61,474 nucleotides of DNA from Verrucomicrobiia bacterium (lineage in GTDB: Bacteria; Verrucomicrobiota; Verrucomicrobiia; JADLBR01), in contig JADLBR010000382.1 of the NCBI GenBank assembly GCA_020847615.1, positions 1 to 61,474 on the forward strand, read 5' to 3'. The notes under the pieces were generated by a model. That model was given only the letters and a program-made list of their open reading frames with translations, searched no databases and had not been told where the DNA came from. This document shows positions 1 through 61,474 of the stretch, piece after piece. A program made the position numbers and the translations under genes. Positions within the stretch are counted from its first letter, which is position 1. Each line of letters starts with the position of its first letter.

Positions 1-86
1 CCGGCAAATTCCGCCAACTGCAGTTCAAGCTCAAGCCCGGCGAGGCGATGAAGCAGTTGGTCCTGGATCGGCACATCGAATACTGA
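1..86 (+). CDS. 3' end of an unidentified gene (partial)
   Basis: An open frame enters from the left edge and ends at TGA 84-86. The visible C-terminus is about 27 residues, basic and hydrophilic, ending DRHIEY. It is too short to assign to a family. It is followed by a palindromic intergenic repeat, which fits a 3' gene end. Confidence 0.55.
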   Translation, partial: GKFRQLQFKLKPGEAMKQLVLDRHIEY

Positions 87-120
87 GCCACCCGCGGCGG
101 GGCACCACCGCGGGTGAAAA

Positions 121-212
121 TGTAGCCGCACGCGCAAGCGTTTGGCGCGTGGGCCCTGGTGGCACGGGCCAAACGCCTTGGGGCGTTCGGCTACAGGAAT
201 TTTCGAGCGAGT
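121..212. repeat. dispersed palindromic repeat, family A (copy 1)
   Basis: Two arms, gtagccgcacgcg...gtttggc and ggccaaacgcc...ggcgttcggctac, form an inverted repeat, followed by the tail aattttcgag. The same arm and tail occur at 2657-2707, 11195-11245 and 57031-57105. This copy fills the gap between the partial gene and the antitoxin. Confidence 0.75.
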
Positions 213-269
213 GAGCAGACTACTTCCTTTTTGCTTGCGTTATGTAACCATTGTGGAAGTCTTCCCCCA

Positions 270-554
270 ATGGGTACCCTCGTCATCAAGTCCTTCCCTG
301 AGGAGATCCACGCGCGGCTCAGGCTTGCCGCAGCGGCGCATCGGCGTTCGGTCACACAGGAGGCGATCCACCTCCTTGACCGCGCCCTGCATGCCCAGCA
401 AGGCGAGTCCCGCCCCGCGCTTTCGGAAGAACCCGCCCCGTATTGGGCGCGCCGCGAGATGCTTCCCGCCTATCGGGCGCTCCTCGAATCCGGGGCGCTC
501 TCCGGCGGCACGGATTCGGGCGCCATCCTCTCCGAAGAGCGCGACGCGCGATGA
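270..554 (+). CDS. FitA-like ribbon-helix-helix antitoxin
   Basis: A 94-residue protein whose N-terminal part (TLVIKSFPEEIHARLRLAA, then HRRSVTQEAIHLLDRAL) has the beta-strand plus two-helix pattern of the Arc/MetJ (FitA/VapB) antitoxin fold, which binds operator DNA as a dimer. The acidic C-terminal half (about residues 45-94) would wrap and block the toxin. ATG 270 is chosen because it begins directly at the RHH strand; upstream in-frame codons lie in an intergenic repeat. Its TGA overlaps the ATG of the PIN-domain gene (ATGA), the usual arrangement of a type II toxin-antitoxin pair, so the two are probably co-translated and autoregulated. Confidence 0.8.
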   Translation: MGTLVIKSFPEEIHARLRLAAAAHRRSVTQEAIHLLDRALHAQQGESRPALSEEPAPYWARREMLPAYRALLESGALSGGTDSGAILSEERDAR

Positions 555-991
555 CCCGGCTCTATTTCGACTCGAGCTACCTGTGCAAATTGTACTGGCG
601 GGAGGGTGGCTCATGCGAAGTGGCGGCCCTTGCGGCGGGGGCTGATGAGATCGTGTGCGGGCTGCACGGCCGGGCCGAGTTCTATTCCGTCGGGCACCGC
701 AAGCGGCGCGAGGGCGTCGCCGATGCCGCCGCCCTCAAGTCCGTCTTCGCCCAATTCGAGGCCGACCGCGCCGCCGGCGGCCTCGCCCTGCTGCCGCTGA
801 CCGAAACCATCCTCGACCGCGTCGCCGTGGCCTTCGCCGACGCACCCCCATCCTGCTTCCTCCGCCCCGCCGATGCCCTCCACCTCGCCACGGCCGCCGA
901 GCACCGCTTCTCAGAGATCTACTCCAACGACCGCCACCTCATCGAGGCCGCTCCGTTCTTCGGCCTGCGCGGGATCGATGTGATCCCCTGA
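551..991 (+). CDS. PIN-domain toxin (VapC/FitB-like ribonuclease)
   Basis: A 146-residue PIN-domain protein. Acidic residues expected to hold Mg2+ are visible: D near the N-terminus (LYFDSSYLCKLY), E in GRAEFYS, D in PADALHLATA and D in YSNDRHL near the C-terminus. Family members are site-specific RNases that cut tRNA or rRNA when free of the antitoxin. The gene starts inside the stop codon of the upstream RHH antitoxin. The exact RNA target cannot be read from sequence. The pair lies next to a repeat but with no sign of an integrase. Confidence 0.82.
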   Translation: MTRLYFDSSYLCKLYWREGGSCEVAALAAGADEIVCGLHGRAEFYSVGHRKRREGVADAAALKSVFAQFEADRAAGGLALLPLTETILDRVAVAFADAPPSCFLRPADALHLATAAEHRFSEIYSNDRHLIEAAPFFGLRGIDVIP

Positions 992-1130
992 TGCCATGAC
1001 GGATCACGGCAGAACGCCGCCGCTCCAGAATCGGTGTCCGACCACGTGAGGCAAAGGCTCCTGTCTCTCGCCTCGCGAATCCTGCACCACGCTGGCGACC
1101 CCTTGCCAAAGGCCAGTCTTATAGTATCTG

Positions 1131-2036
1131 ATGCGCACCATGAGTCGCCATTCGACCCTCTCCGCCATTCTCTGCGCCTTCATCTCGGCGTCAGCCACCC
1201 TCCTCCATTCCCAAGAAGTCCGCACCGCCCGGGTGGAATTCCCGCGTGGCCAGAGCGGGACGACGGTCAACGGCACCATCACCGGCTACGAGGTCTTCGA
1301 CTACCTCCTGCGGGCCAAGGGCGGCCAACAGATGACAGCGGAACTCAAGACCGATCACGGCGCGACGAGCTTCAACATCTTCGCCCCCGGCACCAAGCCC
1401 GGCGAGGATACCGCCATGTACATCGGCGAGACCAGCGGCAATCGCTTCGAGGGTGCCCTGCCGGCGGATGGGGAGTATCGGATCCGGGTCGGCATGATGC
1501 GGAGCGCCGCCCGGCGCAATGAGACCGCGGGCTATTCACTCGCCATAGCCATCGGGCGCTCCGCCGCCGCCGCATCCGCCGCCCGCAGTGGCGGCTACGA
1601 CCTCGGCCGCACCAAAGGCTATCAGGATGGCGCGGGCGGACTTTCGCGCACGCCCGACCGGCACGCCGCGGAGTATTCCGAGGCGGACCGGGCCGATTTC
1701 TTCCGCGGTTACGAGGATGGCTACAATCAGGGCATCAAGCCTGGCGCGAGGCCCCCGGCATCCTTCGGGCAACCGCTCACCGCCGTCAACGGGCAGGGCA
1801 CCGTGACAATCATGGAGGGTGATCGCACGGTGGCCGTCTGCCGCACCGCCTCGCCCAACATCGAGCAGACCCGCTTCATCAGCGAGCAGCAGCAGATCGT
1901 CGTCAAATCCCGCGGCAACCACGGCCCCGCCACCGTCCAGCTCTTCGACTCCCGGAAGGGCACGGAACTGGGCAAGGTTATGGCCTACGCGATCCAGGAC
2001 GGCCAGCCCCCCTGGGCCCAGGGGATGGGGGATTGA
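1131..2036 (+). CDS. secreted beta-sandwich protein, g-type lysozyme-inhibitor-like N-terminal half
   Basis: A 301-residue protein with a signal peptide (MRTMSRHSTLSAILCAFISASATLLHSQ; a second ATG lies at residue 4). Residues about 30-140 carry a pattern found in small periplasmic proteins related to the g-type lysozyme inhibitor fold: FPRGQSG.TV.GTI.GY..FDYLLRAKGGQ, SGNRFEGALPADGEYRIRV and MRSAARRNE. The C-terminal half has no family I recognise; a stretch rich in GY and D (about 150-200) links to a second hydrophobic-strand region. It probably acts in the periplasm, perhaps in envelope protection, but the function is inferred only from fold-like resemblance. Confidence 0.65.
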   Translation: MRTMSRHSTLSAILCAFISASATLLHSQEVRTARVEFPRGQSGTTVNGTITGYEVFDYLLRAKGGQQMTAELKTDHGATSFNIFAPGTKPGEDTAMYIGETSGNRFEGALPADGEYRIRVGMMRSAARRNETAGYSLAIAIGRSAAAASAARSGGYDLGRTKGYQDGAGGLSRTPDRHAAEYSEADRADFFRGYEDGYNQGIKPGARPPASFGQPLTAVNGQGTVTIMEGDRTVAVCRTASPNIEQTRFISEQQQIVVKSRGNHGPATVQLFDSRKGTELGKVMAYAIQDGQPPWAQGMGD

Positions 2037-2046
2037 CCCGCCGCCC

Positions 2047-2316
2047 ATGAAAACGATCCCTGCTCTCCTCGCGGCGATCTACCTGATCCTCGTGCTATTG
2101 GCGGTCATCCCCATCTTCACCGGCAAGGATGCCCTCTCGGGTATTTTCGCCGTGGCGCTGACGGCCCCCTGGAACTCGCTGCTGGGCAGACTCCTCCCGG
2201 CGCACCTCGCGGACACAGATCGCAACAAGTCATCCGCGCCAGCGCAGCGGCGGCGCGCAAAGCGGGAGGAGAATCACTTGCCCTTGAACAGGACGCCGAT
2301 CGCCAGCACCACATAA
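2047..2316 (+). CDS. small membrane protein
   Basis: An 89-residue protein beginning 11 bases after the stop of the secreted protein. Two hydrophobic segments (PALLAAIYLILVLLAVIPIF at the start, then SGIFAVALTAPW) are followed by a basic, Lys/Arg-rich tail of about 35 residues, so it probably spans the inner membrane with a cytoplasmic tail. No family is recognised beyond a general likeness to small hypothetical membrane proteins. Its 3' end overlaps the convergent small gene by about 40 bases, which slightly lowers confidence in one of the two. Confidence 0.5.
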   Translation: MKTIPALLAAIYLILVLLAVIPIFTGKDALSGIFAVALTAPWNSLLGRLLPAHLADTDRNKSSAPAQRRRAKREENHLPLNRTPIASTT

Positions 2317-2435
2317 CCGGCGAGCAGAAGCCAATACGCATTCGGCGTCATGACCGGGATCACCGCGAAATACCCGAGAATCCCGAGAACCGCGAGGATA
2401 ACACTCACAATGAAGGCCAATCCCACACGAGTCCC
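2274..2435 (-). CDS. small hydrophobic two-helix protein
   Basis: A short open frame of about 53 residues encoding two transmembrane helices separated by VMTPNAYW, ending FKGK. I place the start near a GTG (Val-Gly-Leu-Ala-Phe) around position 2430, because the upstream part of the frame (2439-2526) lies within a dispersed repeat and reads as low-complexity Ala/Gly. Small proteins of this kind (two helices, C-terminal Lys) are common and uncharacterised. It is convergent with, and slightly overlaps, the preceding small membrane-protein gene. Start and function are uncertain. Confidence 0.4.
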   Translation of the reverse strand, partial: GTRVGLAFIVSVILAVLGILGYFAVIPVMTPNAYWLLLAGYVVLAIGVLFKGK

Positions 2436-2438
2436 TTT

Positions 2439-2526
2439 GGGAGGGACGCCGGCCCCGGCGTCCGCCATCCACCCGAACGCCCCCGTCGCCGTGGCCATCG
2501 CGGCCCGCGAGGCCGCGGGCCCTCCC
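2439..2526. repeat. dispersed repeat, family B (copy 1)
   Basis: Contains gggagggacgccggcc...ggcgtcc at one end and gaggccgcgggccctccc at the other. The same two modules, in the opposite order, occur at 51864-51930. Copy 1 lies upstream of a small minus-strand gene. Confidence 0.65.
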
Positions 2527-2656
2527 AAGCATCACTTGACCGAGCGCCATTCCGTTCCCAGCCCTTCCTGAGTTCGTGAGTTCCCGATGAAACCGTCGAT
2601 CTCCCGTGTGCCCATCGTCCCACCGAAAATGCAGCGGATCGCCTCGGGCGATTGGT

Positions 2657-2707
2657 GGCCAAACGCTTACGCGTTCGGCTACGGGTTGCGCTGCGGCAAT
2701 TCTCGAG
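2657..2707. repeat. dispersed palindromic repeat, family A (copy 2)
   Basis: One complete arm, ggccaaacgcttacgcgttc followed by ggctacggg, and the tail ggcaattctcgag. It ends at the 3' end of the DUF389 gene (stop at 2708) and may serve as a 3' stem. Confidence 0.7.
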
Positions 2708-3745
2708 TCACTCCCCGATCCGGAATCCTTCGTCTTCGTACAACGGCCCCTCGCGACCAATGACATGGGTCTCCACGAACCGTATCCGGAGTTCCAAACT
2801 CGTCCCGTCCGGTGGCACCGGTAACCCGCGCTCCATGGCCGCTACCTGCGCCGCCGTGGGCGGATGGGGTCCGCGCACGACCGCCCTGACGATGGTCTTC
2901 CCCTCAAACCCATCGCCGCGCGCCGTCTCGAACCGAACCTCGGCCACATGGCATCCTGGCGAGGCGTCGATCTCCCGGTTCAAGGAAAACCGGATGGCGG
3001 TCTCGAAGAACTGCCGCTCGAGGGTCTTGTGAAGGCTGCGCGTCAGCACGACGGCCAACACAACCAGGATGGCGATGCTGACGAAATTCCGGCGCAGCAG
3101 CGTCTGCAGGGACAAGCCCGACATGCGGGAGGCCCTGCGAAACCCCGACATCCAGAGAACGACGGAAGAGGCGAACTGGATCGCCACCATGTTGGTAAAT
3201 GTCAGCAGCAGGGCGCCGAGACCCAGGCCGACGTACCCATGCGCGAACAGGATGCAGGCCGCGCAGAGCGGAGGTACAAGGGCCGTGGCGATCGCGACGC
3301 CGACGAACGCGACCCCCAGCCGGGACGAGATCGACGCATAGGCGCCCGCGGCCCCGCCCGCCAGTGCCACCATCAGGTCCAAGAGGTTGGGCGCGGTCCT
3401 CGCCATGATCTCGTCCGTGATGGGAATGCCATTGTGGATCAACCCGATGACAAGGGCAATGGCCATGACCTCCGCCGTGCCGGCCAGGACCGTCATCAGG
3501 CTCCGAAACAGCAGCCTCGGGTCGCTGTCCACCAGGGCCAGGGCAACCCCCGTGATAGGCCCCAGCAGCATGGCGACGATCATCGCGCCGATGATAATGG
3601 CGGGGCTGTTGGCGAACAGGCCGTAGCAGGCGATCGTGGCCGCCAGGGCATTCATCAACAGGAAAGGCACGTCCAATTCCGCGCCCTGGCGGATGTTCCC
3701 GCGGACCGTCTCTTTCCAGCCGCCCTGCGCCGCCATGGCAGTCAT
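2708..3745 (-). CDS. DUF389 family membrane protein
   Basis: A 345-residue protein. Residues about 20-230 contain six or so hydrophobic segments with the signatures of the DUF389 family: SPAIIIGAMIVAMLLGPI near the first helix and SSRLGVAFVGVAIATALVPPL further on, both rich in small residues. After the last helix (about residue 235) a hydrophilic domain of about 100 residues ends RIGE. The family is widespread; its transported substrate is unknown to me. The neighbouring minus-strand L,D-transpeptidase is 67 bases upstream, so co-transcription is possible but there is no functional link visible. Confidence 0.85.
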   Translation of the reverse strand: MTAMAAQGGWKETVRGNIRQGAELDVPFLLMNALAATIACYGLFANSPAIIIGAMIVAMLLGPITGVALALVDSDPRLLFRSLMTVLAGTAEVMAIALVIGLIHNGIPITDEIMARTAPNLLDLMVALAGGAAGAYASISSRLGVAFVGVAIATALVPPLCAACILFAHGYVGLGLGALLLTFTNMVAIQFASSVVLWMSGFRRASRMSGLSLQTLLRRNFVSIAILVVLAVVLTRSLHKTLERQFFETAIRFSLNREIDASPGCHVAEVRFETARGDGFEGKTIVRAVVRGPHPPTAAQVAAMERGLPVPPDGTSLELRIRFVETHVIGREGPLYEDEGFRIGE

Positions 3746-3812
3746 CTGTTATACCCTCCCCGGTCGCACGCACGCCATGGGCATCCGATGCGCCGATCCG
3801 CCCAGGGCAACC

Positions 3813-4835
3813 TCACGCCCCCTCTTGCGTCATGACGACGAAATCGTGGCCGGTGCGGGTATCGGGATGCGCGGGCATGTCGGTCATGACGAGGACCATG
3901 CCGGGATGCATGCGCGCCTTCATCGCCTCGACCACGCCCGGGTCGGCGCCGACGCGCCGGATCACGTCCTCCTCGGGCCTGGCGAAGCCCGACGCCTGCT
4001 CGGCATGGTGCCCGATGGCGTGCCACGCCAGACCCCGCTGCTCGTCGTGCGTGTCGGATAGAATGAACACGTGGGAGCCGAGGGGCACATGGGGATCCCG
4101 GATCGTGGCCACGCCCTCGGCGACGATCTTGCCGCTCTCCAAAACAAACGCGCGCTGATCGGCCCGGCTGATCAGGACCGACGTCGGCGGCGTGGGATTG
4201 TCGGCGTGGTCCGTGGAGGGCACCGACTTGCCCTTGAGCTTGGCGACGACATCCTCGAACTCGTGCTCGGCGTACTGGCCCAGGACCAGGCCCGGGTGGA
4301 CGACCTCCGCCGGGTCGTGATGGCCGCCCGCGATGATCACGGGCGTGCCGACATGCGTGACGCCAAACAGCCGCTCCGAAAACTCCATCGGCAGCCGCAC
4401 GCACCCGTGGGAGGCGGGATAGCCCGGCAGGTTGCCCGCGTGCAGCGCCACGCCGCTCCACGTGAGCCGATTCATGTTGGGCATCGGCGCGTTGTTGTAG
4501 GTCGACGAATGATGGTGCTTGTCCTTCTCCAAGACCGTGAAAACCCCGGTCGGCGTCTCGTGGCCCGGCTTCCCCGTCGAGCACGTCGACACCGCGATCC
4601 GGACCCCATTGCGATAGACGTGGACCCGCTGATCGGGGATCGACACGACGACCGCCACCGGCCCCGTCGGCGCCCGCTCGGGGTGCCAGGTGAACTCCCC
4701 GGGCTTCAGTTCGTGGATCTCTTTGACCACCTGCCCCGCCACGGCCCGCAGAACCGCCGCTCCCCCAAATCCCGCCGCAGCCAGCAAGCGCAGGAAATTA
4801 CGCCTCCCGTCCATTCCGCTCGCGATCTGATCCAT
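3813..4835 (-). CDS. Tat-exported L,D-transpeptidase with tandem YkuD-like domains
   Basis: A 340-residue protein. ATG 4835 is preceded by AGGAGGT at about 5 bases and starts a twin-arginine signal (RRNFLRLL at residues 11-18, then a hydrophobic stretch to about residue 34). Residues 60-170 are a YkuD domain with His132, and His143-Gly-Cys145 in SHGCVRLP, the catalytic signature of enzymes that make 3-3 peptidoglycan cross-links or attach lipoprotein to the wall. Residues 219-330 repeat the start of the fold (VLISRADQRAFVLESGK... matching VVVSIPDQRVHVYRNG...) but lack the HGC cysteine. It acts in the periplasm. The second, inactive copy may bind substrate or be structural. Confidence 0.9.
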   Translation of the reverse strand: MDQIASGMDGRRNFLRLLAAAGFGGAAVLRAVAGQVVKEIHELKPGEFTWHPERAPTGPVAVVVSIPDQRVHVYRNGVRIAVSTCSTGKPGHETPTGVFTVLEKDKHHHSSTYNNAPMPNMNRLTWSGVALHAGNLPGYPASHGCVRLPMEFSERLFGVTHVGTPVIIAGGHHDPAEVVHPGLVLGQYAEHEFEDVVAKLKGKSVPSTDHADNPTPPTSVLISRADQRAFVLESGKIVAEGVATIRDPHVPLGSHVFILSDTHDEQRGLAWHAIGHHAEQASGFARPEEDVIRRVGADPGVVEAMKARMHPGMVLVMTDMPAHPDTRTGHDFVVMTQEGA

Positions 4836-5041
4836 CCAATACCTCCTGGCTCTATCCCGCGGGCTCTGCCTCGACCGAAGCGGCACACCCACAGGCAATT
4901 AATCCGCACACCCATTACATAGGCTCCGGGTCCCGTCAAATGCCCCGCGTGGCAGGACGAGTCCACATGCCCCCACAAGCTCAACAAATGACCACGCGCC
5001 GCTCCCGAATCCCAACCCGCTCCCGCAGGCCCCAATCATCC

Positions 5042-5707
5042 TCACCAAAAATACCAATTCCCGGTGGCCACGACCCAGACGTACAGGATCAGATTGGTGA
5101 CGCCGTGGGCCAGGACAACGTCCCAGAGGCTCTTGGTGCGCACGACCCACCAGCCGTAGATCGCGCCGGCCAGCAATGCCACGAAGACCTGGGGATGCAC
5201 GAGGGCGAAGGCGACGGTCGTGATCGCAAAGGCCTTCGGTTGCCACGCGCCGATCTGCAGTTTCGTGAAATCCTCGCGGATCAGCCACCGCATCAGCCAG
5301 CCCCGCCAGAAGAGTTCCTCGGCGACCGGCACCGCGATGGCCCCGCCCAGGATGCGCACCGCGACCCATGCCCACGACAGCGCCGGCGGCGCAATGGCCG
5401 ACGGATCGATGCCACCCGCCCTGGGCGGGAATGTCAGCCGGGTCCCATCGAGCCACGGAAGGAATGGGTCGAGGCCCACCCACAGAAAGAACACCGCGAC
5501 ACCGACGCCAATGCTCCCGGCGGGGGCCTTCAGACGAAAACCGGGCAACCGTCGCCACAGCCATGCGACCAGCGCGAGGACGCAGGCCGTCTTGACCGGA
5601 TACAGCGGGATGCGCCCGAGCGGTCCCTCGAGGGCCAGAAAAGCCATGAACGCCGCAAAGGGCGCCACGAACGGAAACGCCGGATGCGCCACCCATCTTC
5701 TCGCCAT
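5042..5707 (-). CDS. CPBP/CAAX-type intramembrane protease
   Basis: About 221 residues with several transmembrane helices. The three conserved CPBP motifs are present: EELFWRG (paired glutamates plus Arg) at about residue 132, FALVHP at about 168, and HGVTN at about 202. The CAAX-prenyl-protease-related subfamily of exosortase/PEP-CTERM-containing bacteria has this shape. Catalysis uses the two Glu and the His residues within the membrane. I use the ATG at 5707 (ARRWVAHPAF); an in-frame ATG at 5734 is also possible. No exosortase or PEP-CTERM protein is seen nearby. It is divergent from the histidine-kinase gene across a hairpin-containing gap. Confidence 0.82.
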   Translation of the reverse strand: MARRWVAHPAFPFVAPFAAFMAFLALEGPLGRIPLYPVKTACVLALVAWLWRRLPGFRLKAPAGSIGVGVAVFFLWVGLDPFLPWLDGTRLTFPPRAGGIDPSAIAPPALSWAWVAVRILGGAIAVPVAEELFWRGWLMRWLIREDFTKLQIGAWQPKAFAITTVAFALVHPQVFVALLAGAIYGWWVVRTKSLWDVVLAHGVTNLILYVWVVATGNWYFW

Positions 5708-5843
5708 TCCGCCAACTTGACCCCATGGCCGCACGCCGTCGAGGCGGAATTCGCTACACCGCCCACCCCGTGTATGTTAGCTTGGATTTTTCCCGAATGT
5801 CCGATTGGAAGATTCACGGCGTGGCCAACTCGAAAATTCGTGG

Positions 5844-5863
5844 CCACGGTCGCCAGACCGTGG
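5844..5863. repeat. perfect inverted repeat in divergent intergenic region
   Basis: Arms ccacggtc and gaccgtgg separated by gcca make an 8-bp perfect stem. It lies in the 240-base gap between the divergent protease and histidine-kinase genes, just after a cgaaaattcg sequence. It could be an operator or one more dispersed repeat element. Confidence 0.5.
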
Positions 5864-5948
5864 ACCCGCGGGCGGATGGAACGATCCCCGGCAGCCAGAT
5901 GCGATCTGACCCCGTCAATCCCGCGCCGGCGACCAGGATTCCCGAACC

Positions 5949-8543
5949 GTGAGAACGTTCATCGCGACACTGCTGGGCGCGCAATGCGGCGTGCTCGCGG
6001 CGCACTGGCTCGGGCGCCGGTGGGGCGCGTTGCCCGTCGGCCTGCTGCTCGGCTGCCTCGTGGCCGGCGGGGCCACGCTGCGCTCTTGGCAGGTCCTGTC
6101 AACCGACCTGGCCGCACCGATGCTCGACCCCCTCGGCTCCGTCCTCTGGGCCAACGCGTGCTTCGCCTTCCTGCTCATTTACATCCACGACGGCTCCCCG
6201 CGCGTCCGGTCGCTCTTCCTCGGTTGCCTGTTCGTGTTCGCGGCGGTCGGTTTCGGCCACTGGACCCTGATCCACAGCGGCGCCGCATCGAACCCCGGCA
6301 TATGGCCCCTCGTGCAATGCTACGTCGCCCAGGCGCTCGCCTTCGCGTGCGTCCTGGTCGCCGCCTGCATCCCCTACCAGTTGCTCGCCAACCGGGTGCC
6401 CTTCATACCGAGATGGCTCCGTTTCTACGCCGCGCTCGCCGCGGCCTCGTGCGTCGGCGCGGTCGTCCTCGGCGCCTTCTTCGAGGGGGCCCGCCCGGCC
6501 CTCGGCGAGGCCATCCGCCGCGACATGGCCGAGTTCGTTTTCTCAACCGCCCTCCTGATCCCGCTCGGCGAGATCTATCTTCGCCAGTTCTCGATGCTGC
6601 GCGTTCACCCGGAACAGCGCAGGCACCTCTTCGACCTCGTCCGCTGGATGCCAAGCTACCTCGCCCGCGAGCACACCGAGGACCGCCACCTCAACCTGCT
6701 GCGCTCGCTGCCGGATCTCGCCTTCGTCGTCAATGAGAGCGGCCACGTCATCGAGGCGCTCAACGCCGAGGACGCCCAGCTCCAGCCACCGCCCTCGTCC
6801 CTGAGAGACTGCCATCTGACCGACGCGTTCTCACCCGAGGTCGCGGAGCGCTTCCACGACGCCGTCCGCGACGCGCTCGCCTCGGGGCGCACCCGCGAGG
6901 TCGTCTTCACCCTGGAGGGGGGCGCGCGTTTCTTCTCGGCGCTGGTCTCCGCCTACCACGATCCCGTCGCCCGCGAGAACAGGGCCATCGTACTGGTCCA
7001 CGACCAGACGGGCGCGCGCCACGGCATGCAGTCGCTGGAGGCCGAGGCGCGCCGGTTCCGCGAGGCCTTCGGCTCGATGCCCGCCGCCCTTTTCGTCGCC
7101 GGCGACGACGGACGGATCATCCAGTCCGGCGGTTCCGATGCCGCGGCGATGCGGTTCTTGCCCGCAGCCGGCGACGCCCCCGAAGCTTCGGGCGCCCTCG
7201 CCAAAGCGATCGCGGAGTGCCTCGCCCGGGGCTCGGCGTGCCACCAGCTCAACTCGCCAGAGCCGCAGCCGGGTCGCCGCTACGCCCTGGTCCTCCGCCG
7301 CACCGGGGCCCGCGGCCAACGTGAACATCCCGCCATCGCGGGCCTCATCGCCGACATCGACCATCTCGCAGGGACCTGGGAAGAGCGGTCCGACCGGGAG
7401 AGGCTCGACAGCCTTTCGGCATTCGCGGGGCGCGCCGCGCACGACATCAATAATCTCCTCGTCGGCATCATGGGCCACGCCTCCCTCGCCGTCAGGAATA
7501 TCTCCCCGGTCAGCCGGGCGCGCCTCAACGTCGAGCAACTCCTGAAGGCCGCCGAGCAGACCGCGGACCTGACCCACAAACTGCTCTCCTATGCCGGCCG
7601 CGGCCAACCGCGCCTCAGGGCCATCGACATCAGCGACCTCGTGCGCAACGCCAGGCCCCTGCTCGCCCGCGCGCTGCCGGACGGGTGCTCCCTTCAGATC
7701 AACACGGGGGCACGCGTCCCGCCCGCGCTGGGCGAGCCCGGCCCGATCGAGGCCGACCTCCGCGCGCTCGTCGATAATGCCGCCCAATCCTACGGCGAAC
7801 GCAGGGGCACGATCCGCGTCCTCACCGGTTCTGGTGACCCTCTGCCCGAGGGCGCACGCTACGCGGGCGAACCCATCGACATCCAGGTTGCCGCCTGGAT
7901 CGAGGTCGCCGATGACGGCGAGGGCATGCCGGCGGATGCGATGCGACGGATCTTCGAGCCATTTTTCACCACGCGCCCCGGCCACCAGGGCCTCGGCCTC
8001 GCCAGCGCGCTCGGCCACATGCGCACCCTGGGCGGCGGCATCGCGGTCTGGAGTTCCCCGGGACTCGGAAGCCGCTTCAGGCTCTGCTTCCCCCCGCACC
8101 AGCCGCCCGTGCGCCCCCCGGCGCCCGACACCACCCCCGGCTTCAAGGCCTCGGGCCTCGCCCTCGTCATTGATGACGAGGAGGCCGTGCGCGCGGTCGC
8201 CGCAGAGATCCTCGAGGAGATGGGTTTCGGCGTCCTGACCGCCGCCGACGGGCGACAGGGCATCGATACCGCCGTGGAACACATAGGGGAACTGAGCATC
8301 GTCCTGCTGGATGCCACCATGCCCGTCATCGGCGGGGGCGCGCTGTTCGATAGCCTCCGCATGCTCAAACCCGACCTCCGCATCGTGCTCTCCTCGGGAT
8401 ACCTCGAGGCCGATGTCATGCGGGATCTCCAGGCTTCCGATGCCACCGGATTCCTTCAAAAACCCTACACGGCCGACGAGCTCGCCGCCACGGTCGCACG
8501 TCTGTTCGCCCCGCCCCCTCCCGCCGAAACAACCCCGCCATGA
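5949..8543 (+). CDS. membrane-bound hybrid sensor histidine kinase with C-terminal receiver
   Basis: An 864-residue protein starting at GTG 5949. Residues 1-210 hold about six transmembrane helices. About 235-480 contain two PAS-like regions (LPDLAFVVNESGHVIEALN; FGSMPAALFVAGDDGRII). The H-box is AHDINNLLVGIMGHASLA with His498; the ATPase domain shows DDGEGMP and GLGLASALGHM (about 655-700). A receiver follows (VIDDEEAVRAVA, phospho-acceptor Asp788 in LLDATMP, and KP near the end). The H-box and fused receiver resemble NtrB/PAS hybrid kinases found across PVC and delta-proteobacteria. No DNA-binding response regulator is encoded nearby, so its phosphorelay partner is elsewhere. Confidence 0.9.
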   Translation: MRTFIATLLGAQCGVLAAHWLGRRWGALPVGLLLGCLVAGGATLRSWQVLSTDLAAPMLDPLGSVLWANACFAFLLIYIHDGSPRVRSLFLGCLFVFAAVGFGHWTLIHSGAASNPGIWPLVQCYVAQALAFACVLVAACIPYQLLANRVPFIPRWLRFYAALAAASCVGAVVLGAFFEGARPALGEAIRRDMAEFVFSTALLIPLGEIYLRQFSMLRVHPEQRRHLFDLVRWMPSYLAREHTEDRHLNLLRSLPDLAFVVNESGHVIEALNAEDAQLQPPPSSLRDCHLTDAFSPEVAERFHDAVRDALASGRTREVVFTLEGGARFFSALVSAYHDPVARENRAIVLVHDQTGARHGMQSLEAEARRFREAFGSMPAALFVAGDDGRIIQSGGSDAAAMRFLPAAGDAPEASGALAKAIAECLARGSACHQLNSPEPQPGRRYALVLRRTGARGQREHPAIAGLIADIDHLAGTWEERSDRERLDSLSAFAGRAAHDINNLLVGIMGHASLAVRNISPVSRARLNVEQLLKAAEQTADLTHKLLSYAGRGQPRLRAIDISDLVRNARPLLARALPDGCSLQINTGARVPPALGEPGPIEADLRALVDNAAQSYGERRGTIRVLTGSGDPLPEGARYAGEPIDIQVAAWIEVADDGEGMPADAMRRIFEPFFTTRPGHQGLGLASALGHMRTLGGGIAVWSSPGLGSRFRLCFPPHQPPVRPPAPDTTPGFKASGLALVIDDEEAVRAVAAEILEEMGFGVLTAADGRQGIDTAVEHIGELSIVLLDATMPVIGGGALFDSLRMLKPDLRIVLSSGYLEADVMRDLQASDATGFLQKPYTADELAATVARLFAPPPPAETTPP

Positions 8544-8872
8544 AGCCGGTCGCGCCCCCCTGGTTCGTCTGCCAGCGCTGCGGCAATTGTTGCAGGTGGC
8601 CCGGCTTTGTCCGGATCGATGCCCCGGCCATCGCCCGCATCAGCGCGTTTCTCTCCATCCCCCAGGAACAGTTCGTCGCCACCTACACCGAACTCCTGCC
8701 CAGCCGCTCCGGGCTCACCCTGCGCAGCCGCCCCGACCACTCCTGCGTCTTCTTCGACGGCGCCGGTTGCGCGATCCAACCCGTCAAACCCAGCCGCTGC
8801 CGCTCATTCCCGAACGGCTGGAATTTCCCGGGCTGGCGCGAGCAATGCCACGCCGCGGAAACCGGGGGCTGA
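8540..8872 (+). CDS. YkgJ-type cysteine cluster protein
   Basis: A 110-residue protein whose ATG overlaps the stop of the hybrid kinase (ATGA). It has the Fe/Zn-binding cysteine pattern of the YkgJ (CxxCxxCC) family: CQRCGNCC near residue 11, a middle Cys (HSCVFFDGAGC), and C-F-like PSRCRSFP towards the C-terminus. Family members are small cytoplasmic metal-binding proteins of uncertain function. The overlap suggests translational coupling to the kinase, so a redox or metal input into the signalling pathway is conceivable but unproven. Confidence 0.85.
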   Translation: MKPVAPPWFVCQRCGNCCRWPGFVRIDAPAIARISAFLSIPQEQFVATYTELLPSRSGLTLRSRPDHSCVFFDGAGCAIQPVKPSRCRSFPNGWNFPGWREQCHAAETGG

Positions 8873-8889
8873 TCCGCTTCGGCAATCTA

Positions 8890-8917
8890 TTGACACCCGT
8901 CCCAAAGGCCCTAGCAA
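8890..8917 (+). promoter_or_regulatory. possible promoter of pta
   Basis: TTGACA at 8890-8895 followed after 16 bases by TAGCAA. The -35 box is perfect and the -10 box weak. It lies 20 bases before the pta start, in the 64-base gap after the Cys-cluster gene. Confidence 0.35.
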
Positions 8918-8936
8918 GGTACAGGGAATCATTCCA

Positions 8937-10013
8937 ATGGCTTTCATCGACAACGTGTTTGCGAAACTCGCGCGCCATCCCAAGCGCATCGTGTTCCCCG
9001 AGGGCACCGAGGAGCGCATCGTCCGTGCCGCGGGCGAATACGTGAAACGCAAGCTCGGGCCAGCCATCCTCCTCGGCAAGCGCGACGAGATCGCGGATGT
9101 CGCCCGCGCCGCGGGCGTCGGTCTGGTCCGCATCCACGTCATCGACCCCGCCGAGGCCGAGGATCTAGACCTCTTCTGCGCCCGCCTGCTCCGGCTCCCG
9201 CGCTTCAAGGACATGGCCCCCGAGGAGGCCCGGAAGATGCTCCTCAACCCCAACTATTTCGGATCCATGATGCTCCAGGGCGGCCAGGCCGATGCCCTGG
9301 TCAGCGGCGCGTGCACCGCGTCGGGCTCGTTGCTCCGGCCCCTCTTCAGCCTCGTCAAACCCCTGCCCGGCTTCACCGCCATCTCCAGCTGCATGGTCCT
9401 CCAGTCGCACAACACGCGGATCGGCGACGGGGGCCTGTTCTTCTTCGCCGATTGCGGCGTCATCCCGGAACCCACCGTCGACCAGCTCGCCACGATCGCC
9501 GTCGAGACCGCGCACGTGTCCCGGCAACTCACCGGGCGCCGCCCCAAGGTGGCCATGCTCTCCTACTCCACGCGCGGCAGCGCGCAGACCCGCCACACCG
9601 AGCGCGTCGCCGCGGCCACCGCGCTGGCGCGAAAGATCGCGGCCGACAAGGGCCTCGAGATGGACATCGATGGCGAGCTCCAGGTCGACGCGGCCCTCAT
9701 CCCCGAGATCGCGGCGCGCAAAGTCCAGAATAGCGCCGTCGCCGGCCAGGCCAACGTCCTCATCTTCCCCGACCTCAACTCCGGCAACATCGCCACCAAA
9801 CTCGTCCAGTGGCTCTCCGGTGCCGAGGCCTACGGCAACATCCTCATCGGCATCTCCAAGCCCGCGGTCGATGTCTCCCGCGGCGCCACCGCGGAGGACA
9901 TCCTGGGCGTGGCCGCCATCCTCGGCCTGCGCTGCATCGCCTACCGCGAGCTGTACCCCGAGCAGGGCGCCGGCCACCATGACCCCACGGAAATCTCGCC
10001 CGCCGGGTCCTGA
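8937..10013 (+). CDS. pta: phosphate acetyltransferase, PTA_PTB domain
   Basis: A 358-residue phosphate acetyl/butyryltransferase (acetyl-CoA + phosphate to acetyl-phosphate + CoA). The start MAFIDNVFAKLARHPKRIVFPEGTEERIVRAA is typical of the family, with catalytic-region motifs GGQADALVSGACTAS, CMVLQSHNTR, MLSYSTRGSA and the C-terminal FPDLNSGNIATKLVQ. The N-terminal P-loop/DRTGG regulatory half present in long Pta proteins is absent and is encoded separately by the next gene, which overlaps by 35 bases. It supports acetate/ATP formation (acetate kinase is not in this window). Confidence 0.95.
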   Translation: MAFIDNVFAKLARHPKRIVFPEGTEERIVRAAGEYVKRKLGPAILLGKRDEIADVARAAGVGLVRIHVIDPAEAEDLDLFCARLLRLPRFKDMAPEEARKMLLNPNYFGSMMLQGGQADALVSGACTASGSLLRPLFSLVKPLPGFTAISSCMVLQSHNTRIGDGGLFFFADCGVIPEPTVDQLATIAVETAHVSRQLTGRRPKVAMLSYSTRGSAQTRHTERVAAATALARKIAADKGLEMDIDGELQVDAALIPEIAARKVQNSAVAGQANVLIFPDLNSGNIATKLVQWLSGAEAYGNILIGISKPAVDVSRGATAEDILGVAAILGLRCIAYRELYPEQGAGHHDPTEISPAGS

Positions 10014-11136
10014 GCGGAGCCAGCCTCTGCTCAACAGGCTGACGCCCCGTCTCTTCATCGCCGCCACCCGGCAGGACGAGGGCAAGACCACCGTCGCGCT
10101 CGGCCTCTTCCACGCGCTCAAGAACCGCTTCCGCGAGATCGGCTACATCAAGCCCGTCGGCCAGCGCTGCGTCGACGTCAATGGCCTCAGCATCGACGAG
10201 GACTCCCTCCTGATGGAGCGCACCTATGGCGTGCGCGTGCCCATCGAGGACATGAGCCCGCTGGCCATCGGCAAGCAATTCACCCGCCGATTCTTGGCCT
10301 CCGACGCCACCGAGCACCCCCTCGTGGAACGTCTCCACCGCGCCTTCGACCGGGCCGGCTGGGAGAAGGATTTCGTCATCGTCGAGGGCAGCGGCCACGC
10401 GGGCGTCGGAAGCGTCTTTGGCCTGAGCAACGCACGGATCGCCCACATCCTCGATTGCCCCGCCGTCATCGTCACCCGGGGCGGCATCGGCGACCCCGTC
10501 GATGACGTCAGCCTCAGCCTCGCCCTGTTCGAGAAGCACAACGCCCGCGTCATCGGCGTCATCTTCAACAAGGTCCTTCCAGACAAAATCGATGTCGTGC
10601 GCGAGTTCGCGGGCCGCGCCCTGCGCCGCATGGGGGTCGGCCTGCTGGGCATCATCCCCGCCGAGCCCCTGCTGGCGCAACCGACCGCCGCACAGGTCGC
10701 CCGCGACATCGGCGCGACATTCCTCGCCGGCCAAGAGCACGCGCGCCGCCGCATCGCAGCCATCCAGTTCTGGGTTGGCCAGCACGGCCCACCGTCCCCG
10801 AAAAAGGCCGGCGCCCTCATCGTCCACGCCGGATCGTCCTCCGGCGCCGCACCCCTCTTGGCCGCGATCGAACGCGCCGGCGATTCCCGCGAGATCGCCT
10901 GTGTTGTCTTCTGCGACGGCGAGAGACCGCCCGATCACGTCGCCCCCAAGCTCGCGCGGCTGGGCGTCCCGTCCCTGGCCGCGACCACATCCGCCTACGA
11001 GACCGCCGAGGCGATCCAAAGGATGACCGTCAAGACCGAGCCCGACGACCAAGACAAGATCCGCCTCATCCAACATCTGGTGGAGAAACACGTCGACATC
11101 GACCGCATGCTCAAGCACTGCCGCCGGGCCGGGTGA
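9979..11136 (+). CDS. BioD-like P-loop / DRTGG-domain protein (phosphotransacetylase partner)
   Basis: A 385-residue protein with a BioD-type P-loop (ATRQDEGKTTVALGLF, about residues 28-43; VIVEGSGHAG and GGIGDPVDDVSLSLAL further on) and a C-terminal DRTGG-like region ending in the sequence typical of that domain (MTVKTEPDDQDKIRLIQHLVEKHVDID). These two domains are normally the N-terminal half of long phosphotransacetylases. Its start ATG 9979 overlaps pta by 35 bases in another frame, so the two are translationally coupled. It may regulate Pta by nucleotide binding. Biotin synthesis is unlikely because no bio genes are nearby. Confidence 0.85.
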   Translation: MTPRKSRPPGPERSQPLLNRLTPRLFIAATRQDEGKTTVALGLFHALKNRFREIGYIKPVGQRCVDVNGLSIDEDSLLMERTYGVRVPIEDMSPLAIGKQFTRRFLASDATEHPLVERLHRAFDRAGWEKDFVIVEGSGHAGVGSVFGLSNARIAHILDCPAVIVTRGGIGDPVDDVSLSLALFEKHNARVIGVIFNKVLPDKIDVVREFAGRALRRMGVGLLGIIPAEPLLAQPTAAQVARDIGATFLAGQEHARRRIAAIQFWVGQHGPPSPKKAGALIVHAGSSSGAAPLLAAIERAGDSREIACVVFCDGERPPDHVAPKLARLGVPSLAATTSAYETAEAIQRMTVKTEPDDQDKIRLIQHLVEKHVDIDRMLKHCRRAG

Positions 11137-11161
11137 ACGGGGCGGCGTGCACTAGCAGCCT

Positions 11162-11185
11162 TGTCGGACTTGGCTAAGTCCGACA
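11162..11185. repeat. perfect hairpin, repeat family C (copy 1)
   Basis: Stem tgtcggactt / aagtccgaca with loop ggct (10-bp perfect). A similar but imperfect hairpin lies at 57116-57139. It sits between the BioD-like gene and the convergent TerC gene and could act as a transcription terminator. Confidence 0.7.
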
Positions 11186-11194
11186 GGCAGCTAA

Positions 11195-11245
11195 CTCGAA
11201 AATTCCCTCATCGCTTCCCGTAGCCGAACGCGCGAACGTTTGGCC
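11195..11245. repeat. dispersed palindromic repeat, family A (copy 3, reverse)
   Basis: In reverse orientation to copy 2: ctcgaaaattccctcatcgc then ttcccgtagccgaacgcg...gtttggcc. Read on the minus strand it matches copies at 2657 and 57062 closely over the arm, gggaagcgat spacer and aattttcgag tail. Confidence 0.72.
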
Positions 11246-11270
11246 ATAGACCCACCCGTGGCGACGCGGG

Positions 11271-12026
11271 CTATGTCCCGCCCTCCGTGAACCGCTGGCG
11301 CAGGACCACCGGGCGCTGCGCCTTTGCCCTGGCCGCCGCCCGAAGGTTGAGCATCTCCACCCCAAGCGAAAAGGCCATCGCTGCATAGATGTAGCCCTTG
11401 GGCACGTGCTGCCCGCAGCCCTCCAGCACCAGGGTGAACCCGATCAGCAGCAGGAAGCTCAGGGCCAGCATCTTGATCGTGGGATGGCGATTCACGAAAT
11501 CGCTGATGGCGCCCGCGCACCACAGCATGATCACCAGCGATATCACGACCGCCGCTATCATGACCGAGAGGTGGCGCGCCATCCCCACCGCCGTGATCAC
11601 CGAATCCAAAGAGAAAACCACATCGAGGGCCAGGATCTGGGCGATCGTCTTCCAGAACCCCACGCCCCGCCCTCCCGCCACGTGTCCCTCCTCACCCTCC
11701 AGGCGCTCGAGGATCTCGAAGGTGCTCTTGCCGATCAGGAAAAGCCCGCCCACCACGAGGATCAGGTCCCTCCCCGACACGCCGTGGCCGAATACCGCGA
11801 ACAGAGGTGCCGTCATTCCGGCCATCCACGAGATCGTGCACAGGAGCAGCACGCGGGTCACCAGCGCCAACCCCAGCCCCGTCCGCCATGCCGCCGCCCG
11901 TTGCGCCTCCGGCAGCTTCCCCGCGAGGATCGATATGAACACGACGTTGTCGATCCCGAGGACGGTCTCCAGCAGCGTCAGCGTCGCCAGCGCCACCCAA
12001 CCCTCTGCCGTCATCATCCAATCCAT
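11271..12026 (-). CDS. TerC/YgdQ-type integral membrane protein
   Basis: A 251-residue protein with about seven transmembrane helices and the TerC signature: LETVLGIDNVVFISIL near the start (Asp-Asn-containing), FWKTIAQILALDVVFSLDSVITAVGMA in the middle with acidic residues in helices. Family members are linked to metal-ion export (Mn2+) or tellurite resistance. A gamma-carboxylate cluster in the membrane may bind the metal. Convergent with the BioD-like gene across hairpins. Substrate not determinable from sequence. Confidence 0.88.
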   Translation of the reverse strand: MDWMMTAEGWVALATLTLLETVLGIDNVVFISILAGKLPEAQRAAAWRTGLGLALVTRVLLLCTISWMAGMTAPLFAVFGHGVSGRDLILVVGGLFLIGKSTFEILERLEGEEGHVAGGRGVGFWKTIAQILALDVVFSLDSVITAVGMARHLSVMIAAVVISLVIMLWCAGAISDFVNRHPTIKMLALSFLLLIGFTLVLEGCGQHVPKGYIYAAMAFSLGVEMLNLRAAARAKAQRPVVLRQRFTEGGT

Positions 12027-12176
12027 CCGCCGCTTTTAGTCCCAACGCGCCCGCAGTCAATTCCCCACGGTCATCGGATGCCGGCCGACTGACGGGCGCG
12101 GGTCTCGGGGCGCGTTGGCGAGCGCCTGTCCGGGAATGTTGTTGATCCTGCGTTGGCCGCCGGCGACCCTCCCGAG

Positions 12177-13190
12177 ATGGGCACCGTCGAAGTCTCGATC
12201 CACGACTCTCAGTGGCCCTCCCGCTGGCAGAGGGCGCTCGGCGCTTGTCTCCGCAATCGGACCGTCGATGCGCGCTTCCATTACGAGTCGCCGGCGCAAA
12301 CCGCCGCCTGGCTCGCGCTCCATGAGTCCCATTCGCCCGCCCGCCTCGATCCCGCCGTCGCCAAGATCTATCCCGACGCCGTCTCGCGATGCCTCGCCCG
12401 CGGCCCTAGGCCCGCCCGCCTCGCCAGCCTCGGTTGCGGCGGCGGACAGAAAGACATCGAAGCGCTCCGGGCATCGGGCGCTTCGGCCTACGCCGCGATC
12501 GACGCGTCGCCCGGCATGGTCATCGAGGCCCTCGATCGCGTCCGGGCCGCTCTGCCCGCGGTAACCGCCCGCGGCCTCGTCGCGGACCTTCACGCCACGG
12601 GCGACATCGCCTCGTGGCTGGGCGAGACCCTGCCCCGCCATGAGCCCACACTGTGGCTGGGTTTCGGGATCGTCCCCAACCTCCCGGCACCCGAGATACC
12701 CCACCTGCTTGGCTCCCTGCTCCGCCAGTCCGATGACGCCCTCCTCCTGGGCGCCAACCTCATCCCCGGCAGAGATCCCGAGGCCGAGATGGCCGCCATC
12801 CTCCCCCAGTACGACAATCAACCCACCCGGCGATGGCTGGCGCTCCTCCCAGGATCCCTCGGCATCCCCGCGGCGCCCGCGGACCTCCAATTCTCCCTCC
12901 TTGCGCCCGATAATGGACGCCCCTGGCGCGTCGCGGTAGAACTTCCCATTCGCCTCGACTGCCGCGTCCCCCTTCCCGGCGAATCCATCACTCTGGCGGC
13001 CGGTGAATCCCTCACCCTTTTCGTTTCCAACCGATTCACGCCGGACGATATCGCCAGCCTCGCCGGAATGGCGGGTCTTCGGATCGCGGCCTCGATGATC
13101 GCGCCGTCCGAAGAAGAGGGCGTCTTCGAGATCCGATCCGCCGGTCCCCCAACGGCTTTCGGGTTGCGGCGCCCGGATTCCCCGCGATGA
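12177..13190 (+). CDS. SAM-dependent methyltransferase, EgtD-like (histidine N-methyltransferase fold)
   Basis: About 337 residues, starting at ATG 12177. The N-terminal region (RFHYESPAQTAAWLALHE) is followed by a glycine-rich SAM loop, ASLGCGGGQKD, at about residue 84, then AAIDASPGMV (acidic/hydrophobic strand 2) and GFGIVPNLP. The overall layout resembles the EgtD/histidine-alpha-methyltransferase-like branch of class I methyltransferases, but the diagnostic histidine-binding residues are not clear. It ends 7 bases before the secreted glycoside-hydrolase gene, so they probably form one transcript. The substrate is unknown. Confidence 0.75.
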   Translation: MGTVEVSIHDSQWPSRWQRALGACLRNRTVDARFHYESPAQTAAWLALHESHSPARLDPAVAKIYPDAVSRCLARGPRPARLASLGCGGGQKDIEALRASGASAYAAIDASPGMVIEALDRVRAALPAVTARGLVADLHATGDIASWLGETLPRHEPTLWLGFGIVPNLPAPEIPHLLGSLLRQSDDALLLGANLIPGRDPEAEMAAILPQYDNQPTRRWLALLPGSLGIPAAPADLQFSLLAPDNGRPWRVAVELPIRLDCRVPLPGESITLAAGESLTLFVSNRFTPDDIASLAGMAGLRIAASMIAPSEEEGVFEIRSAGPPTAFGLRRPDSPR

Positions 13191-13197
13191 TCCGACC

Positions 13198-15114
13198 ATG
13201 CCCCCGCCCCGCGAGAAAGTATCCGCCGCGCGCAGCAACACGCCGGCGCGTGCCCCCGGGCGCACCGCCCGCCTGACGGCGTGCCTCGTGATGCTCGTTG
13301 CCGCGGCACCCGCGGCCGACTACGTCGCAATCGCCAAGGGCACCGGCGGCGCCTGGTGCTTCCAGCGGGGCAGCGAGAAGTTCTTGTCGATGGGCATCTG
13401 CCACATCGCGGAGCGAGAGGACGCCCGGGGGGGAACCGGGCGCTTCTACGACGGCGCCACTCTTCGCGGCGGCGCGCCGGCATGGGCCTCTCTCGTCCAG
13501 GAGCGCATGTCCGCATGGGGCTTTAACACGGCCGGGGCCTGGTGCAGCGAGTCCGTCTACGAGAAGGCCAATTGGCAGACGCGCTATGTCTGGCTGGGAG
13601 CCGAAGTCGGCGGCATCCGAGCGCGATTACTCAATGTCTTTTCCGAGGGCTACGGGGAAAAGGTGGACGAGTTGTGCGCCAAGTTCGTCGCGCCACACAG
13701 GGACGAGGCCCGCCTCGTCGGCTGGTTCCTGGACAACGAGCTTCCGTGGTATGGCGAGTTCGGCTGGTTCACCGACCCCGACCGGAGCCTGCTGGACCTC
13801 GCCCTGGCCCTTCCCGCAAGCGACCCGAATCGCGCCGAGGCGGTCGCGTTCTTGAAGCTCCATTACATCGACTTCGCCAGATTCGCGGCCCAGTGGGACT
13901 GCGCCGCCCGATCCTGGGAAGATCTCGCCCGGGGGGGCACCGCGCGGGCGACGACCAGGCGCGCCGACGCCGCCAAGGACCTCTGGGCCGGCCGAGTCGC
14001 GGAACGATTCTTCAAGGTCTGCACCGCCGCCGTCCGCAGGCACGATCCCAACCATCTGATCTTGGGGTGCCGCTTCGCCGGCAACGCCCCGGGCCCCGTG
14101 ATCGCCGCCTGCGCAAGGTACTGCGACGTCGTATCCATCAATCGATATCAGAAAGACGGGCATTTCGACGCGCCCTGGTGGGATGCCCTTTACGCGATCG
14201 CGCAGAGACCCATCCTCGTCACCGAGTTCTCGTGGCGCGCGACCGAAAATCGCTCCGGCAACCGAAACACCCTCGGCGCCGACGTCACCGTCCCCTCGCA
14301 AGTCGATCGCGCCGAGCGATACCGGACGTACGTGCGGCCCATGATGTGCCTCCCCTACATCCTCGGGATGCACTGGTTCCAGTGGGCCGATGAACCCGAA
14401 AACGGGCGCTACGACGGCGAGGACTCGAACTACGGCCTCGTGGACTGGCGGGACGAACCCTACGAGGAGTTGGTCGCCGCCGCGAGAGCGACGCACGCTT
14501 CGATGCCCGCGCCCGACGCGCGCGGGGGCGCACTGCCCCCCGCCGGCGATCCCGCGGACCTCCTCCGCTGGACGGCCCGGCCCCTGGCCTCGTTGCAGGA
14601 GGGCTCCCTCGCGGACCCCTTGGAACTGGCGCGGGCCGACGCCGCGCCGTCCATCTCACTCGATGAAAAGGCCGGCACCCGCGCCACGGCCAGCCGCGAG
14701 GGCGATGCCTGGCGCATCGGGTACGACAGCGGAACCGGCTGGGGCTTCAACGCCGAGTGGCCCATCCCCCCCGGGACCGCCCTCGCTGGCGCACAGACCC
14801 TCCGCCTGCGCGGCGGCGCCACGCCGGGCGTGAAGTGCCATGCCATCCTCTTCGAGCAGGGCGACCACGATCCCCAACACGCCGCCACCGACAAGGCCGA
14901 TGGCGAGTGCTGGATGCTCGGCCCCATCGACGCCGCCCGCCTCGCCGGCGGCATCGCCCTCGACCTCGCCGAGGCCGAGCTCAACCTCTACCACGGAAAC
15001 CAGCGCGGCAATCGCCGCATCGACCTCGACGGCCTCCGCGCCGCCGGTCTCTACTTCTCCTCTGGCCAGGGAACCGGATCGGTCCAGATCTCGGCCTTCA
15101 CCTTGGCCGAATAA
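13198..15114 (+). CDS. secreted GH-A clan glycoside hydrolase (agarase/beta-galactosidase-like)
   Basis: A 638-residue protein with an N-terminal signal (a basic stretch then LTACLVMLVAAAPAADY). The TIM-barrel region shows a GH-A clan layout: acid/base Glu181 in GWFLDNELPW and nucleophile Glu343 in ILVTEFSWRATEN, plus NHLILGCRF and MHWFQWADEPENGRYDGED. This pattern resembles GH50/GH42-like agarases and galactosidases. A C-terminal region of about 180 residues (from about 455) is a beta-sandwich-like module. It should act outside the cytoplasm on a galactan- or agar-like polysaccharide; the precise GH family is not certain. The start ATG 13198 is close behind the methyltransferase gene. Confidence 0.78.
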   Translation: MPPPREKVSAARSNTPARAPGRTARLTACLVMLVAAAPAADYVAIAKGTGGAWCFQRGSEKFLSMGICHIAEREDARGGTGRFYDGATLRGGAPAWASLVQERMSAWGFNTAGAWCSESVYEKANWQTRYVWLGAEVGGIRARLLNVFSEGYGEKVDELCAKFVAPHRDEARLVGWFLDNELPWYGEFGWFTDPDRSLLDLALALPASDPNRAEAVAFLKLHYIDFARFAAQWDCAARSWEDLARGGTARATTRRADAAKDLWAGRVAERFFKVCTAAVRRHDPNHLILGCRFAGNAPGPVIAACARYCDVVSINRYQKDGHFDAPWWDALYAIAQRPILVTEFSWRATENRSGNRNTLGADVTVPSQVDRAERYRTYVRPMMCLPYILGMHWFQWADEPENGRYDGEDSNYGLVDWRDEPYEELVAAARATHASMPAPDARGGALPPAGDPADLLRWTARPLASLQEGSLADPLELARADAAPSISLDEKAGTRATASREGDAWRIGYDSGTGWGFNAEWPIPPGTALAGAQTLRLRGGATPGVKCHAILFEQGDHDPQHAATDKADGECWMLGPIDAARLAGGIALDLAEAELNLYHGNQRGNRRIDLDGLRAAGLYFSSGQGTGSVQISAFTLAE

Positions 15115-15118
15115 ACCC

Positions 15119-15865
15119 TCAGAGGTTCCAGCCGCCACCCACCACGATATTCGAGCCGTTCACGTAGCCGCTCTCCGGTCGCACCAGAAACCGGATCGCC
15201 CCGATGACATCCTCGAACGTCCCGAGCCGACCCGCGGGAATCTCGGTCGCCCCATCGGCATCGACGCTATTCTCAAGCATGCCCGGCGAGACCATGTTGA
15301 CCGTAATGCCATGCGGGGCCTCCTGTCGGGCGAAGGACTTCGTCAGGACGGCCACGCCGATCTTCCCGATGTGATAGGACACCGCCAGATCCCGGGCCGA
15401 CACTCGCTCGCACGCCGAGTCGCCTATATTCACGACCCGCCCGCCGGGGCTCTGGCGCAGCATTGGCAACGCAGCCCGTGTCGCGAAAAAGCACGCGCCA
15501 ACCGTGCTGTCCAGCCCCTCGCGCCATTCGTCCTCCCGCAGTTCACCCAGGCCCTTCCGGTGATAGATACCCGAATTGTTGATCAGCACATCGAGCCGAC
15601 CAAACGCCTCGTTAACCCCCGCGATCACCGCGCTCGCCTCCGCCTCACGCGATAGGTCGCCGCCCAGCGCCACGCCCCCCAGTTCGCGCGCGAGTCGCGC
15701 GGCGCCCTCCCCGCTCGTGTGAAAGTGCACCGCAACCCTGAACCCGCCACCGGCCATCGCCCGCGCGATCGCCCCACCCAGCCCCCCCGGCCGCCCGGCC
15801 CCCGTCACCAACACCACCCGACCCCCCCCAGCCAAGCCCTCTTCATTTCCTCGCTTCACCTTCAC
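15119..15865 (-). CDS. SDR oxidoreductase, pteridine-reductase/FolM-like
   Basis: A 248-residue short-chain dehydrogenase: NAD(P) motif TGAGRPGGLGGAIARA (about 20-35), NNSG at about 93 (usual NNAG), Ser in NIGDSA, and catalytic Tyr-xxx-Lys in SYHIGKIG. After strand 2, VAVHFHTSGEGAARLA matches the NADPH-binding pattern of PTR1/FolM (dihydromonapterin or dihydrofolate reductases) better than FabG. Its start overlaps the stop of the DHPS-like gene (ATGA), which also points to pterin chemistry. Likely reaction: NADPH-dependent reduction of a dihydropterin or folate. A generic sugar or fatty-acid SDR cannot be excluded. Confidence 0.85.
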   Translation of the reverse strand: MKVKRGNEEGLAGGGRVVLVTGAGRPGGLGGAIARAMAGGGFRVAVHFHTSGEGAARLARELGGVALGGDLSREAEASAVIAGVNEAFGRLDVLINNSGIYHRKGLGELREDEWREGLDSTVGACFFATRAALPMLRQSPGGRVVNIGDSACERVSARDLAVSYHIGKIGVAVLTKSFARQEAPHGITVNMVSPGMLENSVDADGATEIPAGRLGTFEDVIGAIRFLVRPESGYVNGSNIVVGGGWNL

Positions 15866-16767
15866 CCCTCCCCTTCACCCCCGAAACACCCCATGGCCCT
15901 CGCCACGCCGCGCACCTTCGTCACCTCGTGGGTCCGCAGCAGATCCGTCTTCCCAAGGATCGCCAGCACGGCGAAGAACGCCTCCGCGGACCGCACCTCG
16001 TCCTCGAAGTACTCGAACGCGTGCGGCAGCGCGTGACACGTCGGCCATCCCAGCTCGCGGAGCCGGAAGGTCTCCAGAAAGGTCCGCATCTGGTACCGCA
16101 CCCGCTCCGCGGAATCCTTGAGGTTGCGGTAATAGAACCCCATGCCCGGATCCAGCCAGATGCGCCGCACGCCCGCGCCCTCGGCCAACTCGATCCGACG
16201 GCCAAAGTACTCCCTCAGCACCGCCCCGTGATCCGCCGCGAGCCGAAGGTCGCCGACCCGCCGCACGTTGCCGCCCTGGACAAAGCAGATGATCGCGGCC
16301 GCGTCATGGTCGGCCACCATCCGGAATATCTCGCCGGCTCCCTCGTCGCCGGTGATGTTGACGACCCGCGCGCCCGCGCCCAGGCACGCGCGCGCCACTT
16401 CGGGGCGATACGTCTCCGCCGAAACCAGCAGCCCCGCCGAACTCAGTTCCCGTATCACCGGCAGCAGCGCCGCGCGCTGTCCCTCGTCATCCACGATCCC
16501 GGCGTGCGGCAGGGTCGACTCCGCACCCACGTCCACGATCGCCGCACCCTCGGCCGCTAGGCGCAAGCCCCGCCGCACCGCCTGCTCCGTCGAAAGGCAC
16601 ACGCTCTCCCGGTACCACGAGTCCGCCGAAAGATTGATCACGCCCATGAGATCGGGCCCGGTCCCAGCCGCGAACCTCTTGCCCCCCAGTTCGAAGGACC
16701 TCACCGGGGCGTCCAGCGCACCCCCGTGCCGATCGATCAGCGCCTTCAGCGTCCCAAGATCCAGCAT
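15862..16767 (-). CDS. dihydropteroate synthase-like protein (divergent, pterin-binding TIM barrel)
   Basis: About 301 residues starting at ATG 16767 (GGAGG nearby). Motifs of DHPS/pterin-binding enzymes are present: GVINLSADSWY (family GxxNxTPDSF), DVGAESTLPHAG (GGESTRPGA), VNITGDE (VNDVSG), DPGMGF and LRTHEV. Two residues important for p-aminobenzoate/pterin handling look altered: Arg of STRPGA is Leu here, and the SRK motif is missing at its expected place (CHALPHAFEYFED instead). So it may be a DHPS paralogue with another pterin-linked role, such as a methyl-transfer-type binding protein, rather than the housekeeping FolP. Confidence 0.75.
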   Translation of the reverse strand: MLDLGTLKALIDRHGGALDAPVRSFELGGKRFAAGTGPDLMGVINLSADSWYRESVCLSTEQAVRRGLRLAAEGAAIVDVGAESTLPHAGIVDDEGQRAALLPVIRELSSAGLLVSAETYRPEVARACLGAGARVVNITGDEGAGEIFRMVADHDAAAIICFVQGGNVRRVGDLRLAADHGAVLREYFGRRIELAEGAGVRRIWLDPGMGFYYRNLKDSAERVRYQMRTFLETFRLRELGWPTCHALPHAFEYFEDEVRSAEAFFAVLAILGKTDLLRTHEVTKVRGVARAMGCFGGEGEG

Positions 16768-16910
16768 TACCCGCCTCCGGCGCCCATCGCCCAGCACAGC
16801 GCGAATGCCGCGCACAGCAGCGCCGTGACCGCCACGCCAATCAGCGCGAAGACCCCCCACAGGCGAACCCAGACGCCACCGCAATTCTCGCGCTCGTCCC
16901 CTCGTTCCAT
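16767..16910 (-). CDS. 47-residue single-pass membrane peptide between SulP and DHPS-like genes
   Basis: ATG 16910 follows the SulP stop by one base (TGA-G-ATG). The frame runs 47 codons: a hydrophilic start (MERGDERENC) then one hydrophobic helix (VFALIGVAVTALLCAAFALC) and a glycine-rich end. Its TAA shares the A with the ATG of the DHPS-like gene (TAATG), so it is translationally coupled to both neighbours. No family is recognised. Conserved placement would make it a likely accessory subunit of the SulP protein or a spacer peptide. Confidence 0.6.
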   Translation of the reverse strand: MERGDERENCGGVWVRLWGVFALIGVAVTALLCAAFALCWAMGAGGG

Positions 16911-16911
16911 C

Positions 16912-18759
16912 TCACACCGCCTTCGGCCCGCCCTTCGTCGGATCGTAGAGGATCTCCACCTCGGGCTGGGCCGGCCCGAGTATCTCCTGCGCCCGCTTCA
17001 GCGCGTTCCGGGTCGCGACATTCGGATTCTCCGCCGACCCCATGAAGAAGTTTTCCCTGCCCAAGACGTCGAGCAAACCCGAGTTCCGAACGACCTTGTA
17101 CACGTCCTTCCGCGCCCCGCTCACGATCAGCGCCCGCCCGGTCTCTCTCATGTACCGGATCAGCTCCTCCAGCGCCAGCACGCTGGTCGCGTCCAACCGA
17201 TACGCGTTCCGCATCCTGAGTATGATCACTTTCAGGTTCGGGTCCTCGCACACCCGCCGCGCCTGGTCGCGGAACAGCTCCGAGGCCCCGAAGAACAGTT
17301 CCCCCTCGACGTGCACGATCGATATCTTCGGGTTGGGGCGTTTTGCCGCGCCCTCGATCTCGTAGAGGTGGCCCTGCTCGTTGAAGCTGTACTCGACCAG
17401 CTCCGGCGTGCTCACCTTCCTGAGAAAGAGAACGATCGAAATCAGCGCCCCCAGTATGATCGCAAAGTCCAGGCGGACCAGGAGCGCGGAGATGAAGGTC
17501 GCCAGAAACACCGCGGCGTCGGACTTCGTGGAGCGCATCACGATCCGGATGACGTGCCGGTCGATCAGCGAGAAACCGATGAAGATCACCAGGATAGCGA
17601 GCGCGGGCTTCGGAACGAACTTCAGGAGGGGCCCTATCAGCACCGCGCCGACCGCGCACAGCGCCCCGGACACCATGGCGGCGACCGGCGTTCGTCCCTG
17701 GCTGTCAAAACAGAGCTGCGACCGGGTCAACGACCCGGATGCCGGCATCGCGCCCCCCCACGCGCAGGCCAGGTTCGCCATGCCCATCCCCAGCATCGCC
17801 TGGTTTGTGTTCAGGCGCTCCCCACCCCGCGCCGCCAGCGATTTTCCGATCGACGTCCCCTCCAGGACGCACAGGAACGCCAGCACCATCGCCGACCCGG
17901 CCAGCTGGCTGATCATCCCATAATCCGGGGGCGGGGGCACGAACCGCCATCCCCGGAAATCGATGCCCCCCATCACCGCGACGCGGTCACCAAGGAGACC
18001 CCCAAACCCGGTGCGGGCCATCACCAGGTCCGCGATCACCGCCAGCACCGAGACGGACACGATCGTCGCCACCACGGGCGGCACGCGGGGCACTCGCCGG
18101 ACAAAAAGCCAGTACCCCAGCCCCGTGATCACCGCCACGGCCGCCGACGACACGTGCGTCTCCGGCAGATGCCCCACGGTCATGGCGACCACATCAAAAA
18201 ATGTTCCGCCCTCCGGCATGTCAAACCGTATTCCCAGCACCACGCGCAACTGATTCACCACGATGTAGACGGCCGCGGCGCTGATATAGCCCGTCACGAC
18301 CGATCTCGATATGTACTGCAACAGGTTCGACACCCGCACGAGCGCGCCCATCACCAGAAATGTGCCCGCGAGCGCCACGAGCACCGGCAGCGAGGCCACG
18401 CGCGCCTCCGGCCCGTACCCCAGTCCCAGGAAGATTCCAAAGAGCAGCACGGCCGTCGCGTTCGTCGGCCCCATCACGATGAACCTCGTGCCCGAAAACA
18501 GGGGTCCCACCAGGCCCGCGATGGCGGCGCACAGAATGCCCGTCTCGATCGGCAGCCCGGCCACCATCGCGTAGACGATGGCCTGCGGGAAATCGAGAAG
18601 GGCGAGGTTGCCCCCGGCCCTCAGGTCGGCGCGCCCTTTCTCCGCCGAATATCGGGCCAGTTCTCGCCGCAAGGGCAGCGGGTCCAGCGCGCTGGCCTTC
18701 GCCAGCGCCCAGAGGGACCCGAGACCCCGCCTCGCCTCTCGCCAGATGGTCATCGCCAT
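16912..18759 (-). CDS. SulP family anion permease with STAS domain
   Basis: A 615-residue SulP (SLC26-type) transporter. The transmembrane part (about 45-440) shows the family pattern including DFPQAIVYAMVAGLPIETG and GPTNATAVL, and the membrane domain is followed by a C-terminal STAS domain (about 460-590: FGASELFRDQARRV, VIILRMRNAYRLDATSVLALEELI). Family substrates include sulfate, bicarbonate and other anions; the actual one is not readable. It starts the part of the operon that leads to the mini-membrane peptide and pterin genes, and follows the radical SAM gene by 82 bases. Confidence 0.9.
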   Translation of the reverse strand: MAMTIWREARRGLGSLWALAKASALDPLPLRRELARYSAEKGRADLRAGGNLALLDFPQAIVYAMVAGLPIETGILCAAIAGLVGPLFSGTRFIVMGPTNATAVLLFGIFLGLGYGPEARVASLPVLVALAGTFLVMGALVRVSNLLQYISRSVVTGYISAAAVYIVVNQLRVVLGIRFDMPEGGTFFDVVAMTVGHLPETHVSSAAVAVITGLGYWLFVRRVPRVPPVVATIVSVSVLAVIADLVMARTGFGGLLGDRVAVMGGIDFRGWRFVPPPPDYGMISQLAGSAMVLAFLCVLEGTSIGKSLAARGGERLNTNQAMLGMGMANLACAWGGAMPASGSLTRSQLCFDSQGRTPVAAMVSGALCAVGAVLIGPLLKFVPKPALAILVIFIGFSLIDRHVIRIVMRSTKSDAAVFLATFISALLVRLDFAIILGALISIVLFLRKVSTPELVEYSFNEQGHLYEIEGAAKRPNPKISIVHVEGELFFGASELFRDQARRVCEDPNLKVIILRMRNAYRLDATSVLALEELIRYMRETGRALIVSGARKDVYKVVRNSGLLDVLGRENFFMGSAENPNVATRNALKRAQEILGPAQPEVEILYDPTKGGPKAV

Positions 18760-18841
18760 GCGCGGCGGCCGCCGCGCCTCTCACACCATACGTCCCCGCC
18801 CCGGTCCCCGAAAGACCAAATGCGCCCGGGCCGCATCGCGG

Positions 18842-20098
18842 TCACCCCCGGGGCGCGCGCGCCATCATGGCCATGACCTCCGCCGGCGCACGCCCCGCAT
18901 CCAGCAGCCTCGACATCGCCCGCATGTGCGGATCGATGTGACGGAAGAACCGCTTGTACCCCGCGCACAGATAATTCAATCCCGGCTCGCCGTCCGGCGC
19001 CCTCAGGAACCGGTGCTTCGGGCACTCGCCATGGCATGCGAACCTCACATCGCACTCCCTGCAATGCCGCGGCAACCCCTCGCGTTTATCCAGCCCAAAC
19101 TTCACCTGACGGGCAGAATTGACCATCTCGTCCAGCGTCGCCGACACGACATTGCCCAGCGGAAAGCCCGGATACACGTAGTGGTCGCAGGGGTAAACGT
19201 CCCCGTTGTGCTCGATCGCCAGCGACGAGCCGCAGACCTCGGAGAAAACGCATGTCCCCGCCCCCGACCCACTCCAGTTGCCCAGCGCCGCATCGAACAC
19301 ATTCACGAACACCCGCCCCACGTCCTTGCGCACCCACTCGTCGAACACCGCGATCAGGAATTTCCCGTACTGTGCGGGCTGCACGCTCCACTCTGTCACC
19401 GGCGCGCCATCCCCCCCTGCGGCCCCCGGGCCGGGCGGCATCGCCAGCCCGAGCCCCGCGGCCCTCCTCTCCACCAGCGGGATGAACTGCAGGAACCTGG
19501 CACCCATCCCCTTCAGAAACTCGTATACCTCCAGCGGGTGCCTCGCGTTGAGACGGTTGACCACCGTCATCGCGTTGAACTCCACCCCGTGCCGGACCAG
19601 CACCTCCAGGCCGCGCATCACCCGCTCGAATGTCGCCGCCCCGCGCTTGTCCACCCGGTACGCGTCATGCAGCCGCCCCGGCCCATCCACGCTCAGCCCC
19701 ACCAAAAAATCATTCTCCTTCAGAAACCGCCCCCACCCATCATCCAACAGCGTGCCGTTCGTCTGAAATGCATTCCTTATCGTCCTGCCCCCCGAATACC
19801 GCCGCTGCAACTCGACGGCCCTGCGGAAAAAATCCACCCCCACCCGCGTCGGCTCCCCCCCCTGCCACGCGAAATGCACCACGTCGCCATCCTGCGACCC
19901 GATGTACTGCCGGATGAACGATTCGAGCACGCCCTCCCCCATCCTGAAGGACTCGCCGATCGGGAACAGGGCCTCTTTCTCGAGATAAAAACAGTAAGTG
20001 CAATTCAGATTGCATATCGGACCCATGGGTTTGGCCATCACATGAAACGGCGCCCGCCGCCCCTGGGGGCGTCCCTCCGTCTGTCGGCCCTCGGCCAT
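18842..20098 (-). CDS. anaerobic sulfatase-maturating enzyme-like radical SAM/SPASM protein
   Basis: A 418-residue radical SAM protein with the [4Fe-4S] motif CNLNCTYC (about residue 29-36), AWQGGEPTRVGVDFF, and Cys-rich SPASM C-terminus (CVFSEVCGSS, GDVYPCDHYVYP, CRECDVRFACHGECPKH). It matches the anSME family, which oxidises a Cys or Ser in sulfatases to formylglycine under anaerobic conditions. N-terminal start MAEGRQ at 20098 is used; an internal MAKPMGP (20038) matches usual anSME starts. No sulfatase gene lies in this window. Its targets must be encoded elsewhere, consistent with sulfated-polysaccharide breakdown. Confidence 0.88.
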   Translation of the reverse strand: MAEGRQTEGRPQGRRAPFHVMAKPMGPICNLNCTYCFYLEKEALFPIGESFRMGEGVLESFIRQYIGSQDGDVVHFAWQGGEPTRVGVDFFRRAVELQRRYSGGRTIRNAFQTNGTLLDDGWGRFLKENDFLVGLSVDGPGRLHDAYRVDKRGAATFERVMRGLEVLVRHGVEFNAMTVVNRLNARHPLEVYEFLKGMGARFLQFIPLVERRAAGLGLAMPPGPGAAGGDGAPVTEWSVQPAQYGKFLIAVFDEWVRKDVGRVFVNVFDAALGNWSGSGAGTCVFSEVCGSSLAIEHNGDVYPCDHYVYPGFPLGNVVSATLDEMVNSARQVKFGLDKREGLPRHCRECDVRFACHGECPKHRFLRAPDGEPGLNYLCAGYKRFFRHIDPHMRAMSRLLDAGRAPAEVMAMMARAPRG

Positions 20099-20104
20099 GC
20101 GCGA

Positions 20105-20133
20105 TCGTTACGCCATCCCGCCGACGGGGTCAA
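20105..20133 (-). promoter_or_regulatory. possible promoter upstream of the radical SAM gene
   Basis: On the minus strand, TTGACC and TAACGA are 17 bases apart, and the -10 box ends only about 7 bases before ATG 20098, so the transcript could be leaderless. The -10 match is weak. Confidence 0.3.
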
Positions 20134-20208
20134 TGCCCCGGCTCGAGCCCCGCAGGGCGCGGACTTCTCAAATGCCGCCCGCGTGCTACGGAATCTCCGG
20201 ACAACGCC

Positions 20209-22551
20209 ATGCCGGTCAGGCTCAACATCTCCGTCAAGGGATTCGTCGAGTTCGTGCTCCGCTCGGGCGACCTGTCATCGGGCTCCTTCGGGGGCCTCTA
20301 CCGGGCGAGGGAGGGGATCGAGGGCCACCGCCGCATTCGCCGATCGCGCCCGGAGGGCTACCGCTCAGAGGTCCCGGTCCGGCGCACTTTTGGCGAGGGG
20401 GGGGACGCATGGGAACTGCATGGCCGGATCGATGGCCTCTTCGATGACGGCGGACGGCGGGTCCTGGAGGAGATCAAGACGACGCGGGAACCCTTCGATC
20501 TCCTTAGCGCCGATGACCCCATGCACTGGGCGCAGGCCAAAACCTATGCCCACCTTCTCGTCCTGGCCGAGGGCTTGGGGGAAATCGGCATCCAACTTAC
20601 GTACCTGCACCTCCCCTCCGGCGATATCCGCACGAGCCGCGGCTCATTCTCCTCGGATGATCTCGCGGCGTTCTTCGCCCCCCTCGAACAGAAATTTTCT
20701 GCGTGGGTCCGCCGGATCGCCGCCTGGCGCCACGGGCGCGGCGCCAGCATTTCGGGACTGCGATTCCCATTTCCCGAGTGGCGCCCGGGGCAGCGCGACA
20801 TGTCCGACGCCGTCGCCCGCGCCATCCGGGTGGGAGGGCGCCTGTTCGCCGAGGCCCCCACGGGCATCGGCAAGACGGTCTCCGCGCTGTGGCCCGCGGT
20901 CGGCGCGCTCGGGGATGGCTCATGCGATGCGATCGCGTTCCTGACCGCCCGCACGACCGGGCGCGCCATCGCCGAGGACACCATCGCGCGCATGCGCCAA
21001 GGCGGCCTGCGCGTGAAGGCCCTCACGATCACCGCGCGCGACCGCATCTGCTTCGCGGAATCGGGGCAATGCGATCCCACCGCGTGCCCTTTTGCGCTCG
21101 GATATTATGACCGGCTTGCCGCCGCAAGGGATGAGGCCCTCGCGACCGACAACTGGGACCGCGCCGGCATCGAATCGATCGCGCGCCGCCACAGCGTCTG
21201 CCCGTTCGCCCTATCCCTCGACCTCCTCCCCTGGGCCGACATCACCATCTGCGATTACAATTATGTCTTTGACCCCAGGGTGGGCCTCGACGCCCTCGCG
21301 GGCAATGGCGCCGCCGGCAGGTTGCTCCTGATCGATGAGGCCCACAACCTCCCCGACCGCGCCCGCGACATGTTCTCCGCCGAGATCCGCGACGCGGAAT
21401 TCGCCGCCCTCGTGGCCCAGCTGCCTCCCGCGGCCCGCGGCCTCCGCACGGTCGCCGCAGCCGTCCGCCATGCGATCGCCAAGGCCTCGCGCGACCAGTC
21501 GCCCACGACGGGCGACACCGTCCCCCCAGACCTGCTGGAATCCCTCGAGGAATTCATCAGCCGCGCCAACGCCCGCCTGATGGAGAATCGCCCCGAGCCC
21601 TTCCGTGACAGCCTGATGCAGGCCTGCCTGGGGGCGTTCGATTTCGTACGGACCGCCGCGCGCTTCGGCCCGGACTACGCCACCCTCGCGAGCCGCGACG
21701 CCTCCGGCCCGCGCTTCCGCCTCCTCTGCCTCGATCCCGCACCCCGCATCCGGGAGATCGTCGGGCGCTTCAAGAGCGCGGCGCATTTTTCGGCGACCCT
21801 CACGCCACCCGACTTCTTTCGGGATGCCCTCGGCGGCCAGCCCGCCGACCCCATCCTTCGCCTCCCCTCGCCGTTCCCACGCGAGAACCTGGGCCTCATC
21901 ATCGCGTCGCACGTGAGCACCGAGTATCGCGACCGGGCCGCATCCGCCGACCAGGTCGCCGGCCTGCTTGCCCACGCCGCCGAAACCCGGCCGGGCACCC
22001 ATGTCGCCTATTTCCCGTCATACGAGTACCTCAGGAAGGTCCGCGAGGCCTTCGTCGCCGCGCATCCCGCCATCCCGGCGCCAGCCCAGCAGCCCGCCAT
22101 GGACGAGGCGGCCAAGGCCAGATTCCTCGATCTCCTGGCATCGCCCCCCGAAGGCATTCCCACCGTGGCGTTCGCGGTCCTCGGCGGCCTATTCGCCGAA
22201 GGGATCGACCTCCCCGGTGGTCGCCTGGCGGGAATCCTCATCGTCGGCGTCGGGTTGCCCCAGTTGTGCCTCGAACGCGACCTCATCCGCAGGCGCTTCG
22301 ATGCCGCGGGGCACGACGGTTTCGCCGCCGCGTACGCCTTCCCGGGCTTCAACCGCGTCCTCCAGGCGGCCGGTCGCCTCATCCGCTCAGAATCGGATTC
22401 TGGCACGGTCGTCCTGATCGACCGCCGTTTCTCCCGCGAGGACTACCGCGCCTTGTTCCCCGAATACTGGCATCACGCGCGCGTGGTGAAATCCTCGGAC
22501 GAGGCGCGCGACGCGATCGCGGCCTTCAGACGGGCCGGCGCGCCACCTTGA
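20209..22551 (+). CDS. PD-(D/E)XK nuclease fused to XPD/DinG-type Fe-S helicase
   Basis: A 780-residue protein. Residues 1-170 carry a Cas4/RecB-type nuclease core (HGRIDGLF with Asp near 75, then EEIKTT, E-x-K, near 88). The helicase has Walker A EAPTGIGKT (about 215), an Fe-S cluster with cysteines in RICFAESGQCDPTACPF (about 279-298) and a further Cys in HSVCPF (about 331), DEAH box LLIDEAHNLPDRA (about 373), and motif VI QAAGRLIRS (about 718). SF2 XPD/DinG helicases unwind 5'-3'. It probably processes DNA ends or R-loops in repair. It is not next to a CRISPR array or other defence gene. Confidence 0.88.
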   Translation: MPVRLNISVKGFVEFVLRSGDLSSGSFGGLYRAREGIEGHRRIRRSRPEGYRSEVPVRRTFGEGGDAWELHGRIDGLFDDGGRRVLEEIKTTREPFDLLSADDPMHWAQAKTYAHLLVLAEGLGEIGIQLTYLHLPSGDIRTSRGSFSSDDLAAFFAPLEQKFSAWVRRIAAWRHGRGASISGLRFPFPEWRPGQRDMSDAVARAIRVGGRLFAEAPTGIGKTVSALWPAVGALGDGSCDAIAFLTARTTGRAIAEDTIARMRQGGLRVKALTITARDRICFAESGQCDPTACPFALGYYDRLAAARDEALATDNWDRAGIESIARRHSVCPFALSLDLLPWADITICDYNYVFDPRVGLDALAGNGAAGRLLLIDEAHNLPDRARDMFSAEIRDAEFAALVAQLPPAARGLRTVAAAVRHAIAKASRDQSPTTGDTVPPDLLESLEEFISRANARLMENRPEPFRDSLMQACLGAFDFVRTAARFGPDYATLASRDASGPRFRLLCLDPAPRIREIVGRFKSAAHFSATLTPPDFFRDALGGQPADPILRLPSPFPRENLGLIIASHVSTEYRDRAASADQVAGLLAHAAETRPGTHVAYFPSYEYLRKVREAFVAAHPAIPAPAQQPAMDEAAKARFLDLLASPPEGIPTVAFAVLGGLFAEGIDLPGGRLAGILIVGVGLPQLCLERDLIRRRFDAAGHDGFAAAYAFPGFNRVLQAAGRLIRSESDSGTVVLIDRRFSREDYRALFPEYWHHARVVKSSDEARDAIAAFRRAGAPP

Positions 22552-22588
22552 GCCTCGAGGTCGAGAACCCCCTGACCCGAACACAAGT

Positions 22589-22605
22589 CCCGTAGCCGAA
22601 CGCGT
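22589..22605. repeat. partial copy of palindromic repeat, family A
   Basis: A half arm, cccgtagccgaacgcgtc, lies between the convergent helicase and CoA-transferase genes. It lacks the partner arm and tail. Confidence 0.5.
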
Positions 22606-22609
22606 CGCT

Positions 22610-24154
22610 TCAGGAGGACTGCGACCAATCCACGCCGCGCATGTTGCCCGTCTTGAGAAACTGCTGATGCAGCGCGTAGGCGGAACTGAGCGTCTGCGGG
22701 GTCTGCCCACACTTCACCCGGTCGAAATAACCGTGCAGCTCCGGACGGAAATCCGGGTGGGCGCATCTTTCCACGATCAGCCTCGCGCGCTCGTGCGGCG
22801 TCTTGGCCCGCAGGTCGGCCACGCCCTGCTCCGTGATCACCACCTGCACCGAATGCTCGCTGTGGTCCATGTGGCTGCACAGCGGCACGATCGGGCTGAT
22901 CTTGCCCCCCTTCGCCAGCGACGGGCACGTGAAGATGGAGATGTAGGCGTTCCTCGTGAAATCGCCCGAGCCCCCGATCCCGTTCATCATGTCCCGCCCC
23001 AGCACGTGCGTGCTGTTGACGTTGCCGAAGATGTCCACCTCCAGCGCCGTGTTGATAGAGATGATGCCCAGGCGCCGCACAAGCTCCGGGTTATTCGAGA
23101 TCTCCTGCGGGCGCAGCACGATCCGCTCCTTGAAGAAATCCAGGTCGTCGTAGATCTCTTTCAGCAGCCCGCCGCTCACCGTCAGAGATGTCCCGCTCGC
23201 AAACTTCAGCTTCCCCGACCTCATCAGCCCGATGACCGAATCCTGGATCACCTCCGAGAACATCTCGAACGGCGGGATGTCGGGATTCTCGCCCATGGCC
23301 CCGAGCACGGCGTTCGCGATGTTGCCCACGCCCGACTGGATCGGGAGGAACTCCTTCGGTATCCGGCCCACCCGCAGCTCGTTCGCGATGAACTCCGCGA
23401 CGTTCTGGCCGATCTTCTTCGTCACCTCATCGGGGGCGTCGAAGGCCCCGCTCTCGTCGGGACGGTTCGTCCGGACCACCCCGGCGATCTTCGCGGGGTC
23501 CACCTTGACCACCGGGCTGCCCGCCCGATCCGACACCCGGTAGATCGGCACCTCCCGGCGATGCGGCGGCAGATCCTGCTCGTAGATGTCGTGGATGCCG
23601 TGCAGCGCCGCAGGGTGAAACTCGTTCAGCTCCACCAGAACCTTGTCCGCGCACCGGCAGAACGTGGGCGAGGCGCCGACCGATGTCGTCAGGGTGATCT
23701 CGCCCTCCGGGGTGATGTCGCACGCCTCGACGACGGCCCATGCAAATTTGCCCAGGAAGCCGTAGCGGACGTGCTGCGGCAGCGTCGAGAGGTGCATGTC
23801 AAAGAAGCGCGTCTTGCCCTCGTTGATCAACCGCCGCAGGTCCTTGTTCGACTGGTACGGCGTCCGGAAGGCGATCGCGTCGGCGAGCGCCAGCTCGCCG
23901 TCCAGCGACTGCCCCGTCGAGGCACCCGTGACCACGCCGATCTGGAGGGGCCGTCCCGCCGCGTGCTCGGCCTTCGCGCGCTTGGCCAACGCCGTGGGTA
24001 TCTCCTTCGCCGCGCCCGCGGGCGTGAACCCGCTGAAGCCCACCGTGTCACCATGGCGGATCATCGCCGCCGCCTCTTCCGCCGTAATGAACGGCAGCGC
24101 GCGTCCGCCCGTCCGCCTCGTGCCCCTCTCCTGTTCCGCCATCGCCTGACTCAT
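22610..24154 (-). CDS. class I CoA-transferase (succinyl-CoA:acetate CoA-transferase / acetyl-CoA hydrolase family)
   Basis: A 514-residue protein with motifs of the AarC/SCACT/Cat1 branch: SGFTPAGAAKEIP near 40, GASTGQSLDG, QSGVGNIANAVL about 283-294, and the presumed catalytic Glu in MFSEVIQDS. It ends the succinate-propionate operon. Likely reaction: moving CoA from propionyl-CoA or succinyl-CoA to acetate or succinate, which primes the succinate pathway without ATP loss. Hydrolase activity is possible for some homologues; the substrate should be tested. It is 75 bases downstream of the decarboxylase beta gene. Confidence 0.9.
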   Translation of the reverse strand: MSQAMAEQERGTRRTGGRALPFITAEEAAAMIRHGDTVGFSGFTPAGAAKEIPTALAKRAKAEHAAGRPLQIGVVTGASTGQSLDGELALADAIAFRTPYQSNKDLRRLINEGKTRFFDMHLSTLPQHVRYGFLGKFAWAVVEACDITPEGEITLTTSVGASPTFCRCADKVLVELNEFHPAALHGIHDIYEQDLPPHRREVPIYRVSDRAGSPVVKVDPAKIAGVVRTNRPDESGAFDAPDEVTKKIGQNVAEFIANELRVGRIPKEFLPIQSGVGNIANAVLGAMGENPDIPPFEMFSEVIQDSVIGLMRSGKLKFASGTSLTVSGGLLKEIYDDLDFFKERIVLRPQEISNNPELVRRLGIISINTALEVDIFGNVNSTHVLGRDMMNGIGGSGDFTRNAYISIFTCPSLAKGGKISPIVPLCSHMDHSEHSVQVVITEQGVADLRAKTPHERARLIVERCAHPDFRPELHGYFDRVKCGQTPQTLSSAYALHQQFLKTGNMRGVDWSQSS

Positions 24155-24229
24155 CGCTCCTTCTTCTCGCCTCTCTATGCTCTCGACCGGCCATGCCGCC
24201 GCTCCGATAAACCAAATCGTCTCCCCAGA

Positions 24230-25405
24230 TCAGTGCCCCGCGCCCCCGCCCAGCGTCGCGATGAAATACCCGGCCGCCACCGCGGTGCCGATCACCCCCG
24301 CCACGTTGGGCCCCATCGCGTGCATCAAAAGGTAGTTCTGCGGGTCGTACTTCTGGCCCTCCACCTGCGACACCCGCGCCGCCATCGGCACCGCCGACAC
24401 GCCCGCTGAACCTATCAGCGGGTTGATGGGATTCGTTCGCCAGATGAGATTCATCGCCTTGGCCATCAGCACGCCCCCCGCCGTGGAGAAACCGAAGGCC
24501 ACCACGCCCAGCAGCGTGATCGCGATCGTCTTGGGCTGCAGGAAATTCTCGCCGTTCATGGTGATGCCCACGCTCGTGCCCAGGAAAATCGTCACGATGT
24601 TGATGATCTCGTTCTGCGAGGCCTTGACGAGCCTCTCGGTCACCTGGGACTCCCGGAGAAGGTTGCCCAGCATCAGCATCGCGATCAGCGCGGACGCGGC
24701 GGGGACCAGCATCACGCATAGGGCCGTGACGACCAGCGCGAAGATCAGCTTCTCCAGTTTGGAGACATCCCGCAGCCGCGTCATCCGGATGCGGCGCTCC
24801 TTGTGCGTTGTGAGCAGCCGCATGATCGGGGGCTGGATCAGCGGGACCAGCGCCATGTAGCTGTACGCCGCCACCGCGATCGGCCCCAGCAGGTGCGGCG
24901 CCAGCTTGTTGGTCGTGAAGATCGCCGTCGGCCCATCGGCCCCGCCGATGATCCCGATCGACGCGCCCTCGCCCGCCGTGAAACCCAGCCACGGCAGCTG
25001 GGTCGAGCAGAAGAAGGTCACGAATACCCCGAGCTGCGCCGCCGCTCCCAGCAGCAGCGTGCGGGGGTTGGCGATGAGCGGCCCGAAATCCGTTAGCGCC
25101 CCGACGCCCAGGAATATCAGCGGCGGGAACAGCTCCAGGTGGATGCCCTGCTGGATGTAGTAGTACAGGCCGCCGGGGTTCACCAGTTCGCCGCCCGCGC
25201 CGAACACCGGCGCGTTCAGCACCCCCTGCGTCGGCAGGTTCGCCATGAACGCGCCGAACGCGATCGGCACCAGCAGCAGCGGCTCGAAGCCCCGATAGAT
25301 GGCGAGATACAGCAGCGTCAGCACGATCAGCCACATGACCGCCATCTGCCACGTGACGAGCGGGAAGCCCGTCATCTGCAGGAAGGACTGAAATGCCTCG
25401 ATCAT
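24230..25405 (-). CDS. mmdB: Na+-translocating methylmalonyl-CoA decarboxylase, beta subunit
   Basis: A 391-residue polytopic protein of the OadB/MmdB/GcdB family. The first helices carry PLLLVPIAFGAFMANLP, and GGADGPTAIFTTNKL holds the Asp considered central to Na+ transport. Near the C-terminus are SVGITMNGENFLQPKT, NPINPLIGSAGVSAVP and ALGPNVAG-like MGPNVAGVIGTAV. It decarboxylates carboxybiotin on the carrier and couples this to Na+ export across the inner membrane. Its place, directly after the biotin carrier gene, and the mutase genes upstream, make methylmalonyl-CoA the likely substrate over oxaloacetate or glutaconyl-CoA. Confidence 0.92.
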   Translation of the reverse strand: MIEAFQSFLQMTGFPLVTWQMAVMWLIVLTLLYLAIYRGFEPLLLVPIAFGAFMANLPTQGVLNAPVFGAGGELVNPGGLYYYIQQGIHLELFPPLIFLGVGALTDFGPLIANPRTLLLGAAAQLGVFVTFFCSTQLPWLGFTAGEGASIGIIGGADGPTAIFTTNKLAPHLLGPIAVAAYSYMALVPLIQPPIMRLLTTHKERRIRMTRLRDVSKLEKLIFALVVTALCVMLVPAASALIAMLMLGNLLRESQVTERLVKASQNEIINIVTIFLGTSVGITMNGENFLQPKTIAITLLGVVAFGFSTAGGVLMAKAMNLIWRTNPINPLIGSAGVSAVPMAARVSQVEGQKYDPQNYLLMHAMGPNVAGVIGTAVAAGYFIATLGGGAGH

Positions 25406-25430
25406 CGCCGCGCCCTTGTCCCCTATCCGG

Positions 25431-25802
25431 TCAGCCGACCGTCAGAAGGACGTCGCCCTCCTGGACCGCATCGCCCGGTTTCGCGCTGATCGCGGTGACC
25501 TTGCCGGAGCACGTGGCGAACACCTGAGTGTTCATCTTCATGGCCTCGAGCGTCACGACAAGCTCGCCCTCCGCGACCTGCTGCCCCACCTTGGCGTGGA
25601 TCTCGACGATGCGCCCCGCCAGCGGGCTCGTCACGTTGCCGGATCCCGCCGCCGCGACCGTGCGCCTCGGCGGAGCCGGCGGTGCCTGGACCGGCGCCGA
25701 GGCCACCGGCGCGGGCGACCCGGCGGGGGCCGCGCCCTCGTCCAACACCTCGACCATCACCTCGAAAACCCTGCCGTCCACCGTGACTCTCAGACGTTTC
25801 AT
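25431..25802 (-). CDS. mmdC: biotin carboxyl carrier subunit of methylmalonyl-CoA decarboxylase
   Basis: A 123-residue carrier: MKRLRVTVDGRVFEVMVE start, an Ala/Pro-rich flexible linker (about residues 25-50), then a biotinyl domain with EAMKMNT, the Lys being the biotin site. It shuttles carboxyl from the carboxyltransferase (mmdA) to the membrane beta subunit. The gene sits 14 bases after the OadG-like gene and 25 bases before mmdB. The Pro/Ala linker is the usual swing-arm hinge. Confidence 0.93.
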   Translation of the reverse strand: MKRLRVTVDGRVFEVMVEVLDEGAAPAGSPAPVASAPVQAPPAPPRRTVAAAGSGNVTSPLAGRIVEIHAKVGQQVAEGELVVTLEAMKMNTQVFATCSGKVTAISAKPGDAVQEGDVLLTVG

Positions 25803-25816
25803 TTGTCCTCCTCCGA

Positions 25817-26323
25817 TTATCTCACCTTGTGCGATTGAAAATGCTGCCGCCTGCCCTCCGCGGACCACGCGGCTCCCGATCCCTGCCGGCACGGGACCAC
25901 CGATACCACCCTGTGCCCGGGCCCCAGCGCCGCGTGCACGGAAGACACCACCGCCGCCCGCAACGCCGCCTCGTCGCCCCCGCCCGCGACCACCGGGGGC
26001 GCCGCCGCGGGCGGAGCCTCCGCGGGGGCGGCCGACACGATGCGGTGGCCGGGCCCCAGCACAGCGTGCACCGCCGCCATGATCGCCGCCCGCATCACCG
26101 AATCCTCGGCCTCGTCGTCGAACACGTCCCCACCGCCGAAGGAGGGCACCTCCTTCACTCTCGAGGAACGAAAGGCCGCGCCCACCAGCTCGCAGATCAG
26201 CCACAGCATCGCCAGCGCGAACAAGACGACGATCAGGCCCACCAGCTGGAATTCGAGACACTGCATGACCCCGGGATGATCCGGCAGCATCCGCGCCGCG
26301 AGCGGCATGAGGGGGGGCATCAT
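25817..26323 (-). CDS. mmdD: OadG-like (delta/gamma) subunit with duplicated C-terminal motif
   Basis: A 168-residue protein. Its ATG 26323 overlaps the stop of mmdA (ATGA). One N-terminal membrane helix (LEFQLVGLIVVLFALAMLWL, about residues 23-42) matches OadG/MmdD, which anchors the carboxyltransferase to the membrane part. Past an acidic stretch are two nearly identical blocks: VMRAAIMAAVHAVLGPGHRI (about 76-95) and ALRAAVVSSVHAALGPGHRV (about 120-139), joined by a Pro/Ala linker. Most OadG proteins have one such C-terminal block. The duplication may increase contacts with the carboxyltransferase or dimerise it. Confidence 0.82.
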   Translation of the reverse strand: MMPPLMPLAARMLPDHPGVMQCLEFQLVGLIVVLFALAMLWLICELVGAAFRSSRVKEVPSFGGGDVFDDEAEDSVMRAAIMAAVHAVLGPGHRIVSAAPAEAPPAAAPPVVAGGGDEAALRAAVVSSVHAALGPGHRVVSVVPCRQGSGAAWSAEGRRQHFQSHKVR

Positions 26324-27873
26324 AGCGGGATGTTCCCGTGCTTCTTCTGCGGCCGGGTCGAGCGCTTGCCCAGGGTCTTGCGCAGCGCCAGCGCCACCGC
26401 CGCCCGGGTTTCCGAAGGATCGATGACGTCATCGATCATCCCGGACCCCGCCGCCTGAAAAGGCGACGCGAATCGCTCGCGATAGTCGGCGATCAGCTCG
26501 GCCTCCTTGGCCTTCGGGTCCGGCGCCGTCTCGATCTCGCGCTTGTAGATGATCCGCGCGGCCCCCTCCGCCCCCATCACCGCGATCTCCGCCGTCGGCC
26601 ACGCGTACACCACGTCGGCGCCCAGGTCCTGGCAGCACATCGCGATGTAGGCACCCCCGTACGCCTTCCGCATGATCACCGTGACCTTGGGAACCGTGGC
26701 CGCTGAGTACGCGAAGAGCATCTTCGCGCCGTGCCGGATGATGCCGCCCCGCTCCTGGGCGATGCCGGGCATGAAGCCCGGGGTATCGACGAGGGTGACG
26801 AGGGGTATGTTGAAGATGTTGCAGAACCGGATGAAGCGCGCGCCCTTGTCAGAGGAATCGATGTCCAGGGTCCCCGCCCGCACCGCGGGCTGGTTCGCGA
26901 TGATCCCCACCACGACGCCCTCGATCCGCCCGAATCCCACCACGATGCTCTTGGCCCAGTCGCGCTGGACTTCCAGAAAGCGCTCCCCGTCCACCAGCCG
27001 CGCGATCACCCGCTTGACGTCGAAGGTATCCTTGTGGTCCGCCGGCATCACCTCGTTGATCGCCGGGTCGGGATCCATCGCGATCTTGTCGGTCGGCGCG
27101 TGCGGCGGATCCATCATGTTGTTCGACGGCAGATACGACAGCAGCTCCTTGACCAGCGCCACCGCGTGCGCGTCGTCCTCCGCCACGAAATGGATGTTGC
27201 CGCTCACGCAGGCGTGCGCCGCGGCGCTGCCGATCTGGTCCATCGTCGTCAGCTCGCCCGTCGCCGCCTTGATGACCTCCGGCCCGCAGATGAACATGTT
27301 GGAGGTGGACTTCGTCATGATGATGAAATCCATCAGCGCCGGGGAATACGCGGCCCCGCCCGCGCAGGGACCGCAGATCACCGCGATCTGCGGCACCACG
27401 CCCGAGAGCAGCACGTTGCGGAAAAAGATCTGCCCGTAGCCCGCGAGCGACGCGACGCCCTCCTGGATGCGCGCGCCGCCGGAATCGTTGAACGCCACCA
27501 CGGGCATCCCGTTCTCCACCGCGAACTCCATCAGGTTGGCGATCTTCTTCGCGTGCACGCTGCCCAGCGAGCCGCCGGCCACGGTGAAGTCCTGGCTGTA
27601 GGAGGCGATCGGCCGCCCGCCCACGAATCCGGTCCCGCTCACGCAGCCGTCCGCCGCCAGTTCCCGGTTGTCCATGCCGAAGCCCCGGACGGCGTGGCGC
27701 ACGTGCATCCCGGATTCCTGGAAGGTGCCCGCGTCGAAAAGCGCGCCCACGCGGTCCCGGGCCGTCATCTGCCCCTTGTCGCGGCGCGCCTGCAGCTTGT
27801 CCGCGCCACCCCCGGCCAGGGCCTTCTCCCGGCGGGCCTTCAGTTGATCCAGCAGCTCTTTTCGGATTGGCAT
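26320..27873 (-). CDS. mmdA: methylmalonyl-CoA decarboxylase carboxyltransferase (alpha) subunit
   Basis: A 517-residue carboxyltransferase of the MmdA/PCC-beta family. Motifs include GTGFVGGRPIASYSQDFTVAGGSLG, FNDSGGARIQEGVASLAGYG, ICGPCAGGAAYSPALMDF, and LVDTPGFMPGIAQERGGII, with SVYGEAYGGAYIAMCC-like RKAYGGAYIAMCCQDLGAD further on. It moves the carboxyl of methylmalonyl-CoA to carrier-bound biotin in the cytoplasm. It lies between the epimerase and the OadG-like gene, in a minus-strand operon with the mutase. Propionyl-CoA carboxylase beta is the alternative, but no biotin carboxylase is present here. Confidence 0.92.
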   Translation of the reverse strand: MPIRKELLDQLKARREKALAGGGADKLQARRDKGQMTARDRVGALFDAGTFQESGMHVRHAVRGFGMDNRELAADGCVSGTGFVGGRPIASYSQDFTVAGGSLGSVHAKKIANLMEFAVENGMPVVAFNDSGGARIQEGVASLAGYGQIFFRNVLLSGVVPQIAVICGPCAGGAAYSPALMDFIIMTKSTSNMFICGPEVIKAATGELTTMDQIGSAAAHACVSGNIHFVAEDDAHAVALVKELLSYLPSNNMMDPPHAPTDKIAMDPDPAINEVMPADHKDTFDVKRVIARLVDGERFLEVQRDWAKSIVVGFGRIEGVVVGIIANQPAVRAGTLDIDSSDKGARFIRFCNIFNIPLVTLVDTPGFMPGIAQERGGIIRHGAKMLFAYSAATVPKVTVIMRKAYGGAYIAMCCQDLGADVVYAWPTAEIAVMGAEGAARIIYKREIETAPDPKAKEAELIADYRERFASPFQAAGSGMIDDVIDPSETRAAVALALRKTLGKRSTRPQKKHGNIPL

Positions 27874-27889
27874 GCGCGGAGACTCCTTA

Positions 27890-28321
27890 TCAGTGCGCGT
27901 GGCCGCAGCAGCAGCCCCCCGACTTCGGCATGCAGAACTCCGTCAGCACGCCGCGCGTCGACTTCGGGTGGAGGAACGCGACCAGCTTCTCGGCCGCCCC
28001 CTCGAAAGGTTCCTCGTGGATCAGGCGCACGCCCGCGCCCGACGCCTGGGCCAGCTGGGCCCGGATGTCGTCCGTGGCGAAGGCCACGTGGTGGATCCCC
28101 TCGCCATTCTTCTCGATGAATTTCGCGATGGGGCTCTCGGGGTCGGTGGCCTCCAGCAATTCGATGTGCACCTCGCCCACGCTGAAGAACGCGGTCCGGA
28201 CTTTCTGCGAAGCCACCTCCTCGCGTTTCTCGCACTTCAGGCCATAGGCCTTCTCGTAAAGCGCCACCGCCTCGTCCAGCGATTTCACCGCGATGCCCAG
28301 ATGATCGATCTTCTTCAGCAT
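27890..28321 (-). CDS. mce: methylmalonyl-CoA epimerase with Cys/His-rich tail
   Basis: A 143-residue VOC-fold enzyme converting (R)- to (S)-methylmalonyl-CoA. Metal-ligand motifs are visible: KKIDHLGIAVKSLDEAV, HIELLEATDPESP, GEGIHHVAFATDDI, and RGVLTEFCMP (Glu). Sequence ends SGGCCCGHAH, an unusual cluster of Cys and His beyond the last beta-strand. That tail could bind a metal or nick the Co2+/Mn2+ site; it is not needed for the fold. It lies 17 bases after the large mutase gene and 16 before mmdA. Confidence 0.93.
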   Translation of the reverse strand: MLKKIDHLGIAVKSLDEAVALYEKAYGLKCEKREEVASQKVRTAFFSVGEVHIELLEATDPESPIAKFIEKNGEGIHHVAFATDDIRAQLAQASGAGVRLIHEEPFEGAAEKLVAFLHPKSTRGVLTEFCMPKSGGCCCGHAH

Positions 28322-28338
28322 TTCTCTGCCCTCGCCCC

Positions 28339-30528
28339 TCAGCCGCCGCCCAGTCCCAGCCGCTCGTTCAGTTGCTCGAGGATCTCGCGGGCGGCCACCG
28401 GGAGCACCGTCCCGGGACCGAATACCGCCGCGGCCCCCTTGCTATAAAGGAAGTCGTAGTCCTGAGCCGGGATGACGCCGCCCACGACGACCATGATGTC
28501 TTCCCGCCCCAGTTTGCCAAGCTCCTCCGCAAGCTGGGGCAGGAGCGTCTTGTGGCCGCCCGCCAGGCTGCTGATGGCCACGACGTGCACGTCGTTTTCC
28601 ACGGCCATCCGCGCGGTCTCCTCCGGGGTCTGGAAAAGCGGTCCGATGTCCACGTCGAACCCCATGTCCGCGTACGCCGTGGCGACCACCTTCGCGCCGC
28701 GGTCGTGGCCGTCCTGGCCGATCTTGGCGATCAGGATCCTGGGCCTCCGGCCCTCCTCGGCGGCGAACGCGTCGGTCATGCCCCGAATCGCCCCGATCTC
28801 CTCGCTCTCGCCAAACTCGGTCTGGTACACGCCCGAGATCGACCGGATCTGGGCCTTGTGGCGCCCGAAGATCTTCTCCAGCGCGAAGGAGATCTCGCCG
28901 AGGGAGGCGCGGGCGCGCGCGGCGTCCACCGCCAGCTCGAGCAGGTTGCCCTCGCCCTTCTCGGCGCACCGGGTCAGCGCGGCAAGGGCCGCGCGCGCCC
29001 GCTCCCCGTCCCGCTCGGTTCGCAGCCTCGCCAGCCGCTTGATCTGCGCCTCGCGCACCGCCGTGTTGTCCACCTCGAGGACCTCGATCTCCTGCGGCTT
29101 GTCGAGGCGATAGCGGTTGACGCCCACGATGGTCTCGCGCCCCGAGTCGATCCACGCCTGGCGCCGCGCGGCCGCCTCTTCGATCCGCAGCTTGGGCAGG
29201 CCGGTCTCGATCGCCTTGGCCATGCCGCCCAGGGCCTCGATCTCCTGGATGTGCGCCCAGGCGCGCCGCATCAGCATCCCGGTCAGGGCCTCCACGTAAT
29301 ACGACCCGCCCCACGGGTCGATCACGTTGCAGATGCCCGTCTCCTCCTGGAGGTAGAGCTGCGTGTTGCGCGCGATGCGCGCCGAGAAATCGGTCGGCAG
29401 CGCGATCGCCTCGTCGAGCGAGTTGGTGTGCAGCGACTGGGTGTGGCCCAGCGCCGCGGCCATCGCCTCGACGCAGGTGCGCACCACGTTGTTGAACGGG
29501 TCCTGCTCGGTGAGGCTCCACCCGCTGGTCTGGCTGTGCGTGCGGAGCGCCATCGACTTCGGGTTCTTCGGGTTGAACCCCTTGACCAGCCTGGCCCACA
29601 GCGCGCGGGCCGCGCGCATCTTGGCCACCTCCATGAAGAAGTTCTTGCCCTGCGCCCAGAAGAACGACAGCCGGGGCGCGAACGCGTCGATGTCGATCCC
29701 CGCCTTCAGGCCCGCGCGCACGTACTCCAGCCCGTCGGCCAGCGTGTAGGCCATCTCCAGGTCCGCGGAGGCCCCCGCCTCCTGCATGTGATAGCCCGAG
29801 ATGCTGATGCAGTTGAACTTGGGCATCTGCCGCGAGGTGTAGGCAAAGATGTCCGCGATGAGTCGCATCGATGGTCCGGGCGGATAGATGTAGGTGTTCC
29901 GGACCATGTACTCTTTGAGGATGTCGTTCTGGATGGTCCCGGAGAGGTCGGCCAGCCTCACGCCCTGCTCCTCGGCGGCCACGATGTAGAACGCCATGAC
30001 CGGCAGCACGGCGCCGTTCATCGTCATCGAGACCGACATCTTGTCCAGCGGGATCCCGTCAAAGAGGATCTTCATGTCCAGCACGGAGTCGATCGCGACC
30101 CCCGCCTTGCCCACGTCGGCGAAGGCCCGCGGGTGGTCGGAGTCATAGCCCCGGTGCGTCGGCAGATCGAACGCGACCGAGAGCCCCTTCTGCCCGGCCG
30201 CCAGATTGCGGCGGTAGAACGCGTTGCTCTCCTCGGCGGTCGAGAATCCGGCGTACTGCCGCACGGTCCACGGCCGGGTGACGTACATGGTCGCGTACGG
30301 ACCCCGGAGATACGGGGGCATGCCGGGCATCCCGCCCAGATGCTCCAGGCCCTCGATGTCCTCCTGGCCAAAGAGCGGCATCACGTCGACCTGCTCCATG
30401 GTCTCCCACACCCAATCCTCGAGCCGCTTGCCCGTCTCCTTCTCGAGGCGGCCCCTCCACTCCTCCCGAGTGGGACGGGCGACCGGCGGATCGAAATCCA
30501 CCTTCGTGAAATCAGGGAAGTCGCTCAT
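28339..30528 (-). CDS. mutB: methylmalonyl-CoA mutase, large (catalytic) subunit
   Basis: A 729-residue protein, normal for the family. Its ATG 30528 overlaps the small-subunit stop (ATGA). The substrate barrel begins around residue 75 ([27 protein letters not shown]) and has [32 protein letters not shown]. The cobalamin domain near the C-terminus holds [20 protein letters not shown], with the DxHxxG lower ligand His. It interconverts succinyl-CoA and (R)-methylmalonyl-CoA using adenosylcobalamin. Downstream epimerase and decarboxylase indicate flow toward propionyl-CoA. Confidence 0.95.
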
Positions 30529-32678
30529 GCGGCCACCCCCACTCGCTTCGCCAGGCGCGTCAGCGTCTCGAGGGCGTCGGCGCGCACGTGTATGAAATCG
30601 TCCACCCCGGCGGCCTTGTGCGCCTCGATCTGATCCGCCGGGTATCCCGCCAGCACCATGACCGCGCCCGGAATGCGCGCGCGGACCGCCGCCACCAGCC
30701 CCGGCACCAGATCCGGATAGGTCTCGTCGGTCGAACAGATCACCACGATCCCGGCGCCCGATTCGGCGGCGGCCGCCGCGGCGGCATCGGCATCCGCGTA
30801 GCCCGCACCGCCCACGACATGAAAACCACCCACCTCGAAGAACCCTCGGCTGAAATCCGCCCTCGCCTTGTGCTGGCGCACGGGCCCCATCGTCGCCAGG
30901 AACACCCGGGGCCGCCCCCCCGCCTGTCGCCCGTGCCCGATGACGGCCAGGCGCAATCTCTCGTAGCCCTCGGCCACCCGGCATATGGTCACGCGCGGCA
31001 TCGGCTCGTCGGGGTGATCCTGGATCCGCAGCGTGCGCGTCACTTCGCCGAGCGTCGCGCCGGCGCGGACCGCGGAGACGCACGCCTCCAGGACCTCGCC
31101 CGGCCCCGCCTCGACGATCCGGGAAAGGCCCGCCATCACCTCGGTGTTTCGCCGGTTGTCCGCGGAGGTCCGGTAGGCCTCGATCTGCGCCGACCTCCTC
31201 TTCCGGAAGGCCGCCCCGTCGAAGTTCGACCCGGGCAGGGGTTCCTCCGGCCCGTGGGCATACTGGTTCGTCCCCACGATGATCTTGCTGCGCTGCGCGA
31301 CCTTCTTGGCCATGGTCTCCGCGGCCGCCGCGATCTCCGCCTGCGGGAAACCCGCGCGCATCGCCGCCGCCATACCCCCGCGCCGCTCCACCTCCTGGAA
31401 GAGCGCCCAGCCCCGCTGCGCCAACTCCGCCGTGAGGCTCTCGATGAACCACGAGCCGCCCGCCGGGTCGATCACCCGATCCAGCCTGCATTCCTCGTGC
31501 AGGATCAGTTGCGTGTTGCGGGCGATCCGCCGCGAGAACTCGTCCGAGAATCGCACGACCTCGTCGAATGGCCCCACCTGCATGCTGTCGCAGCCGCCCA
31601 CCACGCCGGAGAAGGCCTCCGTCGTCGTCCGCAGCATGTTGACGTACGGGTCGAATATCGTCTTGTTCCACTGCCCCGTCCGGACGTGGATCCGCAGCCG
31701 CTGGGCTTCCTCCGAGCCGCCGAGCACCTGCACGAGTCGCGCCCACAGCATCCGGGCCGCCCGCAGTTTCGCGATCTCGACAAAGAACCTCGATCCCACC
31801 GTCAGGGCGAACCTCATGTGGGTCGCCACCTGGTCCACCGTCATCCCCCGGCGCATCATCTCGCGGAGGTACTCCGCCCCGGTCGCCAGCGTGAATCCCA
31901 GGCCGTGGACCGCGTGGCCGCCGCCCTCGAACCACGCCCGCCCGTGCACGCAGATCGTCTCCAGCCCGGGCGCGTTCTCCGCCGCCCAGGCCAGCAGTTC
32001 CCGCATCTCGTCGTACGCCTGTCCGAAGGAGTGCGGCAGCGCCCCCTCGTGGGCCGCCACCCCGATCGGGTCCATCTCGATGCAGCCGCGCAGCTTCGCC
32101 AGCGACTTGCCGCGCTTCCTCGCCAGCGCCACCAGCAGCGCCGCGAAGGGCAGCGCCGACGAACCCGACCGCACGAATAGCGAGACCTTCTCCAGATCGA
32201 TGCCATCCAGCGCCTTGTGCAGATCCTCAAGCGTCGCGACCGACATGCCCCACACGCCCACGTCGCCCGGCTTGGCCCAGTCCGGGTCGTGCCCGTTCCG
32301 CGTCGCGCGGTCCAGCACCATGTTGATCCCGTTCAGGCCGCGGTCCACGTCATGCCGCGCCGCCATGTTGAATTCCAACGGCTCGGGATACGTCAATTCC
32401 TGCGAGATCTCCCACCCGTCCTCCAGGTGGCCGGAGGCCCGCGCCCCGCGCACGAAGGGCGCGAAGCCAGGCATCGAGCGCGCAAACGCCAGCCCCCCGA
32501 CATCCTCCGCCCGATACAGCGGCTTCAGGTCGATCCCCTCCACCAGGCGCGTCACGAGCCGCTTGTCAAAAGACGCGCCCCCCAGCGACTCCTCGGCAAG
32601 CGCCCGCCACTCGGCGTATCCCGCCGGGGGAAACTCCGAGAGCAACTCGCCGTCGCTCGCCTGAACCTCTGCGCTCAT
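30525..32678 (-). CDS. mutA: methylmalonyl-CoA mutase, small subunit
   Basis: About 717 residues, starting at ATG 32678. It is homologous to the large subunit in the barrel ([35 protein letters not shown]) but its C-terminal domain lacks the cobalamin-binding DxHxxG ([21 protein letters not shown] instead), as expected for the non-catalytic beta subunit. It pairs with MutB to form the heterodimer. As the first gene of the eight-gene operon it carries the promoter region just upstream. Annotated starts further upstream would run into that promoter. Confidence 0.92.
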
Positions 32679-32716
32679 CTCCGCTTCTTCCAATCTCTCG
32701 CCCGAGGGCGGGCCAT

Positions 32717-32746
32717 CACATAGGCTTCCGCTCGCTCGCCTGTCAA
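32717..32746 (-). promoter_or_regulatory. probable sigma-70-like promoter of the mutase/decarboxylase operon
   Basis: On the minus strand, TTGACA (32746-32741) and TATGTG (32722-32717) are 18 bases apart, about 40 bases before mutA ATG 32678. It is the best match to a housekeeping promoter seen in the window. Confidence 0.5.
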
Positions 32747-32847
32747 TCAGTTTTCCTAATTTCGGGCGGAACACGCGGAGTATCGGTATCGCGCCCATAA
32801 ACGCAATCAGGAAACGCCGGGTTTTTCCGCCGCCGTATGGAAAATCG

Positions 32848-33375
32848 TTACACCGCGATCCACTCGCGAATGAAGAATTGGAGCCGGGAGAGATCCTCCC
32901 GCCCCAGCCCCGCGCCCAGTTCGAAGACCGCCTTGCCGTCGGAGAGCAGCAACCTGCGCCCCCGCGGGGTATCGTCGAGCCTCGGCTCGTCCATCCTGTG
33001 GCGAGCGATCCGCCCGACGTGCCGCGGCGCGGACTGGCTCAGGGGAGGGATCACCCCGCCCCGGCACCCGCCCCGCCGGATCAGCATGACGTCATCCTCG
33101 AAGGCCACTTCCTCAAACCCGCTCGGCCGCCAGCCGCCGCGGCACGCCCCCGCCCCAAACAGGATCGCGAATAGGAACGCCACGGCATAGATCGGGTCCA
33201 GGAAGAACGCCGCGATGGCGCACGGCGCGCAGATCGCCACGGCCAGCCAGAATGCGCGTTCCGGCCCCATGCGCTCCAGGACATTCCCCGGCGCCGGCCA
33301 CCGGAAAATGATGCGCCCTCCCACTTTCCCCCCGCGGATCTCCGACCCCGGGGGCATGCCAAAATCTTCATCCAT
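32848..33375 (-). CDS. membrane protein of unknown function
   Basis: A 175-residue protein; ATG 33375 has GGAG about 9 bases upstream. Residues about 15-35 are basic and hydrophilic; two close transmembrane helices follow (AFWLAVAICAPCAIAAFFL, then AVAFLFAILFGAGA). The last 100 residues, cytoplasmic or periplasmic, are strand-rich with FEEVAFEDDVMLIRRGG and end REWIAV, resembling the layout of small membrane proteins with a PH-like C-terminal domain. No family is named with confidence. It is divergent from accA across a 137-base gap. Confidence 0.6.
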   Translation of the reverse strand: MDEDFGMPPGSEIRGGKVGGRIIFRWPAPGNVLERMGPERAFWLAVAICAPCAIAAFFLDPIYAVAFLFAILFGAGACRGGWRPSGFEEVAFEDDVMLIRRGGCRGGVIPPLSQSAPRHVGRIARHRMDEPRLDDTPRGRRLLLSDGKAVFELGAGLGREDLSRLQFFIREWIAV

Positions 33376-33512
33376 GCCCGGCGCTCCCACATACTGGCTA
33401 AGCCCCTTTTCCCGGCGCGTAAAGCGCCAAAGCCTATTGCGTCGGGCGACCGAGTCGGCCATGCTCAAAGACACGATCGGCAAGCCCCCGGAACAACGCA
33501 TCCCCCCTACCC

Positions 33513-34487
33513 ATGGCACCGCGAACCCCACGATCCCAGCCGCTGGACTTCGAGAAGCCCATCATCGAGATCGAGGAGTCACTGGCGCGCCTCACCGCGC
33601 AACGCCCGCAGGATGACCCGGCCGTGGCCCGCGAGCTCACCGCCCTCCGCGAACGGTTGCGCGGCGTGCGGCAGGAGATCTACGCCCGCCTCACCAGCTG
33701 GCAGCGCGTCCAGATCGCGCGCCACCCGGCCCGCCCCTACGCCCTGGACTATGCGGCGCTCTGCTTCGACGAGTTCGTGGAACTCCGCGGCGACCGCGCC
33801 TTCGCCGACGACCGCTCCCTGATCGGCGGGTTCGCCCGCCTCGGGGGTCGCCGCGCCATGCTCATCGGCCACCAGAAGGGGCGCGATACCAAAGAGCGAG
33901 CCCTGCGCAATTTCGGGATGGCGCACCCCGAGGGCTACCGCAAGGCGCTGCGCCTCATGCGGCTCGCCTCGAAGTTTGGCCTCCCCGTCATCGCCCTGGT
34001 CGACACGCCCGGCGCCTACCCCGGCATCGGCGCCGAGGAGCGCCACATCGCCGAGGCCATCGCCGTCAACCTGCGCGAGATGTTCGCCCTCGAGGTGCCC
34101 ATCGTGGCCGCCGTCATCGGCGAGGGCGGCAGCGGCGGCGCCCTCGGCATCGCCGTCGCCGACCGCGTCCTCATCCTCGAGAATGCCTACTATTCCGTCA
34201 TCTCCCCCGAGGGCTGCGCCGCCATCCTCTGGAAGGACCGTTCGCGCGCCCCGGACGCCGCCGAGGCGCTCAAGATGTCACCCCCCGAACTCCTCCGCCT
34301 CGGCATCGTCGATGAGGTCATCCCCGAACCCGAGGGCGGCGCCCACCACGACCCCGCCGCGGCCGCCGCGCTCCTCAAGGGGGCCCTCGTCCGCCACCTC
34401 GACGAACTCGGCGGCCTCGACCCGGGCGACCTCCGCCGGAAACGCCACGAGAAATTTCGCCGCCTCGGCACCTTCGACGGCGGATAA
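33513..34487 (+). CDS. accA: acetyl-CoA carboxylase carboxyltransferase alpha subunit
   Basis: A 324-residue protein with AccA signatures: LDFEKPIIEIEESLARL, WQRVQIARHPARPYALDY, FDEFVELRGDRAFADD, GHQKGRDTKERALRNFGM (family GxxKGR), and VDTPGAYPGIGAEERHIAEAI with SPEGCAAILWKD. It transfers carboxyl from biotin to acetyl-CoA to give malonyl-CoA, the first step of fatty acid synthesis. accD, accB and accC are not in this window. The C-terminal Arg-rich tail (RRKRHEKFRRLG) is typical. Confidence 0.95.
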   Translation: MAPRTPRSQPLDFEKPIIEIEESLARLTAQRPQDDPAVARELTALRERLRGVRQEIYARLTSWQRVQIARHPARPYALDYAALCFDEFVELRGDRAFADDRSLIGGFARLGGRRAMLIGHQKGRDTKERALRNFGMAHPEGYRKALRLMRLASKFGLPVIALVDTPGAYPGIGAEERHIAEAIAVNLREMFALEVPIVAAVIGEGGSGGALGIAVADRVLILENAYYSVISPEGCAAILWKDRSRAPDAAEALKMSPPELLRLGIVDEVIPEPEGGAHHDPAAAAALLKGALVRHLDELGGLDPGDLRRKRHEKFRRLGTFDGG

Positions 34488-34862
34488 ACGGATAGGAATT
34501 TGGTTTCGGCGGTCCCGCGGGCGCAGCGGTCCCCCGGCGCCCTCCCGGATCCTGTCGGGCGGCCCGCGGCACGGCGGGCTCTCACGATCTCAGAGTGCCG
34601 ATGGCGGATCGATGATCTCTAATCCCTCGATCGTCAATCTTCCGTCGAGAATCGGCAATCCTCCGGCGGGTCGGCCTCGTAGACCTTGCGAATGAGCCGC
34701 TGCCAGTGGGCGCTGGTGCGGGTGGGCGGTTCTGGCGCGTCCGCGGTTGCGCCGCGCACGTGTCCGGCGCGACGGGCGCTTCTGACGGCGGGCGCTCGCG
34801 CTCGTTTCTGCGTGGGATCGCCACGAGAACATCCGTCCAAGCTGCCGAAACGCCCTCTTGGC
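34488..34862. other. 375-base intergenic region between accA and the alpha-L-fucosidase gene
   Basis: The left half holds no gene I can support. The right half contains a short minus-strand frame that looks like a transposase C-terminus (listed separately). It is an insertion-prone spot, with a change of gene orientation on its right. Confidence 0.5.
34634..34800 (-). pseudogene. possible C-terminal remnant of an IS91/Y2-like transposase
   Basis: A minus-strand frame reads Pro/Arg-rich sequence then HWQRLIRKVYEADPPEDCRF before a stop. IS91/ISCR-type transposases end with a similar W-x-R-L-I-x-K-x-Y-E-V-D-P block followed by a Cys-x-x-Cys zinc ribbon. Here the zinc ribbon is cut short. No terminal repeats or rest of the gene are visible, so the call rests on one short motif. 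Confidence 0.35.
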
Positions 34863-36422
34863 CTACTTCGTCGGAGGTGCGACGGGGATCTTGAATGCCC
34901 ACGCTGTCCGGCAGGGGCGCGCGGCTTCGTCCTGGAGCGCGGCGGGCAGTTCGATCGTCAGGCCGGTGGCCGCCGCGTAGCTCCACTTCAGCGGGGCGCG
35001 GTGGCCCAGCAGTTCGATGGATGAGCCCTCCTTCGGCGCGACGGTTGCGACGGTGAATGTTTCGCCGGGCCACTTTAGCGCGATGGCGTAGACCGTGCCG
35101 TTGTCCTTGGCGCGCGTGAAGCGGATGCTGTCGCCCTCCTTCCAGAGCGCGCCGTCGCGGGGGCGCGTCTTGAAAATCGCTTCGCCGTTGACCTTCAGCC
35201 ACGCCCCGGCCTCCTGCAGCCGCCCGACGACCTCGGGCGGGAACTTGCCGTTCGCGTCGGGGCCGATTCCGACCATGAAGTTGCCGCCCTTGGCCACGGC
35301 GTCGACGATGCTGGTGACGATCCACGGGCCGCCTTTGAAGCGGTCGCTCGGCCCGCGGTAGGAGAAGCCGGTGCCCAGCGGGTAGATCACGAACCACGGC
35401 ATGTCGGTGTTCTCCTTGCTGCCGGGCACGAAGCCTTCGGGGGTGTAATAGTCGCCGTAGTTGCCGATGCCCCGCGCGCGGAACATCACGTCGGGCTGGA
35501 GCTTGCGCAGAGCCAGGAGTGTCTCGCGCGTCTGCGGCCAGATCTTCTTCCCCAGCCACATGTCGAGGCACACCATGTCGATTTTGCCGTAATTCGTGAG
35601 CAGCTCCGTGAGCTGCCGCCGGTGGCGCTGGATCAAGTGCGCCTCCTCGTCGGGGGTCGGGTCGGGCGACATGGTCGCGTTCTTGCACTGCTTCGACTGG
35701 AAGGTGTTCGCGTAGAGCTCGGGATGGTCGCGCGAGCCGGGCGTCTGCATGGGGTGATAGCAGTAGGGGCGGAAGTCCGCGTCGTACCACTGCGGGTGCG
35801 AGAAATAGAGGTCGATCTTCAGCCCGTGCTTGCGGCCGGCGTCGGTCAGTTCGCGCACCACGTCTCTCTTGAATGGCGTCTCCATGATGCTGTACGCGAG
35901 GTCGCACGGCTCGATCCTGGGCCCGCCCGGCGCTGTCCAGTTCACGCGGTGCCGGACGCGCGTCTTCGTGTCGAACATGCTGAAGCCGTCGAGGTGATTG
36001 GCGGTGAACGCGAACATCTGCACGCCGTTCTCCTTGAAGAGCCGCATCCACTCATCCGCGTCGAATCCGGCCGGGTTCCAGCTCTTGTAGAGCTCCTGGT
36101 AGGCCTGGCGCTCCTCGTTGCTCGCGGTCAGGAAGTTCCAGCTCTCCTTCCACTCCTTGAGGGAGTACAGCCCCCAGTGAATGCGCACGCCGTACTTGAT
36201 GTCGCGAAAGGCCTCGCGCGACGCCTCGGGCGCGTGCCGGTACCCGGCGACCGGCTCGGCCTCCACATAGTCCTTGACCGCCTGCCAGAGAATGTCCGAC
36301 TCGGGGAGCCGGAGCCGCGCGTCCGCGCCGCGCGCGAGGATCGGCGCGAGCAGCGCAAGCGCGAGCGCGGCGTTCCTGGCCGGTCGCAGGCCGTGGTGGA
36401 GCGGATGGAATGTCATTTTCAT
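34863..36422 (-). CDS. secreted alpha-L-fucosidase, GH29
   Basis: A 519-residue GH29 enzyme with a signal peptide (MKMTFHPLHHGLRPARNAALALALLAPILARGADA; another ATG is 2 codons on). Motifs: YGVRIHWGLYSLKEWKESW (family GxxxHWG), FTANHLDGFSMFDTK (HhDGF), YFSHPQWYDADFRP, and GKIDMVCLDMWLG with the likely nucleophile Asp. It removes alpha-L-fucose from glycans outside the cytoplasm. It stands alone between accA and uvrA, next to a transposase-like remnant. Together with the GH-A hydrolase and anSME it suggests a polysaccharide-degrading lifestyle. Confidence 0.9.
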   Translation of the reverse strand: MKMTFHPLHHGLRPARNAALALALLAPILARGADARLRLPESDILWQAVKDYVEAEPVAGYRHAPEASREAFRDIKYGVRIHWGLYSLKEWKESWNFLTASNEERQAYQELYKSWNPAGFDADEWMRLFKENGVQMFAFTANHLDGFSMFDTKTRVRHRVNWTAPGGPRIEPCDLAYSIMETPFKRDVVRELTDAGRKHGLKIDLYFSHPQWYDADFRPYCYHPMQTPGSRDHPELYANTFQSKQCKNATMSPDPTPDEEAHLIQRHRRQLTELLTNYGKIDMVCLDMWLGKKIWPQTRETLLALRKLQPDVMFRARGIGNYGDYYTPEGFVPGSKENTDMPWFVIYPLGTGFSYRGPSDRFKGGPWIVTSIVDAVAKGGNFMVGIGPDANGKFPPEVVGRLQEAGAWLKVNGEAIFKTRPRDGALWKEGDSIRFTRAKDNGTVYAIALKWPGETFTVATVAPKEGSSIELLGHRAPLKWSYAAATGLTIELPAALQDEAARPCRTAWAFKIPVAPPTK

Positions 36423-36849
36423 GCGGTTCTCTTCCTCATCGCCTCCGCGTCGCGCGATGGCCACGCCTTTCCGTCAATACCATCGGCCGCTGCGCAAGGG
36501 CGGGGCGCAGATGACTACATCGGTTGCGGGAACGAAACAAGGGGAACTCGATGGCCGATGAGACCGTCTGCGACAAGCCATGGGCCAGAGCAGGGGCCGG
36601 ACTGACAATGGTGCTGGACCGCGCGCGCGCGTTGGAACATCGGGGTCGGACCACAGATTTCTCCGCAGCATCAAGAGCTTGCGCCACGGCTCCGGCCGGA
36701 CTGGGGCCCTCGGGGACGATTTTCGACCCCGACATTTGCCCGTAACGGGCCGCACCGTCTCAGACATCTGGTTTCGAACCGCCGCCGACAGTACCCGCGA
36801 TGCCGCTTGTCCCCCGCGCCATCCCGTGCCAGAATTGTGGGTTACGCTT
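36423..36849. other. 427-base intergenic region between fucosidase and uvrA
   Basis: No supported gene, RNA or strong promoter. Open frames run through it but have no ribosome-binding site or protein resemblance. Divergent promoters for the fucosidase and uvrA genes should lie here, but I cannot place -35/-10 boxes with confidence. No LexA-box-like palindrome is obvious. Confidence 0.5.
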
Positions 36850-39761
<2,912 letters not shown>

Positions 39762-39765
<4 letters not shown>

Positions 39766-42302
39766 AGACACCACCGATCATCGCAGCCCTCGCCCTCGTC
39801 GCGATCACCGCACCGGCCCGCCCCGCGCCGCCGGACCCCGAGGCCGAGGCCATCGAGGCCGTCCGCCGCACGATCCAGGACCAGATCTTCCCCGTCGCAG
39901 AGATCAAGGCGCGCGCCTTCCTGTCCGGTTTTCCGAAGAGCCCATCCGCCCCCCTCGCGCGGCAGTGGCTCGCCACGGCCCAGCACGAGCAGGGCCGGCA
40001 CGCCGAAGCCCTCGCCACCCTCGATCCACTCCTCAAGGACGCCCCCCGGAAAAAGCCCAGCCCCGAGGCCCTCCACCTCGCCGCGGACGCCCATTCCGAC
40101 CTCGGGCGATTCCCCGAGGCCGAGCGTCTCTACCGCGACCTCCTCACCCTCAATCCCGATTACCCGCGCGCCCCGGAGGCCCGGCTCGGCCTCGCGTGGA
40201 CCCTCCTCAACCTCGGCGGGGACAAGGCCACCGAGGGCGAGGGCATCCTCGATGTCATCGCGCGCAGCCCCGCTTCCCCAGACTTCGCACAGGGCGCCCG
40301 CGTGCTCCAGGCCCGCTGGCAGCTCCGCGCCGGCCGTTCCACCGACGCCGCGCAGACCTTGACCGACCTCCTCGTCTCCCAACCCGCGCCCCCCGCCCGG
40401 CTCGAGGCCCATTTCTGGCTGGGCGAGATCCTCCTCGCCTCGGGCGACCACGCCAAGGCCCTCGGGCACTTCGAGCAGATCACCTCCGAGCCCGGACCCG
40501 TCCGGCCCGACCTCCTCGTGCAAGCCTGGCTCCGCCACGGCGAGTGCGCCCTCGCCTTGGACGATCCCGGCAAGGCACTCGAATCGCTCGAGAAAGTGCT
40601 CATCCAGGGCGCCGACGAGACCGCCCGGCTCACCGCGGCCCGAAAAATGATCGAGGCCGCCGGCAAGGCCGGCGCGCTCCGCGACACCCTGTCCCGGCTC
40701 AGGCGCATCGCCGACGAGGAGCCCGTCGCCCACGTCGCGGGCCCCACCCTGCTCGCGATCGCCGAGGCCGAACTCGCCTCCCAGCAGGTCGACGCCGCGC
40801 TCGCGACGTGGAACGCCGCCGCCAAGCGCTTCCCCAAGAGCGCCTGGGCCGCCGCCGCCCTGTCGCGCGCGGGCGAGACCATCGCCGCCCGCGGCGACCC
40901 GGATCGCGGCCTCGCCTTGCTCATCGCCGCCGCCGAGCAATCCCCGGACCCCCCACAGGCCGCCGAGTGCCAGTTCCGGTCCGCGGGGATCCTCTTCTCG
41001 CTCGGGCGCTTCGGCGAAGCCCACGACGCTTTCCTGGCCATCTCCGAGAAACCCGAGGCGGCCGCGCTCCACGAAAAGGCGCTCTTCAACGCCATGCTCT
41101 GCCTCTCCCGCCAGGGCAAGGCCGAGGAACTCGTTGCCCTCTATCGTCGCTTCGCCTCGCGATTCCCGGAAAGCCTGCTCAAGGAAACCGCCGTCGCCGA
41201 ACAGGGCCGACTCGAGACCAATCTCCGCCGTGAGGGACAGGCCCGCGCCCGATGGCAGCAGATCCTCGACGACTTCCCGCAATCCCCGAGGCGCCACGTC
41301 ATCCTCTTCGAGATCGCCAAATCGCTCATGCGCGAGGGCAGGCTGGACGAGGCCCTGTCCCAGCTCAACGAGCTCGTGACCCACTACCCCTCGGGAACCC
41401 ACATCCCTGAGGCCCAGTTCCTCGCGCTCGCCGCGCGCAGGCAGCTCGGCACCGATACCCCGGAGGCCTCCATCGCGTCCCTCAAGGACCTCCTCCAGAA
41501 ATTCCCCGACTCGCCCGTCGCCGGCGACATCCTCTTCCGCATCGGCGAGGCCTACTTCACCAGCGAGGACTTCGCCAACGCGCAAACCTGGTTCACCCGC
41601 CTGGCCCGCAATACGCGCAAACACGATCTCGCTGACGACGCCCTCTACTTCGCCGGATTGGCCGCCCTGCGCCGGGACGACCCCGAACCCGCCATCGCCC
41701 TCTTCGAGGAACTCGCCAAAGAGCACCCCAAGTCGACGCGCCTCGGGGAGGCGCGCGTCGGCCAGGGCCACGCCCTCCGGCTGCAGGCCAAGTTCAAGGA
41801 GGCCCTCGCCGTCTATGAGTCCGTCGCCACCATCGCGCCGCCCCCCGCCGCCGAGGTGCTCGCCATGGCCCGCATCGGGGAGGCCGACTGCCATTACCGC
41901 CTCGCGGCCACCGACCCGAAACGCTACGCGCGCGCCACCGCCATCTACGACGAGGTGCTCTCCGAGGAATCCCTGCGCGCCACCCGGCCCGACCTCATCC
42001 ACGAGGCCGGTTGGAAAAAGGGCCAGACGCTCGAGAAGGAGGGCCGCGCCGCAGAGGCGCTCGAGGCATTTACCGACGTCGTCTACGGGGGACAGGAGGG
42101 CGACGCCCCAGCCCCCCGCATCCCGGAATACCACTGGTTTGGCAAGGCCGCATCCGACGCCGCCCGCATCCTCGAGTCCAGCGGGGACTGGGCCGGCGCA
42201 CTCTCCGTCTACCGCCTCGCCGAATCGCTGGGCGGCCCAGATGCCGCCGCCTGGCGCACCCGCCGCCTCAAACTCCAGCGCGAGCACTTCCTGTACGATT
42301 GA
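39762..42302 (+). CDS. large exported TPR-repeat protein
   Basis: An 846-residue protein with a signal peptide (MKTPPIIAALALVAITAPARPAPP). Many tetratricopeptide units follow over its whole length, e.g. RAFLSGFPKSPSAPLARQWL, GRFPEAERLYRDLLTLNPDYP, GRFGEAHDAFLAI and GEAYFTSEDFANAQTWFTRLA. Such proteins act as envelope scaffolds or periplasmic adaptors. Its ATG overlaps the uvrA stop, so translation is coupled even though a DNA-repair role is unlikely. The 3' end slightly overlaps the convergent PilZ-like gene. Confidence 0.85.
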
Positions 42303-42570
42303 CCTGGAAAAATGCCGTCAGGTCAAACGCGCCCGGCTCGTCGGACGCCGGAGTGCAGTCCACGACAAAGCCCGACACCGCCAGCTCGCCCTCCGCGGTC
42401 TTGAGACTCAGCGCCAGCTCCACCCCCACCTCAAAGCGCGACCGCGTCCGCATCCGCACGCCCCTCGGGTGCAACTCGAAGGACTGCGCCAAAAAACAGG
42501 GCGAATCCTCAAACAGGTCCCCGCCGCCCCCGCGGCGCCTCGAACCGCCCTCGCAGTCCCTATAAGTCAT
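42268..42570 (-). CDS. PilZ-like domain protein
   Basis: About 100 residues. ATG 42570 has GGAGG 5 bases before it. After a Gly/Arg-rich start the rest (FELHPRGVRMRTRSRFEVGVELALSLKTAEGELAVSGFVVDC) matches the PilZ-like pattern of small Verrucomicrobial/Planctomycete proteins: strands with an R-x-x-S-R-F-like bend. PilZ domains usually bind cyclic-di-GMP, but a clear RxxxR...DxSxxG pair is not seen, so binding is doubtful. It converges on the TPR gene with a 35-base overlap. Confidence 0.62.
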   Translation of the reverse strand: MTYRDCEGGSRRRGGGGDLFEDSPCFLAQSFELHPRGVRMRTRSRFEVGVELALSLKTAEGELAVSGFVVDCTPASDEPGAFDLTAFFQVNRTGSARAGV

Positions 42571-42603
42571 GCTGTCCTCCGGAGCCACCTCGGGCTCGCA
42601 GCA

Positions 42604-42635
42604 CTTATAGCTACCACCGGCCCCCAGACTGTCAA
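42604..42635 (-). promoter_or_regulatory. possible promoter of the PilZ-like gene
   Basis: Minus strand TTGACA and TATAAG are present with a long 20-base spacer, 34 bases before ATG 42570. The -35 box is perfect but the spacing is unusual. Confidence 0.35.
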
Positions 42636-42653
42636 TTCACCACCGCGGGATAT

Positions 42654-43682
42654 TCACCACTGCAGGACCGCGCTCCCCCAGGTCAGCCCGCCGCCGAATG
42701 CCACCAGCAGCACGTTGTCGCCCCGCTTGATCCGCCCGCGCTTGACCGCCTCGTCCAGCGCCACCGGGATCGAGGCCGCCGACGTGTTGCCATACTGCTG
42801 CAGGTTCACCTGGAACCGCTCCATCCCGATGCCCAGCCGGTCCGATATCGCCTCGATGATCCGCATGTTCGCCTGATGCGGTATCACGCACGAGATCTCG
42901 TCCAGCGAAAGGCCGCTCTTCGCCAGGGCCTCCCTCGCCGCCCCGAGCATCGCGTTCACCGCGAGCTTGAAGACCTCCCGCCCGCTCATCCGGATGCAGT
43001 GCATCCGGTCGCGCACCGTCTGCTCCGTCGCCGGCATCGCCGACCCCCCCGCGGGAACGTTCAGGATCTCCTTCTGCGAACCATCCGCGCCCAGGAGCGT
43101 CGAGAGGATCCCCCGCCGGCCCGGCTCGTGCCGCAGCACCACCGCCCCGGCCGCGTCCCCAAATAGCACGCACGTCGCACGGTCGGTCCAGTCGGTGATC
43201 GAGGAGAGCTTGTCCGCGCCCACCACCAGCACGGTGTCGTGCGCCCCGCTGGCCACGAATTGCCTGCCCACCTCAAGCGCGTATATGAACCCGGAGCAGG
43301 CCGCCGAAATGTCGAACGCCGCCACCTTCCTCGCGCCCAGCTTGTGCTGCAGCTGGCAGGCCGTGGAAGGAAACAGCATGTCGGGGCTCGCCGTCGCCAC
43401 GATGATCAGGTCCACGTCGCCGGGCCCCAGGCCCGCGTCCGCCAGCGCCGCCCGCGCCGCCTCCGCCCCGAGGTCCGAGGTCGACTGCCCCTCGGCCGCG
43501 ATGCGCCGCTCTCGGATGCCCGAGCGCGTCATGATCCACTCGTCGGTGGTGTCCACCATCTTCTCCAACTCCTGGTTCGTCAGCACCCGCTCGGGCGCGT
43601 ACGAACCGATGCCGGCGATGTGGACGCTCCGCCCCGGGCGGACCGCGCCCGGCTCTCTGGCCTCGGATTCGACTGGATTCAT
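42654..43682 (-). CDS. fabH: 3-oxoacyl-ACP synthase III
   Basis: A 342-residue KASIII. N-terminal VHIAGIGSYAPERVLTNQELEKMV; active Cys in FDISAACSGFIYAL (about residue 132), His in VIPHQAN (about 266) and Asn in YGNTSAASIP (about 296) form the Cys-His-Asn triad. It condenses acetyl-CoA with malonyl-ACP to begin fatty acid chains. Its start overlaps the plsX stop (ATGA), the standard plsX-fabH pair. Confidence 0.96.
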   Translation of the reverse strand: MNPVESEAREPGAVRPGRSVHIAGIGSYAPERVLTNQELEKMVDTTDEWIMTRSGIRERRIAAEGQSTSDLGAEAARAALADAGLGPGDVDLIIVATASPDMLFPSTACQLQHKLGARKVAAFDISAACSGFIYALEVGRQFVASGAHDTVLVVGADKLSSITDWTDRATCVLFGDAAGAVVLRHEPGRRGILSTLLGADGSQKEILNVPAGGSAMPATEQTVRDRMHCIRMSGREVFKLAVNAMLGAAREALAKSGLSLDEISCVIPHQANMRIIEAISDRLGIGMERFQVNLQQYGNTSAASIPVALDEAVKRGRIKRGDNVLLVAFGGGLTWGSAVLQW

Positions 43683-44728
43683 GCTGTGGGTGGGGTTGTG
43701 GGCGCCGCCTCATCGGTCGCGCCGAATAGCTCGCGGGCCGCCGCGATCCTCTCTACGATATGGGGATTCAGGTCGTGGCGTATCGATTCCGCCGCCACCC
43801 GGATCGCGTTGGTGATCGCCAGCGGGGTCGACGAGCCGTGCGCGATGATGCAGATGCCATTCACGCCCAGCAGCGGCGAACCCCCGTACTCCTCGTAATT
43901 GGTCTTGCGCTTGATCGCCCGGAACGCCCCACGGGCCAGCATCGCCCCGAACATCCTCAGGGGATTCCGCGTCAGCTCGTGCTTGAGCCAGTGCAGCATC
44001 GCCGAGGCGATGCTCTCCGACGTCTTCAGCACCACGTTGCCCACGAACCCGTCGCACACGACGACCTCCACCGGATTCTCAAAAAGATCGTGCCCCTCCA
44101 CGTTCCCGCGAAAATTGATCGGGAGCGCGCTCAGCAGCTTGAACGCCTCCTTGGTCAGCTCGTTGCCCTTGACCTCCTCGGTCCCGATGCTCATCAGCCC
44201 CACGGACGGGTTCTTGAATCCCAAGACGTGCTCCGAATACGCCGCCCCCATGATCGCGTACTGCCCCAGGTGCACCGGCTTCGCGTCGATGTTCGCCCCC
44301 GCGTCGATCAGCACGAATAGGTTCGTCTCCGTCGGCAGCACCGTCGCGATGCCGGGCCGCACCACGCCCGGGAGATTCCGCAGCTTAACCGTCGACGCCG
44401 CAACGGCCGCTCCCGTGTGACCCGCCGACACCACCGCCTGCGCGTCGCCGCCCTTGACCAGGTCCACCGCCCGGCTGATCGACGAGTCCTTCTTCCGCCG
44501 CACGCTGTCGATCGCGGCGTCCCCCATCTCGACCACCTGGGACGCCGGGACAATCTCGATCTGGTGCGGCGCCCGCCCGTGCTTGTCCAGCTCGGCCTTT
44601 AACGCCTCCTCCCGCCCCACCAGATACAGCTTCTCGATGCCAGAAAATCGCCCCAGGGCCTCGATGGCCCCAGACACCGGATTGGCCGGGGCCCAATCCC
44701 CCCCCATGCCGTCGAGGGCGATCTTCAT
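43679..44728 (-). CDS. plsX: phosphate acyltransferase
   Basis: A 349-residue PlsX: MKIALDGMGGDWAPANPVSGAIEAL at the N-terminus, VSAGHTGAAVAASTVKL, LIDAGANIDAKPVHLGQYAIMG, and VVCDGFVGNVVLKTSES. It makes acyl-phosphate from acyl-ACP for phospholipid synthesis at the membrane face. Located between rpmF and fabH; its start is 19 bases downstream of the rpmF stop. Confidence 0.96.
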   Translation of the reverse strand: MKIALDGMGGDWAPANPVSGAIEALGRFSGIEKLYLVGREEALKAELDKHGRAPHQIEIVPASQVVEMGDAAIDSVRRKKDSSISRAVDLVKGGDAQAVVSAGHTGAAVAASTVKLRNLPGVVRPGIATVLPTETNLFVLIDAGANIDAKPVHLGQYAIMGAAYSEHVLGFKNPSVGLMSIGTEEVKGNELTKEAFKLLSALPINFRGNVEGHDLFENPVEVVVCDGFVGNVVLKTSESIASAMLHWLKHELTRNPLRMFGAMLARGAFRAIKRKTNYEEYGGSPLLGVNGICIIAHGSSTPLAITNAIRVAAESIRHDLNPHIVERIAAARELFGATDEAAPTTPPTA

Positions 44729-44747
44729 GGCGCGTGCGCCAGACGGC

Positions 44748-44936
44748 TCACTCGGCCGCCGACTCGATCGTCAGGACCTGCCGGCCGCGGTGATAACCGC
44801 ACGACGGACAGGCACGGTGCGACTGGAACTTTGCGCCGCACTGCGGGCACTCGGCCAGCTTTGGCGCGCGCCAGCGGTTCGCCGCCTTGCGGATCCGCAT
44901 ACGCATCTTCGAACTCCTGCGCTTCGGGACGCCCAT
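44748..44936 (-). CDS. rpmF: 50S ribosomal protein L32
   Basis: A 62-residue L32: MGVPKRRSSKMRMRIRKAANRW, zinc-binding CPQCG and CPSCG pairs with GYHRGRQV. It is part of the large ribosomal subunit. It is the third gene in the coaD - DUF177 - rpmF - plsX - fabH run, a very common order. Confidence 0.97.
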   Translation of the reverse strand: MGVPKRRSSKMRMRIRKAANRWRAPKLAECPQCGAKFQSHRACPSCGYHRGRQVLTIESAAE

Positions 44937-44942
44937 AAACTA

Positions 44943-45410
44943 TCAATCCTTCTCTTTTTCTCTCTTGCCCAGCTTATCAAGGGCCGACCAGACATCGGAC
45001 TGTATCGACGCCGGCCGTTCGCCCGCCAAATCACCCCACTGCTGGCCCGTGATCGGGCAGCGCTGCGAGGCGTCCAGCTCACACCGGACATAGGCGGGCA
45101 GAGCGAGTAGGATGTCCTCCCGCACCTGTTCCGTCAAGTCCACGCACTCGCCCTCCGGTTGCTCCACAAGGGCCGTGAAATCGGCCACCTCCACCGACAC
45201 GGGCAGCGGGTGCAGGCACCGCGCGCACGGCACCGTCCCCTCCAGACGCAACTGGCCGCGCACCAGCAGGTTGCCGCCCCGATAGGTCGCCTCCACGCGG
45301 TACCGCACCGGACCCGACGGGGTGAAATCAGGCCAGTTGATCAGATCGGCCGGCTCGTCGCCCTCCAGAAACAGGCCCTCATCCGGGATCTGGAGAATAT
45401 GGATCTTCAT
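44943..45410 (-). CDS. DUF177/YceD family protein
   Basis: A 155-residue YceD/DUF177 protein: PCARCLHPLPVSVEV, a Cys-x-x-Cys pair, and CPITGQQWGDL near the C-terminus. Homologues sit before rpmF in most bacteria and are linked to 23S rRNA handling or ribosome assembly. The stop is 6 bases before the rpmF start. Its ATG overlaps the coaD stop (ATGA). Confidence 0.9.
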   Translation of the reverse strand: MKIHILQIPDEGLFLEGDEPADLINWPDFTPSGPVRYRVEATYRGGNLLVRGQLRLEGTVPCARCLHPLPVSVEVADFTALVEQPEGECVDLTEQVREDILLALPAYVRCELDASQRCPITGQQWGDLAGERPASIQSDVWSALDKLGKREKEKD

Positions 45411-45907
45411 CGAACCGCCCCGAATTTCTTCCTCAGCGCCCGGTCCACGTTGGGCGGCACCAGCGCCGACACGTCGCCGCCGAGTTGCGCGATCTCTTTG
45501 ATCAGGGAGGAACTCAGGTAGATCAGGCTCTCCTTGGGCATCATGAAGATCGTCTCGATCTCCGGGGCGAAATTCCGGTTCACCAGCGCGATCTGGAACT
45601 CGAACTCGAAGTCCGCCACCGCACGGAGCCCCCGCACGATCGCCGTCACCCCACGCCGCCTGGCGAAATCGACCAGTAGCCCCTCGAACACGGCCACCTC
45701 CACGCGGCCACCGGCCCCGGCCAGCGCCTCCCGCGCCAACCCCACCCGCTCCTCCGCATCAAAAAGCGTCTTCTTGGGCGTGTGCACCGCGATCCCAAAG
45801 ATCACGCGGTCGAACAGCTCCATCGCCCGCTGCGCCACGTCCAGGTGCCCATTCGTGACGGGGTCGAAGCTGCCGGGATACAAAGCCACTCTTTCGGGCC
45901 GGTCCAT
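45407..45907 (-). CDS. coaD: phosphopantetheine adenylyltransferase
   Basis: A 166-residue CoaD: ALYPGSFDPVTNGHLDVAQRAMELFD with the (H/T)xGH nucleotidyltransferase motif, GVTAIVRGLRAVADFEFEFQIALVNR, and SSSLIKEIAQLGGDVSALVPPNV. It adds AMP to 4'-phosphopantetheine in CoA synthesis. First gene of this minus-strand operon and divergent from argH. Confidence 0.96.
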   Translation of the reverse strand: MDRPERVALYPGSFDPVTNGHLDVAQRAMELFDRVIFGIAVHTPKKTLFDAEERVGLAREALAGAGGRVEVAVFEGLLVDFARRRGVTAIVRGLRAVADFEFEFQIALVNRNFAPEIETIFMMPKESLIYLSSSLIKEIAQLGGDVSALVPPNVDRALRKKFGAVR

Positions 45908-46025
45908 CCACGCACTTTTCGGCCACAAGGCCCGGCATTCAACCCAAATCTTGCTGCCGGATATGGCCCCGGAGGCCGGTTGTTGGATGTTGATGGCCCC
46001 CCTCCCCCCGAGTAACCTCCCACCC

Positions 46026-47459
46026 ATGGCAGGCACAGGAGCCGCAACACCCTGGGGCGGGCGCTTCCACGAGGCGCCCGCGGAGAAGATCCGCCGGTTC
46101 ACCGAATCGGTCTCCTTCGACCGGCGCCTCGCGGAGCACGATATCCGCGGGAGCCTGGCGCACGCCCGGATGCTCTCGGCCACCGGCTTCATCACCCGGC
46201 AGGAGTTCGCCCAGATCGAGGAGGGCCTTGGGAAGATCGCCGCCCGCGTGCGCGAGGGTTCATTCACGTGGCGCGAGGACCTCGAGGACGTGCACATGAA
46301 CATCGAGGCCGCCCTCACCGAGATCACCCCCGCCGGCGCGAAACTGCACACCGCGCGCAGCCGCAACGACCAGGTGGCCACCACGGTGCGCCTCTGGCTC
46401 AAGGACGAGATCCGGTCGCAGCAGGCCGCCATGCGCAAGCTCCAGGCCGCCCTGGTCCAGGCCGCCGAGGCAAACACCGCCGCCCCCATGCCCGGCTACA
46501 CCCACCTCCAGCGCGCGCAGCCGGTGCTGCTCGCCCATCACCTCTTGGCCTACGTCGAGATGCTGGATCGGGACCACCGCCGGCTCGAGGATGCCCACGC
46601 CCGCACCAACGTCTGCCCCCTCGGCTGCGGCGCCCTCGCCGGCAGCACCCTCCCCCTCGACCGCGAGGCCACCGCGCGCGAGCTGGGCTTCGTGGACTCG
46701 CGCGGCCGCCCGCGCGTCGCCGCCAACTCCATGGACGCCGTCAGCGACCGCGACTTCATCGCCGAATTCCTCGCGGCGGCCGCGATCTGCGCCGTGCACC
46801 TCTCCCGCCTCGCCGAGGACCTCATCCTCTGGGCATCCGCGGAGTTCGCGTTCGTCCGGCTGGCCGACGCGCACACCACCGGCTCGAGCCTCATGCCCCA
46901 GAAGAAGAACCCCGATGTCCCGGAACTCGTCCGCGGCAAGTCCGGGCGCGTCGTGGGCAACCTCGTCGCCCTGCTGGTCACCCTCAAGGGCCTGCCGATG
47001 ACGTACAACCGCGACCTCCAGGAGGACAAGCAGCGGCTCTTCGATACCGCCGACACACTCCGCGACTGCCTCGACCTCATGGCCGACGTCATGGCCGCCG
47101 CCCAGTTCGACACCCGCGCCATGCGCCGCGCCGCCGCCGACCCCTCCCTCCTCGCCACCGATATCGCCGATGATCTCGTACGCCGCGGCGTCCCCTTCCG
47201 AGAGGCGCACCGCCTCGTCGGCACGGCCGTGCGCGTCGCGCAGGATTCGGGCCGCGATATCGGCGACCTGTCCCCGGACGAATGGCTCGCGATCTCGCCC
47301 GAACTCGCCGGCGCCGCCGACCTCCTGCGCTCCGGCGCCCGCCGCAGGCTGGGCGCCCGCGCGACAGCCGGCTCCCCAAACCCCGGCCTAGCCCGCAAGG
47401 AAATAGCGCGCTGGCGCCGCATTCTCAACCGCGCCTCCGGGCAGGACGGCGATGCCTGA
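46026..47459 (+). CDS. argH: argininosuccinate lyase
   Basis: A 477-residue ASL: WGGRFHEAPAEKIRRFTESVSFDRRL, SRNDQVATTVRLWLKDEI, HTHLQRAQP-like GYTHLQRAQPVLLAHHL, and the fumarase-superfamily signature SSLMPQKKNPDVPELVRGK. It splits argininosuccinate into arginine and fumarate, the last step of arginine synthesis. ATG 46026 is used. The 3' end overlaps the NnrS gene by 8 bases. Confidence 0.96.
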   Translation: MAGTGAATPWGGRFHEAPAEKIRRFTESVSFDRRLAEHDIRGSLAHARMLSATGFITRQEFAQIEEGLGKIAARVREGSFTWREDLEDVHMNIEAALTEITPAGAKLHTARSRNDQVATTVRLWLKDEIRSQQAAMRKLQAALVQAAEANTAAPMPGYTHLQRAQPVLLAHHLLAYVEMLDRDHRRLEDAHARTNVCPLGCGALAGSTLPLDREATARELGFVDSRGRPRVAANSMDAVSDRDFIAEFLAAAAICAVHLSRLAEDLILWASAEFAFVRLADAHTTGSSLMPQKKNPDVPELVRGKSGRVVGNLVALLVTLKGLPMTYNRDLQEDKQRLFDTADTLRDCLDLMADVMAAAQFDTRAMRRAAADPSLLATDIADDLVRRGVPFREAHRLVGTAVRVAQDSGRDIGDLSPDEWLAISPELAGAADLLRSGARRRLGARATAGSPNPGLARKEIARWRRILNRASGQDGDA

Positions 47460-48630
47460 GCGCCCCCCGTTCCTCGCGCTGCTCGCGGGCCAGCCTTACC
47501 GCCTGCTGTTCCCAACCGGCGCGCTGCTCGCGATCCACGGGACCCTGCTCTGGCCGCTTCACGCCTGGGGCATCCTGCCCGCCTATCCGGGCGCCGCGCA
47601 CGCGCGGGTCATGACCGAGGGCTTCCTCGCCTGTTTTGTCTTCGGCTTCCTCGGCACGGCCGTGCCGCGACTGATCGGGGCCCCGGGTTTCACCGTCGTC
47701 GAGGCGGGTTCCCTGGCCGCGCTGCTCGTCGCCGCCTCCGCCCTGCACACCGCGGGACACCCGCTCTGGGGCGACCAGATGTTCCTGCTCGCCATGCTCT
47801 GCCTTGTCGCGTCGCTGGGCATCCGCGCGATCGTCCGCAGGGATCTCCCCCCGCCCTCTTTCGCGCTGGCCGCCATGGGCCTCCTCTCCGCACTGGCCGG
47901 CGCCACCCTTTTCATCTTCGGCCCGCTCGCGGGTCTTCCTCCCTGGCACGACTCCCTCGCCCGGCTGCTCTTGTACCAGGGCTTCCTCCTCCTCCCCGTC
48001 ATGGGCGTGGGCGCCTTCCTCCTGCCCAGGTTCTTCGACCTCCCAAACCGGCAGGATTTTCCCGAGGCACTCGCCCCGCCGCCCGGATGGACCGCCGGCG
48101 CCGCGGCCGCCCTCGCCGCCGGCGCCACCGTCCTTGCATCATTCGCCATCGAGACCCTCGGCCATCGGGCCGCCGCCAACCTCCTCCGCCTCGCCGCGGC
48201 CGCCGGCTTCATCCTCTGGCAGTTGCCCCTCCACCGCGCCCGGCCCACCGGCACGATCTCGCGCTGCGCGGCCACCGCAATCGTCCTGTTGCTCTGCGCC
48301 TTCGCCGCGGGGGCCTTCGCGCCCCCGCCCGCGGTCGCCTGGGCGCACCTGCTCTTCATCGGTGGCTTTGGCATCCTGACGGTCGCGGTCGCCACGCGCG
48401 TGGTGCTCGGCCACGGCGGCGCGTCGCACCTGTTCCGCGGGCGCGTCCGCTCGCTCCGCGCGTTCGCCATCTTGGCCATCATCGCCCTGGCCACCCGTAT
48501 CTCGGCCGACTTCCTCCCAGAGATCCGATTGACCCACCTCGCCTACGCCGCGCTCGCGTGGATCCTCGGCATCGCCATCTGGGCAGCGGCCGTCCTCCCG
48601 AGAACCGCCGCACCCGACCACGACGATTAG
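47452..48630 (+). CDS. NnrS family membrane protein
   Basis: A 392-residue protein with about 11-12 hydrophobic segments. It carries NnrS-type features: early His in AHARVMTEGFLACFVFGFLGTAVPRL, MGVGAFLLPRFF, and HLLFIGGFGILTVAVATRVVLGH. NnrS proteins bind haem/copper and are part of the nitrosative-stress (NO) response. The start overlaps argH in another frame by 8 bases. No NO reductase is seen in the window. Confidence 0.88.
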   Translation: MPERPPFLALLAGQPYRLLFPTGALLAIHGTLLWPLHAWGILPAYPGAAHARVMTEGFLACFVFGFLGTAVPRLIGAPGFTVVEAGSLAALLVAASALHTAGHPLWGDQMFLLAMLCLVASLGIRAIVRRDLPPPSFALAAMGLLSALAGATLFIFGPLAGLPPWHDSLARLLLYQGFLLLPVMGVGAFLLPRFFDLPNRQDFPEALAPPPGWTAGAAAALAAGATVLASFAIETLGHRAAANLLRLAAAAGFILWQLPLHRARPTGTISRCAATAIVLLLCAFAAGAFAPPPAVAWAHLLFIGGFGILTVAVATRVVLGHGGASHLFRGRVRSLRAFAILAIIALATRISADFLPEIRLTHLAYAALAWILGIAIWAAAVLPRTAAPDHDD

Positions 48631-48687
48631 GTTACCTTTGACAAAAGGTCGCTGTCCCACGCACACTCGCCCCCTCGGAATCATCAC

Positions 48688-49704
48688 ATGCCCCAGAAAG
48701 CCTACGCGCGCGCCGGAGTCGATATCGACCTCGCCAATCGCCTGAAATCCCGCCTCGGCGCACCCCTGCGCGCGACGCGCCGCCCCGAGGTCCTCGGCGC
48801 CGTCGGGGGCTTCGGCGGCCTCTTCCGCGCCAGTTTCCCCGGCCTCCGCGACCCCGTCCTGGTCGCATCGATCGATGGCGTCGGCACCAAGCTCAAGGTC
48901 GCCTTCATGCTCGATAGGCACGACACCGTCGGGGCCGACCTCGTCAACCACTGCGTCAATGACATCCTCACGCTCGGTGCCGAGCCCCTCTTCTTTCTCG
49001 ACTATATCGGCGCGGGCAAACTCGAGCCCCGCGTCTTCGGCGCCCTCATCAAGGGCATGTCCAGGGCATGCGCCTCCGCGGGCTGCGCCCTGCTCGGCGG
49101 CGAGACGGCCCAGATGCCCGGGTTCTACCCGCCCGGCGAGTACGACCTCGCCGGCTGCATCGTCGGGATCGTCGATCGCAAGAAGATCATCGACGGTTCC
49201 TCCGTCCGTCCGGGCGATACCCTCATCGGGCTCCCCGCCTCGGGCCTCCACACCAACGGCTACAGCCTCGCCCGAAGAATCCTCTTCGAGGACATGGGCC
49301 TGCGTCCGCGCGATCGCCTCCCGGGCCTGCGCCTCCCCATCGGCCTGGAGCTCCTCCGCACCCACCCCTCCTACCTGCCCGCCGTCCGCCGTCTGGTCCG
49401 CCGCGTGCCCGTCAAGGGCATGGCGCATATCACCGGCGGCGGCCTCGTCGATAATCTCCCGCGCGTCTTGCCCGATGGAGCCCGCGCCATCATCGACACA
49501 AAATCCTGGCGCGTGCCCCCGCTTTTCCGCACCCTCCGCGACCGCGGCGGCCTGGGCGATGCCGAGGCCTACCAGGTCTTCAACATGGGCATCGGCTTCG
49601 TCCTGATCGTCGACTCCCGGCACGCCAAGCGCGCCCTCGCCATCACCGGCGGGCGTCCCATCGGCACGGTCGAACGCGGCCCCAAAGGCGTCGCGCTGGT
49701 CTGA
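48688..49704 (+). CDS. purM: phosphoribosylformylglycinamidine cyclo-ligase (AIR synthetase)
   Basis: A 338-residue PurM: YARAGVDIDLANRLKSRL, SIDGVGTKLKVAFMLDRHDTVGADLVNHCVNDIL, LLGGETAQMPGFYPPGEYDLAG and HITGGGLVDNLPRVLP. It closes the imidazole ring of purines using ATP. Stands alone with no other pur genes near. ATG 48688 follows a 57-base gap after NnrS. Confidence 0.96.
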   Translation: MPQKAYARAGVDIDLANRLKSRLGAPLRATRRPEVLGAVGGFGGLFRASFPGLRDPVLVASIDGVGTKLKVAFMLDRHDTVGADLVNHCVNDILTLGAEPLFFLDYIGAGKLEPRVFGALIKGMSRACASAGCALLGGETAQMPGFYPPGEYDLAGCIVGIVDRKKIIDGSSVRPGDTLIGLPASGLHTNGYSLARRILFEDMGLRPRDRLPGLRLPIGLELLRTHPSYLPAVRRLVRRVPVKGMAHITGGGLVDNLPRVLPDGARAIIDTKSWRVPPLFRTLRDRGGLGDAEAYQVFNMGIGFVLIVDSRHAKRALAITGGRPIGTVERGPKGVALV

Positions 49705-49773
49705 CCTGAAACTTCAAAGCTGGGGATACTTCGATGTGTGTCACAAAAGACACGTCATCAGCGGATTATGCGA

Positions 49774-49840
49774 ATGCCGCCTGAAGGCGGCACCACGAGC
49801 CCAAGACCACGGGAACGTTCGTAGTGGTGCCTTTAGGCAC
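49774..49840. repeat. imperfect palindrome downstream of purM
   Basis: Arms tgccgcctgaaggcggcacc and gtggtgcctttaggca pair imperfectly around a central segment. Elements of this type (gcaccac...gtggtgcc) are dispersed in many verrucomicrobial genomes. May act as a terminator-like stem. Confidence 0.6.
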
Positions 49841-49901
49841 TCCTCCACCCACCCGAAGTTTCCACATGAATGATGCGGCGCGTCCCCGCGCCGGCGGCGG
49901 G

Positions 49902-49947
49902 GCTAGCCTGCATATTTCGCGCATGCGCGTGAAATATGCAGGCTAGC
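49902..49947. repeat. perfect 17-bp inverted repeat
   Basis: Arms gctagcctgcatatttc and gaaatatgcaggctagc flank 12 bases (gcgcatgcgcgt). A perfect match over 17 bp, with a weak additional pairing at the loop. Lies between purM and the convergent phosphoesterase. Confidence 0.75.
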
Positions 49948-49981
49948 GTTTGGCCGCCGCTCGCCTGACGCGATCGGCTAC
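49946..49981. repeat. degenerate copy of palindromic repeat, family A
   Basis: gcgtttggccgccg...gacgcgatcggctac retains the gtttggcc and ggctac arms of family A with an altered middle. It follows directly on the 17-bp inverted repeat. Confidence 0.5.
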
Positions 49982-50001
49982 ACTCCGGCTCCGGTGGTCC
50001 C

Positions 50002-50832
50002 CTATGCCTCCGCCAGCGCCGGCTCCGCCTCGTCCACGCGCCCCGCCCCCAATCCATCATCATATGGATGCGCCGCCTCGGGCGCCCCATCCCCCCCGAC
50101 CGCGAGATGCAGATCCCTCAGCAGCTCCATCGTCCCGTCAAAGTGCTCCACGATCGCCGTCCGGCTCTCGACCCAGTCGCCGCAGTTTAGATACGTGATC
50201 CCTCCCACCTGGCGCTCCGCCGCCGTGTGGATGTGCCCGCACAGCACCGCGTCCACCGAATACCGCCGCGCGTACCGGGCCACCTCCTCCTCGAACTTCC
50301 CGATGAAACTCACCACGTTCTTGACCTCGCGCTTCACGTACGCGCTCAGCGACCAATGCGGCCTTCCGAGCAGCGCGCGGGCCGCGTTGACCACCCAGTT
50401 CATTTCCATCAGCAGCTTGTAGCCGATGTCCCCCAGGTGCGCCAACCACCCCATGCCCTGCACCACCACGTCCAGCTCGTGGCCGTGCATCACGAGGATC
50501 CGCCTGCCATCCGCCGCCCGATGGATCGCGCTCTTCTGGATCGTCACGCTCCCGAACGCCCCGAAAAAATACCGCACGAACTCGTCGTGATTCCCGGGAA
50601 TGTATATCAGCCGGGTCCCCTTCCTTCCCTTTCGCAGCAGTTTCTGGATCACGTCATTGTGCTCCTGCGGCCAGAATATCCCCCGCCGCAGCGCCCAGAC
50701 GTCAATGATGTCCCCCACCAGATACAGCGTCTCAAACTCGTGGTCCTTCAGGAACCGCAGCAGCGCCACCGCATCGCTCCCGCGCGTCCCAAGATGCACG
50801 TCCGATATGAACCCGGCCCGATAATGCGCCAT
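50002..50832 (-). CDS. metallophosphoesterase, UDP-2,3-diacylglucosamine diphosphatase-like
   Basis: A 276-residue calcineurin-type phosphoesterase. All metal-binding motifs are visible: FISDVHLG (D-x-H), YLVGDIIDVW (GD-x-x-D), YIPGNHDEF (GNHD), VMHGHELD (H) and CGHIHTA (GHxH). The overall sequence resembles LpxH-like proteins that remove UMP from UDP-diacylglucosamine in lipid A synthesis, but the exact activity is not proven. It is divergent from nothing upstream; the HisN-type gene, same strand, lies 146 bases upstream. Confidence 0.85.
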   Translation of the reverse strand: MAHYRAGFISDVHLGTRGSDAVALLRFLKDHEFETLYLVGDIIDVWALRRGIFWPQEHNDVIQKLLRKGRKGTRLIYIPGNHDEFVRYFFGAFGSVTIQKSAIHRAADGRRILVMHGHELDVVVQGMGWLAHLGDIGYKLLMEMNWVVNAARALLGRPHWSLSAYVKREVKNVVSFIGKFEEEVARYARRYSVDAVLCGHIHTAAERQVGGITYLNCGDWVESRTAIVEHFDGTMELLRDLHLAVGGDGAPEAAHPYDDGLGAGRVDEAEPALAEA

Positions 50833-50978
50833 CCCGTTTCCCTTTCCTTGGCCTCACTGTGTGTGCGCAGACCCCTTCGACCACTGCCCACAGTCTGTTC
50901 CCTGCCCATGACAAACGGGTGTCGTCCCAGTTACAAGATCGTGACGGACACCCCCTGCCGGGCGGGTCCCGCCACCCG

Positions 50979-51755
50979 CTATGGCCCGTTGAGTTCTGCG
51001 ATCACCTCGCGGTGAAGGCCGGGCGAGGCCGCGACGGCCGATGCGCCCTTCAGCACGTCGCCGCCATCCCACGCCGTGATAATACCCCCAGCTCCCCGGA
51101 CGACCGGCACCAGCGGCAGCAGATCCCACGGCATCATGATCGGGTCCATCATCACGTCGGCAAAACCCGCGGCCAACAGGAAGTACCCGTAGCAATCGCC
51201 CCATCCGCGCAAGACCCCGGCGCGCCCGGCGAGCCGCCTGAATCCCGCGATGTCGCGATGCTGCGCCACGAGCCTCTCGTCGGTATACAATACCGTCGCG
51301 TCCTCGATGCGCCCCACCGGTCGCACCCGGACCTCGCGGCCATCCAATGTCGTCCTGCTCCCATCCCCCAGGCACAACTGCCCCAGGGCCGGGAGGTGGA
51401 TCGCGCCGACGATCGGTTCGCCGCACCGCAGCAACCCGATCAGGGTGCCAAACAGCGGGCACCCGTGGATGAACGACACCGTCCCGTCGATGGGATCCAG
51501 CACCCACTTCATCTCCGCACCCGGATTGTCCTCCCCGTATTCCTCGCCCAGGACGCCGTGCCCGGGAAACCTCGCGCGGATCATGTCCCTCATGAGCGCC
51601 TCGGCCTCCCGGTCCGCCCGCGTCACGACCGACCGATCCGCCTTCCTGTCCACCGCCAGTCCCGGACGCTGGAAATATCCCCCTATCAGCTCGCCGCTCG
51701 CCGACGCCAGCTCCGCCGCGAAATCCAAGTACTGCCGAACCTCTCCCTGTGCCAC
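50979..51755 (-). CDS. hisN: histidinol-phosphatase, inositol monophosphatase family
   Basis: About 258 residues, the normal HisN length, from GTG 51755. The IMPase signature is complete: GEEYGED, WVLDPIDGTVSFIHGCPLFGTLIGLL and PWDLLPLVPVVRGAGGII, with Mg2+ ligands Glu, Asp and Asp. The HisN branch of the family dephosphorylates histidinol phosphate; a general inositol-phosphatase role is a possible alternative. An upstream ATG frame would run into the intergenic repeat, which supports the GTG start. Confidence 0.82.
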   Translation of the reverse strand: MAQGEVRQYLDFAAELASASGELIGGYFQRPGLAVDRKADRSVVTRADREAEALMRDMIRARFPGHGVLGEEYGEDNPGAEMKWVLDPIDGTVSFIHGCPLFGTLIGLLRCGEPIVGAIHLPALGQLCLGDGSRTTLDGREVRVRPVGRIEDATVLYTDERLVAQHRDIAGFRRLAGRAGVLRGWGDCYGYFLLAAGFADVMMDPIMMPWDLLPLVPVVRGAGGIITAWDGGDVLKGASAVAASPGLHREVIAELNGP

Positions 51756-51863
51756 GGGGCAGACCCTACCCGCCGCCACACACAATCTCAAGATCGCATG
51801 CCCGCCCGAGCCAGGAATTCCCCGAACATCCCGTTGAATGACCCATCCCCGACCAAAACCGAC

Positions 51864-51930
51864 CCGGCCCGCGAGGCCGCGGGCCCTCCCGACGCAACCC
51901 GGGAGGGACGCCGGCCTTGGCGTCCGATGG
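51864..51930. repeat. dispersed repeat, family B (copy 2)
   Basis: cggcccgcgaggccgcgggc then cctccc, and after a short gap gggagggacgccggccttgg. Both modules are shared with 2439-2526 in opposite order. It lies in the gap between hisN and the MFS gene. Confidence 0.65.
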
Positions 51931-51992
51931 CGTTCTTCAACAGCCTCCTGGGGGATGGACACCCCTTCCCGTTTGCGCCAGCCTCATGGGGC

Positions 51993-53387
51993 ATGAGCAC
52001 TGATGCGGGGGCCAACCCGCCGCCCGGGGCGCGTGACCCGTTCCGTGGGAACCTCTACCTCGCCGCCATCTGCCTGGTGGCCGCCATCGGCGGCCTGCTC
52101 TTTGGTTTCGACACCGCCGTCGTCTCGGGCGCGGTGGGTTTCTTCCGGGCCGAGTTCGGGCTTTCGGCCTCCATGACCGGCTGGGCCGCCAGTTCGGCCC
52201 TCGTGGGTTGCATGCTGGGCGCGGCGATCGCGGGCGCCCTCTCGGACCGCTTCGGGCGCAAGCGGATCCTCCTGCTATCGGCCATCTTCTTCACCGCGTC
52301 GGCCATCGGTTGCGGGCTGGCGCGCGACGCCCGCGACCTGGTGCTCTGGCGCATCGTCGGCGGCATGGGCATCGGCGTCGCGTCGATGCTCTCCCCGCTG
52401 TATATAGCAGAGGTCGCCCCACCCCACCTGCGCGGACGCCTCGTGTCACTCCAGCAGTTCGCCATCATCAGCGGCATACTCGCGGCCTACTTCTCCAACG
52501 CCTTCATTCTCCACACCGGCCTCGGCGATGCCGCCAAGTGGCGGTGGATGTTTGCCGTCGGCGCCGTGCCCGCCGCCGCCTTCTTCGCCCTGCTCCTGCC
52601 CGTCCCGGAAAGCCCCCGCTGGCTCCTCAAACAGGGCCTCGCCGAGCGCGCCGCCGCGATCCTCGCGCGCGTTTCGGGAGGCCAAGACCCTTCGGACCAG
52701 ATCGCGCAGATCCGCGACGCCATCGCCCACGAGGGCGGTTCCCTGCGCGAACTCCTCCAGCCCGGCCTCCGCCTGGCGATGCTCGTCGGCGTCGTGCTCG
52801 CCGTCCTCCAGCAGGTCACCGGCATCAACGCCATCCTCTACTACGCCCCAGAGATCTTCAAGGGCGCCGGGGCCGCCGCATCCTCCGCTTTCAACGACAC
52901 CGTCTGGATCGGCGTCTTCAACCTGCTCTTCACCATCGTCGCCATGATGTCGATCGATCGCATCGGCAGAAAACCGCTCCTCCTCTCGGGCGCCGTCGGC
53001 ATGGGCGTGTCGCTCCTACTTCTCGCCCGGGCCTTCGACGCACGCGCCTCCGGCCCCGGCCTCCTCGTCGTGATCCTCGCCTACGTCAGTTTCTTCGCCG
53101 CCTCCCTGGGACCCGTCGTCTGGGTCGTCATGTCCGAGATCTTTCCCACCCGCATCCGCGGCCGGGCCATGTCCCTGGCCACCGTCAGCCTCTGGGCCGC
53201 CTGCTTCCTCGTGTCACAGACGTTCCCCGTTCTCATCGATGCCGCCGGCGGCGCCACCGCATTTCGCATCTACGCCGCCTTCTGTGCCGTCACCGCCCTC
53301 TTCGTCGCCCTGGCGGTCCCAGAGACCCGCGGCAAATCCCTCGAGGAAATCGAGCGCACGTGGCACCGGCCCCTCGCGAGGCACTGA
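51993..53387 (+). CDS. sugar porter family MFS transporter
   Basis: A 464-residue, 12-helix MFS protein. Sugar porter signatures: GGLLFGFDTAVVSGA at helix 1, DRFGRKRILLLSA after helix 2, RIVGGMGIGVASMLSPLYIAEVAP with PESPRWLLKQG in the loop, QQVTGINAILYYAPEIF (sugar-binding helix 7) and PETRGKSLEEIE at the end. It takes up a monosaccharide, probably with H+ (galactose/xylose-type); the specific sugar is not readable. The start ATG 51993 lies past the repeat. It fits the sugar release by the glycoside hydrolases. Confidence 0.93.
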   Translation: MSTDAGANPPPGARDPFRGNLYLAAICLVAAIGGLLFGFDTAVVSGAVGFFRAEFGLSASMTGWAASSALVGCMLGAAIAGALSDRFGRKRILLLSAIFFTASAIGCGLARDARDLVLWRIVGGMGIGVASMLSPLYIAEVAPPHLRGRLVSLQQFAIISGILAAYFSNAFILHTGLGDAAKWRWMFAVGAVPAAAFFALLLPVPESPRWLLKQGLAERAAAILARVSGGQDPSDQIAQIRDAIAHEGGSLRELLQPGLRLAMLVGVVLAVLQQVTGINAILYYAPEIFKGAGAAASSAFNDTVWIGVFNLLFTIVAMMSIDRIGRKPLLLSGAVGMGVSLLLLARAFDARASGPGLLVVILAYVSFFAASLGPVVWVVMSEIFPTRIRGRAMSLATVSLWAACFLVSQTFPVLIDAAGGATAFRIYAAFCAVTALFVALAVPETRGKSLEEIERTWHRPLARH

Positions 53388-53594
53388 CCGCGCGCGACCG
53401 GCCACAGCCCGCGGCGATTTTCGAGCCAGCCCCCGTCGCCCCGCGCCAAGGCCTGGGGCGCGCCGCCACCCCCCCAGATCCCGATAAATCGTATTTTTTG
53501 CCCCGGGGCCCGATCTGCGCACGGGAATATTGGACAAATCCTCCCTCGGCGCTTGACGTCACAACACCGCGTCACCCACACTCCGGCCATTAGC

Positions 53595-55787
53595 ATGACT
53601 CATTCGAAAAAGGATCGCCCAACATCAGTCCTTCTTTTGGCGGTCGCCCTGTTCGCCCCTCTGGCGCCGGGCCAGCAGGCGACCCCCGAGCCGGTCGCCG
53701 CTCCCGCCGCGGAAATGGCCGCCAAGGACGCGCCCAAGGAAGAGGCCATCACCAACGCCGACTGCCTGGAGTGCCACCTCGACCCGACCACCAGCCGCAC
53801 CGTCGACGACAAGTCGGTGCCGATGCCCATATTCCAGACGAACCTGTTCGAGCGATCCGTGCACGGCACCCTGAACTGCGTGGACTGCCACGCCGGGATC
53901 AAGGAACTCGTCCACGAGAGCAAGCTGCCGCCCGTCAACTGCGCCGACTGCCACGAGGAGGAATCCAAACAGTACGCGACGAGCATCCATGGCGCCAGCC
54001 ACTCCCTCGGGGCCTCCGGCGCCGCGTCCTGCGCCGACTGCCACGGCACGCACGAGATGCTGCCCGTCAAGGACCCGGCCTCGCCCGTGTACAAGCTGAA
54101 CCTCCCGAAAACCTGCGCCTCGTGCCACGACAACCCCAATATCAACGAGGAATACGCCATACGCCATCCGGAGGCCGCATCCCATTATCTCGACAGCATC
54201 CACGGCAAGGCACTGCTCCAGCTCGGCCTCATCGTCGCCCCATCCTGCAACGACTGCCACGGCGTCCACGACATCAAGCGCAGCGTCGACCGCAGTTCCC
54301 CCATCCACCACTCCAACATCGCCAAGACGTGCGGGACCTGCCACGTCAAGGTGGAGGGCATCTACAACCAGAGCGTCCACGGCCAGCTCCTGCTCAAGGG
54401 CGATCCCAACGGCCCCGTCTGCACCGACTGCCACTCGGCGCACGACATCGAGCCCCCCGTCAACGGCCACTTCAAGATGGCCAGCGACAAGAAATGCGGC
54501 AAGTGCCACCAGGACAGCCTCACCCACTATCGCGACACCTATCACGGAAAGGCCATGGCCCTCGGCAGGCCCAACGAGGCCCTGGAGGTCGCCGCCTGCT
54601 TCGACTGCCACGGGCACCACGACGTCCTGCCGCCCCACGACCCGAACTCGCGCCTCTCCTCGACCAACATCGTCGCCACCTGCCAGCGCTGCCACCCCGG
54701 CGCCACCGCCAGCTTCGCCCAGTACATCCCCCACGCCAATCCCCTCGACGCGAAGCAGTACCCCCAACTCCACATCGTTTTCGTGGCGATGACCGGCCTC
54801 CTGATCGGCGTCTTCACGTTCTTCGGGGGGCACACCCTCCTGTGGCTCCTGCGCTCGGCCTGGCTGTTCCTGCACGACTCGAAACAGTTCCGGGAGGCAA
54901 AGGTCGAGACGCAGAAGGGCGACGAGTGGTTCACCCGGTTCGCGCCCTTCGACCGGTTCCTCCACTTCCTCGTCGTCACCAGCTTCCTCCTCCTCGTCCT
55001 CACGGGCATGCCGCTCAAATTCTTCTACACCGACTGGGCCAAGGCCATCTTCGCCATCCTGGGGGGCGTCGATGTCGCGCGCGCCCTGCACCACTTCGGC
55101 GCGGTCGTCACCTTCCTCTACTTCGGTCTCCACCTCTTGGCGCTCGGCGCGAACTTCTGGAAGAACCGCGGCTACCTCCGCGACCCGGAGACCGGGAGAT
55201 TCCGGGCAGGACGAATCTGGAAGGCGGCGTTTGGCGCGGATTCCATGGTGCCCACCATGCAGGATTGGGAAGACTTCAAGGCCCACAACAAGTGGTTCTT
55301 CGGAAAGGGCCCGAAACCCGAGTTCGACCGCTGGACCTACTGGGAGAAATTTGACTACTTTGCCGTTTTCTGGGGCGTCTTCGCCATCGGCCTCTCCGGG
55401 CTGATCATGTGGTTTCCAGAATTTTTCTCACTCTTCATGCCCGGCTGGATCATCAACATCGCCCTCATCGTTCACTCCGACGAGGCGCTGCTCGCCGCGG
55501 GCTTCATATTCACGATCCACTTCTTCAACACGCACTTCCGCCTGGAGAAGTTCCCGATGGACACGGTCATCTTCTCCGGCCGGATCTCGAAGGCCGAGAT
55601 GCTCCACGAGCGGAAGCGCTGGTACGACCGCCTCGTCGCCGAGGGCAGGCTCGACGACTTCCGCGTCAAGGACGAGTGGCTGCGGTGGCAGACGATCGCC
55701 CGCAGCTTCGGCTACATCTTCTTCGGGCTCGGCGTCGTGCTGCTCATCCTCATCATCTACGCCATGACCACCCGACTCGTGCACTGA
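53595..55787 (+). CDS. undecahaem cytochrome c fused to di-haem-type cytochrome b
   Basis: A 730-residue protein with an N-terminal export signal ([23 protein letters not shown]). Residues about 50-375 contain 11 CxxCH haem-c motifs (CLECH, CVDCH, two CADCH, CASCH, CNDCH, CGTCH, CTDCH, CGKCH, CFDCH, CQRCH), each in a periplasmic arrangement with distal His. From about residue 392 on are five or so transmembrane helices (a cytochrome b561/NarI-like module: [40 protein letters not shown], and [23 protein letters not shown] with His ligands). It likely passes electrons between quinol and a periplasmic partner. No reductase or oxidase gene lies beside it. Confidence 0.9.
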
Positions 55788-55837
55788 TCGCCGCCCCCGG
55801 CGCTTGCGCCCGCCCTAAAACCGTCCAACCTCGCGCC

Positions 55838-56923
55838 ATGCACGACCCCGCCCTCACCCGACGCGACTTCCTCGCGACCGCCGCCGGCGCCGCGCTCGCC
55901 GCGCCCGCACCCCGCGCGGCCGCCGCACCCCAGGCTGGCAAGATCCCCCTCGGGTTCGACAACTTCTCGGTGCGTGCCTTCGGCTGGAAGGCCCCCCGGC
56001 TCATCGACTATGCCGCCGAGCTCAAGGCCGATATCCTGCTGATGTCCGACCTCGATGTCTATGAGTCCATGGACGAGGCCTACCTCTCGGATCTGCGCAA
56101 GCGCGCGGCCGACAAGGGCCTCGCGCTCCAGGCCGGGTCGCTCAGCATCTGCCCCACGTCGAAGCGCTTCAAGGACACCCACGGCACCGCCGAGGAGCAC
56201 CTCAGGCTCATCATCCGCATCGCCAGGGCCATCGGCTCGCCCGTCGCCCGCTGCGTCCTGGGCAGCGCCGAGGACCGCAAGGGCGAGGGCGGGATCACCC
56301 CGCACATCAAGGGCACCGTCGCCGTGTGCAGGGCCGTCCGCTCCTACGCGCTCGACTGCGGCGTCAAAATCGCCATCGAGAACCACGCCGGCGACCTCAC
56401 CGCGCACGAGCTCGCTGGGCTCATCGAGGAGGCCGGAAGAGATTTCGTCGGCGCCACCATGGACTCCGGCAACGCGACCTGGACCCTCGAGGACCCCCTC
56501 CGCAACCTCGAGATCCTTGGCCCCTACGCCGTCACCACCGGAATGCGCGACTCCATGGTCTGGGAGACGCCCGAGGGCGCCATGGTCCAGTGGACCGCCA
56601 TCGGCGACGGCTGCGTGGACTTCAAGGCCTACGCGGCGCGCTTCGCGCAACTCTGCCCGGGCGTCGCTTTCATCCTGGAGATCATCGCCGGCCTCCAGCG
56701 CCCCTTCCCCTTCAAGGACCCCGCCTTCATGGCGCCCTACGCCGATGTCCCCAGGGCCGAGATCGATCGCTTCGCCGCACTCGCAAAGAGGGGCCGGCCC
56801 ATCGAGGCGCGCAAGCCGCCCGCAGACAAAGACAAGAAACTCGCGGACCAGGAGTTCCAGCGGGAACAGCTCGAGCGCAGCATGCGCTACTGCCGCGAGA
56901 CGCTCGGCCTAGGCCTCAGGTGA
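55838..56923 (+). CDS. Tat-exported xylose-isomerase-like TIM-barrel protein
   Basis: A 361-residue protein with a Tat signal ([25 protein letters not shown]). The body is a sugar phosphate isomerase/epimerase-like (AP endonuclease 2-type) TIM barrel: [21 protein letters not shown] (Glu ligand), [15 protein letters not shown] (Asp/Asn) and [15 protein letters not shown] (Glu). These fit the divalent-metal site of the family. Exported members are plentiful in Planctomycetes/Verrucomicrobia and probably act on sugars in the periplasm; the substrate is unknown. Confidence 0.85.
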
Positions 56924-57030
56924 CGGGAAGCGCCGGCGGCGGGCCCAGCCCAGAATTTCACAGCCGGCACCCTCAAAAATATCCGGGCTAGATTCCATCC
57001 GGCAGCCGCCGGACCACCGGGACAGAAAAT

Positions 57031-57105
57031 GTAGCCGAAGCCGTGAGGCTTTGGCGGCCAAACGCTCACGCGTTCGGCTACGGGAGGCGATGGGCAATTT
57101 TCGGG
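57031..57105. repeat. dispersed palindromic repeat, family A (copy 4)
   Basis: A complete copy: gtagccgaagccgtgaggct...ggccaaacgctcacgcgttc then ggctacgggaggcgatgggcaattttcgg. Best match to the reverse copy at 11195. Confidence 0.78.
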
Positions 57106-57115
57106 CCGGGAATCT

Positions 57116-57139
57116 GCCGGACTTGGCGAGGTCCGACAG
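57116..57139. repeat. imperfect hairpin, repeat family C (copy 2)
   Basis: tgccggactt ggcg aggtccgaca pairs with two mismatches. It matches the 11162-11185 hairpin in sequence and in having a family A element beside it; it is followed by gcctgctagcc, as at 11150-11160 in reverse. Confidence 0.6.
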
Positions 57140-57156
57140 CCTGCTAGCCTCATCCG

Positions 57157-57870
57157 ATGATCAAAATCGCTAGCCCCCTCCGCGCCCTCTCGCTCGCCGC
57201 CCTCGGACTCGGCATACCCGCCACGCTTCTTGTGGCCGAACCCCAGGCCCAGGTCACGGTCCAGAAGCCGCACGACTTCGCGAAATGGGAGAAGGCCATC
57301 GCCGCCTTCGAAAAACAGGACGCCGAGTCCCCGCCCCCCACAGGGGCCGTGCTGTTCGTCGGTTCATCCAGCATCGTCCGGTGGAAAACGCTCGCCGTGG
57401 ACTTCCCGGGCACCACCGTCCTGAACCGCGGCTTTGGCGGCAACCAGATCGTCGACTCCACGCACTACGCCGATCGCATGATCTTCCCGTACCAACCGCG
57501 CGCCATCTTCCTCCGCGCCGGAGGCAACGACATCAACGCGGGCAAGTCCGCCGAGCAGGTCTTCCAGGAATACAAGGACTTCGTCGCCAAGATCCGCGCC
57601 CGCCTGCCGGATGCGGACATCGTCTACATCGGCCTCTGCCCCACCATCAAACGATGGGCCCAGGTCGAAGAGGGCAACAGGCTCAACGACTACATCGCCG
57701 CCTATTGCGGGGAGCAGCCGCACCTTAGATACATCGACTGCAAGACACTCACGCTCGACGCCGGCGGCCAACCCCGCCCGGAACTCTTCGTCGAGGACAA
57801 GCTCCACCTGAGCCCCGCGGGCTACAGGCTCCTCGCCGAAAGAGTCAGGCCCTTCGTGCCGAAGGACTGA
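57157..57870 (+). CDS. secreted SGNH/GDSL hydrolase
   Basis: A 237-residue protein with a signal peptide (MIKIASPLRALSLAALGLGIPATLLVAEP). SGNH blocks: VLFVGSSSIVRW (catalytic Ser), LNRGFGGNQIVDS (Gly), RAGGNDINAGKS (Asn) and EDKLHLSPAGYRLLAERV (Asp-xx-His). Such enzymes hydrolyse esters, often acetyl groups on polysaccharides. It lies apart from the polysaccharide genes but may aid the same pathway. ATG 57157 starts soon after a repeat. Confidence 0.88.
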   Translation: MIKIASPLRALSLAALGLGIPATLLVAEPQAQVTVQKPHDFAKWEKAIAAFEKQDAESPPPTGAVLFVGSSSIVRWKTLAVDFPGTTVLNRGFGGNQIVDSTHYADRMIFPYQPRAIFLRAGGNDINAGKSAEQVFQEYKDFVAKIRARLPDADIVYIGLCPTIKRWAQVEEGNRLNDYIAAYCGEQPHLRYIDCKTLTLDAGGQPRPELFVEDKLHLSPAGYRLLAERVRPFVPKD

Positions 57871-57918
57871 GCGCAATGCACACGATCTCCCCGCTGCACT
57901 GCTTCGCGCTTGCCGCCC

Positions 57919-58638
57919 CTACCCCGCGGCCTTCTCGTAGTTCTTGCCGACGGCCTCCCAGTCGATGACGTTGAAGATCGCGGCGAGGTACTCGTTGCGC
58001 CGATTCTGATACTTGAGGTAGTAGGCGTGCTCCCACACGTCGATCCCGAGGATCGGCGTGCGGCCCTCCATCAGCGGCGAGTCCTGATTCGGCGAACTCT
58101 CAACGCCCAACTTCTTGTCGCCGCCCACGCACAGCCACGACCAGCCGCTCCCGAATCGGGTCATGCCCGCGTCCGTCAGCGACTTCTTCAGCGCGTCCAG
58201 GCTGCCAAACGCCGCGTCGATCGCCTTCGCGAACGACCCCGCCGGCTGTGCCCCGCCCTTCTTCAGCACGGTCCAGAACAGCGTGTGATTGGCGTGGCCG
58301 CCCCCATTGTTCCGGACAGACGCCCGCACCGCTTCCGGCACGTCATTGATATTCCTGAGGATCTCCTCGATCGATCTTCCCTTCAGCGAGGGCGCCTGCG
58401 CGATGGCGTCGTTGAGCTTGCTCACGTACGCCGCGTGGTGCTTGCCGTGATGGATGCCCATCGTCATCGCGTCGATGCTCGGCTCCAGCGCATCCTCCGC
58501 ATACGGGAGCGCCGGCAACGTGAACGCCCCGCCCCCCGCCTCCGCGCGCGCGGGCGCCGCGCCGGCCAACGCCGTCGCCGCACCGGCGGCCGCCACCGCC
58601 ACCCTGCCCACAAGTTCCCGTCTCGTCATGTCGCTCAT
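57919..58638 (-). CDS. Tat-exported Fe/Mn superoxide dismutase
   Basis: A 239-residue SOD with a Tat signal (TRRELVGRVAVAAAGAATALAG). ATG 58638 has GGAGG 8 bases before it. Metal ligands: His in MTMGIHHGKHHAAYV, His in HANHTLFW, Asp and His in GIDVWEHAYYLKY. It removes superoxide, here outside the cytoplasm. A Tat-exported version in a bacterium with a fermentative set is of interest. Metal specificity cannot be set from the sequence alone. Confidence 0.92.
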   Translation of the reverse strand: MSDMTRRELVGRVAVAAAGAATALAGAAPARAEAGGGAFTLPALPYAEDALEPSIDAMTMGIHHGKHHAAYVSKLNDAIAQAPSLKGRSIEEILRNINDVPEAVRASVRNNGGGHANHTLFWTVLKKGGAQPAGSFAKAIDAAFGSLDALKKSLTDAGMTRFGSGWSWLCVGGDKKLGVESSPNQDSPLMEGRTPILGIDVWEHAYYLKYQNRRNEYLAAIFNVIDWEAVGKNYEKAAG

Positions 58639-58804
58639 CGCTTTGCCTCCTTCGGCCGCGCGTGCGGCACCGGCACGATGAGCCGGATTCAACCCCGACC
58701 GCGCGACCCCGAACGATAGCGCGGTGCGGATCTCGTGCAACCGGCGACCACGAAATTCAGTTTGCCCCTTGCGCGGACCGAGAATTGCGCCACCATCTTT
58801 CCCG

Positions 58805-58963
58805 ATGTGGCAACTCGGCGCAAAGGAACAGGCTTCGGTCCTGCTGATCGTGGCCGTGTCCCTCGCCGGGGCGCTGGTGCGGACATGGCGGCAGGACCGC
58901 GATGGCGCCCCACCACAGCAAGGCACGCAGATCCAATCCCATGGCCAAGATTTCGTTCGATGA
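58805..58963 (+). CDS. small membrane peptide before the Minf_1886 gene
   Basis: A 52-residue frame starting MWQLGAKEQASVLLIVAVSLAGALVRTWRQ, i.e. a single helix with a basic end, then a short polar tail. It resembles the N-terminal anchor of small ComEA-like proteins without the helix-hairpin-helix. It overlaps the Minf_1886 start by about 23 bases, which argues for coupling. Short, and not certain. Confidence 0.4.
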   Translation: MWQLGAKEQASVLLIVAVSLAGALVRTWRQDRDGAPPQQGTQIQSHGQDFVR

Positions 58964-59438
58964 GGCGGTCTCCAGGATAGTCGCCGCCGACGCGCGCTAC
59001 GCGCCCGACGCGTACCGGTTCGTCAAGGAATCACTCGACTACACCATCAAGACGCAGCGGCGGCGCCGCTCCCGCCACACCGAGCCCCAGCACGTCTCCG
59101 GCAACGAGCTGCTCGAGGGCATACGTCGCCACGCCCTCGAGGAATTCGGCCCGATGGCCCGCACCATCTTCGAGCACTGGGGCGTCCAACGGTGCGAGGA
59201 TTTTGGCGAGATCGTGTTCAACCTCGTGGACTCCGGCATCTTCGGCAAGACCGACTCCGATAGCCGCGCCGACTTCCAGGGCGGCTACACCTTCGAGGAT
59301 GCCTTCGACAAGCCGTTCCGCCCAACCCGCCCCCTGCTCGCGCGGCGCAACCTCGGCAGGGCGGACACGCCGCGCGCCGCAAAGGCCGCGAAACGCGCCG
59401 TCGCCAAGAGAACGCCCTCCTCGCCCCAGGGCTCATGA
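58941..59438 (+). CDS. Minf_1886 family protein (Verrucomicrobia/Planctomycetes-type)
   Basis: A 165-residue protein: MAKISFDEAVSRIVAADARYAPDAYRFVKESLDYTIKTQ, HVSGNELLEGIRRHALEEFGPMARTIFEHWGV, CEDFGEIVFNLVDSGIFGKT. The block is characteristic of a family known from Verrucomicrobia and Planctomycetes. The last 40 residues are basic and repetitive (Lys/Ala/Arg). Function unknown; the family is a useful taxonomic marker for this window. Confidence 0.88.
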   Translation: MAKISFDEAVSRIVAADARYAPDAYRFVKESLDYTIKTQRRRRSRHTEPQHVSGNELLEGIRRHALEEFGPMARTIFEHWGVQRCEDFGEIVFNLVDSGIFGKTDSDSRADFQGGYTFEDAFDKPFRPTRPLLARRNLGRADTPRAAKAAKRAVAKRTPSSPQGS

Positions 59439-59442
59439 TCCG

Positions 59443-61474
59443 ATGCGATCGCTTCAAGCCATGATCCCGGCCGGCATCTTGCTCATCTCGTCCGGCTGCG
59501 CGCCAGACCGCGGGGCGGCGCCCGCGGGAGCTGGCCTCCTCGCCGATATCCCCGCCCTCGACGCGCGCCGCCACGTCTTCGACAACGGCCTGACGCTCCT
59601 CGTGCGCGAAGACCGCTCGGCGCCCGTCGTGTCCGCCCAGGCGTGGTGCTCCAGCGGCAGCATCCACGAGGGCAAGTGGCTCGGCGCCGGGCTATCCCAT
59701 ATCCTGGAGCACATGCTCTTCAAGGGCACAGAGACCCGGGGGGTCGCCGAGATCGCCCAGGCCGTCCAGGCCATCGGAGGACGGATGAACGCCTACACCT
59801 CCTTCGACCGCACCGTCTTCTTCATCGATGCACCCAGCTCGGGCTGGCGCACCTGCATCGACATCCTCGCCGACGCCATGTTCAACGCCACGCTGCCGGA
59901 GGACGAGTACGTCAAGGAGCAGGAGGTCATCCGCCGCGAGTTCGCCATGGGCTTCGACGACCCGGGACGCATGTCGTTCCAATCACTTTTCGCACAGGCC
60001 TTCGCGGTCCACCCGATGCGCCACCCCGTCATCGGCCACCTCGATGTCTTCAACCGCCTCACCCGCCAGGACGTCCTCGACTACTACCGCGCGCGCTACG
60101 CCCCAAACAACCTCACCTTCGTCGTCGTCGGCGACGTCCGCTTCGATGAGGTCCGCGATGCCCTCGCCCAGCTCGTCAAGGATGAGAAGCGACAGCCGCT
60201 CCCGGACATCTTCATCCCGGAGGAACCCAGGCAACTGGGGCGCCGGGAATTGCACGCGCCCTTCGCCACCGAGCGCACCCACATCAAGATGGGCTTCCAC
60301 ATCCCGCCGATCACCCACCCCGACCTCTACCCCCTCGACGTGCTCGGCACCCTCCTCGGGGACGGACGAAGCTCCAGGCTGCACAGGCGCATCGTCGAGC
60401 GCGACAGGCTCGCGGAATCCGTCGACGCCTTCGCCTTCACCCCCTCCGAGAACGGCCTGTTCGTCATCTCGGCCGTCTGCGACCCCGACAAGCGCGACCA
60501 AGTCGTCGCCGCCGCGCTCGACGAAATCGCGCGCCTCGGCCGAGAGGGCCCCACCCCCGCGGAACTGGAGAAAGCCAAGCGCCAGGCCCTGGGCGGCCGA
60601 CTCGACGAGTTGCAGACGATGTCCGGCCAGGCCTCCGAGATCGGCACCGCCTGGTTCGTCGCCCGAAACCTCGACTTTGCCGACGAATACCTGGAGCGCC
60701 TCGGGGCCGTCACCGCGCCCGATGTCACGCGGGTCATCCGCGACCACTTCCGCGAGGATAACCTCACCGTCATCTCCCTCAATCCCAGGGAGGCGAAGCC
60801 GGGCGCCGCCGAGGCGGTCGCGCCCGAGACCCGCGCCGAGGAGGCGATATCCACCGAACAACTCGCCAATGGCGCCCGCCTCATCGTCCGGCGCAACGCC
60901 AAGGTGCCCCTCGCTTCCATCCGCGTCGTCTTTCGGTCCGGCGTCCTGCAAGAAGACCCCACCAAGAATGGCATCAGCAGGCTGGCCGCCGCGTGCCTCC
61001 TCAAGGGCACCTCCGCGCGCACCGCCGAGCAGATCGCCTCGGAGATCGAAGACCTCGGTGGCTCCATCGAAACCGCCGGCGCCTACAATAGCGCGCTCGT
61101 CGCGGTCGACGTGCTGAGCCGCGACCTGGGCCGCGGCATGGAGATCGCCTCCGACATCCTCCTCAATCCCTCCTTCCCACCCGACGAGGTCGACAAGGAG
61201 AAGGACAAGCAGCTCAAGGCCATCCAGGCCGAGCGCGACCAGGTGATGGCCGTCTGCCGCAACCTGCTCCGGAAGAATTTCTACGGCGACGCGCACCCCT
61301 ACGCCATGAACCCGCTGGGTCGCGAGGACACCCTCCGCGCCATCGGCCCCGAGGACCTCCGGGCCTTCCACCGCGCCCTGTGCGCCGGCTCCAATACCGT
61401 CATCGCCGTCTTTGGCGACGTCGACCCCGCCGCCGTCCGCAAGATGGCGCGGGATCATTTCGGCGCGATGCCGC
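59443..61474 (+). CDS. M16 zinc peptidase (insulinase/pitrilysin-like), truncated by window edge
   Basis: About 677 residues are visible; the frame is open at the right edge. The start MRSLQAMIPAGILLISSGCA is a hydrophobic signal with a Cys like a weak lipobox (59461 is an alternative ATG). The first M16 domain has the zinc site HILEHMLFKGTE (HxxEH) and a downstream Glu in KEQEVIRREF. The second domain begins around residue 465 (EEAISTEQLANGARLIVRRN) and runs to the edge. M16 peptidases degrade exported peptides; pqqL-like and mitochondrial-processing-like homologues are related. It is 4 bases after the Minf_1886 stop. Confidence 0.9.
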   Translation, partial: MRSLQAMIPAGILLISSGCAPDRGAAPAGAGLLADIPALDARRHVFDNGLTLLVREDRSAPVVSAQAWCSSGSIHEGKWLGAGLSHILEHMLFKGTETRGVAEIAQAVQAIGGRMNAYTSFDRTVFFIDAPSSGWRTCIDILADAMFNATLPEDEYVKEQEVIRREFAMGFDDPGRMSFQSLFAQAFAVHPMRHPVIGHLDVFNRLTRQDVLDYYRARYAPNNLTFVVVGDVRFDEVRDALAQLVKDEKRQPLPDIFIPEEPRQLGRRELHAPFATERTHIKMGFHIPPITHPDLYPLDVLGTLLGDGRSSRLHRRIVERDRLAESVDAFAFTPSENGLFVISAVCDPDKRDQVVAAALDEIARLGREGPTPAELEKAKRQALGGRLDELQTMSGQASEIGTAWFVARNLDFADEYLERLGAVTAPDVTRVIRDHFREDNLTVISLNPREAKPGAAEAVAPETRAEEAISTEQLANGARLIVRRNAKVPLASIRVVFRSGVLQEDPTKNGISRLAAACLLKGTSARTAEQIASEIEDLGGSIETAGAYNSALVAVDVLSRDLGRGMEIASDILLNPSFPPDEVDKEKDKQLKAIQAERDQVMAVCRNLLRKNFYGDAHPYAMNPLGREDTLRAIGPEDLRAFHRALCAGSNTVIAVFGDVDPAAVRKMARDHFGAMP

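What the first reader, a model, noticed from the sequence alone, without database searches (positions are those of the whole stretch)
15119..16910. Divergent DHPS-like protein in an operon with a PTR1/FolM-like SDR, a SulP permease and a mini membrane peptide
The DHPS-like protein keeps the pterin-binding barrel motifs but lacks the SRK lysine region and the Arg of the STRPGA motif. It is translationally coupled (TAATG, ATGA) to the mini peptide and the SDR. A SulP anion transporter leading such a set is unusual for folate synthesis. The cluster may make or move a modified pterin or use pterin as a methyl carrier.
Basis: partly seen in the sequence, partly recalled or inferred. Interest (0 to 1): 0.6.

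Follow-up and report, generated by a model that had tools for sequence, protein, structure and literature searches.

The report
Repurposed folate-enzyme relative in pterin cluster
Bacteria of at least three phyla carry, usually beside their normal folate gene, an altered copy of the enzyme that joins pterin to pABA; it often sits next to one of several unrelated predicted pterin-reducing enzymes and, in Verrucomicrobiota, travels with a methyltransferase, which points to an undescribed pathway making a modified reduced pterin.

Summary
Window 15862-16767(-) encodes a DHPS paralog; the genome also has canonical folP and folA, so this is not the folate DHPS. It belongs to a distinct family (87 sequences aligned, Verrucomicrobiota and Actinobacteria; one divergent copy on a Roseibium plasmid). 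The family keeps the pterin/pyrophosphate residues but invariantly replaces the pABA-side and catalytic motifs. Its neighbour is a predicted dihydropterin reductase of a different type in each phylum: TmpR-like SDR (Verrucomicrobiota), Rv2671-like RibD_C (Actinobacteria), FolM/PruA-type SDR after a folB-like gene (Roseibium). In 93 class relatives, 17 of 18 genomes with the SDR and 27 of 28 with an EgtD-like methyltransferase (also in this window, 12177-13190 +) have the paralog. The SulP permease and mini-peptide are shared only with the one other genome of the genus and are not core. Best reading: the paralog joins hydroxymethyl-dihydropterin to something other than pABA, the reductase makes the tetrahydro form, and in Verrucomicrobiota the methyltransferase tailors it. 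The module is well supported; its chemistry and product are inferred.

The parts
15862..16767 (-). DHPS paralog (DHPS-like protein, 301 aa), core gene
   Evidence: PF00809 4.9e-32, TIGR01496 below cutoff; family alignment of 87; AlphaFold model pLDDT 90 matching DHPS structures, E 2.5e-18; tree
15119..15865 (-). SDR, predicted dihydropterin reductase (TmpR-like; Asp149-Tyr164-Lys168), overlapping the DHPS-like gene by GTGA
   Evidence: NF012208 TmpR 206 bits, cutoff 325; conserved next to or with the DHPS-like gene
12177..13190 (+). SAM-dependent methyltransferase, Methyltransf_33/EgtD-like; co-occurs with the DHPS-like gene
   Evidence: PF10017 45.7 bits, cutoff 23; 27 of 28 genomes with it have the DHPS-like gene; EgtD-type enzymes are the closest solved relatives; start at ATG 12177 inferred from homologs
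16767..16910 (-). 47-aa hydrophobic mini-peptide (probably one TM helix); TAATG overlap with DHPS-like; recognised only in the sister genome
   Evidence: (no family)
16912..18759 (-). SulP/STAS anion transporter; same gene order in the sister genome only (82% identical), accessory
   Evidence: PF00916/PF01740; conservation
18842..20098 (-). anaerobic sulfatase maturase (radical SAM/SPASM) upstream of SulP, probably unrelated to the pterin genes
   Evidence: TIGR03942 494 bits, above cutoff

Best explanation
The gene encodes a neofunctionalised DHPS paralog that is the signature enzyme of a separate branch off the pterin pathway. It binds 6-hydroxymethyl-7,8-dihydropterin pyrophosphate much as DHPS does, but transfers the pterin-methyl group to a nucleophile other than pABA (inferred). 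A dedicated reductase then reduces the 7,8-dihydropterin product to the tetrahydro form (inferred); this role is filled by different protein families in different lineages: TmpR-like SDR or possibly a stand-alone RibD_C protein in Verrucomicrobiota, Rv2671-like RibD_C in Actinobacteria, FolM/PruA-type SDR in Roseibium. In Verrucomicrobiota an EgtD-family SAM methyltransferase modifies the compound (inferred). Shown here: the family, its altered active site, coexistence with canonical folP and often folA, the gene pairing with the reductases, and the co-occurrence with the methyltransferase.
For: Own genome has canonical folP and folA. The family is separate from FolP in the tree and has own near-invariant motifs NLSxDSxYRES, GAES, SxETY, DPGxGFYYxNL, CxAxPHxF, RTHE while keeping Asn45/Asn137/Asp206/Arg278/His280. 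DHPS fold. SDR directly downstream in 7 Verrucomicrobiota genomes; RibD_C neighbour in 30 of 45 actinobacterial loci, closest solved relative Rv2671, an alternative DHFR of low activity (PMC10812664); Roseibium order folB-like / DHPS-like / SDR with TGX3RXG. In 93 relatives, 17 of 18 SDR genomes and 27 of 28 methyltransferase genomes lie within the 33 DHPS-like genomes, Fisher 1e-8 and 1e-16. SDR and the methyltransferase are divergent neighbours in all ten f10 genomes. SDR and stand-alone RibD_C are mutually exclusive in the 33 genomes (17 vs 15, none with both), and again in a further set.
Against: No substrate, product or activity is shown. Fisher values ignore shared ancestry. Stand-alone RibD_C also occurs in genomes without the DHPS-like gene, and its nearest solved relatives are riboflavin-pathway-type reductases. 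The Verrucomicrobiota SDR lacks the PTR1/FolM arginine. Six DHPS-like genomes lack the methyltransferase, and none of 27 Actinobacteria gave a convincing match, so methylation is not universal. A third of actinobacterial loci have no adjacent reductase found. The further set overlaps the relatives in at least one genome (G097 looks the same as G021).
Confidence: 0.58

Rival explanations
1. It is a second, working folate DHPS (backup or sulfonamide-insensitive, Sul-like) and the reductases are backup DHFRs; the cluster makes ordinary folate.
For: DHPS fold and PF00809; partners resemble TmpR and Rv2671, both linked to alternative DHFR activity (PMC10812664); the ten f10 genomes and G083 have the SDR and no PF00186 DHFR.
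Against: pABA-side and catalytic residues (loop-2 Arg, SRK Lys, Asp of SVDT) are replaced in 87 of 87; 18 of 33 genomes also have folA, and most have canonical folP; far below the Sul1-4 cutoffs; folate synthesis needs no EgtD-like methyltransferase.
Confidence: 0.2
2. It is a non-catalytic or regulatory DHPS homolog, as is conceivable for mycobacterial FolP2, that binds pterins and modulates folate metabolism.
For: Loss of the catalytic Lys and Arg; FolP2 of M. tuberculosis is predicted defective in DHPS activity (PMC7809127).
Against: The replacing residues are themselves near-invariant (Tyr52, Arg53, Glu118, Tyr120, Tyr212, Tyr213, Asn215, Cys244), as expected of a new active site; the window protein is closer to FolP1 than to FolP2 (74 vs 43 bits); pairing with reductases in three phyla.
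Confidence: 0.12
3. It is a pterin-dependent methyl-transfer enzyme (like MetH/AcsE-type PF00809 proteins) or part of a SulP-linked transport system.
For: PF00809 includes methyltransferases; SulP precedes it in the window and the sister genome.
Against: Profiles and fold place it with DHPS; MetH scores only 12-16 bits on a profile of the family plus the genome's folP; SulP not conserved beyond the genus.
Confidence: 0.04
4. The product is a tetrahydromonapterin-type cofactor for phenylalanine hydroxylase.
For: FolM-type reductases make such a cofactor in other bacteria (PMC13259868).
Against: PF00351 is present in 6 of 93 relatives, none of which has the DHPS-like gene; a DHPS-type transferase is not needed for monapterin.
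Confidence: 0.03

Closest known systems
Dihydropteroate synthase FolP (TIGR01496, PF00809)
   Same: TIM-barrel fold; Asn45, Asn137, Asp206, Arg278, His280 of the pterin/pyrophosphate site
   Different: Asp of SVDT is Glu, Lys of SRK and Arg of STRP lost, new YRES, GFYYxNL and CxAxPHxF motifs; coexists with canonical folP; different gene neighbours
FolP2 (Rv1207) of mycobacteria
   Same: second, divergent DHPS paralog beside a canonical folP
   Different: the window protein is less similar to it than to FolP1; actinobacterial folP2 clusters with cell-wall genes (PMC1971073), this one with reductases
TmpR / FolM / PTR1 / PruA pteridine reductases
   Same: SDR fold; Asp in place of catalytic Ser and YxxxK; best NCBIfam model TmpR
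   Different: TmpR score below cutoff; the Verrucomicrobiota form lacks the TGX3RXG arginine (the Roseibium form has it)
Rv2671 (RibD_C, alternative DHFR of M. tuberculosis)
   Same: closest solved relative of the actinobacterial neighbour tested (1e-28)
   Different: the neighbour is below NCBIfam cutoffs and is paired with a DHPS-like gene
EgtD histidine N-alpha-methyltransferase (Methyltransf_33)
   Same: above Pfam cutoff; closest solved relative; Asn of the FGxxPN motif kept
   Different: only about 50 bits; an EgtD Glu (imidazole contact, role from general knowledge) aligns with Phe; co-occurs with the DHPS-like gene
Pterin signalling with PruA and the proposed 2'-O-methylmonapterin of Agrobacterium (PMC13259868)
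   Same: reductase-dependent, apparently methylated bacterial pterin
   Different: no DHPS-like enzyme mentioned for that pathway in the passages read

Membership tests
Dihydropteroate synthase (FolP) | Score above TIGR01496 equivalog cutoff (162.6 bits) | tested here: not met
   116.8 bits; other members 110.7-133.6
Dihydropteroate synthase (FolP) | DHPS TIM-barrel fold | tested here: met
   AlphaFold pLDDT 90.1; the 50 best PDB matches listed are all DHPS or Sul enzymes, best E 2.5e-18
Dihydropteroate synthase (FolP) | Catalytic/pABA-side residues: Asp of SVDT, Arg of STRP, Lys of SRK | tested here: not met
   Glu118 87/87; no Arg at 86; no Lys in the segment in 87/87
Dihydropteroate synthase (FolP) | Pyrophosphate/pterin residues: Asn of the first strand, Asn of IND, Asp of DPG, Arg and His of RVHD | tested here: met
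   Asn45, Asn137, Asp206, Arg278, His280 each 87/87
Dihydropteroate synthase (FolP) | Condenses DHPPP with pABA | not testable with these tools
   needs enzymology
Sulfonamide-resistant Sul1-4 | Score above the NCBIfam exception cutoffs (475-600 bits) | tested here: not met
   48-67 bits
Mycobacterial FolP2 | Closer to FolP2 than to FolP1 | tested here: not met
   2vp8 43 bits vs 1eye 74 bits
Pteridine reductase FolM/PTR1 | TGX3RXG motif | tested here: not met
   window SDR family TGAGR(xx)GLG; the Roseibium partner TGAGKRLG has it
Pteridine reductase FolM/PTR1 | YX3K with Asp replacing the SDR Ser | tested here: met
   Asp149, Tyr164, Lys168 invariant in 10 sequences; the Asp-for-Ser comparison rests on general knowledge of PTR1
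TmpR | Score above NF012208 cutoff (325 bits) | tested here: not met
   206 bits, though the best of 203 models
EgtD (histidine methyltransferase) | Substrate-binding Glu that contacts imidazole | tested here: not met
   Phe in the profile alignment to 7scf; Pfam PF10017 cutoff itself is met

The most novel reading that the evidence does not exclude
A previously unknown pterin cofactor or metabolite, an alternative 'pteroate' with a non-pABA side group, reduced and in Verrucomicrobiota methylated, is made in Verrucomicrobiota, Actinobacteria and some Alphaproteobacteria by a DHPS paralog with interchangeable reductases.
Probability: 0.42. Interest if true: 0.85.

Novelty: new variant of a known kind. 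Interest (0 to 1): 0.63.

Why it matters
Very few pterin conjugates made by DHPS-type transfer are known (folates and methanopterins; general knowledge). A conserved module with a rebuilt second-substrate site, present in cultured Nocardioides, would define a new branch of pterin metabolism that can be tested directly by enzymology and LC-MS. It also warns that genomes annotated with two folP genes or with FolM/RibD-like reductases may carry this pathway. The SDR would be a candidate for the DHFR reported missing in Methylacidiphilum (PMC2474590), if family f10 is that group, which was not verified.

Tried and rejected
Only-DHPS-in-genome: rejected. Folate-only function through loss of folA: rejected as a general rule, 18 of 33 genomes keep folA. 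Phenylalanine-hydroxylase cofactor: PF00351 never co-occurs. SulP, mini-peptide and sulfatase maturase as core: not seen outside the genus. Other conserved flanks (trmB, hisB, queA by stand-alone RibD_C, ribE by SDR) are lineage-specific. Further PF00809 genes of Actinobacteria, first taken for FolP2, do not match the family profile and two read out look like methyltetrahydrofolate-type methyltransferases. Phage collection: no match. Literature: no paper held the terms DHPS, pteridine reductase and Verrucomicrobia together; other searches gave no description of the pairing. A first methyltransferase alignment failed on coordinates and was redone.

Full report
Observation. The genes are real and placed as described. 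The DHPS-like ORF starts at ATG 16767 (Met1 is conserved in 87 of 87 homologs), shares TAATG with the 47-aa mini-peptide and GTGA (not ATGA) with the SDR. Pfam and NCBIfam give Pterin_bind and sub-threshold DHPS for it, SulP+STAS for the leader, and an anaerobic sulfatase maturase further upstream.

Not the folate DHPS. The window's genome holds a canonical folP (G000:C457, 271 bits, with TPDSF, ESSRPG, SIDTSK, SRKSF and RTHD motifs, ftsH ending next to its start), a MetH-size PF00809 protein and a folA. Of 93 class relatives, 33 carry a close homolog of the paralog (52-77% identity), most of them with a second, canonical-type match at about 30% identity. In 44 further genomes nearly all have canonical folP too; the exceptions (G093, G100, G101, G109, G114) are MAGs.

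A distinct family. Homologs were found in Verrucomicrobiota and in Actinobacteria, including Nocardioides, Kineosporia and Nanopelagicales; in a 388-genome sample of the phylum all hits lay in the window's class. One divergent member (44% identity) lies on a plasmid of Roseibium porphyridii, an alphaproteobacterium. The tree puts 20 family members on one side and 11 FolP on the other, although the family's own branch is only moderately supported (81/46) and long branches meet there. An AlphaFold model (pLDDT 90) matches DHPS structures.

Active site. On an alignment of 87 members against the genome's FolP, the residues that in DHPS hold pterin and pyrophosphate are invariant (Asn45, Asn137, Asp206, Arg278, His280; roles from general knowledge of DHPS structures). 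The second-substrate side is rebuilt, almost as invariantly: loop 1 YRES instead of SDGG, GAES without the following Arg, Glu118-Thr-Tyr120 instead of Asp-Thr-Ser-Lys, GFYYxNLxD after DPG, and CxAxPHxF instead of SRKSF. The Roseibium protein keeps YRE, GAES, SVETY and SHE but not the YYxNL or PHxF motifs, so these last two belong to the Verrucomicrobiota/Actinobacteria part of the family. My inference is a conserved pterin donor with a different acceptor.

Reductase partners. In 7 Verrucomicrobiota genomes (window, G001, G083, G091, G008, G099, G104) the SDR lies 0-27 nt downstream. Its best NCBIfam model is TmpR, a dihydropteridine/dihydrofolate reductase, below cutoff; Asp149, Tyr164 and Lys168 are invariant but the PTR1/FolM arginine is missing (motif definition in PMC1971073 and PMC13259868). 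In 30 of 45 actinobacterial loci, many of them related Nocardioides, the neighbour is a RibD_C protein; the closest solved relative of the one tested is Rv2671, an alternative DHFR of low activity (PMC10812664). In Roseibium the order is folB-like, DHPS-like, SDR, and that SDR has the full TGX3RXG and YX3K signature. So the same kind of predicted partner is recruited from different families in three phyla; this is the strongest argument that a dihydropterin is the substrate.

Phylogenetic profile. Among 93 relatives the SDR ortholog is in 18 genomes, 17 of which have the paralog; the methyltransferase of this window (12177-13190, +) is in 28, 27 of which have the paralog. The one exception in both cases is G002, a 75% complete MAG that has SDR and methyltransferase. 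SDR and stand-alone RibD_C are exclusive in the 33 (17 and 15; G037, 76% complete, has neither clearly). In 13 further Verrucomicrobiota genomes, at least one of which repeats a relative, 3 have SDR, 7 RibD_C, one (G105) a borderline SDR, two neither; 11 have the methyltransferase. Pairs also occur physically: paralog-SDR (window), paralog-methyltransferase (L012, L017, L042, L044, L046), SDR-methyltransferase (all ten f10 genomes, and G003), and all three in L045. Fisher values (1e-8, 1e-16) ignore common descent, so I rely more on the physical pairs and on joint absence of paralog and methyltransferase inside family f4 (G029, G045). Stand-alone RibD_C is also found without the paralog, so its role is the weakest link.

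What is not part of it. SulP, mini-peptide and sulfatase maturase keep the same order in the one other genome of the genus and were not seen elsewhere. No phenylalanine hydroxylase goes with the module.

Mechanism and limits. Shown: family, altered site, coexistence with folate genes, gene pairing and co-occurrence. Inferred: donor DHPPP, non-pABA acceptor, reduction, methylation. The product is unknown. A PruA-dependent pterin proposed to be 2'-O-methylmonapterin in Agrobacterium (PMC13259868) shows that reduced, methylated pterins are plausible in bacteria. The genome-wide scan used stretches of the window protein and finds near relatives only, and alphaproteobacterial chromosomes could not be searched, so the breadth is a lower bound.

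Noticed in passing
L096-L099, L103, L104 (family f10 genomes): The SDR gene is followed directly by a riboflavin synthase (ribE)-like gene and faces the methyltransferase gene divergently; these genomes have no PF00186 DHFR.
   Followed up: partly
L138, L141-L143, L145, L147-L149, L151, L156: The stand-alone RibD_C gene shares its locus with a queA-like gene, directly upstream in the one read out (L141).
   Followed up: partly
L010, L014 and L048-L051, L055, L057, L058, L060: A trmB-like tRNA methyltransferase gene precedes the DHPS-like gene in both a Verrucomicrobiota family and Nanopelagicales-like Actinobacteria.
   Followed up: no
window 13198-15114 (+): 638-aa protein without Pfam or NCBIfam match lies 7 nt after the methyltransferase gene, between it and the SDR.
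   Followed up: no
window 40794-40871 (-): ARAGORN reports a tRNA-like element with a four-base anticodon (tggg) inside long ORFs; probably a false positive.
   Followed up: no
window 28339-31935 (-): Large methylmalonyl-CoA mutase with the mutase and B12 domains after a roughly 500-aa N-terminal part without Pfam match, near a biotinyl-domain protein.
   Followed up: no
G100 (L041), G101 (L042): MAGs in which the DHPS-like gene is the only PF00809 match (no canonical folP or metH found); incomplete bins or real absence not resolved.
   Followed up: no
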